Below, one piece after another: positions 1 to 64,000 of a stretch of DNA of 64,000 bases; position 1 is the stretch's first letter, and each line of letters opens with the position of its first letter. This DNA is from Gammaproteobacteria bacterium (GTDB lineage: Bacteria > Pseudomonadota > Gammaproteobacteria > GCA-001735895), in contig JALSKD010000053.1 in the NCBI GenBank assembly GCA_026989015.1, positions 1 to 64,000 on the forward strand. Reading direction: 5' to 3'. The notes under the pieces were generated by a model. It ran no database searches, was not told the DNA's origin, and saw only the letters and a program-made list of their open reading frames with translations. The position numbers and the translations under genes were made by a program.

Positions 1-69
1 GCTCAGATCCTTGCCTTCCCGCAGCGCCTTGATGGCTGCATCCATATCGAATGTGATGTCGTCGTTCAT
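1..69 (-). CDS. IS256-family transposase, N-terminal fragment (truncated by window edge)
   Basis: MNDDITFDMDAAIKALREGKDLS with Shine-Dalgarno AGGAGGAATGATAC. Not in the ORF track because it is cut by the edge. Confidence 0.7.
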   Translation of the reverse strand, partial: MNDDITFDMDAAIKALREGKDLS

Positions 70-126
70 GTATCATTCCTCCTGTTTCCAGTTTAAAGAA
101 ATGACACAGAATTCTGAACACTACCC
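1..126 (-). mobile_element. 5' end of an IS256-family insertion sequence (partial, continues past the left edge)
   Basis: Minus strand from 69: ATG AAC GAC GAC ATC ACA TTC GAT ATG GAT GCA GCC ATC AAG GCG CTG CGG GAA GGC AAG GAT = MNDDITFDMDAAIKALREGKDLS, the recognisable N-terminus of IS256-family transposases, preceded by AGGAGG. GGGTAGTGTTCAGAATTCTGTGTCATTTC (minus, from 126) resembles a terminal inverted repeat. Confidence 0.7.
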
Positions 127-222
127 GTAGAAGGCCAGCAGTGCTTCCCGATCCTTCTCCAGGCAGGCCACCGCCTTCGGGTATTTCGCCTGGTATGTCT
201 GCACAAAGTGGTCGAAGGCCTT
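124..222 (-). pseudogene. Remnant of a second IS256-family transposase (internal fragment)
   Basis: Minus-strand frame reads ELKAFDHFVQTYQAKYPKAVACLEKDREALLAFYG*. This matches the IS256 transposase segment that normally precedes DFPAEHW; the match stops where the new IS end begins (126/127). Confidence 0.65.
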
Positions 223-2258
223 CAATTCTGTCGCTTGCGCACCAGGGTCAGCACATCGTAGTTGGCTACGGCTTCGTCGTTCTGGTTGACGAGGGTGGTG
301 TCCCAGCGTACTTCGCCATACTCTTCGCCTTCGCGGTCGGTTTTCTGTTTGCAGGTGAATTGTACGCGGATGCGGTCGCCGGCATAGACGGGCGCGGCGA
401 AGCGCAGGTCGTCGAGGCCGTAGTTGGCAAGCACCGGCCCTTCGTCGGGCCAGACGAACAGGCCGGCGGCCAGTGACACGAGGAAGTAGCCGTGCGCAAC
501 GCGCCCTTCGAAGAAAGGGTTGCGGCGTGCGGCGTCCTCGTCCATGTGGGCGTAGAAGCGGTCGCCGGAAAGATCGGCGAAGCGTTCGATGTCTTCAAGG
601 GTGATCTCGCGTTCGGCGGTGATCACCGCATCGCCAATCTCCAGTTCATCGAAATGTTTCTGGAAGGGGTGACGGTATTCGTCCAGTTGCCGCGTCGCGC
701 CCTGCATCCATCGTCCGGTGATAGCGGTGAGCATGTCGGGTGAGCCCTGGAGGGCCGTGCGTTGCATGTAGTGGGTGACGCCGCGGACTCCGCCCATTTC
801 CTCGCTGGCGCCGGCACGGCCCGGGCCGCCGTGAATGAGGTGGGGCAGGGGCGATCCGTGACCCGTGGATTCCTTCGCCGCCACCGGATCGAGGATCAGC
901 AGGCGGCCGTGGTGGGGTGCAACGCCGATGCCGAGGCGGGTGGCGATGGCCGAGTCTTCGGTGACGATGGAGCCGACCAGACTGCCGCGGCCCTGCGCGG
1001 CGAGTTCGATGGCTTCTTCCTCGTCGTGATAGGCCATCAGGGTACAGACCGGGCCGAAGGCTTCGATGTCGTGGGCGCTGCTGCTCAGCGGGTCGCGGGC
1101 GTGGAGCAGAACGGGGGGCAGGAAGGCGCCCCGTTCCGCGTCGGCGTCCAGGGGGTCTGCGTGCAGATCTTCGCCAAGCAGGATTTCGTTGTCCTGGGCC
1201 AGTTGGCGGATGCGCTCGGCCACGCTGTCGCGCTGGGCCTGGCCGGCCAGTGCGCCCATGCGCACCCGTTCGTTGCGCGGGTTGCCGACCGTCAGGTCGC
1301 GCAAGCGTTGCCGCAGAGCTTCGGCCACCGCGTCGATGCGGTCGGCGGGCACCAGGGCGCGGCGGATGGCGGTGCATTTCTGTCCCGCCTTGGCGGTCAT
1401 CTCGCGTGTCAGCTCCTTGATGTAGAGGTCGAAGGCGGTGCTGCCGGGCCGTACATCGCGGCCGAGGATGCTGCAGTTGAGGGAGTCGGCCTCCATGAAG
1501 AATCGGGTGGCGTTGCGCTGGATGGCGGGGGTCTGTGCCAGTTTCAGGCCGGTGGCGTGGGAACCGGTGAAGCTTACCGCGTCCTGATAGTCGAGCCGGT
1601 CGAGCAGGTCGCCGGTGCCGCCGCAGATCAGCTGTACCGCGCCTTCGGGCAGGATGCCGGAGTCGATGATGCTGCGGAACATGCATTCCGTCAGCCAGGC
1701 GGTCTGACGCGCCGGCTTGACGATGGCGGGCACCCCGGCGAGCAGGGTGGGGGCCAGTTTTTCCAGCATGCCCCAGCAGGGAAAGTTGAAGGCGTTGATG
1801 TGGACGGCCGCCCCCTGCAGCGGCGAGTAGACATGCTGCGCGGTGAATCCGCCTTCGCGCGAGATGCGTTCCTGCGCGCCGTCGAGATAGAGGTGGGCGT
1901 TGGGCATCTCGCGGCGGCCCTTTCCGGAATAGACGAACAGTGTCGAGATGCCGCCTTCGATGTCGATCCAGGCGTCGTTGCGGGTGGCGCCGGTGGCCCA
2001 GCTTTCGGCGTAGAAGCGGTCTTTTTGAGCCATCAGGTGCTGGCCCAGCGCTTTCAGCATCAGCGCCCGCTGGTGGAAGGTGTAGTGACGCAGCGCCGGT
2101 CCGCCGATGCTGCGTGCATGATCGAGTATGGCCTGCATGTCGAGTCCCTCGCTGCCGATCACCGCCACCGGTTCGGCGGTGACCGCGTCGTGCAGGATCT
2201 GGCCGTGCTCGGGTGCTGCGACCCATTCGCCGCAGGCGTAGGATTCGAGGCGGCGCAT
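222..2258 (-). CDS. paaZ: Bifunctional aldehyde dehydrogenase / enoyl-CoA hydratase PaaZ
   Basis: ALDH domain (NAFNFPCWG, GQKCTAIRR) fused to a C-terminal MaoC-like hydratase domain; start MRRLESYACGEW at 2258. Confidence 0.93.
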   Translation of the reverse strand: MRRLESYACGEWVAAPEHGQILHDAVTAEPVAVIGSEGLDMQAILDHARSIGGPALRHYTFHQRALMLKALGQHLMAQKDRFYAESWATGATRNDAWIDIEGGISTLFVYSGKGRREMPNAHLYLDGAQERISREGGFTAQHVYSPLQGAAVHINAFNFPCWGMLEKLAPTLLAGVPAIVKPARQTAWLTECMFRSIIDSGILPEGAVQLICGGTGDLLDRLDYQDAVSFTGSHATGLKLAQTPAIQRNATRFFMEADSLNCSILGRDVRPGSTAFDLYIKELTREMTAKAGQKCTAIRRALVPADRIDAVAEALRQRLRDLTVGNPRNERVRMGALAGQAQRDSVAERIRQLAQDNEILLGEDLHADPLDADAERGAFLPPVLLHARDPLSSSAHDIEAFGPVCTLMAYHDEEEAIELAAQGRGSLVGSIVTEDSAIATRLGIGVAPHHGRLLILDPVAAKESTGHGSPLPHLIHGGPGRAGASEEMGGVRGVTHYMQRTALQGSPDMLTAITGRWMQGATRQLDEYRHPFQKHFDELEIGDAVITAEREITLEDIERFADLSGDRFYAHMDEDAARRNPFFEGRVAHGYFLVSLAAGLFVWPDEGPVLANYGLDDLRFAAPVYAGDRIRVQFTCKQKTDREGEEYGEVRWDTTLVNQNDEAVANYDVLTLVRKRQN

Positions 2259-2259
2259 G

Positions 2260-3564
2260 CTAGAGCGAGCGCCGGTCGATGACGCGCTGGGCCTTGCCCT
2301 GGGAGCGGGCGATGGCGTCGACATCGTGCACCTGTACCCGGGTGCTGACGCCGATCAGCGACTTGATGTGGTGGCGCAGTTCCTGCGCCATGCGCTCGCG
2401 GCTGTCGGCGCTGCAGTCGGTTTCGCGGACCTCCACATTCACCGTCAGGTTGTCGAGGTTGTCGTCGCGGGTGATTTCCAGTTGGTAATGGGGGGACAGG
2501 CCCTCCACCTTGAGGATCATCTCCTCGATCTGCGACGGGAATACATTGACGCCGCGGATGATCATCATGTCGTCGCTGCGGCCGGTGATCTTGTCCATGC
2601 GGCGCATGCTGCGCGCGGTGCCGGGCAGCAGGCGGGTCAGGTCACGGGTACGGTAGCGGATGATCGGCATGGCCTCCTTGATCAGCGAGGTGAACACCAG
2701 TTCGCCTTCTTCGCCGTCGGGCAGCGGTTGCAGGGTCTCGGTATCGATGATCTCCGGGTAGAAACAGTCTTCCCAGATGGTGGGGCCGTCCTTGGTCTCG
2801 ATGCACTCCTGGGCGACACCGGGCCCAATGACCTCGGAAAGGCCGTAGATGTCCACCGCGTGGATGCCGAGGCGGGTTTCGATCTCTTCGCGCATGGCGT
2901 TGGTCCAGGGCTCGGCGCCGAAGATGCCGATGCGCAGCGAGCAGGTCTTCGGATCCACGCCCTGGCGTTCGAACTCGTCGGCGATGTTGAGGCAGTAGGA
3001 GGGTGTGACCATGATGATGTCGGGTTCGAAGTCGCGAATCAGCTGAACCTGTTTCTCGGTCTGACCTCCGGACATGGGAATGACGGTGCAGCCCAGCCGC
3101 TCGGCGCCGTAGTGCGCGCCCAGGCCGCCGGTGAACAGGCCATAACCGTAGGAGACATGCACCTTGTCGCCGGGCGAGCCGCCGGCGGCACGGATCGAAC
3201 GTGCCATCACATCGGCCCAGCGATCGATGTCGCCCTGGGTGTAACCGACCACGGTGGGCTTGCCGGTGGTACCGCTGGAGGCGTGCACCCGCACCACCTC
3301 GCGCATGGGGACGGCGAAGGTGCCGAACGGGTAGTGATCGCGCAGATCCTGCTTGGTGGTGTAGGGGAACAGGCGGATGTCGTCGAGGGTTTTCAGGTCG
3401 CTGGGGTGAACGCCGGCCTCGTCGAACTTGTGCCGGTACATGGGCACATTGTAATAGGCCAGGTCCAGGGTCCATTTCAGGCGCTTGAGCTGCAGGGCCT
3501 GCAGCTCGTCACGGCTGGCGGTTTCGATCGGTTCCAGTTCGATGGGGCTCGTGGAAAAACTCAT
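2260..3564 (-). CDS. paaK: Phenylacetate-CoA ligase
   Basis: AMP-ligase motifs SSGTTGKPTVVGYT and YGLSEVIGPGVAQEC; paa cluster context. Confidence 0.95.
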   Translation of the reverse strand: MSFSTSPIELEPIETASRDELQALQLKRLKWTLDLAYYNVPMYRHKFDEAGVHPSDLKTLDDIRLFPYTTKQDLRDHYPFGTFAVPMREVVRVHASSGTTGKPTVVGYTQGDIDRWADVMARSIRAAGGSPGDKVHVSYGYGLFTGGLGAHYGAERLGCTVIPMSGGQTEKQVQLIRDFEPDIIMVTPSYCLNIADEFERQGVDPKTCSLRIGIFGAEPWTNAMREEIETRLGIHAVDIYGLSEVIGPGVAQECIETKDGPTIWEDCFYPEIIDTETLQPLPDGEEGELVFTSLIKEAMPIIRYRTRDLTRLLPGTARSMRRMDKITGRSDDMMIIRGVNVFPSQIEEMILKVEGLSPHYQLEITRDDNLDNLTVNVEVRETDCSADSRERMAQELRHHIKSLIGVSTRVQVHDVDAIARSQGKAQRVIDRRSL

Positions 3565-3600
3565 GGTCGTTATCCTCTGCGGGTGGTGTAGACGGCGGGT

Positions 3601-4806
3601 TCAGACCCGCTCTATGACGGTGGCGATACCCTGGCCGACGCCAATGCACATGGTGCACAGCGCGTAACGGCCACCGCTGCGCCGGAGTTGCCGCGCGGCG
3701 GTGGTGATCAGCCGCGCGCCACTCATGCCCAGCGGATGGCCGAGGGCGATGGCGCCGCCGTTGGGGTTGACCTGGGGGGCATCGTCCGGCAGGCCGAGCT
3801 GGCGCAGCACGGCCAGTGCCTGGGCGGCGAAGGCTTCGTTGAGTTCGATCACATCCATCTGTTCGATGGTCAGGCCCAGGCGGTCGAGCAGCCGCTGGCT
3901 GGCCGGTGCCGGGCCAATGCCCATGATGCGCGGCTCGACGCCCGCGGTGGCCATGCCGACGACACGGGCGATGGGTTCCAGTCCGTGGCGGGCGGCGGCC
4001 CGCTCGCTGGCGACGAGCATCGCGCAGGCACCGTCGTTGACGCCGGAGGCATTGCCGGCGGTGACCGTGCCGCCTTCGCGGAAGGGCGTGGGCAGCCGCG
4101 CCAGGGCTTCCAGTGTGGTGTCGGCGCGGGGGTGTTCGTCGCGGTCTACGGTCAGCGGTTCCGCCTTGCGCCGGGGCACGCTGACCGCAATGATCTCCTC
4201 GCCAAGAATGCCGTTGGCCTGGGCCGCGGCCGTGCGCTGCTGGGACCGCAGCGCAAAGGCGTCCTGATCGTCGCGGGCGATACCGAATTGCTCGGCGACA
4301 TTCTCGGCCGTTTCGGGCATGGAATCGATGCCGTATTCGGCCCGCATCTTCGGATTGGGAAAGCGCCAGCCGATGGTGGTGTCGTAGATTTCGGCATTGC
4401 GGCTGAATGCGCTGCTGGCCTTGGGCATGACGAAGGGCGCGCGCGACATGGATTCGACGCCTCCGGCGATGATCAGCTCCGCCTCGCCGGCCTTGATGCT
4501 GCGGGCGGCCAGACCGACCGCGTCCATGCCGGAACCGCACAGCCGGTTGACGGTGCTGCCGGGCACATTCACCGGCAGGCCGGCCAGCAGCGCGGCCATG
4601 CGCGCCACATTGCGGTTGTCCTCGCCGGCCTGGTTGGCGTTGCCGTAGTACACATCGTCCACTGCCTCCCAGTCGAGGCCGGGGTGACGCGCCATCAGTT
4701 CGGTGATGGGCAGGGCGCCCAGATCATCGGCACGAACCGATGACAAGGCGCCGCCGTAGCGGCCGATGGGGGTGCGGATGGGGTCGCAGATGAACGCCTG
4801 TGTCAT
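3601..4806 (-). CDS. paaJ: 3-oxoadipyl-CoA/3-oxo-5,6-dehydrosuberyl-CoA thiolase
   Basis: Thiolase motifs VNRLCGSGMDAV, NPNGGAIALGHPLGMSG, ALCTMCIGVGQG; paa context. Confidence 0.9.
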   Translation of the reverse strand: MTQAFICDPIRTPIGRYGGALSSVRADDLGALPITELMARHPGLDWEAVDDVYYGNANQAGEDNRNVARMAALLAGLPVNVPGSTVNRLCGSGMDAVGLAARSIKAGEAELIIAGGVESMSRAPFVMPKASSAFSRNAEIYDTTIGWRFPNPKMRAEYGIDSMPETAENVAEQFGIARDDQDAFALRSQQRTAAAQANGILGEEIIAVSVPRRKAEPLTVDRDEHPRADTTLEALARLPTPFREGGTVTAGNASGVNDGACAMLVASERAAARHGLEPIARVVGMATAGVEPRIMGIGPAPASQRLLDRLGLTIEQMDVIELNEAFAAQALAVLRQLGLPDDAPQVNPNGGAIALGHPLGMSGARLITTAARQLRRSGGRYALCTMCIGVGQGIATVIERV

Positions 4807-5261
4807 GTGTCGTCCTCGGATTCGGTAGGGATGATCTGACCGCGAATCTGATGCGCGTTGCCGCGGAACAGCGCGATCAGTTCGTCGTTCTGGTTGTGGA
4901 TTTCGACATCGTAGACGCCGGTGCGGCGGCCACGGCTGCGCTCGAAGGCGGTGGCGGTGAGCCGGTCGCCGAGCCGCGCCGGCGCCAGGAACTGGATCTG
5001 CGCGGCGGCGGCGATGGTGATGCGGTTGTAACTGTTGCAGGCATGGGCGAAGGCGGTATCGGCCAGCGTGAACAGCATGCCGCCGTGGCAGATGTCGTGG
5101 CCGTTGGTCATGCGCTGTTCGACGGTCATTGCCAGTCGGGCGCGTCCCGGCTCGGTATCGAGCACCTCGATGCCCAGCATCCGCGCGGCGTCGTCGTTGG
5201 CGTGCATGGCCGTGCTGCAGGCCCGGGCCAGTTGCACCGGTTCGGTGGGGCGCTCAGTCAT
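4803..5261 (-). CDS. paaI: Hydroxyphenylacetyl-CoA thioesterase PaaI
   Basis: Hotdog-fold thioesterase, NGHDICHGGMLFTLADTAFAHACNSYN. Confidence 0.9.
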   Translation of the reverse strand: MTERPTEPVQLARACSTAMHANDDAARMLGIEVLDTEPGRARLAMTVEQRMTNGHDICHGGMLFTLADTAFAHACNSYNRITIAAAAQIQFLAPARLGDRLTATAFERSRGRRTGVYDVEIHNQNDELIALFRGNAHQIRGQIIPTESEDDT

Positions 5262-6771
5262 GGAAGCCTTCTCCTGCGGCGACCTTGCGCAGCAGCAGTG
5301 GCGACGGCCGGTAACGGTCCTCGCCGTAGGTTTTCTGCAGGTGTTTCAATACCTTGAGCAATGGTCTGAGGCCGATGCGGTCGGCCCAGGCCAGCGGCCC
5401 CAGCGGATAATTCACGCCGGCCTGCATGGCGGTGTCCACCGCTGCCGCATCGCAAACCCCCTGGTTGACCGCGTCGGCGCCCTCGTTGGCGAGCATGGCC
5501 ACGGTGCGCAATACCACCATCCCCGGCACATCGTCGATGACGGTGACCCGCTTGCCCAGGGCCTGCAGCAGTCCGGTTGCCTGTTCCAGGGCGCGCGGGC
5601 TGGCCTGATCGGCGGCGCAGAGGGTGATGCGCGCTGTGTTTTCGAGGTCCAGGCAGAGGTCGTAGAGCACCAGATCGCGGATGTTGTCGCGGTGCGCGCG
5701 CACCGTGGCCATGTGGCCGTCGCTGGGGCGCAGGGTGAAGCCGTCGCATAGAATCGACAGGTGTTCGCCAGACAGGACCTGGAAAGCCAGGCCGCTGGAT
5801 TCGAGCAGGGCTTTCCAGGGGGCGATCTGCGTTTCCGTACCGATGACAGTGACCTCCCGCGGTGGGGCGCAAGGCGGCTGTTCGGCCGGGGCCGGGTTGT
5901 CCGCGCCCTCGCGGTAATCGTAGAAGCCGCGGCCGCTCTTGCGGCCCAGCCATCCGGCATCGACCAGCGCTTTCTGGATCAGCGACGGGGTGAAGCGGGG
6001 ATCGCCGTAGTAGGCATGGTGCACCGATTCGGTGACTGCGTAGTTCACATCCTGGCCGATCAGATCCATCAGCTCGAAGGGACCCATGCGGAAGCCACCG
6101 CCGTCGCGGTAGATGGCGTCGAGGGTGGCCGCGTCGGCCGCGCCTTCCTGCAGCAGGCGCAGGGCTTCGGCGTAGTAGGGGCGGGCCACGCGGTTGACGA
6201 TGAAACCGGGGGTGGAGCGGGCATGCACCGCCAGCTTCCCCCAGGCGGTGGCGGTGTCGAACAGGGTCTCGGCCAGCGCCGGATCGCTGGCCAGGCCGCT
6301 GATGATCTCCACCAGTTTCATGATCGGCGCCGGGTTGAAGAAGTGCATGCCGAGCAGTCGCTGCGGCCGTTCAAGGGCTGAGCCGATGGCGGTGATCGAC
6401 AGTGACGAGGTGTTGCTGGCCAGTATCGCCTTGGGACAAAGGGTTTCCAGTTCGCGGAACAGCCGCTGCTTGATATTCAGATCCTCGACGATCGCCTCGA
6501 TCACCAGTGCCGCATCGCCGATGGCCTCAAGACGCTCCACCGGCTGGATGCGTCCGACCAGGGCCTGCTGCTCTTCGGCGCTGATGCGGCCACGCTGCAC
6601 CAATTTGTCGAGACCCTGGTCGATTCGGTCGATGGCTGCCCGGGCGGCGCCATCGGCCTGATCATAAAGCCGTACCGGATGGCCGGCCGCGGCGGCCACC
6701 TGGGCGACGCCACCGCCCATGGCGCCGGCGCCGACGACGGCGATGACAGAGTTCGGGTCCAGTGCGCTCAT
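5254..6771 (-). CDS. paaH: 3-hydroxyacyl-CoA dehydrogenase PaaH
   Basis: Rossmann motif VVGAGAMGGGVAQVAA; tandem 3HCDH domains; likely start MSALDPNS at 6771. Confidence 0.9.
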   Translation of the reverse strand: MSALDPNSVIAVVGAGAMGGGVAQVAAAAGHPVRLYDQADGAARAAIDRIDQGLDKLVQRGRISAEEQQALVGRIQPVERLEAIGDAALVIEAIVEDLNIKQRLFRELETLCPKAILASNTSSLSITAIGSALERPQRLLGMHFFNPAPIMKLVEIISGLASDPALAETLFDTATAWGKLAVHARSTPGFIVNRVARPYYAEALRLLQEGAADAATLDAIYRDGGGFRMGPFELMDLIGQDVNYAVTESVHHAYYGDPRFTPSLIQKALVDAGWLGRKSGRGFYDYREGADNPAPAEQPPCAPPREVTVIGTETQIAPWKALLESSGLAFQVLSGEHLSILCDGFTLRPSDGHMATVRAHRDNIRDLVLYDLCLDLENTARITLCAADQASPRALEQATGLLQALGKRVTVIDDVPGMVVLRTVAMLANEGADAVNQGVCDAAAVDTAMQAGVNYPLGPLAWADRIGLRPLLKVLKHLQKTYGEDRYRPSPLLLRKVAAGEGFHD

Positions 6772-6772
6772 C

Positions 6773-7564
6773 TCATCGTCCCCTGAATTCGGGTTCGCGC
6801 TTTTCGATGAAGGCGGCCACACCCTCGCGGTAGTCTTCGGTGCGCCCGGCCAGCCGTTGCAGGTCGCGTTCCACATCCAGCTGGCGGTCGAGGTCGTGTT
6901 CGCTGGACAGCAGCAGGGCGCGCTTGAGGTAGCCGAGGCCGCGGGTGGGCTGACGGGCGAGGTGGCCGGCCAGCTTCAATGCCTGGGGCATCAGCTCTTC
7001 GTCACCCAGTGCCTTCCAGATCATGCCCCAGTCGGCGGCCTGCTGGGCGCTGACCTTTTCCGCCAGCATCGTGATCGCCGTCGCCCGCGCGCGCCCGATC
7101 AAGCGTGGCAGCAGCCAGCTGCCACCGGAGTCAGGGATCAGCCCGATGCGGCTGAAGGACTGAACGAAATAGGCGGATTGGGCGGCGAGTACGATGTCGC
7201 AGGCCAGGGCCAGGTTGGCGCCGGCGCCGGCGGCGACGCCGTTGACCGCACAGACCACCGGCTTCTCCAGGCGCATGATGCGGCGGATCAGCGGGTTGTA
7301 GTTGCGTTCCAGCGAGTCGCCCAGGTCAGGCATCTCGGTGTCGGGTGCGACATCGCGGTCGCCCAGGTCCTGCCCGGCGCAAAAGGCGCGGCCGGCCCCG
7401 GTCAGCAGCAGGCAGCGGATGCTGTCGTCGCGTTCCACGGTCTTCATCGCGGCGCGCATCTCCTCGTGCATCCGGGCGTTGAAGCTGTTCAGCTTGTCGG
7501 GCCGGTTGAGCGTCAGCGTGGCAACGCCGTCGCCGTGATCGAAAATGAGTGTTTCGTAGGACAC
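6773..7564 (-). CDS. paaG: Enoyl-CoA isomerase, PaaG-type
   Basis: Crotonase family, GAGRAFCAGQDLGDRDV and ending AFIEKREPEFRGR. Confidence 0.88.
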   Translation of the reverse strand: MSYETLIFDHGDGVATLTLNRPDKLNSFNARMHEEMRAAMKTVERDDSIRCLLLTGAGRAFCAGQDLGDRDVAPDTEMPDLGDSLERNYNPLIRRIMRLEKPVVCAVNGVAAGAGANLALACDIVLAAQSAYFVQSFSRIGLIPDSGGSWLLPRLIGRARATAITMLAEKVSAQQAADWGMIWKALGDEELMPQALKLAGHLARQPTRGLGYLKRALLLSSEHDLDRQLDVERDLQRLAGRTEDYREGVAAFIEKREPEFRGR

Positions 7565-7580
7565 GCTGTACTCCTGTCGG

Positions 7581-8357
7581 TTATCGCCCCTTGAATTCGG
7601 GCGGGCGTTTTTCGAGAAAGGCGGCCAGCCCTTCCTGACGGTCTTCGGTACCGGCGAGCAGCACGAAGGCCTTGCGTTCGAATTCCAGTGCCGCCGACAG
7701 CGGCATTTCGTCGGCCAGGCGCAACGCCTGTTTGGCCTGACGGATCGCCAGTGGCGGGCGGCTGGCCAGTTCGCGGGCCAGGGTCTGGGCGTCTTCCAGA
7801 GTCAGTTCCGGCTCGCAGACGCGGCTGACAAGCCCGGCGCGCAGCGCGGTGCGCGCATCGATGAAAGCGCCGCTGAACACCATTTCGCTGGCCAGCGAGC
7901 GGCCGACGCGGCGGATCAGCCGCTGGATGCCGCCGGCGCCGGGGATGATGCCGAGGCGGATTTCCGGTTGGCCGAACCGTGCATTGCGGCCGGCATGGAT
8001 GATGTCGGCCTGCAACGCCAGTTCGCAGCCGGCGCCGAGGGCATGTCCGTTGACCGCGGCGATCAGCGGCTTGGGGCATTGCTGGATGCGTTGCCACAGA
8101 GCCGGTCGCGGATCGTCGAGCATGTCGGTCATGTCCATGCCGGCCATTTCGGCGACATCGGCACCGGCGGCGAAGCAGCGTTGGTCGCCGGTGATCACCA
8201 CCGCACCGATGGCATCATCGGTGGCCGCCGCGTCCAGCGCATCTGCCAGCTCGGCAAGCATTGCGGTACGCAGCGCGTTGCGTACCTCGGGGCGGTTCAG
8301 GGTGACGGTGAGTACGCCCTGACTCTGTTCGGTGATGATGTCCTGATAGCGGTTCAT
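7581..8357 (-). CDS. paaF: 2,3-dehydroadipyl-CoA hydratase, PaaF-type
   Basis: Crotonase family, FAAGADVAEM, GAGCELALQADI, AFLEKRPPEFKGR. Confidence 0.87.
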   Translation of the reverse strand: MNRYQDIITEQSQGVLTVTLNRPEVRNALRTAMLAELADALDAAATDDAIGAVVITGDQRCFAAGADVAEMAGMDMTDMLDDPRPALWQRIQQCPKPLIAAVNGHALGAGCELALQADIIHAGRNARFGQPEIRLGIIPGAGGIQRLIRRVGRSLASEMVFSGAFIDARTALRAGLVSRVCEPELTLEDAQTLARELASRPPLAIRQAKQALRLADEMPLSAALEFERKAFVLLAGTEDRQEGLAAFLEKRPPEFKGR

Positions 8358-8429
8358 GTGCGGTTCCCGGTGCGCCCGTCGGGACGCTTCATGGTCGGTG
8401 GGGTAAAATATACACGAAGCGCCAAATGA

Positions 8430-8467
8430 GATACAGTATCGAAAGAAAATAACCTTAAAACTGTATC
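8430..8467. promoter_or_regulatory. Candidate PaaX operator GATACAG-N24-CTGTATC in the paaF/paaY divergent promoter
   Basis: Arms at 8430-8436 and 8461-8467; the same arms and spacing recur at 13061-13098. Confidence 0.6.
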
Positions 8468-8495
8468 ATAAAATTCTCAAGGTTCAGGAGATCCC

Positions 8496-9110
8496 ATGCC
8501 TTTTTATGCAATCGACGGCGTGCGCCCGGTAGCGCACCCGAGCAGTTTCATCCATCCCACCGCCAGCATCATTGGCGATGTCATCATCGGCGCCCATTGC
8601 TACATCGGGCCTGGCGCCTCGCTGCGCGGCGATTTCGGCCGCATGGTGATCGAGGAAGGGGCCAATATTCAGGACACCTGCGTGCTGCACAGTTTTCCCC
8701 GAGCCGAATGCCGGGTCGGTCCCAATGGCCATATCGGGCATGGCGCGGTCTTGCACGGTTGCGTGGTCGAGGAGGCCGCGCTGGTGGGCATGAACGCGGT
8801 ATTGATGGACGGGGTAGTGGTCGGTGAGTCGTCCATCGTCGCTGCCATGAGTTTTGTCAAGGCCGGTTTCGAGATTCCCGCCCGTTGCCTGGCCGCCGGT
8901 GCGCCGGTGCGCATCCTGCGTGAACTCAAGGAACAGGAACTGGAGTGGAAGCGAACCGGCACCGAGGATTATCACGAACTGGCGCGCCGCTCATTGGCCA
9001 GCATGGTGGAAGTAACGCCCTTGCCGGAGATCGAGGACGACCGGCCGGAACTGCAGCTGGCGGACGCGGTGCCGCTGTATCAGCTCAAGCAAGGCCAGCG
9101 CGAGGGCTGA
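8496..9110 (+). CDS. paaY: PaaY, left-handed beta-helix (gamma-carbonic-anhydrase-like) protein
   Basis: Hexapeptide repeats, PTASIIGDVIIGAHCYIGPGASLRGDFG. Confidence 0.92.
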   Translation: MPFYAIDGVRPVAHPSSFIHPTASIIGDVIIGAHCYIGPGASLRGDFGRMVIEEGANIQDTCVLHSFPRAECRVGPNGHIGHGAVLHGCVVEEAALVGMNAVLMDGVVVGESSIVAAMSFVKAGFEIPARCLAAGAPVRILRELKEQELEWKRTGTEDYHELARRSLASMVEVTPLPEIEDDRPELQLADAVPLYQLKQGQREG

Positions 9111-9111
9111 C

Positions 9112-10059
9112 ATGCCGCTGGGAGATACGGGAACGGCGTTCAGCCAGGCCTTCGACCGGTTCTTCGAAGGCTTTGCGCGGGATCGCCCCTTGCATGCCAA
9201 TTCGCTGATCCTGACCCTGTTCGGCGATTCGGTCTGTCCGCACGGAGGTGAAATCTGGCTGGGCAGCCTGATCCGGCTGGTGGAGCCTCTGGGCATCAAC
9301 CAGCGGCTGGTTCGTACCTCGGTGTTTCGGCTGGTGGACAAGGGCATCCTGCAATCCCGCCAACAGGGCCGGCGCAGCTTTTATTCTCTGACCGATACAG
9401 GCTACCGCCAGTTTTCCACCGCCGCGCAACGCATCTACCACCACCACGAGCAACGCTGGGACGGAGAATGGCGGCTGGTGTTCACCCATCTGGCCGATCT
9501 GCCCGATGTCCGGCGCGAACAGCTGCACAAGGAGTTGCAATGGCTGGGCTTCAGCCGGCTGGCCAAGGGCATCTACGGCCACCCGACGGTGAGTCTGGAG
9601 CAGGTGCGGCTGGTGACCGACGAAATGGGCATCGAACCGGCGGTGACGCTGATGCGCGCGCGGGTGGAGAACGATGATCCGGTGCTGTCGTCGGTGGATC
9701 TGGTGCGCAGCGCTTTCCAGGTCGAGGCGCTGAAACAGGCCTATGCGGCGTTCATCGATCTGTTCCGCCCGATGCTGGAAACGGCCGGCGAACCGGGCGA
9801 GGGCGACGAGGAAGCCTGTTTTCTGTTGCGCACGCTGCTGATCCACGAATACCGCCACCTGCTGTTGCGCGAACCGGACCTGCCGGCGGAGCTGTTTCCC
9901 GCCGACTGCCTGAGCCATCCGGCGCGGGATCTGGTGGCCGCCTTGTACCGGCGCATCCGTGAGCCGGCGGAACGGCACCTGATGGAACGGGCGGAATCGG
10001 AGCAGGGCCGGTTGCCGCCGGCCGATGCGGCCTTCGCCCGGCGCTTTGCCGGTGCCTGA
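9112..10059 (+). CDS. paaX: Phenylacetate-responsive transcriptional repressor PaaX
   Basis: PaaX family features: SLILTLFGDSVCPHGGEIWLGSLIRLVEPLGINQRLVRTSVFRL. Confidence 0.93.
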   Translation: MPLGDTGTAFSQAFDRFFEGFARDRPLHANSLILTLFGDSVCPHGGEIWLGSLIRLVEPLGINQRLVRTSVFRLVDKGILQSRQQGRRSFYSLTDTGYRQFSTAAQRIYHHHEQRWDGEWRLVFTHLADLPDVRREQLHKELQWLGFSRLAKGIYGHPTVSLEQVRLVTDEMGIEPAVTLMRARVENDDPVLSSVDLVRSAFQVEALKQAYAAFIDLFRPMLETAGEPGEGDEEACFLLRTLLIHEYRHLLLREPDLPAELFPADCLSHPARDLVAALYRRIREPAERHLMERAESEQGRLPPADAAFARRFAGA

Positions 10060-10066
10060 TATGCCC

Positions 10067-11368
10067 TCAGCGGTACAGCCACTGCGGCAGGATCAGTGAG
10101 ATCGCGGGGATCAGCGTGATCAGCGACAGACGGACGATGTCGGCGACCCAGAAGGGCGTGACGCCCCGGAAGATGTCACCGGTCTTCACATCCTTCAGTA
10201 CCCCGCTGAGCACGAATACATTGAGCCCCACTGGCGGTGTGATCAGGCTGATCTCGGTGACCACCACCACCACGATGCCGAACCACACCAGGTCGAAGCC
10301 CAGGCTCTCCACCACCGGGTAGAAGATCGGCACCGTCAGCAGCAGCATCGACAGGCTCTCGAACACGCAGCCGAGCACGATGTAGATGGCAAGAATCATC
10401 AGGATCACCGTCATCGGGCTGATGTCGTGACCACTGATCAGCCCCAGCAGCTGGTCCGGCAGCCCGGCGCGGGTGATGAAGCTGGAGAAGATCAAGGCAC
10501 CGATCACTACCGCGAACAGTGAGGATGTGGTCATCGCCGTTTCCGACAGTACTTCCCAGGCGCTTTTCCAGCTCAGGCTGCGCCGCGACAGGGCAATGAT
10601 GAAGGCGCCTGCGGCGCCGATGCCGGCGGCCTCGGTGGGGGTGAACACCCCGCCGTAGATACCGCCCATGACCACGCCGAACAGGATCAGCGTGCCCCAC
10701 ACGCCGGCCAGGGATTGCCAGCGCTGGGGCCAGCCGAGGCGATCGCCGGGCGGCCCGGCTTCGGGTTTGCGCCAGACCGTCCAGGCCACCGCGCCCAGAT
10801 ACAGCAATACGCCGAGCAACCCCGGCAGGAAGCCGGCGGCGAACAGTTCGCGGATGCTTTGCTCAGTCATGATGGCGTAGATCACCAGGATTACGCTGGG
10901 CGGTATCAGGATGCCGAGGGTGCCGCCGGCGGCGATCGACGCCGCGGCCAGCGAATCGCTGTAGCCGTAACGGCGCATCGGTGGCATCGATACCTTGGCC
11001 ATGGTGGCCGCGGTGGCAAGGCTGGAGCCGCAAATCGCCGAAAAACCCCCGCAGGCGACCACGGTGGCCATCGACAGCCCGCCGCGCAGGTGGCCGAGAA
11101 AGGCGTAGGACGCCTTGTACAACTCCTGCGACAGGCCGGCGCGGGTAACCAGGTTGCCCATCAGGATGAACAGCGGAATCACCGACAAGCCGTAATCCTG
11201 GGCGGTGTCGATGACGCGCCGCGAGGCCATCGACAGTGATGCGATCCAGTTGCCGTCGTTGAGGTAAAGAAAGCCGAAAAAGCCGACCAGCCCCATGGCG
11301 AAGCTGATCGGCATGCGCGCCAGGATCAGCAGCAGCAGGATCAGGAAACCGCCAATCGAAACCTCCAT
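10067..11368 (-). CDS. dctM: TRAP transporter large permease DctM-type
   Basis: Multi-TM; LARMPISFAMGLVGFFGFLYL, GGTLGILIPPSVILVIYAIMTE. Confidence 0.93.
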   Translation of the reverse strand: MEVSIGGFLILLLLILARMPISFAMGLVGFFGFLYLNDGNWIASLSMASRRVIDTAQDYGLSVIPLFILMGNLVTRAGLSQELYKASYAFLGHLRGGLSMATVVACGGFSAICGSSLATAATMAKVSMPPMRRYGYSDSLAAASIAAGGTLGILIPPSVILVIYAIMTEQSIRELFAAGFLPGLLGVLLYLGAVAWTVWRKPEAGPPGDRLGWPQRWQSLAGVWGTLILFGVVMGGIYGGVFTPTEAAGIGAAGAFIIALSRRSLSWKSAWEVLSETAMTTSSLFAVVIGALIFSSFITRAGLPDQLLGLISGHDISPMTVILMILAIYIVLGCVFESLSMLLLTVPIFYPVVESLGFDLVWFGIVVVVVTEISLITPPVGLNVFVLSGVLKDVKTGDIFRGVTPFWVADIVRLSLITLIPAISLILPQWLYR

Positions 11369-11369
11369 G

Positions 11370-11897
11370 TCAGCAGAACTCCTCGCGGCTGCGCTGCTGG
11401 CGCCACTGTCGCCAGGCCCGGTAGTTGCCGAGGCTGACGGTCATCACGGCGGTCAGCCAGCAGGAGACGGCAATGAACAGCATCATCCAGCCGCTGGGTA
11501 TGCCCAGGTATTCGGTAACTTCTTCATAGCTCAGCGAACGCTGGCCCAGCACCCAGATGCGCTGGCCAAGAAAGATCAGCGAGCCGGAGATCAGCAGGTT
11601 GAACAGCAGCGTGCGCAGCAGGTGCAGCCAGGGGGGCACGAAACCGTCCAGAATGTCCACCACCACCTGATCGTTGCGCCAGGTGATGATCGGAAACACC
11701 GAGAACACGACGATGCCGACCGCGATTTCGGTCAGCTCGGTGGATCCGGTCAGCGGCCGGTTGAACAGGTAACGGCCGGTCACATCGATGACGGTGATCA
11801 TCATCAGAGCGAGCAGAGTGAAGGCCGACAGCCCCTGTAAAAAAAGGACCAATCCGCGGATTGGTCCCTTTTCGGTGGCTTGCGTCAGATCCGCCAT
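11370..11897 (-). CDS. dctQ: TRAP transporter small permease DctQ-type
   Basis: Four TM segments, VIDVTGRYLFNRPLTGSTELTE; between dctM and dctP. Confidence 0.9.
   Translation of the reverse strand: MADLTQATEKGPIRGLVLFLQGLSAFTLLALMMITVIDVTGRYLFNRPLTGSTELTEIAVGIVVFSVFPIITWRNDQVVVDILDGFVPPWLHLLRTLLFNLLISGSLIFLGQRIWVLGQRSLSYEEVTEYLGIPSGWMMLFIAVSCWLTAVMTVSLGNYRAWRQWRQQRSREEFC
11839..11872 (-). terminator. Intrinsic-terminator-like element inside the dctQ coding sequence
   Basis: Perfect 22-bp palindrome GGACCAATCCGCGGATTGGTCC (11846-11867), followed in the direction of transcription by seven T residues (11845-11839). Confidence 0.65.
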
Positions 11898-11921
11898 GGC
11901 GTACTGCGGCGGTGAGACCGC

Positions 11922-12944
11922 TTACTTGCCGTAGCTGCGGGCGATGCTGCGCAGCTCCCACAGGGCTTTCTGGGCATCGACGCCTCGGTCCTTGACCTCG
12001 TCGATCCAGGCCTGGTCCATGCCGGAGGTCAGTTGCTTGAATTCCTGCAGGATCTTTGGCGTGGCATCCATGATGGTGTTGCCGTAGGCGCGGGCATCGG
12101 CTTCTCCGATCTTGGCGTCTTCGCCCCAGTAACGGCCGGCCATGGCCGAGAGCTTTTCACCGGACACGGAGAGGATGGCCTTGCGGTCCTTCTCGCTCAG
12201 CGAATCCATGAAATCGGGGCTGAGGAAGATGAAGAAGCTGCCCAGGTACATGCCGTTGGGGAATTTGAGGGAGAAGGGGGCCACCTCCTTGAGGCGCAGG
12301 GTGCGTTTCTCGCCCATTGGCATGAACACGCCGTCGGCCACGCCCTGGGAGAGAATCTCGTACACCTTGGAGCCGGGAGCGGCCACGCCCTCTACGCCCA
12401 TGCGCTTGGCAATGTCGGTCTGCACGCCGCCGCCGATGCGGATCTTCTTGCCTTTCATTTGCGACAGGTCGCTGATCGGCTCGCGCAGGTGGATCTGCCC
12501 CGGGCCGTGGGTGAACAGGCCGGCCAGCACGATGCCGCGGTGTTCGCCGGCTTTTTTCAGGTATTTGTTATATACACGCCAATGGGCCACCGATGCCGCT
12601 TCGGCGCCGGCTCCCAGATTCGGCAGTTCAACGATCTTGGTCAGCTTGAAGCGGCCGGGAAAGTAGCCGTGGTAGGTCCAGCCGGCATCGAACACGCCGT
12701 CCTGTACCTGGTCCAGCAAGGCCTTGGGATGTCCGCCGGGGTATTCGATCTTGACCTTGACGCGGCCTTCGGTGGCTTCCTCGATCCATTTTCCCCAGGT
12801 CGGCAATACATCCTTGTTCATGGTGTGCTTGGGCGGCAGCCAGGAACCGATGCGCATGATTTTTTCGGCCGCGGCCTGGCCGGGCAGGGCAATGGCGCCG
12901 GCGGTGAGTGCCAGGCCGAACAGCAGTTTGCTCAAATGTTTCAT
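11922..12944 (-). CDS. dctP: TRAP transporter solute-binding protein DctP-type
   Basis: Signal peptide MKHLSKLLFGLALTAGAIALPGQAAAE; TRAP SBP features (ILSQGVADGVFMPM). Start MKHLS at 12944. Confidence 0.92.
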   Translation of the reverse strand: MKHLSKLLFGLALTAGAIALPGQAAAEKIMRIGSWLPPKHTMNKDVLPTWGKWIEEATEGRVKVKIEYPGGHPKALLDQVQDGVFDAGWTYHGYFPGRFKLTKIVELPNLGAGAEAASVAHWRVYNKYLKKAGEHRGIVLAGLFTHGPGQIHLREPISDLSQMKGKKIRIGGGVQTDIAKRMGVEGVAAPGSKVYEILSQGVADGVFMPMGEKRTLRLKEVAPFSLKFPNGMYLGSFFIFLSPDFMDSLSEKDRKAILSVSGEKLSAMAGRYWGEDAKIGEADARAYGNTIMDATPKILQEFKQLTSGMDQAWIDEVKDRGVDAQKALWELRSIARSYGK

Positions 12945-13060
12945 GATGTCATCCTCTTTCGTGGTCGATGCGTGTTGGTTCCCGGGGCCTGAATTCGGGC
13001 CTGCCGGGTTCAATCTCGTTATGGTCGGGCGTGGCCGCTGTGGGTCGCCGTGGTTGATAT

Positions 13061-13098
13061 GATACAGATAGTGGAAGTATAATCAATCACACTGTATC
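13061..13098. promoter_or_regulatory. Second copy of the candidate PaaX operator GATACAG-N24-CTGTATC, upstream of dctP
   Basis: Arms 13061-13067 and 13092-13098; spacing identical to the paa site. Confidence 0.6.
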
Positions 13099-13239
13099 AG
13101 ATCGAGGCCTTGCTACGGCTTTATCCTACGCCGCTTGCGGCCCGTGCAGCCTGGAAAGGCCATAATCTTTCGGCAGAATTCCGTTATTCGTAAAAATCGA
13201 AACCGGACTGTAGCCCCCGATAACCACCGGAAATTTTCC

Positions 13240-13779
13240 ATGAGCGATCCCACATCAGCCGAGCCCGACCCCCTCAATGAATTTTCCGGTTGCCATGAGG
13301 GTATCATCCGCAATTTTCATCAATTGTCCGAGTTTGCCGACCGGGTGGAGCAGGGCGAAGATCCGGAAACCCTGAGGCCGTTGGCAAAACGCCTGTTGCG
13401 TTTCTTCGAGGACGTGGTGCTGGAACATCATGGCGAGGAGGAAGAGGAGTTGTTCACCGCAGTGCGTGACAGCCTTGACGGCGAGGCGGATGCCGAACTG
13501 GCGCAGCAGCAGATCGATCGCCTCGTGCGCGAGCACCGGGATCTTGAGGCGCTGTGGAGCGAGATCGAGCCGGCCATTCGCCGCATCGCCCGCGGCAAGC
13601 CGGCCGCGCTGGACAGCCAGCGCGCCCGTTTGCTGGCCGAGCGGTATCTGGCCCATGCGGCCTTCGAGGAGCGCGAATTTCTGCCGCTTGCGAAGCGGAT
13701 ACTCAGCAAGAATGCGATGTCGGCACTGGGTCTGTCCCTGCACATGCGTCATCAGCGCAAGGTGAATCCCTACATCTGA
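13240..13779 (+). CDS. Hemerythrin domain-containing protein
   Basis: CHEGIIRNFHQL, VLEHHGEEEEELF, REHRDLEALW, AAFEEREFLPLAKRIL; start MSDPTSAEP at 13240. Confidence 0.82.
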   Translation: MSDPTSAEPDPLNEFSGCHEGIIRNFHQLSEFADRVEQGEDPETLRPLAKRLLRFFEDVVLEHHGEEEEELFTAVRDSLDGEADAELAQQQIDRLVREHRDLEALWSEIEPAIRRIARGKPAALDSQRARLLAERYLAHAAFEEREFLPLAKRILSKNAMSALGLSLHMRHQRKVNPYI

Positions 13780-13780
13780 T

Positions 13781-13795
13781 AGCGCCAGAGGCGCT
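13781..13795. terminator. Short hairpin AGCGCC-AGA-GGCGCT between convergent genes
   Basis: Perfect 6-bp stem at the hemerythrin/DUF2889 convergence point; no long T-run. Confidence 0.35.
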
Positions 13796-14388
13796 TATTG
13801 CGTCTCCTTTCCGTCCTTGCCACCCGGCCTGTAATAGGCCGGCCAGTGTTCCTTTACCACCGGGCTGTCGCTGGCCAGGCTGTGGCAGCTGTCGAGGAAG
13901 CCCATCGCCAGCTTCTTTTCATCGATGGCCTGTTCGTCCCCTTCCTGCTGGCGACGGGCCAGTTCGCTGACCAGAGTCTGCACCGCGGTCGTGGCGATGG
14001 GGCCAAGCAGCTCGGTGAGGTGGGTGCAGCCGGCGGTGCCGCCGATGCGTTGCTTGACCTTCTGCCGGAATCCGGGCGCGATCTGCAGGCCGATCAGCCG
14101 CTGGGCCACCGGGGTGATGCGGCTGCAGTAATGATAGGGAGCGGCGTCGATGCTGGCATCGGCATCGACGATGTTCATCTCCAGATCGATGGTGATGCGC
14201 AGGCTGATGTCGTGCAGCGCTTCGCCGGCGCGGATCACTCCGCCCCGGTCCTTGTTGGGAAAGTCGAAGGCCTTGGTGTCCACCAGCCGGCCCTCGATGT
14301 CGATCAGGCCGTCTTCGCGGCGGTAGCCATCGCAGCTGATGCGGCGGTGGTGGATCGGGCTGCGGGTTTCGGGTGTCTTCAAGGGCAT
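13795..14388 (-). CDS. DUF2889-like protein
   Basis: MPLKTPETRSPIHHRRISCDGYRREDGLIDIEGRLVDTKAFDF; family assigned from memory. Confidence 0.65.
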   Translation of the reverse strand: MPLKTPETRSPIHHRRISCDGYRREDGLIDIEGRLVDTKAFDFPNKDRGGVIRAGEALHDISLRITIDLEMNIVDADASIDAAPYHYCSRITPVAQRLIGLQIAPGFRQKVKQRIGGTAGCTHLTELLGPIATTAVQTLVSELARRQQEGDEQAIDEKKLAMGFLDSCHSLASDSPVVKEHWPAYYRPGGKDGKETQ

Positions 14389-14475
14389 GGGGGCGCTCCG
14401 GTGATGCGGGGCGGCTATTCTGATCCGTTTGCCCGCACCTCGCAAAGACTTTGTCGTGCACGGCGGACAGTTTCT

Positions 14476-14505
14476 TTGCATCGTTTCGAAGATCGACGGT
14501 ACAAT
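14476..14505 (+). promoter_or_regulatory. Candidate sigma70 promoter TTGCAT-N18-TACAAT upstream of gspC
   Basis: -35 at 14476-14481, -10 at 14500-14505. Confidence 0.4.
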
Positions 14506-14596
14506 CCCGGCTTGCGGTGTTCCATTCCGCTGGCCGCACTCCTGGCCGGGCGGGGGAAAGACCGGTTCTCTTCGTTTCACTGCAGGGTCGCGGCTA

Positions 14597-15481
14597 TTGA
14601 ATCTGAACGCCTTATCCACCTTTGTCGATGACCGCCGGCTGATATCCGGCGTTGCCCTGCTGCTGGTGGTGGCCTTGGCCTGGCAGCTGTCGTTGCTGCT
14701 GTGGAAGCTGGTGCTGCTGCCGCAGGAACCGGCAGCGGCCCGCCATGCCCCCAGCGCCGGCTCCGTCCGCGGTGCCGAGCCGAAAAGCAGCCCGGACACC
14801 CAGCTGCAACGCATCATCGCCGCCAAACTGTTTGGCAGCCTGCAGCAGCGCCGGCAGGCGAAACCGGAACCGGTGCGCGATGCACCGAAAAGCACCCTCA
14901 ATTACAAGCTGCGCGGGATCTATTATTCCGAGGACAAGGCGCTGGCCTCGGCCATCGTGCAGAAGGGGGCGGGCAAGTCCGAGTTCTATCGCCTCGGCGA
15001 TGAACTCGACCCGGGCATCTACATCGAACGCATCCTGCCCGATCACATCCTGATCGCCCGCAATGGCCGGTTGGAGAAGCTGCTGCTGGAGAAACCGAAG
15101 GCCCGGCCGGGCAGCGGACGCGCCACGGCGTCCCGTTCGCTGGCGGTGCCGGCGGCGGCCAATGCCAACCGCGTGCTGAAAAGCTACAAACGGCGCTATG
15201 CGGACAACCCGCTGGCGCTGGCCAAGCGCTTCCAGGCGATACCGGTCACCGAGAACGGACGCAATGTGGGTTACAAGCTGAAGGCCTTGCGCGGTGAGCG
15301 CCTGTTGCAAAAACTGGGTCTGCACGAGAACGATGTGTTCGTGGAGATCAACGGCATCGGCCTCGACAAGCCGTTCCAGGCGCTGGATGCGCTGAAGTCC
15401 CTGTCCACGGCCGAGGATGTCTCGATCACCGTGCTGCGCAATGGCAGCCGCCAGACGCTGAATTTCAGCCTCAATCAATAA
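14597..15481 (+). CDS. gspC: Type II secretion protein GspC
   Basis: N-terminal TM, homology-region-like segment, C-terminal PDZ-like domain (LGLHENDVFVEINGIGLDKPFQALDAL); precedes gspD. Start (TTG) uncertain. Confidence 0.85.
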   Translation: MNLNALSTFVDDRRLISGVALLLVVALAWQLSLLLWKLVLLPQEPAAARHAPSAGSVRGAEPKSSPDTQLQRIIAAKLFGSLQQRRQAKPEPVRDAPKSTLNYKLRGIYYSEDKALASAIVQKGAGKSEFYRLGDELDPGIYIERILPDHILIARNGRLEKLLLEKPKARPGSGRATASRSLAVPAAANANRVLKSYKRRYADNPLALAKRFQAIPVTENGRNVGYKLKALRGERLLQKLGLHENDVFVEINGIGLDKPFQALDALKSLSTAEDVSITVLRNGSRQTLNFSLNQ

Positions 15482-15490
15482 TCACAACGG

Positions 15491-17422
15491 ATGCCTACCA
15501 CCATGCCTTCATTCCTGTTCACGCGATGTCTTCTGCCGGGCCTTTTCCTGCTGCTGTCGGCTGTGTTGCGGCCGGCGCTGGCCGAGGAGGTGACGCTGAA
15601 CTTCAGCGATGCCGATCTGACCGCGGTTGCCAACAGTGTCTCGCAGATCACCGGCAAGAATTTCATCATTGACCCGCGGGTCAAGGGCAAGGTGACGGTG
15701 ATTTCTTCCAAGCCGCTCAACGAGGACGAGGTCTACAAGGTCTTTCTGTCGATTCTCCAGGTGCACGGTTTTGCCACCGTCCCCACCGAGAATGCGATCA
15801 AGATCATCCCCGACGCCTCCGCCAAGCAGGATGCTGCGCCGGTGGTGATGAGCACCAGCCGCAAGGATGGCGATCAGCTGGTGACCAAGGTCATCGAGAT
15901 CAAGAATGTCAACGCCACCCAGCTGGTGCCGATCCTGCGCCCGCTGGTGGCGCAGCAAGGGCATCTGGCGGCCTATGCGCAGACCAATGTGCTGATCATC
16001 TCCGACCGTGCCTCCAACATCACCCGCATCAGCGAGATCATCCGCCGCATCGACAAGCAATCCAGTGCCGACATCGAATTCATACGGCTGGAACATGCCT
16101 TCGCTTCCGAGGTGGTGCGGCTGTTGCAGAATCTGGCCACCACCGCGCCCGCGACCAAGAAGGGCGCACAGCCCGCGGTGCGCTTCAGTGCCGACGAACG
16201 CACCAACAGCATCCTGCTCACCGGCGAGCAGAGCGAGCGCCTCAAGTTCCGTTCCATCATCAAGAAACTGGACCAGCCGGTGGATTCGGCCGGCAACATC
16301 CATGTCGTCTATCTGCGCTACGCCGATGCCGAGAACATCGCCAAGATCCTCGGCAGTGTGGGCAAGGAGGTGGTCAAGGCACAATCCAAGAATGTGCCGG
16401 CCAAGGGGGGCAGCAGCGGTAGCAACCTCAATATCCAGGCCGACAAGGTGTCCAATGCGCTGGTGATCACCGCGCCCATGTCAGTATTCCGTTCCCTGCG
16501 TTCGGTGATTCAGCAACTGGACATTCCGCGCGCCCAGGTGCACATCGAGGCCATCATCGCCGAAGTGTCGATGGATACCTCCAGTGAACTCGGCGTGCAG
16601 TGGATCATCGACGGTACGCCCAAGGACAATCCGGCGCTGATCACCAACTTTGCTGGCAGCACCACGCCGATCTCCGGTTTGGCGTCCGGTGCCGTGGCCA
16701 TTTCCGACGGTCTGACCTTCGGCCTGGGCCGGCTCAACGACCCCTCGCTCAACTTCGTCGCGCTGATCCGCGCGCTGGCCGGAGATTCCGACACCAACCT
16801 GCTGTCCACACCGTCCATCGTCACCCTCGACAATCAGGAGGCCGAGATCGTGGTCGGCCAGAATGTGCCCTTCGTGACCGGTGAATACACGGCCAGCTCC
16901 AATACCGGGGGCAACAGCGCCATTGCCAACCCGTTCCGCACCATCGAGCGCAAGGATGTGGGCATCACGCTGAAGGTGAAACCGCAGATCAACGAGGGCG
17001 ACTCCATCACCATGGAGATCCAGCAGGAGGTGTCCAACATCAGCGGCAGCAGTACCGGTGCGGTGGATCTGGTGACCAACAAGCGCTCGCTGAACACCAC
17101 CGTGCAACTGGCCGACGGCGAACTGCTGGTGCTCGGCGGGCTGATCGATGATGTGCTGGTCAATACCGAGCAGAAGGTGCCGGGGCTGGGCGATATTCCG
17201 GTGCTGGGTGCTCTGTTCCGGGCCAAGAAGATGACCAAGAAGAAGCGCAATCTGCTGGTGTTCATCCGTGCCACCATCATCCGTGATCCGAAAAAGGCAC
17301 GCAGGCTCAGCGAGCGCAAGTACAATTTCATTCGCCAGGAACAGTTGAAAAAGACCGAAGAGCTGGGCGAGATGAACCCGGTGCTCATCGACCTCGGCGA
17401 CGAGTCCGTGGGCGACCAGTAG
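15491..17422 (+). CDS. gspD: Type II secretion secretin GspD
   Basis: FSDADLTAVANSVSQITGKNFIIDPRVKGKVTV; secretin domain VGQNVPFVTG, VLGGLI, VPGLGDIPVLGALF. Confidence 0.96.
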   Translation: MPTTMPSFLFTRCLLPGLFLLLSAVLRPALAEEVTLNFSDADLTAVANSVSQITGKNFIIDPRVKGKVTVISSKPLNEDEVYKVFLSILQVHGFATVPTENAIKIIPDASAKQDAAPVVMSTSRKDGDQLVTKVIEIKNVNATQLVPILRPLVAQQGHLAAYAQTNVLIISDRASNITRISEIIRRIDKQSSADIEFIRLEHAFASEVVRLLQNLATTAPATKKGAQPAVRFSADERTNSILLTGEQSERLKFRSIIKKLDQPVDSAGNIHVVYLRYADAENIAKILGSVGKEVVKAQSKNVPAKGGSSGSNLNIQADKVSNALVITAPMSVFRSLRSVIQQLDIPRAQVHIEAIIAEVSMDTSSELGVQWIIDGTPKDNPALITNFAGSTTPISGLASGAVAISDGLTFGLGRLNDPSLNFVALIRALAGDSDTNLLSTPSIVTLDNQEAEIVVGQNVPFVTGEYTASSNTGGNSAIANPFRTIERKDVGITLKVKPQINEGDSITMEIQQEVSNISGSSTGAVDLVTNKRSLNTTVQLADGELLVLGGLIDDVLVNTEQKVPGLGDIPVLGALFRAKKMTKKKRNLLVFIRATIIRDPKKARRLSERKYNFIRQEQLKKTEELGEMNPVLIDLGDESVGDQ

Positions 17423-17438
17423 AGGCGCAGGCCGGGGC

Positions 17439-19406
17439 ATGGAGATCCCGCTGATCCTGGGCGGCACCGCGGTCCTTAATGCGGGGCTGCTGCTGTATCT
17501 GCTCAGCCATCGCCGCTTGCGTCAGCCCTTTCTGCTGCTGGCGGTGACGGTGACGCTGTTCGCGGCCGTGCAGGCGCTCAAGGCCTTTTACGACCACGGC
17601 GCGCTGATGGTCAACCACTATGCCCAGGTGATCTCCCTGTTTGCCTGGCTGTTGTACCTGCAGTCCCTGTTTCTGCAGATTCCCAACCGCCCTTTGCAGC
17701 GCTACCTGCCGCCGGGCCTTGTCAACCTGTTGCTGTTCGCGTTGTTCCTGTTTCAGTTCCGTATCGACCAGATTTCGGGCAATCTGTTCTTCGATACCTC
17801 GACACTGCTGTTCGCCGGTGTCTTCTGTGGCATTGCGATGCTGTATTTCCTCGAAAGCCTGATCCGCCACCTCAAGGTGGAGTACCGTTACGCCTACAAG
17901 CACCTGCTGTACGGGCTGATCGTTCTGGCCCTGGTGCATTTGATGTATTTCTACCAGCGGCTGTCCTATCAGGAGGCGAAGCCTCTGTTGCTCTATCTGG
18001 TGCTGATGGTGCAGTTGCCGCTGCCGCTGTTCGTGGGGATTTCAGCCGCGCGGATCCGCGACCTCGAAGGCCAGCAGTTTGCGCCGGGCAGGGACGGGCA
18101 GGCGCAGTATTTCATGGTCCTCGTTGGCAGCGGCCTGTTGCTGGCCGGGGTGATGCAGATGCTGGATTTCTACTTCAGCGAGGTGCGCAGCGATTTCTAC
18201 CACGCTATGCTCAGCGTGACCCTGCTGTTTGGCGTCGGGATGCTGCTGCTGTCGAACCTGATGCGCAGCGAGATCAATCAATGGCTGAGCGCCTACTTCC
18301 TCGGTGATCCCAATGATTACAAACGGGAATGGGGCCGCGTCAGCAGCATCACCCGCCGCGAGGAAGCGATCGAACAGCGGATGCTGGACTATTTCCTCGA
18401 TTGCCTCGGCTGTCGGGAAGGCGCTCTTTACCGGGCGGACCGTCACCGTCTGCTGCGCGCAGCCGTGCGCGGCGAGGGGTTCGACGAGGAATTCCGCCTG
18501 CGCGAGGACTGGGCACAGGAAACGCGGGCGTTGGGTGAGCATGTCCACCTGTTGCGTGCGGAGCCCGACACTGGCCGCGGCTACCCGGATCTGCTGGTGC
18601 TGCTGTCCATCGATGAGCGCATTCAGGGCATCTGCCGCCTGCGCTGCGATGCCGATCCGCTATTGCTCGAGGGGTCCGTATTGGCCTTGTGCGAGACCGT
18701 CGCCAGCGAGTTTGCGATCCGCCTCGGGGAGCTGCAGCAGAAGCATCGATTGCAGCGCCAGGAGAAGCTGGCGGGCTTCAATCGCACCGTCGCTTTTCTG
18801 GCCCATGATCTGAAAAATATCGTTGCACAACAAAAACTTGCGGTGGAAAATTTTCCCAAGTACCGCGAGGATCCGGAATTCCTGGACGACTTTTGTGAAA
18901 CCATCGAACATTCCACCGACAAGCTGGAAGAACTGTTCGCCCAATTTAGATACAAGTCACTAAATTCCACGGGTGGGACTGTTAGTTTCCGCGAACTCAT
19001 GGATTATCTTATGAAAAAACAGAAGGCACTCGGCCAGCGGCTGCAGCTCGATCTGCCCACGGATACCGAAGAACTGCCTCCGGTACCGGCGGATCTGCAG
19101 GTGGTGGCGGACAATCTGCTGAAGAATGCCGTCGAGGCATCTCCGGCCAGCGCCCCGGTGCGTGTGCGGCTTGAGTGTGCCGACGCTCTGCTGCGTCTCG
19201 AAGTCTGCGATGAAGGCGAGGGCATGACGCCCGAGTTCATTCGCGACCAGCTGTTCGAGCCCTTTGTGTCCACCAAATCCGACTCCGGGTTGGGTATCGG
19301 GATGTACCATGTGCGCAACATCGTGGATGCGCTGCACGGTCATATCCATGTCGATTCCCGTCCGGGGCAGGGCAGCTGTATCTCCGTGGAAGTACCTTGC
19401 CGATGA
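17439..19406 (+). CDS. prsK: PEP-CTERM-system-type membrane histidine kinase PrsK
   Basis: Multi-TM N-terminus, GAF-like middle, H-box FLAHDLKNIVAQQKLAVENF, ATPase motif GLGIGMYHVRNIV. Confidence 0.88.
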   Translation: MEIPLILGGTAVLNAGLLLYLLSHRRLRQPFLLLAVTVTLFAAVQALKAFYDHGALMVNHYAQVISLFAWLLYLQSLFLQIPNRPLQRYLPPGLVNLLLFALFLFQFRIDQISGNLFFDTSTLLFAGVFCGIAMLYFLESLIRHLKVEYRYAYKHLLYGLIVLALVHLMYFYQRLSYQEAKPLLLYLVLMVQLPLPLFVGISAARIRDLEGQQFAPGRDGQAQYFMVLVGSGLLLAGVMQMLDFYFSEVRSDFYHAMLSVTLLFGVGMLLLSNLMRSEINQWLSAYFLGDPNDYKREWGRVSSITRREEAIEQRMLDYFLDCLGCREGALYRADRHRLLRAAVRGEGFDEEFRLREDWAQETRALGEHVHLLRAEPDTGRGYPDLLVLLSIDERIQGICRLRCDADPLLLEGSVLALCETVASEFAIRLGELQQKHRLQRQEKLAGFNRTVAFLAHDLKNIVAQQKLAVENFPKYREDPEFLDDFCETIEHSTDKLEELFAQFRYKSLNSTGGTVSFRELMDYLMKKQKALGQRLQLDLPTDTEELPPVPADLQVVADNLLKNAVEASPASAPVRVRLECADALLRLEVCDEGEGMTPEFIRDQLFEPFVSTKSDSGLGIGMYHVRNIVDALHGHIHVDSRPGQGSCISVEVPCR

Positions 19407-20788
19407 GTGAATTGACGCGTGTCTTGATCGTCGAGGACGATCCGGGGCTGCAGAAGCAGCTCAAGTGGGCGTTGAAAGGCGACTTTGATCTGCTGTTCGC
19501 ATCCAGCCGCGAGGAAGCGCTCGACTGTTTCGAGCGCAACCACCCGGCGGTGGTGGTGCATGACCTGGGATTGCCGCCGGACGAGCGCGGTGTGAGCGAG
19601 GGTTTTGCCTCGATCCAGGCCATGCTGCAGCAAGCGCCGCAAACCCGCATCATCATCATGACCGGCAAGGGCGACCGCGATGACGCGATCGAACTGATCG
19701 GCCTCGGCGCTCATGATTTCCTTACCAAGCCGGTGGACATCGACCAGCTGAAGCTGATCGTCGAACGGGCCGGTTTCGTCAGCGCCCTGCAGCGCGCCGG
19801 TGCCGAGCGGCTCGGTGACGCGGAAGAAGAACCGGGGCTGTTTCTTCTGCCGGGCATCATCGGCCGCAGCGAGGCCATGCAGCAGGTAGCGACGATGGTG
19901 CGCAAGGTGGCGCCGACCCGTGCCAGTACGTTCATTCAGGGGCCGAGCGGAAGTGGCAAGGAACTGGTGGCGCGGGCGATCCATGCGCTGAGCGATCGTG
20001 CCGAAGGACCCTTCATCGCCATCAACTGCGCGGCCATTCCCGAATCACTGCTTGAGAGCGAGCTGTTCGGCCACGAGAAGGGGGCCTTCACCGGTGCCGA
20101 CAAGCAGGCCATCGGCCGTATCGAGCAGGCTGATGGCGGCACGCTGTTTCTCGACGAGATCGGTGACATGGCCTATGAGTTGCAAGCCAAGATCCTGCGT
20201 TTTCTGCAGGAGCGCATCATCCATCGCGTCGGCGGCAAGAAGGATATTCCGGTGGATGTGCGTGTCGTTTCGGCCACCCACCAGGATCTCGAACAACTGA
20301 TTGCCGAGGGGCGCTTTCGCGAGGACCTGTTCTACCGCATCAATGAATTCGAGCTGCGGCTGCCGCCGCTGTCGGAGCGTGAAAACGATGTCGAACTGAT
20401 TGCCCGTCACCTGCTGCGGCAGTTTGCCGAATCCCACCAGAAGCCGCCGATGCGTTTCACCGAGGACGCGCTGCTGGCGATACGGCGCAACGAATGGCAG
20501 GGGAACATCCGCCAGCTTTCGAATGTCATCAACAAGGCAGTGATCCTCAGTTCCAGCGACTGGGTCAGTGCCGAAGACCTCGGACTCGTCACCCAGAATG
20601 AGGCCTTCGACGACATCACCCTGAACAACATTCCGACCCTGAAACAGGCCAAGGAGGAGACCGAATTGCGCCTCATCATGAAAGCCATGCGCGCCAACGA
20701 TAACAATGTAAAGGAGGTCGCCTCGCAACTGGGCGTCTCCCGCCAGCGGATCTATGAGCTGCTGCGCAAGCACGACATCACACTCTGA
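19403..20788 (+). CDS. prsR: PEP-CTERM-system sigma54-type response regulator PrsR
   Basis: Receiver domain VLIVEDDPGLQKQLKWAL; AAA+ with GAFTGA (GHEKGAFTGADKQ); Fis-type HTH at the C-terminus. Confidence 0.9.
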   Translation: MSELTRVLIVEDDPGLQKQLKWALKGDFDLLFASSREEALDCFERNHPAVVVHDLGLPPDERGVSEGFASIQAMLQQAPQTRIIIMTGKGDRDDAIELIGLGAHDFLTKPVDIDQLKLIVERAGFVSALQRAGAERLGDAEEEPGLFLLPGIIGRSEAMQQVATMVRKVAPTRASTFIQGPSGSGKELVARAIHALSDRAEGPFIAINCAAIPESLLESELFGHEKGAFTGADKQAIGRIEQADGGTLFLDEIGDMAYELQAKILRFLQERIIHRVGGKKDIPVDVRVVSATHQDLEQLIAEGRFREDLFYRINEFELRLPPLSERENDVELIARHLLRQFAESHQKPPMRFTEDALLAIRRNEWQGNIRQLSNVINKAVILSSSDWVSAEDLGLVTQNEAFDDITLNNIPTLKQAKEETELRLIMKAMRANDNNVKEVASQLGVSRQRIYELLRKHDITL

Positions 20789-20804
20789 AAAGGAACTCGA
20801 CACA

Positions 20805-23408
20805 ATGATGCGACACCGCTCTTCCCTTATTCCTTCACTCTTGATTCGGTCCGGTCTGCTGCTGGCCTCCCTGTTGCTGGCGGCCTGCTCCAAACCGGAA
20901 TCGGGCAAGGTCGACAACCTGCAACTGGCTCGTTTTTACGCCGACAACGGCACCTATTCGCTGGCGCTCTCTACCCTCGGTCAGGAGCAGCAGAACAACC
21001 CGCAGGATCCACGCGTCTATCGCGAGCTGGCCGAAATCTATCATGAGCTGGGTTACGCGGCCGACGCCCTGAACGAGGTGGACAAGGCCCTGGAGAAGGG
21101 TTGCAGCCTGGCCGATTGCGGTGAGCTCAAGTTGCGCATCCTCATCGCTTCGGGCAAGGCGGATGAAGCCTCGCGCCTGCTGACCCGGCTGGACGACAGC
21201 CTGGCCGCCGACCGCAAGGCCTTTTACCGCGCGCAGATTGACTACCGTCGCAGCGGCGACCGCAAGCAGGCGTTGGCGCGGTTCAAGGGCATGGATCTTC
21301 CGCAAGCGCAAAGCGAATACCTGCGTTTGCTGTTCGCCGAGCGTCGCTACCCGGAGATCGTGAAGATCTACCAGCAGCGCAAGGGCAAGCCGGTATCGGT
21401 GGACGACTGGCTGCTGTTCGCCAAGACGCTGTATCTGCTGAAGCGGCACGAAGAGGCCGACCGGGCCTTGATCGAGCTGCGTCTCGCCGACAAGTCGGAT
21501 GTGATCACACCGCGCAAGATCCAGGCCGTCGAACTGCAGGTGAAGAACAACATCGCGCAGAACAAGTTCGCCGAGGCCCAGGCCATCTATGATGCCTTCC
21601 TCGAGAACTACAAGGGCAGCGGCTATGTGGCGATGCAGGAAGCGGTCAAGGACCTCAAGTCCAGCAATTTCGATGCCGCCATCAAGAATATTCAGGGGCT
21701 GGTCGATGCCAGCCCGGACAACCAGCAGACGGCCATGATCCTGGGGCTGGCCCAGTTCGGCAAGGGCGACTACCGTGCCGTGGTCGATACCCTGCGTCTG
21801 TTCAAGGACAAACTGGACCCCAGGGGGCAGAGCCTGCTGGCCAAGGCCTGGCTGAATCTGGGTCAGAGCGATCCCGTGTTGCAGATGATTCCGCCCGATA
21901 CCGCGGATGCCTCGCTGCGCATGGACCGCGCCAGCGCGTGGCTTTTGAAGGGACAGGCCGACAAGGCAAGAAAACTGATCGAAGGCATCGATACGGCCGC
22001 CCTCACGCCCAATCAGTTGCTGCAGATGAGCCAGCTGTGGCGGCAGATGGGCGATGCGGATCGAGTCATCACACTGCTCTCCGGCCGCGAGCTGAAGGAC
22101 CCGCGCCTGGAGCGCATGTACATCTCCGCTCTGCTTCAGCGTCAGCGGGTGATGGATGCCGAGTCCTATGCCCGCTCGCTGAGCGACCCGCGCCAGTCGC
22201 TGGAACTGCAGATCCTCATCGCGCTGCAGCAGAAAGACACTGACCGTGCCCTGAAACTGCAGCAGCAGCTCACCAATGACCGTCAATCGAAGGACGATTA
22301 TGCCCGGCTGGCCAGCCTCCATCTGGCGGCCGGACACATTCCGGAGGGTCTGCAGGCCATCCGCACCGGTTTTGCTAGGCCGGGTGACAACACGGCCTTC
22401 CTCAAGCTGATGCGCGCACTGTTGCAAAAGGGTGACCAGCCCGAGTTGCGCGCCTGGATGGCGGGCCTGGACAAGACTGTCGCGGGCTATGATGAAGTGC
22501 AACTGTTGCTGGCCGAGGCCGAGCTGAAGGACGATCCTCAGCAGGCACGGCTTCGCCTGCAGCCGCTCATGGAAAAGAACGACCCGCGTGCCGCGGTGTT
22601 GATGGCCAAGGCCGATCCGGAAAAGGGCGCGGCCGTGTTGGAAGAAGCGCTGGATCGCAAGTACAGCCCACTCATCGCCCGGTTGCTCTACCAGTATTAC
22701 CTCAAGAAAGGCGACCGCGCAGGGTTGAAACTGCTGCTCGAACGCATCGAACAGAAACAGGCCGAAAGCCCGCAGAAAGATGCGCTGCTGTCCCGGGCCT
22801 GGTTGCGTCTTGGCGACCGGGTGCGCGCCACCGCTTTCGCCGATGCTCTCGAAAAGAAAGGCCTGAAGCCTCAGGCGCTGGAACTCAAGGGCGACATACT
22901 GTTGGCCGGCAAGCAACCGGCCGAGGCGGCCAAGCGCTATGCCGAAGCCTTCCGTCTGCAGCCGGGCGATACGCTGGCCGCAAAGCTGTACCAGACCCGG
23001 GTTCAGGCCGGTGAGCCGTTGCAGCGCGTGGTGGCGGAAGCCGATCGTCTGCTGCGCGAGCACCCGAAATTCACGGCGCTCAAGGGGTTTGTTGCCGCGT
23101 CGTATCTGCAGTCCAAACCCGAGCAGGCGCGCGTACTGTACGAGCAAATCCTCAAGGAGCAGCCGCGCAATGTGACCGCGTTGAACAATCTGGCCTGGTT
23201 GTACCTGAAACAGCAGCCCAAACGTGCCCTAGAACTGTCCTCGAGCGCTTTCCGACTGGCACCCTACAACCTGAATGTGGCCGACACCTACATCCGCGCG
23301 CTGGACCGCAGCGGGCAGGCCAAGCAGGCTCGACAATTGCTCGACAAGCTGCGTGAGAAGAACCCGGACAGCCGAATTCTCAAGCAACTGGCCAGCCAGC
23401 TATCATGA
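20805..23408 (+). CDS. prsT: PEP-CTERM-system TPR-repeat lipoprotein PrsT
   Basis: Lipobox LLLAAC; long TPR array. Confidence 0.88.
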   Translation: MMRHRSSLIPSLLIRSGLLLASLLLAACSKPESGKVDNLQLARFYADNGTYSLALSTLGQEQQNNPQDPRVYRELAEIYHELGYAADALNEVDKALEKGCSLADCGELKLRILIASGKADEASRLLTRLDDSLAADRKAFYRAQIDYRRSGDRKQALARFKGMDLPQAQSEYLRLLFAERRYPEIVKIYQQRKGKPVSVDDWLLFAKTLYLLKRHEEADRALIELRLADKSDVITPRKIQAVELQVKNNIAQNKFAEAQAIYDAFLENYKGSGYVAMQEAVKDLKSSNFDAAIKNIQGLVDASPDNQQTAMILGLAQFGKGDYRAVVDTLRLFKDKLDPRGQSLLAKAWLNLGQSDPVLQMIPPDTADASLRMDRASAWLLKGQADKARKLIEGIDTAALTPNQLLQMSQLWRQMGDADRVITLLSGRELKDPRLERMYISALLQRQRVMDAESYARSLSDPRQSLELQILIALQQKDTDRALKLQQQLTNDRQSKDDYARLASLHLAAGHIPEGLQAIRTGFARPGDNTAFLKLMRALLQKGDQPELRAWMAGLDKTVAGYDEVQLLLAEAELKDDPQQARLRLQPLMEKNDPRAAVLMAKADPEKGAAVLEEALDRKYSPLIARLLYQYYLKKGDRAGLKLLLERIEQKQAESPQKDALLSRAWLRLGDRVRATAFADALEKKGLKPQALELKGDILLAGKQPAEAAKRYAEAFRLQPGDTLAAKLYQTRVQAGEPLQRVVAEADRLLREHPKFTALKGFVAASYLQSKPEQARVLYEQILKEQPRNVTALNNLAWLYLKQQPKRALELSSSAFRLAPYNLNVADTYIRALDRSGQAKQARQLLDKLREKNPDSRILKQLASQLS

Positions 23409-24355
23409 ACGGGCTGGCCGGCACAGACATCAGGGCCGGGGAGGGGGGTGTACGTGCCGAATTGACGGGGCGTCTGCTGGTGGCCTTGCTGGCGCTTGCC
23501 GCCCTGTGGGTGTTTCGCGGTGATGTCAGTGAAATGCTGGCCCGCTGGTTCGATGACGGGAGTTACTTCCACAAGGGCCCCATACTGTGGCTGCTGGGGT
23601 TCTTCTATCTGTTGCGCGATGTGTCTCCCGAGCGGCTGTTCATCCGCCGGGCCGATGCCAGTGATCTGCTGCTGGCACTGGTGACTCTGCTTCTGATGGT
23701 GCTGGTCGAGGACCGGGTGCCGATGCTGATGCCGATCGCCGTCATCGCCCTGATCCGCCACTACAGCATAAAATCGGATACACATCCCAATTTCTTTGTA
23801 CTGTTCTGCCTGCTGGCTTTCTCCTTGCCCTATTTTCCGTTGTTGGTGCCCTACCTGCAGTCCATGGCCGTGTTCGTCGTCGAGGGCATTCTTGGCCTGT
23901 TCGGAATCCCTGTGCTGGTACAGGAGAACTATATTGCCATCCCCCGGGGCCAGTTTTTTGTCGCCGGATCCTGCAGCGGCTTCCGCTATCTGGCCAACAA
24001 CCTGATCCTGTTCTTTCTATATGCGCTGTTCAGCCGCTTCAATACGCGCCAGTTCCTGATGGCGCTGGGTATCACTATCCTGCTGGCCTTGCTTGTCAAT
24101 TGGGTGCGCATCTTCATCATCATTTTCGTCGCCCACAACTGGGGGCTGGATGTACCGTTTTTCGTCAAGGACCATGGCAACCTCGGCTGGGTGATCTACA
24201 TTTTCATGCTGATCCCCTTCTTCTACGGCTTCCTGCGCATCGATAGAATGAGACTTGGAACGCCAAAAGCACTACAATTCCTGCGCCGGGAATGGCTGCC
24301 CTTTGCTCCGCAATGGCTGTTGCTCCCGGTATTCGCCTGGTCCCTGTTCCGATGA
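23405..24355 (+). CDS. Exosortase family protein
   Basis: Multi-TM protein with exosortase catalytic triad: Cys in VAGSCSGFRYL, Arg in VNWVRIFIIIF, His in VKDHGNLGWVIY. Confidence 0.9.
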   Translation: MNGLAGTDIRAGEGGVRAELTGRLLVALLALAALWVFRGDVSEMLARWFDDGSYFHKGPILWLLGFFYLLRDVSPERLFIRRADASDLLLALVTLLLMVLVEDRVPMLMPIAVIALIRHYSIKSDTHPNFFVLFCLLAFSLPYFPLLVPYLQSMAVFVVEGILGLFGIPVLVQENYIAIPRGQFFVAGSCSGFRYLANNLILFFLYALFSRFNTRQFLMALGITILLALLVNWVRIFIIIFVAHNWGLDVPFFVKDHGNLGWVIYIFMLIPFFYGFLRIDRMRLGTPKALQFLRREWLPFAPQWLLLPVFAWSLFR

Positions 24356-24364
24356 CAACCCGAG

Positions 24365-25837
24365 ATGACGGCATCCCCCACGCCCTTGCCCTATTCCTTC
24401 GCCCGCAAACTCGGCGTGCTGGTCGACGCCAGCAGCGAGGACCAGCCGCGGGTATTGCTGAGGCCTGATGCCACGCCTCAGGCGCTGGCAGAGGTACAAC
24501 GCATCGGCATCCGGCCAGCGGCCCTGCAGCGGGTCAGCGAGGCGGAATTCAATCAGCAGCTGAGCCGCCTCTACGAGGGCGGCGGCAACGCACAGCTGCT
24601 GAATGCCGAAACCCTGGGCGGTGAACTGGATCTGGATGATGTCGCCCGCGAGCTCTCCGAGCCTGAAGATCTGCTCGAAAGCGACGACGATGCGCCCATC
24701 ATCCGCCTGATCAACGCGCTGATTACCGAGGCGATCAAGGAAAACGCCTCGGACATCCATATCGAGCCCTTCGAAACCCGTCTGTCGATCCGCTTTCGCG
24801 TCGATGGCGTTTTGCGTGAGGTGCTGGAACCGCCGCGCCAGGTGGCCTCGCTGCTGGTGTCACGGATCAAGGTCATGGCCAGGCTGGACATTGCCGAGAA
24901 ACGCCTGCCGCAGGACGGGCGCATCGCGCTGCGCATCGCCGGCCGCCCGGTGGACATTCGCGTGTCGACGCTGCCTTCGGGGCACGGCGAGCGGGTGGTC
25001 ATGCGTCTGCTCGACAAGCAGGCCGGCCGGCTGGACCTGGCCCAGCTGGGCATGGCGGCGGAGGACGAACAGCGCCTGCGGCGGTTGATCGCCAAGCCGC
25101 ACGGTATCATTCTTGTCACCGGACCCACCGGTTCGGGCAAGACCACCACCCTCTATGCGGTGCTCAGTGCCCTCAATACCAGCGAGCGCAACATCCTGAC
25201 CGTTGAAGATCCGATCGAGTACGACCTCGACGGCATCGGCCAGACGCCGGTCAACACCAAGGTGGACATGACTTTCGCCAAGGGGCTCAGGGCAATCCTG
25301 CGACAGGATCCGGATGTGGTGATGGTCGGCGAGATCCGCGACAGCGAGACCGCGCAGATCGCGGTCCAGGCCAGCCTCACCGGCCATCTGGTGCTGTCTA
25401 CCCTGCACACCAATTCCGCGGTCGGCGCCATCACCCGGCTGCAGGACATGGGCATCGAACCGTTCCTGCTGTCATCCAGCCTGCTGGGCATCGTTGCCCA
25501 GCGGCTGGTGCGCAACCTCTGCCCCGACTGCAAGAAACCGCTCGAGCTGTCACCGCAGGAACGCGAGAAGTACCGCATCGGAGAAGGGCAGACGGTGTAC
25601 CAGCCGGTCGGCTGCCCGGCCTGTCTGCAGCTCGGTTACCGTGGCCGCTCCGGCATCTACGAACTGATCGAGATCGACGACACACTGAGCCGGATGATCC
25701 ACGATCAGGCCAGCCAGCAGGATCTGGAGCAGCAGGCCCGCCGCCGTCATCCGTCCATCGTCGAGGACGGGCTGCGCAAGGTGCGTCAGGGCATCACCTC
25801 GCTGGACGAGGTGTTCCGCGTCACCCGTGAGGTCTGA
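24365..25837 (+). CDS. gspE: Type II secretion ATPase GspE
   Basis: Walker [16 protein letters not shown], Asp box, [25 protein letters not shown]. Confidence 0.96.
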
Positions 25838-27052
25838 GTGGCCGCCTTCGAATACCTCGCCTTCGACGACCGGGGCAAGCGCCAGAAGGGGCTGATCGAG
25901 GCCGATACCGCCCGCCATGCCCGCCAGCAGTTGCGCGGCATGGGGCTGACGCCGGTGGAGATGGAGGAACTGCGCGGCGAGCAGGTTCAGGCCAATGGCC
26001 TGCAGACCCACCGGGACCGCATTCCGGTGGCCGCGCTGGCCCTGGTGACCCGACAACTGGCGACACTGATCAGCGCCGGCCAGCCGGTGGAATCGGCCTT
26101 GCTCGCGGTATCCCGGCAGACCCAGAAACCGGCGGCGAGGAAAATACTGTTGGCGGTGCGCGCCCGGGTGCTCGAGGGGCACGACCTGTCCTCGGCGCTG
26201 CGCGAATACCCGCGCGTGTTCGACGCCATGTACTGCGCATCGATCCATGCCGGGGAACAGTCGGGCCTGCTCGATGTGGTGCTGGAGCGGCTGGCCGACT
26301 ACATGGAATCACGCCAGCACCTGCAGCAGAAAACCGCGCTGGCACTGATCTATCCGCTGTTGTTGACGGTGGTGTCGATCCTGCTGGTCACCGGCCTGCT
26401 GACGTTCGTGGTGCCACAAATCGTTCAGGTATTTGAAGGCTTCGACCAGGAACTGCCGCTGCTCACCCAGTGGCTGATCGCGGTGTCGGATTTCTTCAAG
26501 GCCAACGGCCTCTATCTGTTGATCGGCCTGGTGCTGCTGATCATCTTCTACCGTCGTGCGATGCGCCATGAGCGCCTGCGGCGCTGGCGCGACCGGCTGC
26601 TGCTGCGCTTGCCGATGATCCGTTATCTGGTGCGGCTTTCGGCCACCTCCCGCTTCACCCGCACCATGAGCCTGCTGGTCTCCTCCGGAGTGCCGGCACT
26701 GGATGCGATGCAGATCGCCACCGAAGTCATCAGCAACGGACCGATACGCGATACCGTGCTGCGCGCAGCGGAACGGGTACGCGAGGGCGGCAGCATCTCC
26801 GATGCGCTGACCGATACCGGCTATTTCAGCCCGCTGGTGTTGCAACTGGTGGCCAATGGAGAAGCCAGTGGCAAGCTGGGCGAAATGCTGGAACGCGCCG
26901 CCCGTGCCGAGGAAAGCGAGTTCGAGAACCTCACCGCGCTGTTCCTCGGCATCTTCGAACCGGCGATGATCCTGGTCATGGGTCTGGTGGTGCTGGTGAT
27001 CGTGCTGGCCATCCTGCTGCCCATCTTCGACATGAACGACCTGATCCAGTGA
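25838..27052 (+). CDS. gspF: Type II secretion inner-membrane protein GspF
   Basis: Two T2SSF domains, FEYLAFDDRGKRQKGLIEADTARHARQQLR; ends VLAILLPIFDMNDLIQ. GTG start. Confidence 0.95.
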   Translation: MAAFEYLAFDDRGKRQKGLIEADTARHARQQLRGMGLTPVEMEELRGEQVQANGLQTHRDRIPVAALALVTRQLATLISAGQPVESALLAVSRQTQKPAARKILLAVRARVLEGHDLSSALREYPRVFDAMYCASIHAGEQSGLLDVVLERLADYMESRQHLQQKTALALIYPLLLTVVSILLVTGLLTFVVPQIVQVFEGFDQELPLLTQWLIAVSDFFKANGLYLLIGLVLLIIFYRRAMRHERLRRWRDRLLLRLPMIRYLVRLSATSRFTRTMSLLVSSGVPALDAMQIATEVISNGPIRDTVLRAAERVREGGSISDALTDTGYFSPLVLQLVANGEASGKLGEMLERAARAEESEFENLTALFLGIFEPAMILVMGLVVLVIVLAILLPIFDMNDLIQ

Positions 27053-27636
27053 ACCTGCCGGATCTGCGCCCGTACCGGCCGATTCTGCTGATTGCCCTGC
27101 TGCTGATCGTGCTGCAGGGGCTGGGGCCGGCCCTGCTGCGTTATGACCCGCGCGCCATTGCTTCCGGGGAACTCTGGCGACTGATCACTGGTCATCTGGT
27201 GCACGCCAACCTGCGCCATCTGTTGCTCAACCTGGCCGGCCTGTGGCTGTGTCAGGCGCTGACCGGGGTGCGCTGGAGGCTGTGGCAGTGGTGCTGGCGC
27301 ATCCTGTTACTGGCGCTGGCCATCTCACTGGCTTTCTGGTTCTGGCAACCGAGAATACAGGGTTATGTCGGGTTTTCCGGCGTGTTGTTCGGTCTTTATC
27401 TGCTGGCCGCCGCCGAATCCTTTTCACGGCAGGTCCTGGTGTCGTCGCTGCTGGTGGGGCTGCTGGTGGTGAAAATACTCCTCGAACAGTTCAGCTCTGT
27501 TAAAATCGACAGTGGTGGATGGATCGGCGTGCCGGTACTCGTCGACGCCCACCTCTATGGTTTTCTGGCCGCCGTGCTGTTGTATTTGCTGCAGCAGGTG
27601 GGCCGCCTGCTAGGGACATTCAATGCACATGAATAG
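27049..27636 (+). CDS. Rhombosortase (rhomboid-family intramembrane serine protease)
   Basis: GELWRLITGHLVHANLRHLLLNLAGLWL, catalytic Ser in YVGFSGVLFG, His in DAHLYGFLAAV; compact 6-TM rhombosortase architecture. Confidence 0.87.
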   Translation: MNLPDLRPYRPILLIALLLIVLQGLGPALLRYDPRAIASGELWRLITGHLVHANLRHLLLNLAGLWLCQALTGVRWRLWQWCWRILLLALAISLAFWFWQPRIQGYVGFSGVLFGLYLLAAAESFSRQVLVSSLLVGLLVVKILLEQFSSVKIDSGGWIGVPVLVDAHLYGFLAAVLLYLLQQVGRLLGTFNAHE

Positions 27637-28066
27637 ATACACTCTGCGCGGTCATCGCGGCTTCACGCTGCTCGAGATCATTGTCGTCATCACCATCATC
27701 GCCATACTCGCGGCCTATATCGCCCCCAAGGTGGCAGGCCGGGCGGACGATGCGCGCATCAGCAAGGCGAAAAACGATATCCAGGTGCTGGAATCGGCGC
27801 TGGAACTCTACCGTCTCGACAATTTCAGCTATCCGACTACCGAACAGGGGTTGCGCGCCCTGGTCGAGAAACCGGCCGACGCCAAGAACTGGAAGGCCGG
27901 AGGTTATGTCAAGAAGCTGCGCAAGGATCCCTGGGGCAACGACTACCACTACGCTCGACCGGGCCGTGACGGCGCCGAATACGAGATCTATTCGCTGGGC
28001 GCGGACAATGCCGAGGGAGGCGAGGGCGCCGATGCCGATATCGGAACCTGGAATCTCGACGACTGA
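27623..28066 (+). CDS. gspG: Major pseudopilin GspG
   Basis: GFTLLEIIVVITIIAILAAYIAPKV; YPTTEQGLRALVEKP. Confidence 0.96.
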   Translation: MHMNRYTLRGHRGFTLLEIIVVITIIAILAAYIAPKVAGRADDARISKAKNDIQVLESALELYRLDNFSYPTTEQGLRALVEKPADAKNWKAGGYVKKLRKDPWGNDYHYARPGRDGAEYEIYSLGADNAEGGEGADADIGTWNLDD

Positions 28067-28586
28067 GCGTGGTCTTCTCCGCGGGTTCACCATTCTCGAG
28101 ATTCTGGTGGTGGTGGCGGTCATTTCCATCGTGCTCTCCACCATCCTGCTGACCACCCGTGTCAGCCGGCCGGAAACCGCGCTGCAGGAACATGTCCGCA
28201 GGCTCGACAAGACCCTGCGTCTGCTGCTCGAGGAAGCGCAACTCGAAGATGCGAACTATGCGCTGTGGATCCGGCCGGGTCGCTACCAGGTCATTCAATA
28301 CGACGGAGAAGCCTGGCAAGCGGTCAAGGGCCGGTTGTTCAGCCGGCTTGCGCGCAAACACCCCTACCGGGACCGGCTCGAGGTTTCGGGCCAAGCGGTG
28401 ACCCTCGAAGACAGCGACAAACCCATCCCCCACATCCTGCTGCTGGCCAGTGGCGAAACCACGCCTTTCGACTGGCGCATCATCGATGAACGCAACGGGC
28501 TCGAGGTGCGCTTCCAGGGCGATGCGCTGGGCAATACGGTCATCGAGGGGCCGGCAGCCCCTGACGCCGGAGCAGTGGCCGAATGA
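28032..28586 (+). CDS. gspH: Minor pseudopilin GspH
   Basis: Prepilin motif RGFTILEILVVVAVISIVLS; ORF-track start at 27681 is too far upstream, ATG 28032 preferred. Confidence 0.85.
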   Translation: MPISEPGISTTERGLLRGFTILEILVVVAVISIVLSTILLTTRVSRPETALQEHVRRLDKTLRLLLEEAQLEDANYALWIRPGRYQVIQYDGEAWQAVKGRLFSRLARKHPYRDRLEVSGQAVTLEDSDKPIPHILLLASGETTPFDWRIIDERNGLEVRFQGDALGNTVIEGPAAPDAGAVAE

Positions 28587-28948
28587 AACCGCGTCGTGGA
28601 TTCACGCTGATCGAGATCATGGTTGCGCTGGCCGTCATCACCATCGCCCTGGGCGCGATCATCGAAAGCACCACCAGCAGCAACCGCAACCTCCAGTACC
28701 TGCGCGATCGCAGCGTCGCATCCTGGGTGGCCAGCAACGAACTGGCGCGCTTCCGCGCCCAGCGGATCTGGAGCAGCCGCAGCAGTCGGCAGGGCAGTGT
28801 GGAGATGGCCGGCCGAGAATGGCAGTGGAAGATGCAGATCCACAAGACCGATGACCCGGACATGCGGCGCATCGAAATCCAGGTGTTCGCCGAGGATGCG
28901 CCCGACCAGCCGCTGGCGCGGATCAACGGCTTCAGCGGACGGCTGTGA
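28583..28948 (+). CDS. gspI: Minor pseudopilin GspI
   Basis: RRGFTLIEIMVALAVITIALGAIIESTT. Confidence 0.9.
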   Translation: MKPRRGFTLIEIMVALAVITIALGAIIESTTSSNRNLQYLRDRSVASWVASNELARFRAQRIWSSRSSRQGSVEMAGREWQWKMQIHKTDDPDMRRIEIQVFAEDAPDQPLARINGFSGRL

Positions 28949-29586
28949 TGCGGGCACAACCCGGTCGCAGCGCGGGATTCACCCTGTTTGAGGTGCTGAT
29001 CGCGGTCAGCATCTTTGCGGTGATCGGCCTGATTGCCATGACCGGGCTGATCCAGGTCGGACGCAGTGGCGAGCAGATCGCCGATGCCGATCGGCAACTG
29101 TCGGCACTTCAGTTTGCCCTGGCGCGCATCGAGAAGGATCTGTTGCAAGTGGTGGAGCGGCCGGTGCGCGATCGCTATGGCGATGCGCAGCCCGGTTTCA
29201 GCCTCAAGGAACAGGAACTGGCCTTCACCCGTGGTGGCTGGAGCAACCTGCTCGACCAGCCGCGCAGTGTGCTGCAGCGGGTGAGCTACCGTATCGAGGA
29301 CGGTAAACTGATCCGCCGGTTCCGCCCCGAGCTGGACCAGGCTTATGAGGACTCGGGCATCGACCAGGTACTGCTCGAAGGAGTCGATGAAGTGGAGTGG
29401 CGCCTGCTGACGCGGGGCAAGACCGAGCACGAACGCTGGCCGCTCGATGATGCCGTGCCCTCCGACCGCCTGCCGGTGGCGCTGCAACTGCGTTTCGAAC
29501 TGCAGGGCTTCGGCCGGGTCGAGCGCATCTTCGAGTTGCCGCTGGGTGTGTTCGAGCATGAACAGGAGCAGCGCGATGATGGCTGA
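28945..29586 (+). CDS. gspJ: Minor pseudopilin GspJ
   Basis: SAGFTLFEVLIAVSIFAVIGLIAMTGL. Confidence 0.9.
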   Translation: MMRAQPGRSAGFTLFEVLIAVSIFAVIGLIAMTGLIQVGRSGEQIADADRQLSALQFALARIEKDLLQVVERPVRDRYGDAQPGFSLKEQELAFTRGGWSNLLDQPRSVLQRVSYRIEDGKLIRRFRPELDQAYEDSGIDQVLLEGVDEVEWRLLTRGKTEHERWPLDDAVPSDRLPVALQLRFELQGFGRVERIFELPLGVFEHEQEQRDDG

Positions 29587-30502
29587 TCAGCGCGGCATCG
29601 CTCTGCTGATGGCGATGCTGGTGGTCGCCATTTCCGCGGTCACCGCCAGCATGCTGCTCAGTGACCAGGCCTTCATGCAGCGGCGTACCGGACATCAGCT
29701 GGAAGCGCAACGCCTGCGCGCCTACGCGCTGGGTCTGGAGGACTATGCGCGGCTGTTTCTGCAAAAGGACGCCCGCGACAGCCGTACCGATCATCTGGGC
29801 GAGGATTGGGCCACCGGCATACCCGGCCTGCCGATCGAGGGCGGCATGCTCAGCGGACAGATCACCGATGCCCAGTCACTGATCAACCTCAACAGCCTCC
29901 CCACCGATGCCGTGGCCGAGGCAGCCTTGAGGGCAATCTGCCTGCAGGAAGACCTGTCCTGCGATTTCATCGATGCCCTGAAGGACTGGATCGACGCCGA
30001 TAGCGAACCCCGTTTCCCGGATGGCGCCGAGGATGAATACTACACCGCACTGGAAAGCCCCTACCGCAGCGCCAACCGGCCGCTGGCCGATCGCAGCGAA
30101 CTGCGGCTGGTGAAAGGGGTCGATGCCGAGTCGTATCAGAAGCTGAAACCCTATATCATAGCCCTGCCTGAAGCGACGCCGATGAACATCAATACCCTGC
30201 CCAAGGCGCTGTTCGAGGCCTTGCGCATCAAGAAGAGGCAGGGAGATGAACGGCTGGATGCGGACCGCTTCATCGACGAACGGGATCAGGACGCCTTTTC
30301 CAGCCTGGAAGATTTTGAACGACGCATGCACGCCCAGTTGACGCAAGCCCAGAAAAACGCCCTCAGTGTCAGCAGCCGCTACTTCTTGGCCAGCGGCGAG
30401 GTGCTGCAGAACGACCGGCGTCTTCACCTCGACGCCCTGTTTCAGCGCAGCGCCCGTGGTGGCACCCGGGTGCTGTGGCGCAGCTTCGGGGATTTTCTGT
30501 GA
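29576..30502 (+). CDS. gspK: Minor pseudopilin GspK
   Basis: QRGIALLMAMLVVAISAV; WIDADSEP; start ATG 29576. Confidence 0.92.
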   Translation: MMADQRGIALLMAMLVVAISAVTASMLLSDQAFMQRRTGHQLEAQRLRAYALGLEDYARLFLQKDARDSRTDHLGEDWATGIPGLPIEGGMLSGQITDAQSLINLNSLPTDAVAEAALRAICLQEDLSCDFIDALKDWIDADSEPRFPDGAEDEYYTALESPYRSANRPLADRSELRLVKGVDAESYQKLKPYIIALPEATPMNINTLPKALFEALRIKKRQGDERLDADRFIDERDQDAFSSLEDFERRMHAQLTQAQKNALSVSSRYFLASGEVLQNDRRLHLDALFQRSARGGTRVLWRSFGDFL

Positions 30503-31686
30503 GCGAACTCTGGATCCGTTTCGACGACGGTGATTTCGATGCCTTCGACTGGTGGCGTTTCGAACCCGGAAACGAACGGCCGGTCAGTCACGGGCGAGGG
30601 CAGGGCGATGACCTGGCTACTCTGGAGGCCGCCGCACGCTGCCGTGTGTTCATTCCCCAGTTACTGCTGTTGTCGCTGCGTGCCCAGTTGCCACCGAAGG
30701 CAGCCCGCCAGCAACTGCAAGCGATCGGCTTTGCGATCGAGGACCGGCTGGCCAATGATGTCGAGGACAACCATTTCGCCACCGGAAGCCAGCACGAGGA
30801 CGGAACATTGCCGGTGGTGGTCATCGAACGATCGCTGATGGATCGGCTGATCCTGCGTCTGCGTCAGGCCAGGCTGCGCTATGACGCCATCCATCCCGAA
30901 ATGTACCTGTGCCCGCCGCCCCGGCCCGATGCCCTGGCCAGCCTCTGTAGCAGCCCGCAAGGCTGGGTGCTGCGCCTGTCCGCCGATGAAGCGCTGAGCG
31001 CATCCGGCTCACTGCTGGCCGATACACTGGACTGGCTCGCCGCGGGTGATGCGGCAGCTGTCCGCCTGGACTGCTGCCCGGATGCCGAAGCCGATATTGC
31101 CGGCCGCGGATCCTTCGAATGCAGCACGGTCGATTGTGCTCCCGTCCTCACTCGTGTGGAGGACGATGCGGTCAATCTGCTGCAGGGCGCCTACCGCCCG
31201 GGAAACCGCTGGCGCGAGCGCCTCCGTCCCTGGAAAACGGTGGGGTGGCTGCTGTTGCTCCTGCTGCTGCTGTCGGCGGGGCTGGCGTTGTTCGACCGCA
31301 TCGATGCTCAACGGAAGCTGGATGCCTTGCGTGCGGAACAATGGGCGCTGATCGATCGCTACCTGCCGGGTGCCGAACACAGGGGTGACCCCAAGCGCCT
31401 TTTGGTGCAACGGCTGAGTGCACTGGGCAAGGGGGCAAACCGACAGGGGCCCATCGACCTGCTGGCCCGGTTCGCACCCCTGAAGGACGGTTTTCCCGAT
31501 CTGCAGATCCGCCGGTTGCTCTACCGCGATGCCGAACTGGCCATCGACCTCCAGGCGCCGCGTCTGAAGACCTTCGAGGCTCTGGAACAACAACTCAAGA
31601 AGCAGGGGTTGAGCTACCGCATCGAGAACCTCGATATCGGTCCGAAACAGACCCGCGCGCGGCTGATTCTCGGAGGCCGCTCATGA
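30499..31686 (+). CDS. gspL: Type II secretion protein GspL
   Basis: Cytoplasmic actin-like domain plus single TM (VGWLLLLLLLLSAGLALF); GTG start 30499 overlaps the gspK stop. Confidence 0.87.
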   Translation: MSELWIRFDDGDFDAFDWWRFEPGNERPVSHGRGQGDDLATLEAAARCRVFIPQLLLLSLRAQLPPKAARQQLQAIGFAIEDRLANDVEDNHFATGSQHEDGTLPVVVIERSLMDRLILRLRQARLRYDAIHPEMYLCPPPRPDALASLCSSPQGWVLRLSADEALSASGSLLADTLDWLAAGDAAAVRLDCCPDAEADIAGRGSFECSTVDCAPVLTRVEDDAVNLLQGAYRPGNRWRERLRPWKTVGWLLLLLLLLSAGLALFDRIDAQRKLDALRAEQWALIDRYLPGAEHRGDPKRLLVQRLSALGKGANRQGPIDLLARFAPLKDGFPDLQIRRLLYRDAELAIDLQAPRLKTFEALEQQLKKQGLSYRIENLDIGPKQTRARLILGGRS

Positions 31687-32159
31687 AACAGTGGTGGCGC
31701 GGTCTGCAGCAGAGGGAGCGGATGATCGTGGGCGTGGCCGGCCTGCTGCTGGGGCTGGTGCTGCTGCACAGTCTGGTGTGGGAGCCCTGGCGCCGTTCCG
31801 CACAGGCGCTTGCGGAGGAGACCGCTCAGGCCGAGGACGACCTGGCCTGGATGCGCGAGGCGGTGACCCGCCTGCCTGTGTCCCCAACAATCGCTCCAGC
31901 CGCTGCCGGCAGCGGCAACCTGGTCACCCGCATGAACCGGCTGATCGGGCAGGTCGGTGTGCGCGCGCAGATGAAGCAGATGAAGCCGGTCAGTGACCGT
32001 GAACTGCGCTTGCGCTTCGAAACCGTGGCCTTCGACAAGCTGTTGCAGTTGCTCAAGGACACCCGCGTCCAGGGCCTCGCTGTGCGCGAGCTGAGGGTAC
32101 TGCCCGCTGATGAGCCGGGTCGGGTCAATGCGACCCTGGTCTTGAACGACGGAGGCTGA
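31683..32159 (+). CDS. gspM: Type II secretion protein GspM
   Basis: Small bitopic protein WWRGLQQRERMIVGVAGLLLGLVLLHSLVWEP. Confidence 0.9.
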   Translation: MKQWWRGLQQRERMIVGVAGLLLGLVLLHSLVWEPWRRSAQALAEETAQAEDDLAWMREAVTRLPVSPTIAPAAAGSGNLVTRMNRLIGQVGVRAQMKQMKPVSDRELRLRFETVAFDKLLQLLKDTRVQGLAVRELRVLPADEPGRVNATLVLNDGG

Positions 32160-32162
32160 GCC

Positions 32163-32933
32163 GTGCGTGTCCGTCTGTTGGTCGCTTTTGTCGTCAGCCT
32201 GCTGCTGTTCCTGCTTGTCAACCTGCCGATACGCCAGGTTTACCGGCTGATCCAGCCGCCAGCCGGTGTCGTCATCGAAGGGCTGGAAGGGCGTCTGTAT
32301 TCGGGGCGGATTCAGCGGCTGGCGTACCGGAATCTGGAGTTTCAGGACCTCCGTTATCGGCTCGAGCCGTCCTGCCTGTTGCGTCTCGAAGTCTGTTACC
32401 GAATCGAGGATGAAGCGGGCGATCTGTCCCTGCGGGCGTTGTATTCACCGTGGCAGGGTGTTGGAGTCGACGCGGCCCGACTGAGCCTGCCACTGGAGCG
32501 GTTGAGGCCGCTGATGCCCTCGCTGCTGGTCCGGCCGACCGGGCTGCTGGAGCTGGATGCACGACGGATCCGGCTTTATGGCAAGCGGCTGAGCGAGGTT
32601 GATGCAACCGCCTATTGGAGGGAGGCGGGCATTGAGGGGGAGCCGCAGAAACTGGGCGATTTCAAGGCCGATATCGAAGGCGGTGGAAAGGAATTGCGCA
32701 TGCGGTTCGCCGATCTTCCCGGTGCATCGGTCGGTGTCGAAGGCGAACTGCAACTGACGGCCACCGACTACCGCCTGGATATGGAGCTCGAAGCCCGTCC
32801 CGAGCTCGGCAAGCCGGCGCGCAATGCACTCGAACTGCTGGCCCCCCGTTCCGGGCTCAATCGGTACCGGGTCAAGCGCACGGGCCGGCTGCCGCAACCC
32901 TTGACCCTGTTGCGCAACGAAGACAAGGGCTGA
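32163..32933 (+). CDS. gspN: Type II secretion protein GspN
   Basis: N-terminal TM and GspN-like beta domain (RQVYRLIQPPAGVVIEGLEGRLYSGRIQRL); last gene of the gsp order. Confidence 0.85.
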   Translation: MRVRLLVAFVVSLLLFLLVNLPIRQVYRLIQPPAGVVIEGLEGRLYSGRIQRLAYRNLEFQDLRYRLEPSCLLRLEVCYRIEDEAGDLSLRALYSPWQGVGVDAARLSLPLERLRPLMPSLLVRPTGLLELDARRIRLYGKRLSEVDATAYWREAGIEGEPQKLGDFKADIEGGGKELRMRFADLPGASVGVEGELQLTATDYRLDMELEARPELGKPARNALELLAPRSGLNRYRVKRTGRLPQPLTLLRNEDKG

Positions 32934-33094
32934 TCCGCCTGCAATCACGCACACCACGGAACGGGTTCACATTTTTCATCTCCCGTTGGCTCGATGCCCG
33001 CAACCTGGCAGTCTTTGTGAGCCGATTAACAGTACCGTCATCCTGGCTGACTAAACTGGCCGCCATCGACATCAAGGACACGAGGAGTGACGGC

Positions 33095-33496
33095 ATGAAA
33101 ACACAGGCAATCAAACAGAACGGGGCGCGCATCATGGATGCGGCGGTACTGACCTTCAGTTTCATTCTGTTCTCTCTGCTTACCGGCTATTCGGTCCAGC
33201 CTGGCTTTGCACTGCTGCTGATCGCTCATGTGGCGGTACTCTATGCCGGTTTGCGCCTCGGCAAGCGACTGGTGTTCCGCACGGTCGAACTGCCCAGCCC
33301 GACGGCCGCGGTACTCGCCGGCAATCTGCTCGGACTGTTTGCCGGAAACCTGGTTCTGGCCGCGCTGCTGCCGGTGCTTTCCCTGGGTCATACCGCGATC
33401 GTCATCAACCTGATCGCTTCGGGCGCCTCCTTCTTCATTCTGGGTACGCTGTCTCCGATATTCCGCGATACGCGCAGCGACATCACCGCCCACTGA
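33095..33496 (+). CDS. Small multi-TM membrane protein, function unknown
   Basis: Four hydrophobic segments; ATG 33095 (MKTQAIKQNGARIMDAAV) preferred over the ORF-track start. Confidence 0.55.
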   Translation: MKTQAIKQNGARIMDAAVLTFSFILFSLLTGYSVQPGFALLLIAHVAVLYAGLRLGKRLVFRTVELPSPTAAVLAGNLLGLFAGNLVLAALLPVLSLGHTAIVINLIASGASFFILGTLSPIFRDTRSDITAH

Positions 33497-33522
33497 GCGG
33501 CTGAACACGAGGCACTTGCGCC

Positions 33523-34932
33523 GTGGCCGCCGTACGGGTCTTCCGGTCCTACCTCAAGACCCCGTTCCTGATCCTGCTCGTAATCGAGGTCGCCGTATTC
33601 TTCGTCTCGATCTACGCCGCGGCCTGGCTGCGTTTCATCAATGTGCCGGCCGCCTTCCATGAGATTCTGGACCGCCTGTGGGTCAATGCCGGCATGCTGG
33701 CGACCGTGGCACCCATCGCCATGCTGGCCACCGGTCTCTATCAGGGCAACATCCGCGAAGGCATCTCCGGAATCCTGCTGCGGCTGGGCATCAGCCTGTT
33801 TGCCGCCGGCGTCTTCGTGTCACTGCTGATCTACCTGCTGCCCGAATACTACCTGGGGCGGGGTATCCTCGCCTACGCCCTGTTCGGTTCCTTTTTCGTG
33901 ATCGGCACCCTGCGCGCCCTGTTCATCGAACTGGTGGACACCGAGGTCTTCAAGAAACGGGTCCTGGTCTACGGGGCAGGCAAAACCGCGGCGCAGATCG
34001 ACGCCAAGCTGCGCCGCAAATCCGATCGCCGTACCTTCCGCATCGTCGGTTATGTGCCTCTGGGCCATCAGCAGCAGGAGTTGAAGGTGGATTCGCAGCA
34101 GCTGGTGGACATTGAAGGCAGCGTGTTCGCCTATGTGCGTGATCACAACATCGACGAGATCGTGGTGGCCACCTCGGACGCCATCGAGGATGTGCCGGTG
34201 GACGATATCGTCGAGTGCAAGCTCAATGGCATCGAGGTGGTGGATATCCTGACCTTCTTCGAGCGCGAGGTAGGGCAGGTGCGTATCGATATCATGGAAC
34301 CGCGCTGGTTGCTGTTTTCCGAAGGCTTCCGGCAGTCCGAGGTGAAGGACGCGGTGAAGCGCGTGTTCGACCTGTTTTCGAGTTCGGTGATTCTGGCGGT
34401 GGGTGCGCCCTTCATGCTGATTACCGCCGTGGCGATCAAGCTGGAAGAGGGCTGGAAAGCTCCCGTTTTCTACCATCAGTTGCGTGTCGGGCTGGGTCAG
34501 CAGCCCTACAAGGTCTACAAGTTCCGCAGCATGCGTACCGATGCCGAATCCAAGGGTGCTCGGTGGGCGAGCAAGACCGATGACCGGGTGACGCGGGTGG
34601 GCCGTGTGATTCGCAAGACACGCATCGACGAGCTGCCGCAGATATTCAATGTGCTCAAGGGTGAAATGAGCTTCGTTGGTCCGCGTCCTGAGCGTCCGGA
34701 ATTCGTCAAGGAGCTTGCAAAGGAGATCCCCTATTACAATGAGCGGCATCTGGTGAAGCCGGGTATCACCGGCTGGGCACAGCTGATGTACCCCTATGGG
34801 GCATCTGTGACCGATTCCTATCAAAAGCAGCTGTTCGATATGTACTATATAAAAAATCGCAACCTGTTCCTCGATTTCCTGATTCTCTTGCAAACGGTGG
34901 AGGTGGTGCTCTTCGGCAAGGGCGCCCGATGA
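33523..34932 (+). CDS. Exopolysaccharide initiating sugar transferase (polyprenyl-P sugar-1-P transferase, PEP-CTERM-associated type)
   Basis: CoA-binding-like domain, C-terminal WbaP/EpsE domain [65 protein letters not shown]. Confidence 0.92.
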
Positions 34933-34971
34933 CCGCATGCAACTGATCATACACTGAAACACGGATACATC

Positions 34972-36249
34972 ATGATTCCTGAAGAAAATCTGCACATCTG
35001 CGTGCTGGGCCTGGGGTATGTGGGCCTGCCGCTGGCCGTCGAATTCGGACGCAAGTTCGATACCATCGGCTATGACATCAACCGCCCCAGGGTCGAGGAA
35101 CTGGAAGCGGGCCATGATTCGACGCTGGAAGTCGATGACGACGAGCTGCAACAGGCCACCCGTCTGCGCTATACCTCGGAGTTGCAGGATACGGCCGATG
35201 CCAATGTCTACATCATCACCGTGCCGACGCCGATCGATGAATTCAAGAACCCGGACCTGACGCCGCTGGAAAAGGCCAGCAGCGCGATTGCACGGGTGAT
35301 TTCGAAAGGCGATGTGGTCATCTACGAATCCACCGTCTATCCCGGCGCCACAGAGCGGGTTTGCGTGCCGATCATCGAACGGGAATCCGGTCTGCGCTTC
35401 AACGAGGATTTCTTCGTCGGTTACAGTCCGGAACGGATCAACCCCGGCGACAAGACCCATCGCCTGCCGACGATACTGAAGATCACTTCCGGATCGACGC
35501 CCGAGACGGCCGATTTCGTCGATCAACTCTACCGCAAGATCATCACCGCCGGCACCCACAAGGCCGAGAGTATCATGGTGGCCGAGGCGGCCAAGGTGAT
35601 CGAGAACACCCAGCGTGATGTTAATATCGCGCTGATCAACGAGCTTTCGATGATCTTCCACAAGCTGGACATCGATACCCTTGAAGTGCTGCGGGCCGCA
35701 GGCACCAAGTGGAACTTCTTGCCGTTCCGACCCGGCCTGGTCGGCGGGCACTGCATCGGTGTGGACCCCTTCTACCTGACCCACCGGGCACAGGAGATCG
35801 GCTTCCACCCCCAGATCATTCTCGCCGCGCGGCGCATGAACGACGACATGGGTTCCTATGTGACCGAACGGGTGCTCAAGCTGATGGTGCGCAAGAAGAT
35901 CCATGTGGTGGATGCGGAGATCCTGATCATGGGGCTGACCTTCAAGGAAAATTGCCCCGATATCCGCAACACCCGTACCGTCGACATCCGCGACGAGTTT
36001 CTGAAGTACGACGCCAATATCTCCTTCTACGATCCCTGGGCCGATCCCGAGGAGGCGAGAGAAGAATACGGCGTGGAGCTGGTCGAAACCCTGGAGCAAG
36101 GGCGGTATGATGCGGTCATACTGGCGGTGGCCCACGAGCAGTTCAAGGAAATGGGCATCGACGAGATCCGCGCTCTGTGCAAGCCGAACCATGTGGTGTT
36201 CGATGTGAAGGACCTGTTCCGCAAATCAGAGGTCGACGGCCGCCTGTGA
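34972..36249 (+). CDS. Nucleotide-sugar (UDP-GlcNAc/GalNAc type) dehydrogenase, TviB/WbpA-like
   Basis: [27 protein letters not shown]; active-site loop [17 protein letters not shown]. Confidence 0.92.
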
Positions 36250-36283
36250 ATTCTCCGACAAACCCGAACCAAAGGACAAGACG

Positions 36284-36907
36284 ATGAAATACCTGATCCC
36301 GTTACTGGCGTTGCTGCTCGGCGCCTGCTCCACCGGACAGAACTATGCCAACCGCATGGTCAGCATCAGCGATCTCGGCGAGCGGCCGGTCCGTATGGTG
36401 ACCGAATACCGCATCGGCATCGGTGATGTCATGAACATCAATGTCTGGAAGAACCCCGATCTGGGCGTCACCGTTCCGGTGCGGCCCGATGGCAAGATTT
36501 CCGCACCGCTGGTGGGTGATATCGTCGTTGCCGGCCTGACCCCGGAAGAAGTGGCCGCAGAGATCACCCAGCGCCTGTCGCGTTTCGTGCGTACCCCGAA
36601 TGTGGCGGTGATCATGACCAACCTTGGCAGCACCGCCTACATCTCCCGCGTGCGTGTGACCGGTGCCGTCGGACAGAGCGTGTCGCTGCCGCACAGCCAG
36701 GGCATGACCATCCTCGATGCGGTGCTGGCCGCGGGCGGCCCCAACGAATTTGCCGATCCGGCCAATGCGAAGCTGTTCCGCCGAGTCGATGGGGAGACCG
36801 TGATGGTGCCGGTGGACCTCGAAAGCATCATGACCGAGGGCAATCTGGCTGAAAACATCCCGTTGCAGCCCGGCGATACCCTGACCATTCCCGAAAAACT
36901 CTTCTGA
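36284..36907 (+). CDS. Polysaccharide export lipoprotein (Wza-like)
   Basis: Lipobox LLLGAC; YRIGIGDVMNINVWKNPDLGVTVPVRPDGKISAPLVGDI. Confidence 0.92.
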   Translation: MKYLIPLLALLLGACSTGQNYANRMVSISDLGERPVRMVTEYRIGIGDVMNINVWKNPDLGVTVPVRPDGKISAPLVGDIVVAGLTPEEVAAEITQRLSRFVRTPNVAVIMTNLGSTAYISRVRVTGAVGQSVSLPHSQGMTILDAVLAAGGPNEFADPANAKLFRRVDGETVMVPVDLESIMTEGNLAENIPLQPGDTLTIPEKLF

Positions 36908-36914
36908 GTGAATC

Positions 36915-38513
36915 ATGCAGGAAATCAGTCTCGCCAAGCAGCTGGAAACCTTTGTCAATGAGGTCATCGACAAACGGGTTCTGGTGAGCGTCGTCTTCGC
37001 GGTGGTGTCGATCACCATCCTGACGGTGGGTGTCTTCTGGCCCAAGGTCTATGAGTCCAAGGCCACCATTTTGTGGAGCAACACCAGTTCGCTCAGCCCA
37101 CTGCTGGAGCAGAATGTCGCCCGCTCCACGACCATCAACGACCAGGCTGACATCGCCCGCGAGATCATCCTCAGCAACAAGCTGCTCGACCAGTTGATCG
37201 ACAAGGCCGGACTGGGCGTCGATGACAACGGCAACCCGATCAGCGAACGTCAGCGCGAATTGCTGAAGGGCGATCTGCGCCGTTCGATCAAGGTGGACAA
37301 GCTGGGCAAGCGTCTGATCGTCATTTCCTACCGCAGCAAGAACCCTGAAAAGGCCTACCTGATTGCCAGCATGGCCTCCGAACTGTTCATCCAGGAAACC
37401 CGTCAGGTCAAGAACCAGTCCAGCCAGGCGGCCTATGACTTCATCAACCGTCAGGTACAGGACTACAAAAACAAACTCGACAAGATCAACAGCGAGATTA
37501 TTGCCTTCCGCAAACAGAATGTGGATCTCGATTCCGACACCCGCAGCGGCGTCAATACCCGGGTCAACAACCTGAAGAACCTGATCCGCGAGACCCGCCT
37601 GCAACTGACCGAGGCCCAGGTACAGAAAAAATCCCTCAAGGAACAGCTGGCGCAGGAACGCCGCCGTATCGAACAACAACTTGCGGCCAGCCGCGCCCAG
37701 GCCAGCAACCGGGTGATCCAGAGCAATTACGAGGAACGCCTGAAAACCCTGCAAACCCGCCTCGATACGCTTCGCCTCAGCTATACCGACGACTATCCGG
37801 ACATCGTCCAGCTCAAGGAACAGATCCGCAACCTCAAACTGCAGATCGAACAGGAGAAGAAGGAACGGGCCTCGGGAGCGGACAGTGCCCCCGCACCGAC
37901 AACCAGTGGTTTCGAGCCGAGCCCGCTGTACGAAAGCCTCAGCAGCGAGATCGCCAACATCGAGACCACCATCAAGACTCTCGAAGCACGTATCACCGAT
38001 GCCTCGGCGCGCCTCGACAAGGAACTGGAGCGGGCCAATCTGGTCAACGCCCTTGAGTCCCAGCTGGAGGAGATGACCCGCGATCTGGACGTGACTCAGG
38101 CCATTTACGACGACCTGCTGACCCGCCGCGAGAATGCGCGGGTCTCTCTGAACCTGCAGCTGGAGAACCAGGGCTCGACCTTCAAGATCCAGGAGCCGGC
38201 CGTGGTACCACTGGTCCCGGTAGGTCTGCGCTTCCTGCATTTTGCACTGGCCAGCCTGGTGCTGGGTCTTGCCGTGCCGCTGGGTCTGATCTTCGCAATG
38301 GTCGTGCTGGACCCGAGAATCCGCAACGAAGAGGCCATCGATCCGGAGATCCTGGACATACCGATCATTGGCGTTGTCGGGCATTACGCCAATGACAGGG
38401 ACATGCAGACCGAACGGCGCAAGACGCGAGTGGCCATCGCCATCGTGGCCTTGACCCTGCTGGTGCTTGCCGCCATCGTTCTGCTCAAGATCAATCAGTA
38501 CATAGGTGCCTAA
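36915..38513 (+). CDS. Chain length determinant protein (Wzz-like, exosortase-locus type)
   Basis: Two terminal TMs, long coiled coil, ESKATILWSNTSSLSPLL. Confidence 0.88.
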   Translation: MQEISLAKQLETFVNEVIDKRVLVSVVFAVVSITILTVGVFWPKVYESKATILWSNTSSLSPLLEQNVARSTTINDQADIAREIILSNKLLDQLIDKAGLGVDDNGNPISERQRELLKGDLRRSIKVDKLGKRLIVISYRSKNPEKAYLIASMASELFIQETRQVKNQSSQAAYDFINRQVQDYKNKLDKINSEIIAFRKQNVDLDSDTRSGVNTRVNNLKNLIRETRLQLTEAQVQKKSLKEQLAQERRRIEQQLAASRAQASNRVIQSNYEERLKTLQTRLDTLRLSYTDDYPDIVQLKEQIRNLKLQIEQEKKERASGADSAPAPTTSGFEPSPLYESLSSEIANIETTIKTLEARITDASARLDKELERANLVNALESQLEEMTRDLDVTQAIYDDLLTRRENARVSLNLQLENQGSTFKIQEPAVVPLVPVGLRFLHFALASLVLGLAVPLGLIFAMVVLDPRIRNEEAIDPEILDIPIIGVVGHYANDRDMQTERRKTRVAIAIVALTLLVLAAIVLLKINQYIGA

Positions 38514-39449
38514 GTGACTGCCGAAATCGACAAGGTAGACAATGTCTACGAACTCGACCAGCTGGCCTCCAACGAGGACAGCGAGGTCGACTTCGACCTG
38601 AGCAAGGAAATCGACAACAAGGTCGCTGATGATGCCGGCGAGGAAGTCGATATCCGGCTCGACCGGATCATCGAAGGGCCTCGTGACTACGACCCGGTGG
38701 ATGACGACCATTCGCTGATCACCCGGCCACCCACTGATGTTACCGTCCGTGTCGGCCGCCGCCACCTGCAGCGGATGCGTGATCAGCAACTGCTGGATGC
38801 CCACGATTTTCAGGAACGGCGCATCATCCACCCCGACATGGACGACTACCGCATTCACAACGCCTTCCGCGAGATCCGCACCCGGCTGCTGCAGGAGTCC
38901 GGCGGCAAGAATCTGGTGATCATGGTGGTGTCGTTGCAGCACGGCATGGGCACCACCTTCACTTCGGTCAATCTGGCCGCGGCCTTCTCCTACGAAGGCG
39001 AGAAGACTTCGCTGATCGTGGATTGCGACAAGACCAAGCGCAAGATCGAAAGCTATTTCCCGGTGGAGGTCGATTACGGGCTCACCGACTACCTCGATGA
39101 CCGGTCGATCGGTACCGAAAAGATCATTTATCAAACCGGAATCGCCCGCATGCGCTTCGTGCCGGTCGGCCGCCGGCGCGAGACCATTGGTGAATTCTTC
39201 TCCTCGGAACGCATGCGCGACTTCATTTTCCAGGTCAAGAAGCGTTACAGCGACCGCTATGTGATCCTCAACGCGCCGCCGCTGGAAGTATCGGCCGACG
39301 CGGCGATCCTCTCCGAGATCAGTGACCGCATCGTGGTGGTGCTGCCCTACGGCAAGGTCTCCAATGCCCGGCTGGCCAAGGCGCTGAAGCTGATTCCGCG
39401 CGAGAAAATCGCCGGTTTCGTGCTCAATGAAAAGCTCCAATATGTCTAG
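38514..39449 (+). CDS. CpsD/CapB-like ATPase with degenerate Walker A
   Basis: SLQHGMGTTFTSVNLAAAFSYEGEKTSLIVDCD; BY-kinase/MinD fold, lysine replaced by Thr in GxGK(S/T). Confidence 0.8.
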   Translation: MTAEIDKVDNVYELDQLASNEDSEVDFDLSKEIDNKVADDAGEEVDIRLDRIIEGPRDYDPVDDDHSLITRPPTDVTVRVGRRHLQRMRDQQLLDAHDFQERRIIHPDMDDYRIHNAFREIRTRLLQESGGKNLVIMVVSLQHGMGTTFTSVNLAAAFSYEGEKTSLIVDCDKTKRKIESYFPVEVDYGLTDYLDDRSIGTEKIIYQTGIARMRFVPVGRRRETIGEFFSSERMRDFIFQVKKRYSDRYVILNAPPLEVSADAAILSEISDRIVVVLPYGKVSNARLAKALKLIPREKIAGFVLNEKLQYV

Positions 39450-40674
39450 CCGGGCGGCCGTAGGAAGTATACTCCTGTGGCTGGTGGCGCTGCCGGCACT
39501 GGCTGCGCCGCGACCGCAGGCGGCCTATCAGATCGACTTCAAGGCTCATCAGGAACGCGAGGACGAGGCGATCTCCACTCTCAGCCTCGGCCTTTCCGAC
39601 AACACCACCGCCCGCCGTCTCAGGACGGAATACGATATCCTCGGCCGCTACCGCGAGGATCATGTGGATGCCCGGTCGAATACCCAGTGGACCGGGCAGG
39701 GCGCCCTGGATTACCGCTTCAGCCGCAGCCTCAGCGGGCTGCTCGACCTGAACCTCAGCGAAGTGGCGGCTCCGGGAGCGGTCATCGACGATGTGCTCGA
39801 TACTCAAACCCAGGCCAACGGACGGGCGGGGCTGCAATGGGTCGTGGGAGGTGTCGGGCGCAGCCAGCTCGCAATGTTGTTGCAGCGCCGTATCTATCGC
39901 TACGATCAGAGCCGGGAACTGGATGCCGACGAAGACCGGCTGCAGCTGGACTACCGCTACCGGCTGGATGAGCGATCCACGATCAGCCTGGGGTTCAGCC
40001 GCTATGATCAGCGCTATCGGGACGGTGCCCAGAGCACGCTCGACACCGACAACAGCGAATGGCAACTGGGGTTCGACAAGCGCTGGACACGCTTGAGCCT
40101 GGAGCTGTTTGCCAGCGACCGCAAGGTCGAGTTCGACGACGGCAGCAACGACCGTTTCAACGGTTACGGGATCGAACTGGCCCATCAGGCCAATTCACGC
40201 AACCGCCTGAGCCTGCGTCTGTCCCGTGAGCTGCAACAGGCCTTCCGTTTCAATACCCAGCTTGGAAATGCCCTCGCACGGCTGGAAAATGCCGGCCTGG
40301 TCGAGACTGACCGCGTGCGTCTGGGTTGGGACTACCGTGGACGCTTCACCACCTTCTCACTGTCGCTCTATCAGGACGATTTCGATATCCTCAACGGCGA
40401 TGACGCCGGCTCGGGCCGCCAGAAGGGAGGGGATTTCACCCTTCAGCGGCGCATCAACGAACGACTGCGCGCCGAACTCACGGCCACCGCCCTCGACAAC
40501 ACCGTCAGCGCCACCGAGACCCGTCTCAGTGAGCTGGCGCTGGTCTATCAGTGGCTGCGCAGTCGCCGCTTCCAGGGCGAGCTGCAGCTGCGTGCCCGCA
40601 ATGGCGAGGAAGCCGGTCAGGATGCCGATGACCTGTCGCTGATCCTGCAGGCGCGGGCCAACCTGTTGCCGTAG
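39427..40674 (+). CDS. Outer-membrane beta-barrel protein of exopolysaccharide locus
   Basis: Signal peptide (LLWLVALPALAA) and alternating amphipathic strands throughout; resembles beta-barrels of PEP-CTERM EPS loci. Confidence 0.72.
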   Translation: MKSSNMSSRAAVGSILLWLVALPALAAPRPQAAYQIDFKAHQEREDEAISTLSLGLSDNTTARRLRTEYDILGRYREDHVDARSNTQWTGQGALDYRFSRSLSGLLDLNLSEVAAPGAVIDDVLDTQTQANGRAGLQWVVGGVGRSQLAMLLQRRIYRYDQSRELDADEDRLQLDYRYRLDERSTISLGFSRYDQRYRDGAQSTLDTDNSEWQLGFDKRWTRLSLELFASDRKVEFDDGSNDRFNGYGIELAHQANSRNRLSLRLSRELQQAFRFNTQLGNALARLENAGLVETDRVRLGWDYRGRFTTFSLSLYQDDFDILNGDDAGSGRQKGGDFTLQRRINERLRAELTATALDNTVSATETRLSELALVYQWLRSRRFQGELQLRARNGEEAGQDADDLSLILQARANLLP

Positions 40675-40681
40675 CGTCCGC

Positions 40682-41806
40682 TCAGAGCGAACCCCCGATC
40701 AGGGCCACGATTTCTTCGGCCCGCTCCTCCGTGATGTCTTCGTGGGTCGGCAGGGTCACCAGTTGCGCGGCCAGGCGGCCGGCATTGGGCAGTTCGGGGA
40801 CATCGTCGAGCAAAGGCCGTACGCCGGGAATCTCCGGCAAGGGCTTGCGGTAGAGCGCCGACAGGCCCAGCCGGTTGCCCGCTGTGAGGATCCTGTCGCG
40901 CGCGGTCGCATCCTGGATCAGCAGCGGGTAGCGCAGCAGCGGCGGCAAGGCATCCGGTGCCGATTGGTCAGCCATATCCCGCCAGTTGCCTGCCGGCAGG
41001 GAGGCCATTAGTCTTCGGTAGTGTTGTGCCACGCGGTTGCTCTGGCGGTATTTCCTGATGTTTGCCGTCAACAGTCTCCGGTGGTACTGGCTCATGCCTT
41101 CTAGGGCCTCCAGCGGATGGTAGACGGTCTCACCTACATGCAGACCCGGCAAGCGGGATACGAGGCCGTAGACCCAGGGGTTGATGGCCAGATTGTAGGC
41201 GCGCAGTTTGACGCGGTGCCGCCACGCGGGCTTGCCATCTGCCGGACTGGGTCGACCGATGGGCAGCGCCTGGTGTAGCCGTTCATCGCGGCAGATCACG
41301 GCTCCGCCGTGCAGAAGGTTGACCGGTTTGCCCCGACCGAAACTGAGGATGTGGCAGTCGGCGGGCCAATCTCCGTCCGAGGCGGTGCAGGGAAACCACT
41401 GGGCGCTGTCGAGAATCAGCCGTGCACCGCTTGCGTGGCACAGGCGTTTCAGTGCATCGATATCCTCGGTCAGGCCGAGGAAACGGACGCTGATCACCGC
41501 CAGCGTGCGTTCACCGATGCGTTGCTCCAGCCGTTGCAGGTCGTAGCCATGCCCGTTTGCCTCGAGATCCACCAGCACCGGGCGGGCGCCGGCATGGATC
41601 ACCGCGCTGAGCAGATCCGGGCAGGCGTAGCCGGGCAGGATCACTTCGTCGCGTCCTGAACCGAGTTGGCGGCAGCCCTGCAGGGCGGCGGCCAGAGCCG
41701 CGGTACCCGACTGGTACAGCCGCAACGGGAGCCCTGTCAGCAGGGCGGGGTCGAAATCTTCCTCTTCCAGTACTGCCCGGTTGCCGGCGGGCCGGTAGAT
41801 GTTCAC
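40682..41806 (-). CDS. DegT/DnrJ/EryC1-type PLP-dependent aminotransferase
   Basis: LPGYACPDLLSAVIHAGARPVLVDLEANGHGYDL; Lys motif SFGRGKPVNLLHGGAV. Confidence 0.78.
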   Translation of the reverse strand: MNIYRPAGNRAVLEEEDFDPALLTGLPLRLYQSGTAALAAALQGCRQLGSGRDEVILPGYACPDLLSAVIHAGARPVLVDLEANGHGYDLQRLEQRIGERTLAVISVRFLGLTEDIDALKRLCHASGARLILDSAQWFPCTASDGDWPADCHILSFGRGKPVNLLHGGAVICRDERLHQALPIGRPSPADGKPAWRHRVKLRAYNLAINPWVYGLVSRLPGLHVGETVYHPLEALEGMSQYHRRLLTANIRKYRQSNRVAQHYRRLMASLPAGNWRDMADQSAPDALPPLLRYPLLIQDATARDRILTAGNRLGLSALYRKPLPEIPGVRPLLDDVPELPNAGRLAAQLVTLPTHEDITEERAEEIVALIGGSL

Positions 41807-41949
41807 GCGTTTTTGCTCCTTGTTTCTCGGTTTGCGTACCCTATCAGCCTGGCTGAAGGCGATTGGTGAATGCAGTCACAAACATTTTTCCAGTGGGCCG
41901 ATAAGATGCGCAGCACGCCGGAAGTCACCGGCATCGGGAGAGCAGTATT

Positions 41950-43851
41950 ATGTGCGGCATAGCCGGAATCATCGGCGAATACGATCCGAATGTGGACAGC
42001 GGGCGGGTGAGGGCGATGATCGGCCAGCTGCAGCACCGTGGGCCCGATCATTTCCGGGTATGTGAGCGGGAATCCGCCGTGCTTGGCCATGCCCGCCTGA
42101 GCATCATCGATCTGGAGACCGGCGACCAACCCGTGTTCAGTCGTGATGGTGCCATCGCCGTGGTCTTCAACGGTGAAATCTACAATTATCTCGAATTGCG
42201 CCGCGAACTGCTGCCGGATTACCCCTTCTACACCGAGAGCGATACCGAAGTCATCGTCGCCCTGTATGAGCGCTATGGCATCGATTTCGTCGAACACCTC
42301 AATGGCCAGTTTGCCATCTGCCTCCATGACCGGCGCCAGCAGCGCAGCTACCTGATCCGTGACCGTGTCGGCATTGCGCCGCTCTATTACTGCCGGGAGA
42401 GCAACCGAGTGCTCTTTGCATCGGAGGTCAAGGCCCTGAAAGCCGGTGGGGTAGCATTGCAGATGGACGTGGAAGGCCTCGGGGATTATGTGCACCTGTG
42501 GGCTCCATTGTCACCGGGCACCCTGTACCGCGGCATCAGCGAAGTGCCGCCCGGCTGCTGGGTCGAGGTCAAGCAAGGCGGTGAGATGCGCAGCGAACGC
42601 TACTGGAATTACGCCTATCGGCCCGAGAACGATGCCGATCTCGAGGAGAGGATCGAGGAACTGGATGCCCTGCTGCAGGATGCGGTGCGGATCCGCCTGC
42701 GGGCCGATGTCCCGGTCGCGGCCTATCTCTCCGGAGGGCTGGATTCCTCGATCATCCTCTCCTATCTGCTGCGTATCGGTGCGGACCTGGAAACCTTTTC
42801 GCTCAGCTTCGCCGATGCGGCCTTCGACGAGTCGGCATTCCAGCGTGAAGTGGCGGCACATTTTTCCACCCGCCACAACGAGGTGCTGGCGCGCAACGAG
42901 CAGATTGCCAGCGGCTTCACCGGTACGGTATGGCATGCCGAATCCCCACTGTTCCGAACCTCACCGGCACCGATGAAACTGCTGTCGGGGCAAGTGCACG
43001 GCAGTGGCTACAAGGTGGTGCTGACCGGGGAAGGCGCCGACGAGGTGTTCGGGGGTTACGACCTGTTCAAGGAGGCGAGGATTCGTGAATTCTGGAGCCG
43101 CAGTCCGCAATCCCGCTGCCGGCCCGCCCTGTTGCGCCGCCTCTATCCCTACCTGGATTTCAACCGGCTCAACAGCACCGCCTACCTGAAAAATGCCTTC
43201 GGCCACCAGCTGGAACAGACGGGCCGCCTGCTTTACGGACATGCCATACGCATGAAGACCACCTCTGCCGTCATTGATTTTCTGCATCCGGACCTGCGGG
43301 AGACGATCCGCGGGATGGATATCGAGGAAAGAGCCGTCAAGCGCCTGGGTGCCGAGGCCCTGGCGCTGCCGGTGTTCAACCGCGCTCAGTATGTCGAGGC
43401 ACGCACCCTGATGCCCGGCTATATTCTGTCTTCCCAGGGCGACCGCATGCTGATGGCCAATTCGGTCGAAGGGCGCTACCCCTTTCTCGATCATCGGGTG
43501 ATCGAATTCGCCGGTCGTCTGCCCAACCGCTACAAGATGCACGGTCTGAAGGAAAAATTCATACTGAAGAAGCTGGCTGCCGGCCGCCTGCCGCGGTCGG
43601 TGCTCGATCGCCCGAAGCAGCCCTACCGGGCGCCGGATATCGACGCCCTGACCTGTGCCGCCAACTCGGATTTGCTGGACTGCCTGTCACCGCACGCCAT
43701 ACGCCGTCACGGTGTCCTCGATGAAGGCAAGATTGCCCTGTTGCTCAAGAAGGTGCGCAGCGGGCGCGCCAACAGCGTCAAGGACAACATGATGTTTACC
43801 ACCGCACTCTCCACCCAGATCTGGATGGACCAATTCATCACCACTCACTAG
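41950..43851 (+). CDS. Asparagine synthase-like glutamine amidotransferase, exosortase-locus type
   Basis: N-terminal MCGIAGIIGEYDPN (Cys nucleophile), LQHRGPDHF, P-loop YLSGGLDSSIILS. Confidence 0.9.
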   Translation: MCGIAGIIGEYDPNVDSGRVRAMIGQLQHRGPDHFRVCERESAVLGHARLSIIDLETGDQPVFSRDGAIAVVFNGEIYNYLELRRELLPDYPFYTESDTEVIVALYERYGIDFVEHLNGQFAICLHDRRQQRSYLIRDRVGIAPLYYCRESNRVLFASEVKALKAGGVALQMDVEGLGDYVHLWAPLSPGTLYRGISEVPPGCWVEVKQGGEMRSERYWNYAYRPENDADLEERIEELDALLQDAVRIRLRADVPVAAYLSGGLDSSIILSYLLRIGADLETFSLSFADAAFDESAFQREVAAHFSTRHNEVLARNEQIASGFTGTVWHAESPLFRTSPAPMKLLSGQVHGSGYKVVLTGEGADEVFGGYDLFKEARIREFWSRSPQSRCRPALLRRLYPYLDFNRLNSTAYLKNAFGHQLEQTGRLLYGHAIRMKTTSAVIDFLHPDLRETIRGMDIEERAVKRLGAEALALPVFNRAQYVEARTLMPGYILSSQGDRMLMANSVEGRYPFLDHRVIEFAGRLPNRYKMHGLKEKFILKKLAAGRLPRSVLDRPKQPYRAPDIDALTCAANSDLLDCLSPHAIRRHGVLDEGKIALLLKKVRSGRANSVKDNMMFTTALSTQIWMDQFITTH

Positions 43852-43863
43852 AGGTACCCCTGA

Positions 43864-44109
43864 ATGCTCAAGGACACACTGCGTCAATACATACTCGAGA
43901 ACTTCCTGTTCAGCGACAATCCTTCCGACCTGGCGGATGACGATTCCTTCATGGAGAAGGAAATCATTGACTCCACCGGCATCCTCGAGGTCATCGAATT
44001 TCTCGAGGAAGAAGCGGGCATCACCATCGAGGACGAGGAAATGGTGCCGGAAAACCTCGATTCGGTGAACCGGATCGTCCGTTTCGTCGAGCGCAAGCAA
44101 CAGGGCTGA
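43864..44109 (+). CDS. Acyl carrier protein
   Basis: 81 aa acidic, phosphopantetheine Ser motif EIIDSTGILEVIEFLEEEAGI. Confidence 0.88.
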   Translation: MLKDTLRQYILENFLFSDNPSDLADDDSFMEKEIIDSTGILEVIEFLEEEAGITIEDEEMVPENLDSVNRIVRFVERKQQG

Positions 44110-45623
44110 TGCGCGGGCAACGACTCATCGACCGCTTTTTCGAGGCGGCTGCGGCGCACCCGGATCGCTGGGCGCTGCGCGAAATCAGCCCCGGCGGTGT
44201 GCGCGGCCTGCGTTACCGGGAACTGTCCTCGGCGGTAATCCGCCTGGCTCAGGAGCTGGGCCGGCGGCATGTGCCGGGGGAACGCATCGGGATTCATCTG
44301 CCCAACTCCCTGGAGTATGTGCTGGCCTACTATGCCGCCTGGGCGGCCGGACTCATCCCGGTGGCGCTCAATACCCAGGCGACCGCCCACGAACTGGAAA
44401 CCTGGATCGGCCACAGCGGTTGTGCATGTCTGTTCAGCCGTAAAACCCGGGATCAGCTGGGCTGCGACACACCGATATCGACGCTGGAGTTGGAGGGGCC
44501 TGGTGTGATCCGCCTGGACGGCATCGCGTTACACCCGGTCGACCAGCTACCGGACATTCCTGATGAACCCCTGGCCACGCTGATCTATACCTCGGGCACC
44601 ACCGGTTCGCCCAAGGGCATCACTCTCGGGCATGACAACCTGGTCAGCAATATTTCCGGTGTCATCGAATCGCTGTCCATCTCGCCCGATGACCGCTTTC
44701 TCTGCGTGCTGCCGTTTTATTACTCCTTCGGCAACTCCATCCTGCACAGCCACCTGTCGATCGGGGCTACGCTGGTGTTGCTGGATCCCGCGGGTTATCC
44801 GGTGCGTATTCTCGAAGCCATCGAAGATCACGGTTGTCACGGTTTTGCCGGGGTGCCGTCCCTCTATGTCTCCCTGCTCAAGAAAACCGACTTTTCCCGC
44901 CATGACCTCTCCAGCCTGCGTTACCTGACTCAGGCAGGCGGCCCGTTGGCTGTCGAATTCATCCGTGATCTGCAGCAGCGACTCCCAGGCGTGCGTCTGT
45001 ATGTCATGTATGGACAGACCGAATGCTCGGCGCGCATCGCCTGCCTGCCCGCCGAACGCCTCGACGACAAGATGGGTTCGGTGGGGCGCCCGATCGCGGG
45101 GCTCGAAGTCCAGATCGTCGATGGCAAGGGTGCCGTCTGCGCTCCCGGTGAGCCGGGCGAGATCCGGGTGCGCGGTACCAGCGTCATGCGCGGCTACTGG
45201 CGTGATCCGCAGCGCAGTGCCGAGGTGTTGCGTGAAGGCTGGCTGCACACCGGGGATCAGGGCTATCTGGATGAAGACGGTTTTTTGTACATCGTTGGCC
45301 GGCAGACCGAGATGTTGAAGATCGCCGACAACCGGGTCAGCCCCTACGAGATCGAGGAAGTGATTCTGGAATTGTCCGGCGTGGACGAATGCGCCGTGGT
45401 CGGCTGTGCCCATGAATTGTTGGGTCAGGCGGCCCATGCCGCCATCGTCCGCTCCGATCCCCGGCTGAACGAACAGGCCGTCAAGCGCCACTGCAAGCAG
45501 AACCTGGCCTTTTACAAGATCCCTAAAACCATCGCCTTCGTCGACGCCTTGCCCAAGACCTCATCCGGCAAGATACGACGCGGTGAAATCCCCTGTCCCA
45601 GCAACGAAAGGAACACCAAATGA
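44109..45623 (+). CDS. AMP-dependent acyl-CoA/acyl-ACP ligase, exosortase-locus type
   Basis: IYTSGTTGSPKGITLGHDNL, YGQTEC, TGDQGYLDEDGFLYIVGR, PKTSSGKIRR. Confidence 0.9.
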   Translation: MRGQRLIDRFFEAAAAHPDRWALREISPGGVRGLRYRELSSAVIRLAQELGRRHVPGERIGIHLPNSLEYVLAYYAAWAAGLIPVALNTQATAHELETWIGHSGCACLFSRKTRDQLGCDTPISTLELEGPGVIRLDGIALHPVDQLPDIPDEPLATLIYTSGTTGSPKGITLGHDNLVSNISGVIESLSISPDDRFLCVLPFYYSFGNSILHSHLSIGATLVLLDPAGYPVRILEAIEDHGCHGFAGVPSLYVSLLKKTDFSRHDLSSLRYLTQAGGPLAVEFIRDLQQRLPGVRLYVMYGQTECSARIACLPAERLDDKMGSVGRPIAGLEVQIVDGKGAVCAPGEPGEIRVRGTSVMRGYWRDPQRSAEVLREGWLHTGDQGYLDEDGFLYIVGRQTEMLKIADNRVSPYEIEEVILELSGVDECAVVGCAHELLGQAAHAAIVRSDPRLNEQAVKRHCKQNLAFYKIPKTIAFVDALPKTSSGKIRRGEIPCPSNERNTK

Positions 45624-46591
45624 GCCTGCTCGAAGAAAAAATACTCAGCATCGACTATGACCGCGAGATCGAACGCATCACCGACATGATGAGGCGCTAT
45701 CTGCGCCAGACCGCCCACCGCAGGGGATTGGTGGTGGCCATTTCCGGCGGCATCGACAGTTCGGTCTGTGCGGCGCTGGCGGTCGAGGCCGTGGGCCGCA
45801 AACGCGTACTGGCGCTGCGCCTGCCGGAAGCCGATTCCTCCGATGCCACCGGCGACCGGTCGCTGATGCTGGCGGAACACCTGGATATCGAAACCATCAC
45901 CACGCCGATTACCGACATCCTCTCCGCCATTGGCTGCTATCAGTGGCGGGATTCGGCGATCCGTGAGGTTTTCCCCGACTATGGCGACGGCTGGAAGAAC
46001 AAGATCGTGCTCGAAGGCGGTCTCGAGGGCCAGTACAATCATTTCAAACTGGTGGTGGAGGATCCCGAGGGCCGGCAGCACAGCCGGCGGCTGGAGTATC
46101 ACCAGTACCTGCAGATCGTTGCCGCCACCAACCACAAGCAGCGCATCCGCAAGACCCTGGAATACTTCCATGCCGACCGCAAGAACTATGCGGTGGTCGG
46201 CACCCCGAACCTGCTCGAATACGATCAGGGGTTCTTCGTCAAGAACGGCGACGGTTCGGCGGACATCAAGCCCATCGCTCACCTCTACAAGAGCCAGGTC
46301 TACGGCATGGCGCGTCACCTGGGCCTGCCGGATCCGATCTGCGATGCGGTGCCCACCACCGACACCTATTCGCTGGCCCAGGGGCAGGATGAATTCTATT
46401 TCGCCTTGCCCTATCAGCAAATGGACGTGGCCCTCTGGGCTTACCGCAATGGACTGCCGGCGAGTGAACTTTCCGGCGAACTGGGAATCTCCGAAGAGAG
46501 GGCGCAACTCGTGTACCGCGATATCGAGGCCAAGCGGCGCATGACCGAATACCTGGTGATGGATCCCGCATCCCTGGAGCCCGTTCAGTAA
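45620..46591 (+). CDS. NAD synthase (NadE)-like ATP pyrophosphatase
   Basis: [57 protein letters not shown]. Confidence 0.83.
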
Positions 46592-46613
46592 CCTGAAGCG
46601 AGGACCGCTGTCG

Positions 46614-47066
46614 ATGAAGCTGAGGATCAATGGAGGCCAGCAGGAGGTCGAGGGTGCAGACCCCGATACGCCCCTGTTGTGGGTATTGCGTGATCATCTT
46701 GGGATGCTCGGTGCCAAATACGGTTGTGGCATCGGTCAGTGCGGTGCCTGCACGGTGCTGATCGATGGAGAGCCCACCCCCTCCTGCCTGATCCGTGCCG
46801 CCGATGTGGGCGATGCGCACATCGAAACCATCGAGGGCCTGGCCGGCGATGACGGCCTGCACCCGGTGCAACAGGCCTGGATCGATGAACAGGTTCCCCA
46901 GTGCGGTTATTGCCAATCCGGTCAGATCCTCACCGCCGTCGCCCTGCTGCGCAACAATCCGCAGCCCAGCCGCGACGAGATCGATCGAAAAATGTCGGCT
47001 GTGCTGTGCCGCTGCGGCTCCTATCCGCGCATTCTCAAGGCGATCGCCAAGCTTTCGGAGGAATGA
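46614..47066 (+). CDS. (2Fe-2S) subunit of molybdenum hydroxylase (IorA-like)
   Basis: [46 protein letters not shown]. Confidence 0.93.
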
Positions 47067-47070
47067 CAGG

Positions 47071-49185
47071 ATGAATCGTGCCCAGGCCTTTCACCCGGAT
47101 CGCCGCCGTTTTCTCAAGGCTACCGCGGCCGTGGCGGGCGGTGCGCTGTTGATCGGCATCAACTGGAGCCGCGGGGTCGAGGCAGCCGAACAGGAAGCGG
47201 ACGGCTCTGAGGACTTCCAGCCGAATGCCTGGGTGGCGCTGCACGCCGACGGGCGGGTCGAGATCACCGTTGCCGAATCGGAGATGGGGCAGGGCCCCTA
47301 TACCCTGATGCCGATGCTGGTCGCCGAGGAACTGGAAGTCCCCTGGTCGAGCATCAGCGTACTGCGCGCCGGCGTCGATCCGGTGTATGGCTTCCAGCTG
47401 ACCGGAGGCAGTACCAGCATCAAGAAGGGCTGGGTGCTGCTGCGCGAAGCGGGCGCCATCGCGCGCCAGTTGCTGCTGATGGCTGCCGCCCGTCAATGGG
47501 GCATCGCCCCGGAGCGTTGCCGCGCCCGCGACGGGCAGGTCTTCGACGACAGCGGCCGCAGCATTGCCTACACCCGTCTGGTGGGGCTGGCCGCGTCGCT
47601 GCCGATGCCCGACAAGGCCTGGCTCAAGCCGCCGGAGGATTTTCACGTCATCGGGCAGCCATTGCCGCGTACCGATGTGCCGCAGAAGGTGACCGGACAA
47701 GCGGTCTACGGCATCGATGTGCGGCGGCCCGGTCAACTTTTTGCCACCGTTGTGCACCCGCCGGTATTCGGCGGCAGGCTGCGTGCCTTCGACGATACCG
47801 GAGCCCGCGAGTCGCCCGCAGTGGTCGATGTCTTTGCCATCGATCAGGGGGTCGCCGTGGTGGCCCGCGACACCTGGAGCGCCTTCAAGGCCGCGCAGCG
47901 CCTGTCCATCGACTGGGATCCGGGCGAGCGCTCCGGTTTCCGCTCGCAGGACTGGGAGGACCGCCTGCGCGGTTATGACGCCCGCCCGCCGTCGCGGGAG
48001 CATGTTCGCGGCACACCGGAAGCTGTCACCGGAGACCGCATCGAGGCCGAATACCTGCAGCCCTTCCAGGCGCACATGACCCTGGAGCCGATGAACTGCT
48101 GCGTGCATTTCGACGACGGGAAGCTGCGCATCTGGGCACCCACGCAATCCCCGAGCCTGGCCTATGGCAGCGCCAAGAGGCTGACCCAGAACCGCATCGA
48201 GCGCGGCTGGCACAAGTTGCTGAACAAGGTGTTCGGCGGCTATGACGATTCCATCGAGGTCAATACCACGCTGCTCGGCGGCGGTTTCGGGCGGCGGCTG
48301 GAACAGGACTATGTCGAGGAGGCGATTCAGATCGCCGCCCGCTTCGAGGTGCCGGTGCAACTGGTCTGGACCCGCGAACAGGATGTCCGCAACGACTTCT
48401 ATCACCCGATGACCTACCACCGCATGGCGGCCGAGCTGGACGCGCAGGGCATGCCGAGGCTGTGGTTGCACGACATCGCCGGAGGGGGCGTCTCCAGCTG
48501 GGGAGCCCGCCATGACTATGCCATCCCTCATCAGCGCATCCGCAGCTACGATTTCGAACCGCCGATCCCAAAGGGGCCCTGGCGTTCCGTGGCGCCGCAT
48601 TTCAATGTGTTCGCGGTGGAGCATTTCATCGATGAACTGGCCCGCCAGGCAGGCCATGATCCGCTGGATTACCGGTTGCAGCTGCTGCCCGACGGGCGGC
48701 TCAAGCGCTGCCTGTTGCGGCTCGCTGAGCGGGTGAAGGCCGATGGATTAAATAAAAATGAGCGGATCGGTTATGCGGCGGCCTCGACCTTCGACAGCCA
48801 TGTGGCCGAGGCGGTGGTGCTGCGCGATCTCGGCACCGGGCGCTACCGGGTCGATCGGGTCTATTGCGTGATCGATTGCGGCATCGTCATCAACCCCGAC
48901 ATCGTGCGCCAGCAGATGGAAAGCTCGATCGTCTATGGGCTTACCGCGGCCACGCTGACCGAGATCACGGTTGAAAACGGGCAGGTGCAACAGAGCAATT
49001 TCCACGATGTGCCGGCCCTGCGCCTGCATCAGCTTCCGGAGATTTTCGTCGATATCGTCGACAGCACGCAAAAGCCCGGCGGGCTGGGCGAGCCGGGGGT
49101 GCCGCCGCTGGCCCCGGCCCTGGCCAATGCCTGGCTTGCATCCACCGGAAAGCCGCTGCGGCGCTTGCCTCTGCGACTCTCCTGA
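47071..49185 (+). CDS. Molybdopterin-binding subunit of aldehyde/isoquinoline oxidoreductase type (IorB-like)
   Basis: Tat motif RRRFLKATAAVAGGALLIG; GGGFGRRLEQDYVEEAIQIA; GGLGEPGVPPLAPALANA. Start 47071, not the ORF-track 46795. Confidence 0.9.
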   Translation: MNRAQAFHPDRRRFLKATAAVAGGALLIGINWSRGVEAAEQEADGSEDFQPNAWVALHADGRVEITVAESEMGQGPYTLMPMLVAEELEVPWSSISVLRAGVDPVYGFQLTGGSTSIKKGWVLLREAGAIARQLLLMAAARQWGIAPERCRARDGQVFDDSGRSIAYTRLVGLAASLPMPDKAWLKPPEDFHVIGQPLPRTDVPQKVTGQAVYGIDVRRPGQLFATVVHPPVFGGRLRAFDDTGARESPAVVDVFAIDQGVAVVARDTWSAFKAAQRLSIDWDPGERSGFRSQDWEDRLRGYDARPPSREHVRGTPEAVTGDRIEAEYLQPFQAHMTLEPMNCCVHFDDGKLRIWAPTQSPSLAYGSAKRLTQNRIERGWHKLLNKVFGGYDDSIEVNTTLLGGGFGRRLEQDYVEEAIQIAARFEVPVQLVWTREQDVRNDFYHPMTYHRMAAELDAQGMPRLWLHDIAGGGVSSWGARHDYAIPHQRIRSYDFEPPIPKGPWRSVAPHFNVFAVEHFIDELARQAGHDPLDYRLQLLPDGRLKRCLLRLAERVKADGLNKNERIGYAAASTFDSHVAEAVVLRDLGTGRYRVDRVYCVIDCGIVINPDIVRQQMESSIVYGLTAATLTEITVENGQVQQSNFHDVPALRLHQLPEIFVDIVDSTQKPGGLGEPGVPPLAPALANAWLASTGKPLRRLPLRLS

Positions 49186-49245
49186 TCCTGTACTCGCGGG
49201 CGGCGCTGTACCATAATACGGCCCCTTTCAGCCGAGCCTTGCAGC

Positions 49246-51075
49246 ATGTCATCTCCCGCCTGGGGACGCACCGAAAAACCGCATTCCGACCGCACCGACT
49301 GGCAGAACATCAAGCAGATGCTGCCCTTCATCTGGCGTTACCGCGGTCGTGTTCTGCTGGCCCTGCTGTTTCTGGTGCTGTCCAAGCTGGCAATGGTGGG
49401 CGTGCCGATCGTGCTCAAGTTCATCATCGACACCCTGGATACGCCGCCTGACGAGACCGCTACGCTGCCGGTGGCCTTGCTGCTGGCCTATGGGCTCCTG
49501 CGTTTCGTCAACTCCGGCTTCAACGAGCTGCGAGACGTGATCTTCGCCCGTGTGCGCTACCACGCGATGCGCGAGCTGTCGGTGACCACCCTCAAGCATC
49601 TGCACGAGTTGTCGTTGCGCTTCCATCTGGAGCGCAATACCGGCGCCATATCCCGCGACATGGAACGCGGTGCCCAGAGTTTCAGCTCGATACTCAATTA
49701 CCTGGTGTTCAACATCGTGCCGACGGCGGCAGAGGTGCTGCTGGTGGCAGGCATACTGCTGTCCCAGTATGAGGCCCGTTTTGCCATTGCCATCTTCATC
49801 ACTGTGGCGGTGTATGTGGCCTTTACCTTCTTCCTCACCGAGTGGCGCATGCATTACCGTCACCAGATGAATGCCCTGGATTCCAGCGCCAACGGCAAGG
49901 CAATGGACAGCCTGATGAACTACGAAACGGTCAAGTATTTCAACAACGAGGTCCACGAAATCCGGCGTTACGAGCAGACCATGGGCGAATGGGAGGACGC
50001 GGCGGTACGCAGCCAGAGCACCATGTCGCTGCTCAATTTCGGGCAGGGGGCCATCATCGCGGTCGGCGTCACCGTGGTCATGTTCTTTGCCGCGCAGGGG
50101 GTGGTGGACAAGGAAATCACGCTGGGCGACCTGGTGATGATCAATGCGATGATGCTGCAGTTGTTCATTCCGCTCAATTTCCTCGGCGTCATCTACCGTT
50201 CCCTGAAGTACGCGCTGGCGGATATGGACATGGTGCTCAAACTGCTGCACAAGCCGGTGGAAATCCAGGATGCGCCCGATGCCCGTGAACTTGTCATCGA
50301 TGAGCCGACGGTGGAATTCGATCATGTGCACTTCGCCTACAACCCGGACCGGCCGATCCTGTGCGATGTCAGTTTCTGCATTCCCGCCGGGCGCAAGTTC
50401 GCGGTGGTCGGGCCTTCCGGCGCCGGGAAATCGACCTTGGCGCGGTTGATCTACCGTTTTTATGAAGTGGACAGCGGTGATATCCGCATCAGCGGGCAAT
50501 CCATCCGCAGCGTTACCCAGAGCAGTTTGCGGCGGCAGATCGGCATCGTGCCCCAGGATACGGTGCTGTTCAACGACAGCATCTACTACAACATCCAGTA
50601 TGCCCGGCCCGAGGCCAGCCGCGACGAGGTCATCGCCGCCGCCCGCCTGGCGGACATTCATGACTTCATCATGCAGCTGCCGGCCGGCTATGAGACCGTG
50701 GTCGGCGAACGGGGGCTGAAGCTTTCCGGTGGGGAAAAGCAGCGCGTGGCCATCGCCCGCGTGCTGCTCAAGGACCCGCCGATCCTGATTTTCGACGAGG
50801 CCACATCCAGCCTCGACAGCAAGTCCGAGCGCACCATTCTCGAAGCGCTGAACCGCATTTCACGGCACAAGACCACGCTGGTCATCGCCCATCGCCTGTC
50901 GACCATCGTCGATGCCGATCGCATACTGGTGCTGGAGCAGGGTCAGATCCGTGAGCAGGGCAGCCACGAGGAGTTGCTGGAGCAGGGCGGCCTGTACGCC
51001 AATCTGTGGTCGATCCAGCAGAAAAAGCGCCTGCAGCTGGAGGGAGATGAAGCCCCCGATGGAACTGAAGAATAG
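49246..51075 (+). CDS. ABC transporter ATP-binding/permease, Atm1/HMT1 type
   Basis: TM domain plus NBD: GPSGAGKSTLARLIYRF, LSGGEKQRVAIARVLLKDPPILIFDEATSSLD. Confidence 0.9.
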   Translation: MSSPAWGRTEKPHSDRTDWQNIKQMLPFIWRYRGRVLLALLFLVLSKLAMVGVPIVLKFIIDTLDTPPDETATLPVALLLAYGLLRFVNSGFNELRDVIFARVRYHAMRELSVTTLKHLHELSLRFHLERNTGAISRDMERGAQSFSSILNYLVFNIVPTAAEVLLVAGILLSQYEARFAIAIFITVAVYVAFTFFLTEWRMHYRHQMNALDSSANGKAMDSLMNYETVKYFNNEVHEIRRYEQTMGEWEDAAVRSQSTMSLLNFGQGAIIAVGVTVVMFFAAQGVVDKEITLGDLVMINAMMLQLFIPLNFLGVIYRSLKYALADMDMVLKLLHKPVEIQDAPDARELVIDEPTVEFDHVHFAYNPDRPILCDVSFCIPAGRKFAVVGPSGAGKSTLARLIYRFYEVDSGDIRISGQSIRSVTQSSLRRQIGIVPQDTVLFNDSIYYNIQYARPEASRDEVIAAARLADIHDFIMQLPAGYETVVGERGLKLSGGEKQRVAIARVLLKDPPILIFDEATSSLDSKSERTILEALNRISRHKTTLVIAHRLSTIVDADRILVLEQGQIREQGSHEELLEQGGLYANLWSIQQKKRLQLEGDEAPDGTEE

Positions 51076-51131
51076 GTCGAGCTCTTTGGCGTTATACTCT
51101 GTCCGCGTAAACAGGATACGGGAGTCCGAAC

Positions 51132-51473
51132 ATGAGTGCCTTTGAATTCGATGCCGAGCTGTCCAGCTGCGGCGCCAGCGAGCCCTTTGCGCTGCGTGTC
51201 ATCGGCGATGACATGCTGCCGGAATTCCGCGACGGTCATATCATCGTCATCGATCCCGGCGGACTGGTCAAGGACGGCTGCTTCGTCGTCGCGGATACGG
51301 ATACCGGCTACATCTTCCGCCAGTTGTTCATCGAGGGCGAACGCTTCATTCTGCGTGCGATGCAGCCCGGCCATGAGGAAATCGAACTGCGCAACGGGCT
51401 CAAGGACATCGTCGGCGTGGTCAGTCAGCGCGCCGGCCGCCGCCGCAGCGAGCACAAGCGTTACGATATCTGA
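51132..51473 (+). CDS. S24/LexA-like peptidase-fold protein, probably catalytically inactive
   Basis: LRVIGDDMLPEFRDGHIIVIDPGGLVKDG; catalytic Ser of GDSM replaced by Asp. Confidence 0.72.
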   Translation: MSAFEFDAELSSCGASEPFALRVIGDDMLPEFRDGHIIVIDPGGLVKDGCFVVADTDTGYIFRQLFIEGERFILRAMQPGHEEIELRNGLKDIVGVVSQRAGRRRSEHKRYDI

Positions 51474-51479
51474 GTGCGG

Positions 51480-51944
51480 TCAGGCCGGACCTTTCTGGTC
51501 CTCGCGCACCTTGTTGGCGAGAAAGACCTCGGCTTCGTCGGGGTCGACCTCATTGCCTTCCTTGTCCACCAGTGGCTGGTCGTAGTCGTTCCAGCCACGG
51601 ATACCTGTCTTCAGCGAATACACCTTCTGATAGCCGAGAATGTGCATGGTGCAGGCGGCCAGCACGCTGCGGTTGCCGGAGCGGCAGACCACCACAACCT
51701 CACGGTCACGGGCACGTACCAGTTCCGGTATGGTTTCATCGTAATTCCATTCACAGCATTGCTCGAGTACACCGCGCGGAGCGAAGATGGATCCGTCGAT
51801 GTGCATGGCGTTCCATTCGTGTTCTTCACGCACATCGACGACCACCGGAGGGTTGTCGGAGGCCAGTTTTTCCTCGAGATCCCAGGGAAAGAGTTCCTCG
51901 ATGCAGGGAAGGGCTTCCTCGATCAGTTGGTTGAAGGTTTTCAT
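51480..51944 (-). CDS. Rhodanese-like domain protein
   Basis: VVVDVREEHEWNAMHIDGSIFAPRG; active-site loop VCRSGNRS. Confidence 0.9.
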   Translation of the reverse strand: MKTFNQLIEEALPCIEELFPWDLEEKLASDNPPVVVDVREEHEWNAMHIDGSIFAPRGVLEQCCEWNYDETIPELVRARDREVVVVCRSGNRSVLAACTMHILGYQKVYSLKTGIRGWNDYDQPLVDKEGNEVDPDEAEVFLANKVREDQKGPA

Positions 51945-52003
51945 TACTGCCGTTTCCGCTGAAAAGCTGGGATTCTACCGCCCGATACGGACCGATAAAA
52001 GAG

Positions 52004-52029
52004 AAAGCCCGGAGGGAGATCCGGGCTTT
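52004..52029 (-). terminator. Intrinsic terminator after the Gly-rich secreted protein gene
   Basis: AAAGCCCGG / CCGGGCTTT inverted repeat (52004-52012, 52021-52029), followed on the minus strand by CTCTTTTA. Confidence 0.6.
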
Positions 52030-52049
52030 CGGGGCTGGAGGGGGAGCGC

Positions 52050-52700
52050 TCAGTTGCCATTGGCGGGCGGTTGAGGCTGCCCCTGGGGCGGGGGGCCTCC
52101 CTGTGGACGCATCATGCCGGGTCCGCCAGGGTTCATCCCGCCACGCGGACCCATCATCTGGCCCTGACCTGGGCCGCGCTGCATGCCGCCCTGGGGACCT
52201 CGCATCATCGGCTGTCCCTGAGCGGGGCCGCCGCGTTGCATGCCGCGGGGGCCCTGCATCATCGGCGGCTGGCCCTGCGGGGGCATCATCCGGCCCTGGG
52301 GAGGAGGCGCATAGCCGTAGGGAGGCGGGCCGTAGGCAGCCGGTGGAGCACCGTAATAGGGACGGTAGTACCCGTTTCCGAAACGGGGACCGCTATGGGA
52401 GCCCCAGCCGAAACGGCTGCCCTTGTTGCGGTTGCCGAAGTTGAAATCCGGGAAATCGAAGCTGTCACCCCAGTCCCAACGCTTGTTCCAGCGGTTGCCG
52501 CCCCAGGAGGGGCCGCTGCCCCAGCGTGGACCGCTATCCCAGCGGGAACCGTTGTTCCAAGGCGCGCCACCCCAGCCACCGCGGTTGTTCCAGCCGTTGT
52601 TGCCCCAGTCTCCGGGCCACATGGAACCGGCCTGGGCCAGTGTGCCGAAAGCCAGTGTCGAGGCAAACAGTATGCCGCTCAGTCGTTTTTTCATGTTCAT
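52050..52700 (-). CDS. Secreted Gly/Trp/Asn/Pro-rich protein, candidate sulfur globule protein
   Basis: Start MNMKKRL at 52700 with GGAAGGAG RBS; signal peptide to AQA; WPGDWGNNGWNNRGGWGG... then YYRPYYGAPPAAYGPPPYGYAPPP and M/Q/P/G-rich tail. Confidence 0.65.
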   Translation of the reverse strand: MNMKKRLSGILFASTLAFGTLAQAGSMWPGDWGNNGWNNRGGWGGAPWNNGSRWDSGPRWGSGPSWGGNRWNKRWDWGDSFDFPDFNFGNRNKGSRFGWGSHSGPRFGNGYYRPYYGAPPAAYGPPPYGYAPPPQGRMMPPQGQPPMMQGPRGMQRGGPAQGQPMMRGPQGGMQRGPGQGQMMGPRGGMNPGGPGMMRPQGGPPPQGQPQPPANGN

Positions 52701-52812
52701 CACTCCTTCCTCATGTTGCGGTCGCCCTACAGGCAGCCGCTGTGTGGTCGAACCACCATCATAGACAAAGGCGTGCGGCATTTACAGGGGTTTCTGAGCG
52801 TGGAGTCGGCGA

Positions 52813-53475
52813 TCATCCGTTCTTGCTGGATTCCTTGAGGCCGTGTTCAACGGCCAGCACAGCGGCTTCTACGCGTGAATGGACATCCAGTTTGCGCAGG
52901 ATGGCCTTCACATGCAGCTTGACGGTGCCGTCGGAGATGCCGAGATTGCGGGCGATGACCTTGTTGCTCTGTCCCTCGGCGAGCAGGCCGAGGATTTCGG
53001 TCTCGCGGGGTGTGAGGTCCTCGAAGGGGGAGGCTTCGTTGCTGTCGCTGGGTATGTTGCCCTGAACGACCTTGGCCAGAATCGGCGCCAGTGCCGGAGC
53101 AACGACGGTTTTTCCTGCCACGATGTCGCGCAGGGCCACGACCAGCGAATCGGGCTCCATGTCCTTGAGCAGATAGCCTTTTGCGCCGTTGCGCAGCGCC
53201 TCGACCAGGTCGCGTTCCTCGGTACTGGTGGTGAGCATGGCAATGGGCATGTCGAGGCCGCTGTCCTTCAGACGGGCGAGCACGCCCAGGCCGTTGAGGT
53301 CGGGCATGCGCATGTCGAGCAGGATGATGTCGGGTTTCAGTTCCTGAGCCATAAGAATGCCCCGCTCGCCGTCGCCGACCGAGGCAACGACATCGATGTC
53401 GCGCCGGGTGAGCAGGCCTTCAAGGCCTTCCCGGAACAGGGTGTGGTCGTCGATGACGATGACGCGAAGATTCAT
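52813..53475 (-). CDS. NarL/FixJ-family response regulator
   Basis: Receiver domain VIVIDDHTLFREGL; LuxR-type HTH LTPRETEILGLLAEGQSNKVIARNLGISDGTVKLHVKAILRKL. Confidence 0.92.
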   Translation of the reverse strand: MNLRVIVIDDHTLFREGLEGLLTRRDIDVVASVGDGERGILMAQELKPDIILLDMRMPDLNGLGVLARLKDSGLDMPIAMLTTSTEERDLVEALRNGAKGYLLKDMEPDSLVVALRDIVAGKTVVAPALAPILAKVVQGNIPSDSNEASPFEDLTPRETEILGLLAEGQSNKVIARNLGISDGTVKLHVKAILRKLDVHSRVEAAVLAVEHGLKESSKNG

Positions 53476-53495
53476 GGCGGGTGTGCCTGCTTGAC

Positions 53496-55148
53496 TCAGG
53501 TGAGGTTGAAACCGGTTTCGATTTTAACAGAAGGACCGGGATTGCGTGCCCGTTCCAGGTCGAATTCGAGGATGATGCGGGTGCCCTCGCCGGGGTCGCT
53601 TTCCAGGGTGAAATCGGCCTTCAGCCGCGAGGCGCGTTCGCGCATGCTGTTGAGACCGATCTGTTCGCCGGGACGGGCTTCCTCGACGGCCTGTCGCAGG
53701 CCGACGCCATCGTCCTCGATGAGGATCTGCAAACGCTCGCCCTGGCTGCGCTTGCGTATCATGATGCGCGCAACATTGGCTTCCGAGTGCTTGCGGATGT
53801 TGTTCAGCGCTTCGGTGATGATGCGAATGACCTCAAGGTGGTAGGTATCCGACAGGTTGAGCGGCTGGTCGATGGTGTGCTGGAAAAAGATGTGGATGTC
53901 CGATTCGGTGCGGAAGCGTTTGACGATCTCCTGTACCGCCGGGATCAGCGCCTGCTTGCGGATCGGTGCCTGGAAATGCGCGATCAGGCTGCGCAGTTCG
54001 GTGTTGGCCTCGTCGACGGTGTTTTCGATGCGTTCAAGCTGCTGCCACAGTGTGGCTTCATCGTCCTGGTGCAGGATTTCGTCGAGCACGCGGACCTGGA
54101 ATCGGATGCTGGTCAGGGTCTGGGCCAGTGAATCGTGCAGCTCGTAGGAGAGGCGGTTGCGCTCCTGCATGATCGACAGCTTGGTCGATTCCTCGTCGAG
54201 GCGGGCCTTGGCGATGGCCATGCCGAGGTGACGGCCGATGCTGGTGAACAGCTCGCGGTAGTCGCTGTTGTTCTTGCTGTCGTAAATGTCCTTGCGCACG
54301 AACAGGTTGTAGACACCCAGCGTGCTGCCCTGGTACTGCAGGGGGACCACGATCAGTCCCAGATCATGGCCGAAGAACGGGTGGTGCACGGTCTGTCCGC
54401 AGGGCAGCATGCTGTCCTGATAGACCAGGTCGTCGCATTGATCGACCTTGCCGCAGACACAGCTTTCGGCCGGCAGCAGCTTCTCCAGCTCGATCAGCTC
54501 ATCATCGAAGCCGATGCTGGCGACCAGTTCCAGGTCGCCGTTTTCATTGACCAGCCGCACCGCTCCGGCATCGGCGTGGATCACCTCGGTCAGCGTCTTG
54601 AGGAAGCGTTTGAGCAGGTCCTCCAGGCTGCTGGAGATGTTGATGCTGGCGGCAACGTCATAGAGGATGCTGAGTGACTGGGTTTTCTGTTCGGTATGGG
54701 CGGTATAGAGCTGCAGTTGTTCTTCGGTATCCCGCGCCAGGTGGTGCATCATCGTGCCCAAATCGTTCAGATCACTGGTCAGCCGCGACAGTTCGCCGTG
54801 GCGGGCGACCTTCATCTTGTAATCCAGATGGCCGCTGCGCATCTGCTGCGACCATTCCTCGATATCGATTACCGGTTTCAGCAGGTCGGTCCAGATCCAG
54901 TAGAAGGCGAACAGCAATGACAGTACCGCGACCAGAAAGAGCGTCTCGTAAACGGGAGCAGGAGCCTGGGGGAACAGCCAGTAGGAAATGGCCAGGATGG
55001 TCAGCGACAGGCCAAGAAGACTCAGCGCGCCAAAGGCGCGGCACCGAAAGATGCAGCGCAGTGCCCGTTGCAGGCTGCTGATCTCGGGCATGAAGCGGAA
55101 CGCCATCTGTTCACCGGTGGCGCTCAGTGGCTTGCTGCGCGTGGTCAT
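53496..55148 (-). CDS. NarX-like sensor histidine kinase (TM hairpin, HAMP, Cys-containing GAF, HisKA_3)
   Basis: RLSYELHDSLAQTLTSIRFQVRVL; GEQIGLNSMRERASRL; GAF region with ESCVCGKVDQCDDLVYQDSMLPCG. Confidence 0.9.
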   Translation of the reverse strand: MTTRSKPLSATGEQMAFRFMPEISSLQRALRCIFRCRAFGALSLLGLSLTILAISYWLFPQAPAPVYETLFLVAVLSLLFAFYWIWTDLLKPVIDIEEWSQQMRSGHLDYKMKVARHGELSRLTSDLNDLGTMMHHLARDTEEQLQLYTAHTEQKTQSLSILYDVAASINISSSLEDLLKRFLKTLTEVIHADAGAVRLVNENGDLELVASIGFDDELIELEKLLPAESCVCGKVDQCDDLVYQDSMLPCGQTVHHPFFGHDLGLIVVPLQYQGSTLGVYNLFVRKDIYDSKNNSDYRELFTSIGRHLGMAIAKARLDEESTKLSIMQERNRLSYELHDSLAQTLTSIRFQVRVLDEILHQDDEATLWQQLERIENTVDEANTELRSLIAHFQAPIRKQALIPAVQEIVKRFRTESDIHIFFQHTIDQPLNLSDTYHLEVIRIITEALNNIRKHSEANVARIMIRKRSQGERLQILIEDDGVGLRQAVEEARPGEQIGLNSMRERASRLKADFTLESDPGEGTRIILEFDLERARNPGPSVKIETGFNLT

Positions 55149-55159
55149 GATGGCTGGGA

Positions 55160-55474
55160 CTATTCCGCGGGCGGGGAATAGTTCTTGTCCTGCGGGTTGA
55201 GGAAAATGAAGTTCTTTTCGCCGTTGTCCAGTTCGACGAAATCGATGGTCATGTCGCGGACCAGCGGCTCGGACATCTCGGAAACCACCATTTCGATGCC
55301 CTCGATCTGAAAGCGGTGGTCCTTGTCAGAGATGGCGTCGTCGAAGCCCATGGCATAGTGCAACGAGCCGTCGGGCTGTTCCTTTGCGGCAATACGCAGA
55401 ATGGGCGCGGCGATGCCTGACTGCTTGGCCGAAAGGCGAATCTGGGTAACGGCATCGGGGGTAACCTTGATCAT
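55160..55474 (-). CDS. dsrR: DsrR, IscA/A-type-carrier-like protein lacking cysteines
   Basis: HesB/IscA fold MIKVTPDAVTQIRLSAKQSGIAAPILRIAAKE without Cys; follows dsrN. Confidence 0.85.
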   Translation of the reverse strand: MIKVTPDAVTQIRLSAKQSGIAAPILRIAAKEQPDGSLHYAMGFDDAISDKDHRFQIEGIEMVVSEMSEPLVRDMTIDFVELDNGEKNFIFLNPQDKNYSPPAE

Positions 55475-55477
55475 CTG

Positions 55478-56860
55478 TCAGCGGCCCTCTTTGCAGGTTC
55501 GGATGAAGGAAACGAAGTCATCGACCCAGGAATGCAGGTCGGTCGATCGCAAGTGCGTGTAACTGGCGACCAGATTATGACGGATGATACCATCATTCAT
55601 TCCATCGATTCCCGTTCCCCGCTTGATGGCATAGCCATAAGTGAGTTCGTCCGCAACATACTGCAAGGAGGAATAGTGGAATTCGTGGGCGTGTATCGGC
55701 TGCGCAGGGTCGGTGTACCAGGGGTGATCGGGCCGGGGTTCCAGGACCACATAGCCGCGTCCCTGAGGCTTGCGGCTCATTACCACGCTGGCCGGAATCA
55801 CATTGCACAAGGGCCAGGCGGTACCGGCCTGCATCAGGTCTCGGCACAGGTACATCAGTCCACCGCATTCGGCATAGCTTGGCAAACCCTGCTCGATGGA
55901 TTGGCGGATGTCGGTGAGCAGGCTCTGGTTGGCCGAGAGTTTCTCAACCTGGGTTTCGGGGAATCCTCCGCCAATGAACAGGCCGTCGATGGCGGTCGGC
56001 AGATGGGGATCGTGCAGGCTGTCGAAGGGCAGCAGTTCGACACCGAGTTCCGCGAAGCGCTGCAGATCACCGGGGTAGTAGAAGCCGAAGGCAGTGTCAC
56101 GGGCGATGGCAACGCGCAGATCCGCCTTCGGCAGTTTCCTGGCAAGTGGAAGGTTCATGTCGCCGCTGTCGGCAACGGGAATCCGGGTGGCCTGCAGCAA
56201 GGCATCGATATCGATATGGCGTTCGGCCTGCTCCGCCAGCAGGTCGATAACGGTTTCCGCCTGCTCGGCCATCTCGTTTCCCGGTATCAGCCCCAGGTGC
56301 CGTTCGGTGACTTGGATCGCGTTGTTGCGTGGTACCACGCCCAGAACAGTGAAATCCGTATAGCGTTCGATCATCGCCCGCATCTTCGCCTCGTGGCGAG
56401 TACCGGCGACCTTGTTGAGGATCACCCCGGCGTAGCGAATCTGAGGGTCGAAATCCCGGTAGCCCAGCAGCAGCGGGGCGATACCGCGGCTGGTGCCGCT
56501 GCAGTCCACCACCAGCACCACCGGCAGTTGCAGCAGGCGGGCCATTGCGGCGTTGCTGTCGCTGCCATCGAGTGCCAGGCCGTCGAACAGCCCCATGTTG
56601 CCTTCCACCAGCGTGACATCCATGCCCTGGCGCCGGGTATGGAAGGACTCAAGGATATGGGGCTGGCCGGAAGTAAAGAAATCGAGGTTGTGGCAGTCGC
56701 GGTCACTGGCCTGGCTGAGCCAGATCGGATCAATATAGTCCGGTCCCTTCTTGAAGGTCTGGATGCTCAAGCCGCGATCCCGAATGGCCTTTGCAAGACC
56801 GATCGACAGCGTGGTCTTGCCCGAGGATTTGTGCGCGGCGGAGATATAGAAGGCGGACAT
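55478..56860 (-). CDS. dsrN: DsrN, cobyrinic acid a,c-diamide synthase-like siroheme amidase
   Basis: ISAAHKSSGKTTLSIGLAKAI; glutamine amidotransferase motif LPSYAECGGLMYLC. Confidence 0.9.
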   Translation of the reverse strand: MSAFYISAAHKSSGKTTLSIGLAKAIRDRGLSIQTFKKGPDYIDPIWLSQASDRDCHNLDFFTSGQPHILESFHTRRQGMDVTLVEGNMGLFDGLALDGSDSNAAMARLLQLPVVLVVDCSGTSRGIAPLLLGYRDFDPQIRYAGVILNKVAGTRHEAKMRAMIERYTDFTVLGVVPRNNAIQVTERHLGLIPGNEMAEQAETVIDLLAEQAERHIDIDALLQATRIPVADSGDMNLPLARKLPKADLRVAIARDTAFGFYYPGDLQRFAELGVELLPFDSLHDPHLPTAIDGLFIGGGFPETQVEKLSANQSLLTDIRQSIEQGLPSYAECGGLMYLCRDLMQAGTAWPLCNVIPASVVMSRKPQGRGYVVLEPRPDHPWYTDPAQPIHAHEFHYSSLQYVADELTYGYAIKRGTGIDGMNDGIIRHNLVASYTHLRSTDLHSWVDDFVSFIRTCKEGR

Positions 56861-56879
56861 GCGGCAGAGGAAAACAAAA

Positions 56880-56905
56880 AGCGTCCGCCATTATAGGCAG
56901 ACGCT
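56880..56905 (-). terminator. Intrinsic-terminator-like hairpin between dsrP and dsrN
   Basis: Minus: AGCGTCTGCC TATAAT GGCGGACGCT followed by TTTTGTTTT; one mismatch in the stem. Confidence 0.6.
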
Positions 56906-56917
56906 TCGGGGTAACAA
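56890..56917 (-). promoter_or_regulatory. Candidate sigma70 promoter for dsrNR overlapping the hairpin
   Basis: Minus: TTGTTA (56917-56912) N16 TATAAT (56895-56890); the -10 is the hairpin loop. Confidence 0.4.
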
Positions 56918-56931
56918 CCGCGGAGGAGGAG

Positions 56932-58137
56932 TCAGGACTTGCTTGACACCAGGTTGTCCGACAGGTCATCGGGCAGCAGCCGGAAGATCTTGAGCGCAAA
57001 GGCCACGATGAACAATGACAGGGCGACGCCTCCGAGGCCAAGCATGATCTCCCATTTGCTGGGGCTGTAACCGGCGACCACGCCATCGAAGAAGGTCGAG
57101 CTGTATTCGAACTCGGCCGGAAGCAGCGGGATCGGGTAGGCCTGTCCGCCGATGATGATGACATATAGGTTGGCCATGCCGCCAAGGATCACCAGTACCG
57201 CGGCCAGACCGATGGCAAAACGGTGCTTGGATGGACGCGGGCAGTAGACCAGCAGCAGCGGAAGCAGGGTGCCGATGACGATCTGGCCCCACCAGAACAG
57301 CTGGGTATAGATGCCGCCGTCGAGCAGGATGAAGCTCTCGATACCGTGCTTCTTGGTCATGTACAGATTGGTCAGGTGATAGACCGCGCTGAAGTAGAAG
57401 GTGGCGGCGACGAACACGCCCAGCAAGTTTTTCAAGCGATTGACCACCAGGTCACCCAGCGGGCGCCCGGTCCATTTGAAGGCGGCGAACATGACCAGCA
57501 TGAAGATGGCCAGTCCGAAGGAGAAGGAAAGGATCACGAACATCGGTGCCAGCAGTGCGCTGTCATAGGCCTGACGGGAGACCAGGAAACCGAAGATGGA
57601 ACCGGTACCTGTGGTCAGGATCAGCCGCCAGATGAAGGCTGCCGTGCCGGCAACGCGGGCGTATTTCTCGACCTGCCAGTCGAGCATGGTCCACAGGTAG
57701 AGACCAACGATGAGGAAGAATCCGTTGTAGAGGATGATGTTCCAGGCAAAGATCGATTTGAAATTGTAGTAGGTCATGGCGACGATCAGCCGGTCGGCAC
57801 GGCCCAGATCCAGCACCAGAACGGCCAGGCCGCCGGCGAGCAGGGCCACCGCGAGGACCGCGGACAGGCGCGACAGCGGCTTGTACAACTTTTTGCCGAA
57901 TACCGAAGCGATTGAGGCCACATTCAGCGCGCCGGAGGCGGCCACAATGAGAAAGATCGCGAACACATGGGGCATGCCCCAGACGATCTGGTTATTCATC
58001 CCGGTGATCCAGTGGCCCTCGTGCTCCATGTTGACGAAGGCGACGAAAGCGGCCAGCAGGAAGAGTCCGAAAAAGCCCAGCAGACCCAGGTAGGCGGGCG
58101 AGTTGCCGTCAATCGATGTGTAGCGGAGATTTTTCAT
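56932..58137 (-). CDS. dsrP: DsrP, NrfD-type integral membrane quinone-interacting subunit
   Basis: Polytopic membrane protein, NrfD family; between dsrO and dsrN. Confidence 0.93.
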   Translation of the reverse strand: MKNLRYTSIDGNSPAYLGLLGFFGLFLLAAFVAFVNMEHEGHWITGMNNQIVWGMPHVFAIFLIVAASGALNVASIASVFGKKLYKPLSRLSAVLAVALLAGGLAVLVLDLGRADRLIVAMTYYNFKSIFAWNIILYNGFFLIVGLYLWTMLDWQVEKYARVAGTAAFIWRLILTTGTGSIFGFLVSRQAYDSALLAPMFVILSFSFGLAIFMLVMFAAFKWTGRPLGDLVVNRLKNLLGVFVAATFYFSAVYHLTNLYMTKKHGIESFILLDGGIYTQLFWWGQIVIGTLLPLLLVYCPRPSKHRFAIGLAAVLVILGGMANLYVIIIGGQAYPIPLLPAEFEYSSTFFDGVVAGYSPSKWEIMLGLGGVALSLFIVAFALKIFRLLPDDLSDNLVSSKS

Positions 58138-58143
58138 GATTGC

Positions 58144-58896
58144 TTAAAAACCCTGGTAACGAACGCCTGTATTCAGGCCCAGATCGGCGCGCAGCTGGCG
58201 GCCGCCGTATTGCTCAAGGCGGCGGGAAATTTCGCTGCCGCTGTCGTTGAGGTCACCGAACAGGATGGCCTGTTCGGGACAGGCTTCGGCGCAGGCCGTG
58301 GTGCCATCGCCGCGGTCCACCTTGTGCACGCACAGAGTGCAGGACTCGACGGTACCCTTGCCGCGAGGCATGTACGGCTTCTGGTCAGTGAGCGTTTCAT
58401 GGACCAGGCTGCGCGCCTTGTAGGGGCAGGCCATCATGCAGTAGCGACAGCCGATGCAGATATGGCGGTCCACCAGTACGATGCCGTCGGCGCGCTTGAA
58501 GGAAGCGCCGGTGGGACACACATCCACGCAGGGCGGGTGCTCGCAGTGCTGGCACATCACCGGCATCTGGAACTGGTATCCGGTCGATTTGCTCTTGACC
58601 TTGACGATGCGGATCCACTGCGGATCGGTGGTCGGTCCGTGCATCGGTTTCAGCCCGTTTTCTTCATTGCAGGCCGTTACGCAGCGGTTGCAGCCATCGG
58701 CGCACTTGTTGGTGTCGATCAGCAGGCCCCAGCGGTTCCTGTCGCTGACCGGCTCGTCGGCAGGGCGCGCCTGAACCGTCTGCAGAAACACGCCCGGTGC
58801 CAGGGTCAGACCGGCCAGTGCCGCCACCGAACCGCCGAGCAGGCGACGACGGTACTGATCGATGGGAGTCTCGGAATTCATCTCGTTCTGGCTCAT
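58144..58896 (-). CDS. dsrO: DsrO, Tat-exported periplasmic ferredoxin-like iron-sulfur protein
   Basis: Tat motif RRRLLGGSVAALAG; CxxCxxC clusters CADGCNRCVTAC, CQHCEHPPCVDVCPTGA, CIGCRYCMMACPYKA. Confidence 0.94.
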   Translation of the reverse strand: MSQNEMNSETPIDQYRRRLLGGSVAALAGLTLAPGVFLQTVQARPADEPVSDRNRWGLLIDTNKCADGCNRCVTACNEENGLKPMHGPTTDPQWIRIVKVKSKSTGYQFQMPVMCQHCEHPPCVDVCPTGASFKRADGIVLVDRHICIGCRYCMMACPYKARSLVHETLTDQKPYMPRGKGTVESCTLCVHKVDRGDGTTACAEACPEQAILFGDLNDSGSEISRRLEQYGGRQLRADLGLNTGVRYQGF

Positions 58897-58899
58897 GGG

Positions 58900-59421
58900 T
58901 CAACGAACCTTCTGTTGGGATACGGCTTTCGGGTTGTTCGACAGGCTCAACAGCCGGTCCACCAAGGGAGTGCCGGAAGAATGGGGCGAGGTCTGGCGCA
59001 AGCGTTCGCCATCGGCGCTTTCCGGACGGTCCGAATGGCATTCGAAACAGTCGAGCTTGACGCTCACCGACTGGTGGCAGCTGGAGCAGAAGAAACCGGG
59101 CTCACCGGCGCGTGCCACCTTGCCGCTGCTGTCCGGAGTGACATGACAGTTGATGCATTCCTTGAGGCTGGCATCCTTGGTACGGATGCCCTGATGCATG
59201 GTCAGGTCACGCTTGTGAAGCAGCAACTCCGGGTGGGTGCGGCGGATCTCGTCGGTTGGACGAATGCACTGTTCACCCTTGGGCGTCGGAACGACATTGC
59301 CGTTCGCGTCGCGGGACGGGCCACGGAAATCGCTGGCCGCCGAGAGGCTCAGTGACCACAGCAGAATCGCCATGGTCAGCAGGCTGCGAGATAACAATCG
59401 AATAGTCACGGATACATCCAC
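58900..59421 (-). CDS. dsrJ: DsrJ, triheme c-type cytochrome
   Basis: Signal/anchor peptide; CINCH, CSSCH, CFECH heme motifs. Confidence 0.93.
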   Translation of the reverse strand: MDVSVTIRLLSRSLLTMAILLWSLSLSAASDFRGPSRDANGNVVPTPKGEQCIRPTDEIRRTHPELLLHKRDLTMHQGIRTKDASLKECINCHVTPDSSGKVARAGEPGFFCSSCHQSVSVKLDCFECHSDRPESADGERLRQTSPHSSGTPLVDRLLSLSNNPKAVSQQKVR

Positions 59422-59430
59422 CCTGGTGGT

Positions 59431-61383
59431 TTAGTGGTCACCCATGGCCATGTCGATGTAGCCGGTGGGGCAGACATCGGAACAGATGTGACAGCCGATG
59501 CAGCGCGCGTAGTCGGTGGCCACATAGCGGCCCACGGTGTGCTTGTCCTTCTTGACGCGGTAGACGGCATCCTGCGGGCAGTAGATGACACAGTTGTCGC
59601 ATTCGAAGCACATGCCGCAGCTCATGCAGCGCTCGGCCTCGGCCACGGTTTCCTCTTCGGTCAGCGGAACCAGCCGGTCCTCGAAGTGGCCGAGTACCTG
59701 TTCAGCATCGGGCACCACTTGCTTGCGCACATGACGCGGGGTGTATTCGAAGTGGCCGAGGAACAGCTTGTCGGCAGTGATGATTTCCTGCTCGGAGCGG
59801 TCCTCGAAGTTGTGGATGGCGAAATCGGCTTCGCTGGTACCGCGGGTTTCCTCGTGGCTGTAGGGCTCGGGAGCCAGGTTGGCTTCCTTGAGCTTCTCCA
59901 GCAGATCGAAGTGATGCACATCGACCTTGGGGCGCTTTTTCAGGCTGCCGTGGGTCAGGTAGGCATTGACCGTTTCGGCGCAGACGGACGCCTGGCCGAT
60001 GGCCGTGGTCAGCAGGTGGGGGCGGACGATGTCGCCGGCCACGAAGTGACCTTCCTTGCCGGGTACGCGGTAGAAGCTGTCGGCATCCATCAGTCCGCGG
60101 CCGTTGTCGAACTCCTCGAGACCGGTGAGATCGCCGGTCTGGCCGATGGCGGAGACAATGAGATCGGCCTCGATTTCATACTCGGTGCCTTCGATCGGAG
60201 TCGGGCGGCCATCGACCACCTCGCACTTGGCGACCTTGAGGGCAATGGCGCGTCCGTTGTCGTCGACGACGACCTCCAGCGGCATGACGCCGTCGTGGAT
60301 GTCCACGCCTTCGCGCAGGGCGTCTTCGACTTCGTGTTCGGATGCGGTCATCTGGTCGCGCGGGAACAGCGAGGTCAGCACCACTTGGGCACCGTCGCGC
60401 GCTGCGGTCAGGGCCGAATCATGGGCCACATAGCCGCCGATGACATGCTCGGGGCGCTGCTCCTCGGGCAGGTCGTCGACCTTGCCAAGGCGGCGGGCAA
60501 CGGAAACGACGTCAATGGAGGTGTCGCCACCACCGACACAGACGACCTTGCTGGCCGTCACTTTCATGGTGCCCTTGTTGAATGCCTCGAGGAAGGCGAC
60601 ACCGGACACGCAGTTGGGGGCGTCGGCATTCGGTACCGGAAGCATGCGGCCGGATTTGCAGCCGATGGCCCAGATGATGGCGTCGTATTCCTTTTCCAGC
60701 TCTTCGACCTTGACATCGGTACCGACGCGGGTGGAGAGCTTGACCTCGATACCGCCCATGTCGAGGATGCGCTGAATCTCGTGGTTCAGGAATTCACGCG
60801 GGGTACGGTAGCCGGGGATGCCGTACTTGAACATGCCGCCCAGCTCGTCGTGGTCGTCGAAGACCACGGATTCATGACCCATGCGACGCAGCTGGTAGGC
60901 CGCGGCCAAGCCGGCCGGACCGCCGCCGACGATGGCCACCTTCTTGCCGGACAGCGGAGCACTGTTGTCGAACGTGAAGCCTTCGGATTTTGCGGTATCG
61001 CCGATGTACTGCTCCACCGCATTGATGCCGACAAAGTCCTCGACATGGTTGCGGTTGCAACCGTCCTGGCAGGGCGCCGGGCAGACGCGGCCCATCATCG
61101 ACGGGAAGGGGTTGGCGTCGGTGGAGCGGCGGAAGGCGTACTCCTGCATGGTAACGCCTTCCGGCGGCTTCTCGATGCCGCGGATGATGTCCAGGTAGCC
61201 GCGGATATCCTCACCGGAAGGGCAACTGCCTTGGCACGGCGGAGTGCGATGGACATAGGTGGGGCATTTGTGCGAATGATCGCCCTCGAAGATCTTGTCG
61301 CCGATCTTCTGCCACTGGTTGACACCGTCCTCGTACTTGCGGAATGTCAGTTTGGTGTTCATCTCTTTCGTGCTCGTTGCCAT
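59431..61383 (-). CDS. dsrL: DsrL, NAD(P)H-acceptor oxidoreductase (GltD-like) iron-sulfur flavoprotein
   Basis: GGGPAGLAAAYQLRRMGHESVVFD; GGGDTSIDVVSVARRLG; C-terminal ferredoxin clusters CMSCGMCFECDNC and CIGCHICSDVCP. Confidence 0.95.
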   Translation of the reverse strand: MATSTKEMNTKLTFRKYEDGVNQWQKIGDKIFEGDHSHKCPTYVHRTPPCQGSCPSGEDIRGYLDIIRGIEKPPEGVTMQEYAFRRSTDANPFPSMMGRVCPAPCQDGCNRNHVEDFVGINAVEQYIGDTAKSEGFTFDNSAPLSGKKVAIVGGGPAGLAAAYQLRRMGHESVVFDDHDELGGMFKYGIPGYRTPREFLNHEIQRILDMGGIEVKLSTRVGTDVKVEELEKEYDAIIWAIGCKSGRMLPVPNADAPNCVSGVAFLEAFNKGTMKVTASKVVCVGGGDTSIDVVSVARRLGKVDDLPEEQRPEHVIGGYVAHDSALTAARDGAQVVLTSLFPRDQMTASEHEVEDALREGVDIHDGVMPLEVVVDDNGRAIALKVAKCEVVDGRPTPIEGTEYEIEADLIVSAIGQTGDLTGLEEFDNGRGLMDADSFYRVPGKEGHFVAGDIVRPHLLTTAIGQASVCAETVNAYLTHGSLKKRPKVDVHHFDLLEKLKEANLAPEPYSHEETRGTSEADFAIHNFEDRSEQEIITADKLFLGHFEYTPRHVRKQVVPDAEQVLGHFEDRLVPLTEEETVAEAERCMSCGMCFECDNCVIYCPQDAVYRVKKDKHTVGRYVATDYARCIGCHICSDVCPTGYIDMAMGDH

Positions 61384-61436
61384 TTTCAGCTCCTGTGACC
61401 AACAGTTTTCACTGGATAAAGTAAAGGGTTAATGAA

Positions 61437-62987
61437 TTATTCGTTTGCGGCTTCCGCTGGGGATTCGGCCTCGTCCTCGTCGCTGTTCTGCCCGGTGAGG
61501 ATCAGAGCGTTGGAGACCAGTTGGTGGACACTGACGATCATGTCCATCCCCATGTTGTAGTAGGGCAGTACCTTGCTGAACTGCGATTTGCAGATTGCGC
61601 AGATGGCGGCCATGTGGGTGACACCTTCCTCCTGCACCACATTGTTCAGTGCGGTCATGCGCGGCATCGCGCCCTTGACGCGCACGGGCATCAGATCGTC
61701 GGTCAGCAGACCGCCGCCACCGCCGCAACAGAAGGTGCCCTCGCCGATGGTTTCCGGCGCCATGTCCACATAGTTGTTGCACACCGTCTTGATGATGTTG
61801 CGGGGTATGGTGAACTGTCCGCCCGGTTTGTCGCCCATGCGGGAGGCGCGCGCGACATTGCATGAATCGTGGAAGGTCAGGGTCATCCAGTCGTTTTCCG
61901 ACGGGTCGAACTTGAGCTTGTCCTTCTGGATCAGATCCCAGGTGAACTCGCAGATGTGCTGAGGGATTGGGTAGCGCTGATCAAGGAAATCAAAAGGACC
62001 GGCCAATGTATTGAGGAAGCTGTAGGCCACACGCCAGGCGTGACCGCACTCGCCGAACACGATGCGCTTGACGCCCAGATCGATGGCCGCTTCGCGGATG
62101 CGCAGCGCAATGCGGCGCATGTTTTCATAGTTGCCGATGAACAGGCCGAAGTTGGCGGCTTCGGAGGCCTTGGAACTCAGTGTCCAGGTGACACCAGCCT
62201 CGTGGAAGACCTTGGCATAGCCCATCAGCCCGTCCACATGGGGTTCGGCAAAGAAGTCGGCCGACGGCGTGACCAGCAGGATCTCGACGCCTTCGCGGTC
62301 CAGCGGCAGTTCCACCTTTACACCGGTATCGTCTTCGATGTCTTCCTCAAGGCCTTCGAGGGTATCGGCCAGTGCCGGCTCCGGCAGGCCGAGGTTGTTG
62401 CCGATCTTGTAGACCTTGCCGATGATTTCGTTGCTGTACTTCATGCCGCGACCGACGCGGGCCATGACATCACGCGCCGCCATGGTGATCTCGGCGGTGT
62501 CGATGCCGTAGGGGCAATAGACGGAGCATCGGCGGCACTCGGAGCACTGATGATAGTAGTTCCACCAGTCGTCGAGCACTTCCTTGCTCATTTCCTTGGC
62601 GCCGACCAGCCAGCCCAGTCCCAGTTTGCCCAGGAATCGACCGGTGGGCGTGTGGTAGCGACGATAGACCGAGCGGAACAGGTCCTGGCGGGCGACCGGC
62701 ATGTTCTTGGGATCGGCGGAACCGAGGAAGTAATGGCACTTGTCGGTACAGGCGCCGCACTTGACGCAGGAGTCGAGGAACACGCGCAGGCCGCGGTATT
62801 TCTTGACCGCATTGCCCATTTCCTCGACGGCCTTTGTCTCCCAGTCGTCGACGAGTTCACCGGGGAAGCAGAGCGGGTCCTGATGCTCGGGCTTGGCGAT
62901 GAAGGGACCGTCGGATTCCATGGAACCCGGCTGGATCTTCGGGACATGGATATGCTTGAACAGTTCGGGTGTTTCGAAATCAGCCAC
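61437..62987 (-). CDS. dsrK: DsrK, heterodisulfide-reductase-like catalytic subunit
   Basis: CVKCGACTDKCHYF, CSECRRCSVYCPYG, CCG motif GTFCCGGGGGLLTDDLM. Confidence 0.95.
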   Translation of the reverse strand: MADFETPELFKHIHVPKIQPGSMESDGPFIAKPEHQDPLCFPGELVDDWETKAVEEMGNAVKKYRGLRVFLDSCVKCGACTDKCHYFLGSADPKNMPVARQDLFRSVYRRYHTPTGRFLGKLGLGWLVGAKEMSKEVLDDWWNYYHQCSECRRCSVYCPYGIDTAEITMAARDVMARVGRGMKYSNEIIGKVYKIGNNLGLPEPALADTLEGLEEDIEDDTGVKVELPLDREGVEILLVTPSADFFAEPHVDGLMGYAKVFHEAGVTWTLSSKASEAANFGLFIGNYENMRRIALRIREAAIDLGVKRIVFGECGHAWRVAYSFLNTLAGPFDFLDQRYPIPQHICEFTWDLIQKDKLKFDPSENDWMTLTFHDSCNVARASRMGDKPGGQFTIPRNIIKTVCNNYVDMAPETIGEGTFCCGGGGGLLTDDLMPVRVKGAMPRMTALNNVVQEEGVTHMAAICAICKSQFSKVLPYYNMGMDMIVSVHQLVSNALILTGQNSDEDEAESPAEAANE

Positions 62988-62998
62988 TTCTCTATCTC

Positions 62999-63766
62999 CT
63001 AGCCCTTGGATGATTCAGCACAGGTGTTGGGATCGCCTTTCTCCAGCTCCAGCGCCCAGTCGACCACATGGCGCTTCTCGCGCGGGTTGTCGACCTGGTT
63101 GCGTGTCGGGCTGAAGAATACGCCGGGGACATGCAGCAGCTTGCTGAACGGGAAGATCAGCAGCAGGATGGCTACCAGCGTCAGATGGATGATCAGCGGT
63201 GTGTTGACCGACAGGTCGGCAATGGAGAAGCCCATCCAGTCGAGGAAAAACTGCTTGAGGGTGATGATGTCGGGTCGGTCGAGCAGTTGCATCACCAGAC
63301 CGCTGAAGCCGATGAACAGCAGCAGCAGGAGCATCAGGTAGTCGGAAGGCGCGGAGATGTAACGCACACGGTCTACGACGATACGGCGTCCCAGCAGTCC
63401 GAGCAGGCCAAAGACCATGCCGAAGGCGGCGTACTTGCCAAAGGGCTGGATCAGATCGACCCAGAACCAGGGTTGTTCCTGAAAATAGCGCAGGTGACGC
63501 GCCAGCACCAGGAACAGTGACATGTGGAATATCCAGCCGAAAATCCAGATCCACTTGTTGGATTTGAACAGGCTTTCAAATACTACGACTTCACGAGCCA
63601 TCCGGAATACAACGCCGGGCACGGTGGTCGGAGCCGGCGTCGTCGGAATCTTGAGGGGGGCGGGAGTGCGCCAGTATTGCCAGATCTTGTAGCCCAGTCC
63701 GATCACCAGGACAGCGGTGGCAAACCAGTATAACAATGCAAAGAAAGTGCTCATTGTGACGATCAA
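62999..63766 (-). CDS. dsrM: DsrM, cytochrome b (NarI-like) membrane subunit
   Basis: Polytopic protein with FHMSLFLVLARHLRYF and LIIHLTLVAILLLIFPFSKLLH. Confidence 0.94.
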   Translation of the reverse strand: MIVTMSTFFALLYWFATAVLVIGLGYKIWQYWRTPAPLKIPTTPAPTTVPGVVFRMAREVVVFESLFKSNKWIWIFGWIFHMSLFLVLARHLRYFQEQPWFWVDLIQPFGKYAAFGMVFGLLGLLGRRIVVDRVRYISAPSDYLMLLLLLFIGFSGLVMQLLDRPDIITLKQFFLDWMGFSIADLSVNTPLIIHLTLVAILLLIFPFSKLLHVPGVFFSPTRNQVDNPREKRHVVDWALELEKGDPNTCAESSKG

Positions 63767-63810
63767 TCTCTCAGAGGGCTTGTGGGTTCGGCGTCGAACC
63801 GGGTCGTATA

Positions 63811-63841
63811 GATTCCGGGCCGGCTAGGCCGGCCCGGGATC
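63811..63841 (-). promoter_or_regulatory. Strong GC-rich hairpin between dsrC and dsrM
   Basis: 14-nt arms GATTCCGGGCCGGC / GCCGGCCCGGGATC with a 3-nt loop and one imperfect pair; no T-run afterwards. Confidence 0.6.
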
Positions 63842-63856
63842 AGAGCGGTCGGCGTC

Positions 63857-64000
63857 TTAGACGCAGCCGGTCGGCTTGGGCAGGCCCGCGTACTTACAGG
63901 CTTGCTTGGCCGGGCCGTAGGGGAACAGCTCGTAGAGGTACTTGGAGTTGCCCTTGTCCTTGCCCAGCTTCTTGCCAATGGCCTTGGTCAGGACGCGAAC
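63857..64000 (-). CDS. dsrC: DsrC sulfur-carrier protein, C-terminal 47 residues (truncated by window edge)
   Basis: Minus strand translates to [47 protein letters not shown], with the two conserved C-terminal cysteines. Absent from the ORF track. Confidence 0.95.

Follow-up and report, generated by a model that had tools for sequence, protein, structure and literature searches.

In Escherichia coli the paa genes are controlled by the repressor PaaX, whose box has been published as TGATTC-N27-GAATCA (PMC9493321), and we recovered TGATTC-N27-GAATCG 5' of E. coli paaA in a genome search. Phenylacetyl-CoA is the inducer of PaaX in the literature, with release established for the E. coli protein. 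Burkholderia PaaR is, like PaaX, a paa repressor responsive to phenylacetyl-CoA, however, it belongs to another protein family (TetR) and acts at a 15-bp inverted repeat between -35 and -10 (PMC2770484). Uptake is a poorly known step of the phenylacetyl-CoA catabolon. PaaL/PaaM of Pseudomonas putida resemble the locus described here in that the uptake step is encoded with the paa genes, although PaaL is a different type of permease that depends on sigma-54 in strain CA-3, whereas our locus holds a three-part TRAP transporter with a predicted PaaX operator (PMC3224230, PMC2653477). Of the genomes compared in one survey, P. putida alone carried PaaL (PMC2653477), and transporters go unmentioned in a pathway survey from 2026 (PMC13186573). 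TarPQM-type and related aromatic-acid TRAPs (TarP_Sse, TarP_Csal, TarP_Rhp; Salmon et al., 2013, PMC3610893) share the DctP-type solute-binding protein (SBP) fold with our transporter, and solved relatives hold coumarate, cinnamate, ferulate, caffeate, or 4-hydroxyphenylacetate. Our transporter differs from these in its paa catabolon context and putative PaaX control, and its DctP is 22-35% identical in sequence to solved structures. Our literature search returned no phenylacetate TRAP and no TRAP genes in PaaX regulons, while an earlier listing in a regulon database is possible.

The window analyzed here is a 64,000-nucleotide stretch of a gammaproteobacterial contig in which an SBP and a small and a large TRAP membrane subunit are encoded by three tandem genes in one operon beside paaX and a paa catabolic operon (Table 1). 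We propose that a PaaX operator lies over the dctPQM promoter and that DctPQM imports phenylacetate or a closely related arylacetic acid, a reading that we consider quite probable on the genomic evidence set out below. The PaaX box and the TRAP importer are of kinds already known, and what is new is the substrate and regulon assignment.

Table 1. Coordinates of features in the window; operators, promoters, and functions are predictions.
Feature	Position	Strand	Basis
paaF-G-H-I-J-K-Z catabolic operon	222..8357	-	NCBIfam equivalogs
Putative PaaX operator between paaF and paaYX, AGATACAG-N24-CTGTATCA	8429..8468	.	pattern scan, conservation
paaY, thioesterase by homology, co-directional with paaX	8496..9110	+	TIGR02287
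paaX, repressor with wHTH domain, phenylacetyl-CoA-responsive by homology	9112..10059	+	TIGR02277, Pfam
dctM, large TRAP membrane subunit	10067..11368	-	TIGR00786, PF06808
dctQ, small TRAP membrane subunit	11370..11897	-	PF04290
dctP, TRAP solute-binding protein, 340 aa	11922..12944	-	PF03480
Predicted divergent promoter toward hemerythrin gene, TTGATA-N18-TATAAT	13054..13083	+	promoter scan
Predicted sigma-70 promoter of dctPQM	13059..13086	-	promoter scan; position relative to operator kept in orthologues
Putative PaaX operator of dctPQM, TGATACAG-N24-CTGTATCA	13060..13099	-	pattern scans, orthologue conservation
Hemerythrin-domain protein, 179 aa, divergent from dctP	13240..13779	+	PF01814

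Upstream of dctP, GATACAG (13061-13067) and CTGTATC (13092-13098) enclose a 24-bp gap (13068-13091) exactly as an earlier note on this DNA had read them, and the paa site at 8430-8467 has, as also claimed there, the same arms and gap length around an unlike spacer sequence. The arms of the dctP site extend to 8 bp, one more than first described (TGATACAG at 13060-13067 and CTGTATCA at 13092-13099), and the outermost bases of the paa site are unpaired (AGATACAG...CTGTATCA). Pattern searches of the 2.9 Mb assembly, which is 98.5% complete, gave these two sites (8430-8467 and 13061-13098) as the only exact matches with the gap allowed to range from 18 to 30 bp, and GATACAG-N24-CTGTATC was matched 0 times in 100 dinucleotide shuffles of the window. 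When up to two mismatches in 12 arm bases were allowed at fixed spacing, a third site with one mismatch was detected 62 bp upstream of paaA on another contig (C22:26131-26168 of genome G000; about 6131-6170 of locus L132), where paaA and the genes behind it (paaABCDE) lie. Sites with fewer than two mismatches therefore number three in the assembly, at paaF/paaYX, paaABCDE, and dctPQM and nowhere else, and matches with two mismatches are background (30 per strand vs. 64 for a reversed-pattern control). A reading of the two palindromes as coincidental or as a functionless repeated element, for which no support was found, is contradicted by these counts as well as by conservation of the site ahead of orthologous dctP genes whose products are no more than 75-80% identical, and we regard it as vanishingly unlikely.

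The gene adjacent to dctPQM encodes a true PaaX, scoring 272.7 bits against TIGR02277 (cut-off 264.6), with the three PaaX domains (PF07848, PF20803, PF08223), 35% identity to E. coli PaaX, and the VRT..FRL segment of the helix-turn-helix region retained. PaaY reached 291.8 bits against TIGR02287, slightly under the cut-off of 319.6. Compared with the E. coli box, each arm in the window (TGATAC) is altered at one base and the spacer is one base longer (TGATAC-N28-GTATCA vs. N27). In both systems two inverted half-sites are separated by about three helical turns and overlap paa core promoters, and the cluster encodes a PaaX homologue, whereas the transporter operon is an additional target here. 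The element at dctP thus has inverted TGATNC/GNATCA half-sites about 27 bp apart that overlap a predicted core promoter, and it recurs in this genome at the promoters of the paa catabolic genes (8430-8467 and C22:26131-26168); judged by its sequence, it is a PaaX box. Across the wider set of genomes the box falls into two spacing classes, N28 (TGATAC/GTATCA) in the family of the window and some Oceanospirillaceae, and N27 in Thiothrix, Vibrio, Marinobacterium, and E. coli.

Conservation was assessed in 41 genomes of the family, with DctP orthologues taken at 75% identity or more. DctP and PaaX are each present in nine of these and occur together in eight (Fisher p = 8e-7, kinship being ignored), with G026 counted as PaaX-bearing from a fragment at a contig end. 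The two exceptions are G009, with DctP and no PaaX, and G001, with PaaX and no detected DctP. G009 has a close dctPQM (75%; L067), neither PaaX nor PaaA was detected in this genome, and the site upstream of its dctP is degenerate and differently spaced (TGATACA-N25-TATATCA). The idea that G001 is devoid of the transporter was rejected, as its scaffold carries a partial dctQ, situated at an N gap, and dctM beside an indolepyruvate:ferredoxin oxidoreductase (IOR), and the absence of dctP is likely an assembly gap. In G034 (L042, 4180-4530), dctQ and most of dctM are gone behind dctP, through deletion or an assembly fault. An exact-arm search of the family genomes gave chance-like matches except in this genome and at the paa site of G040; it was uninformative because orthologous sites vary at the inner G/C of the arms, such that TGATACA is kept and GATACAG is not, and aligned upstream regions were used in its place. 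In these alignments every one of the eight genomes having both dctP and paaX shows TGATACA-N26-TGTATCA ahead of dctP, with 14/14 arm bases in six of them, 13 in G012, and 11 in G011, and it is kept in G011, G012, and G026, where dctPQM does not adjoin paaX. In the family the same motif also occupies the paaF-paaY gap and the region preceding paaA.

The promoter scan predicts a dctPQM -35 hexamer, TTGATT (13086-13081), within the operator spacer and, 16 bp further, a -10 hexamer, TATCAT (13064-13059), on the right arm. Since both hexamers fall in or on it, the operator spans the core promoter predicted here, an arrangement that fits a repressor acting by exclusion of polymerase. The scan selected the hexamers seen in the aligned dctP sites, and one layout is common to the dctP and paaA promoters, namely an arm, 6 bp, TTGA (-35), 16 bp, and TATCAT (-10) on the other arm, with the paaA sites of five genomes reading TGATACA-N6-TTGAC...GTATCATAA. 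The two TGATACA half-sites are 33 bp apart from centre to centre, or about three helical turns. At the dctP sites of the PaaX-bearing genomes, the TTG of the -35 is invariably spaced 6 bp from the left arm (8/8) and TATCAT lies on the right arm in 7/8, so that promoter position relative to the operator is retained, most clearly in six of the eight. With a true PaaX next door, arms that match the published box, and a site, spacing, and promoter geometry fixed upstream of dctP and paaA orthologues, the earlier proposal that dctPQM belongs to the PaaX regulon is well founded, and on this comparative evidence we hold membership to be near-certain.

A second promoter under the operator, facing the divergent hemerythrin gene, was missing from the earlier reading. 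It overlaps the operator and both dctP hexamers, matches the consensus at 11/12 positions vs. 9/12 for the dctP promoter, and is kept in G040 and G033 (11/12) and in G034 (10/12); it is not kept in G021 or in genomes where dctP was found to have no hemerythrin neighbour. Co-occurrence with PaaX is seen for hemerythrin orthologues in 7/9 genomes (p = 1.2e-5). Co-regulation of this gene as a further member of the PaaX regulon is possible, and we suggest tentatively that a single PaaX operator may control two overlapping face-to-face promoters, one for dctPQM and one for a hemerythrin-like oxygen-binding protein. If so, PaaX would induce two further components along with the oxygen-dependent phenylacetyl-CoA epoxidase pathway, namely a dedicated phenylacetate TRAP importer and a protein that handles oxygen, and PaaX regulons would gain a role in oxygen supply or sensing. 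The better consensus match, its retention in three other genomes of the same arrangement, and the co-occurrence with PaaX could even mean that the operator mainly serves the hemerythrin gene, dctPQM being unregulated or incidentally regulated. However, G026, G011, and G012 retain both the operator and the -35 in front of dctP, next to which no hemerythrin gene was found, and the dctP promoter is laid out like that of paaA; for hemerythrin genes distant from dctP (G001, G026, G019), control by PaaX was also rejected, as no good operator is present there. Such a hemerythrin-centred role is therefore very unlikely, and the operator is better read as that of dctPQM.

Beyond the family, we inspected 56 relatives of DctP from named genomes, and in about 25 cases paa genes lie no more than 10 kb away. 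In Thiothrix eikelboomii, dctPQM is inside the paa operon with flanking gaps of about 50 bp or less, the order being operator, paaZ, paaABCDE, dctPQM, paaG, paaI, and paaK. Significant sites immediately precede dctP in Marinobacterium arenosum, Marinobacterium litorale, uncultured Oceanospirillaceae, Vibrio galatheae, Enterovibrio, and Endozoicomonas OPT23, and the site seen in Thiothrix, Grimontia celer, and some others is at a different promoter of the cluster and not immediately at dctP. The study of Endozoicomonas OPT23 describes the paa cluster, and a term search of that text gave no TRAP (PMC6955870). In the DctP tree the window protein falls within a well supported, mostly paa-linked clade. 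Relatives at 45-60% identity are also found beside hpa (4-hydroxyphenylacetate) or GlcDEF genes, so by these neighbourhoods the ligand range of the subfamily is broader than phenylacetate. The hpa (4-hydroxyphenylacetate/homoprotocatechuate) cases are L082, L106-L108, and L113. The relatives in L084, L096, and L097 have no adjacent dctQM and stand directly behind GlcDEF-type 2-hydroxyacid oxidase genes, which possibly reflects use of an aromatic 2-hydroxyacid (mandelate or phenyllactate).

The AlphaFold model of DctP (pLDDT 92) was ranked by Foldseek nearest, in this order, to 4p56 (Bordetella), TarP_Sse with coumarate and cinnamate, a metagenome SBP described as aromatic-acid-specific, 5im2, and TarP_Csal, with TM values of 0.88 to 4p56 and 0.85-0.88 to TarP_Sse and the metagenome protein. 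TarP_Rhp with 4-hydroxyphenylacetate (7nqg) followed at rank 25 and sialic-acid and lactate binders further down, and the profile search gave a similar order. Apart from 4p56 and 5im2, for which the Foldseek table gives no ligand, the top matches are TRAP SBPs whose structures contain aromatic acids or that are described as specific for them. As the solved structures nearest in both fold and sequence bind aromatic acids, an aromatic carboxylate is the expected ligand class, and phenylacetate, the member of that class that fits PaaK and PaaX, is the likely ligand on genomic grounds among candidates that include 4-hydroxyphenylacetate, phenylpyruvate, and mandelate. The generic family annotation (PF03480, TIGR00786) would suit a C4-dicarboxylate or general organic-acid importer that neighbours the paa genes by chance, however, the best matches of DctP in structure and profile searches alike are aromatic-acid SBPs, the operator is conserved, and paa and hpa neighbourhoods recur in several orders, making such an importer scarcely credible. 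Another alternative keeps DctPQM in the PaaX regulon and assigns it phenylpyruvate, phenyllactate, mandelate, or phenylglyoxylate as main cargo, to be converted internally to phenylacetyl-CoA. IOR enzymes are able to convert arylpyruvate to arylacetyl-CoA, and the IOR operon located just downstream of dctPQM in G011, G012, and G026 is itself preceded by a PaaX-type site; the adjacency of DctP relatives to GlcDEF-type oxidases and the top-ranked 4p56, which we take to be a mandelate complex, point the same way. On the other hand, IOR was not found in the genome of the window or its congener G040, PaaK is present and regulated, and Thiothrix and Marinobacterium carry dctPQM among paa genes with no IOR within the stretch examined. 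We consider a precursor unlikely as the main cargo, with phenylpyruvate as the best alternative ligand to phenylacetate because of the IOR operon with its own PaaX-type site behind dctPQM in those three genomes. Sites at IOR operons were located at L072:10070-10109 and L064:6566-6605 and also in L142. Their arrangement suggests that the sister genomes have a PaaX-controlled branch from arylpyruvate to arylacetyl-CoA, absent in the genome of the window.

Returning to phenylacetate as the main ligand of DctPQM, which we infer from the lines of evidence above, a model can be proposed in which PaaX binding, repression, and release by phenylacetyl-CoA at dctPQM are drawn by analogy with E. coli. 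When phenylacetyl-CoA is absent, a PaaX dimer on both TGATACA half-sites would cover TTGATT and TATCAT and exclude RNA polymerase. As phenylacetate enters, PaaK would make phenylacetyl-CoA and PaaX would release the operator, such that three promoter sets open together, those of paaFGHIJKZ/paaYX, of paaABCDE on the other contig, and of dctPQM. DctPQM would then import more phenylacetate or a related arylacetic acid by ion-coupled TRAP transport, creating positive feedback. Import of phenylacetate or an aromatic precursor, as the earlier note proposed, is supported by paa-cluster synteny, co-occurrence with PaaX, and the fold of DctP. That note saw a substrate assignment from cis-regulation alone; cis-regulation does carry the assignment, but not alone, since synteny, co-occurrence, and fold concur.

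DctPQM is probably the missing first step, uptake, of the phenylacetate pathway. Overall, in several gammaproteobacterial orders a TRAP system is tied to the phenylacetyl-CoA catabolon by a shared operator as well as by synteny, co-occurrence, and fold, offering a clear example of how a transporter substrate can be assigned via cis-regulation. This provides a precise ligand hypothesis for a transporter whose annotation goes no further than the general TRAP/DctP family.
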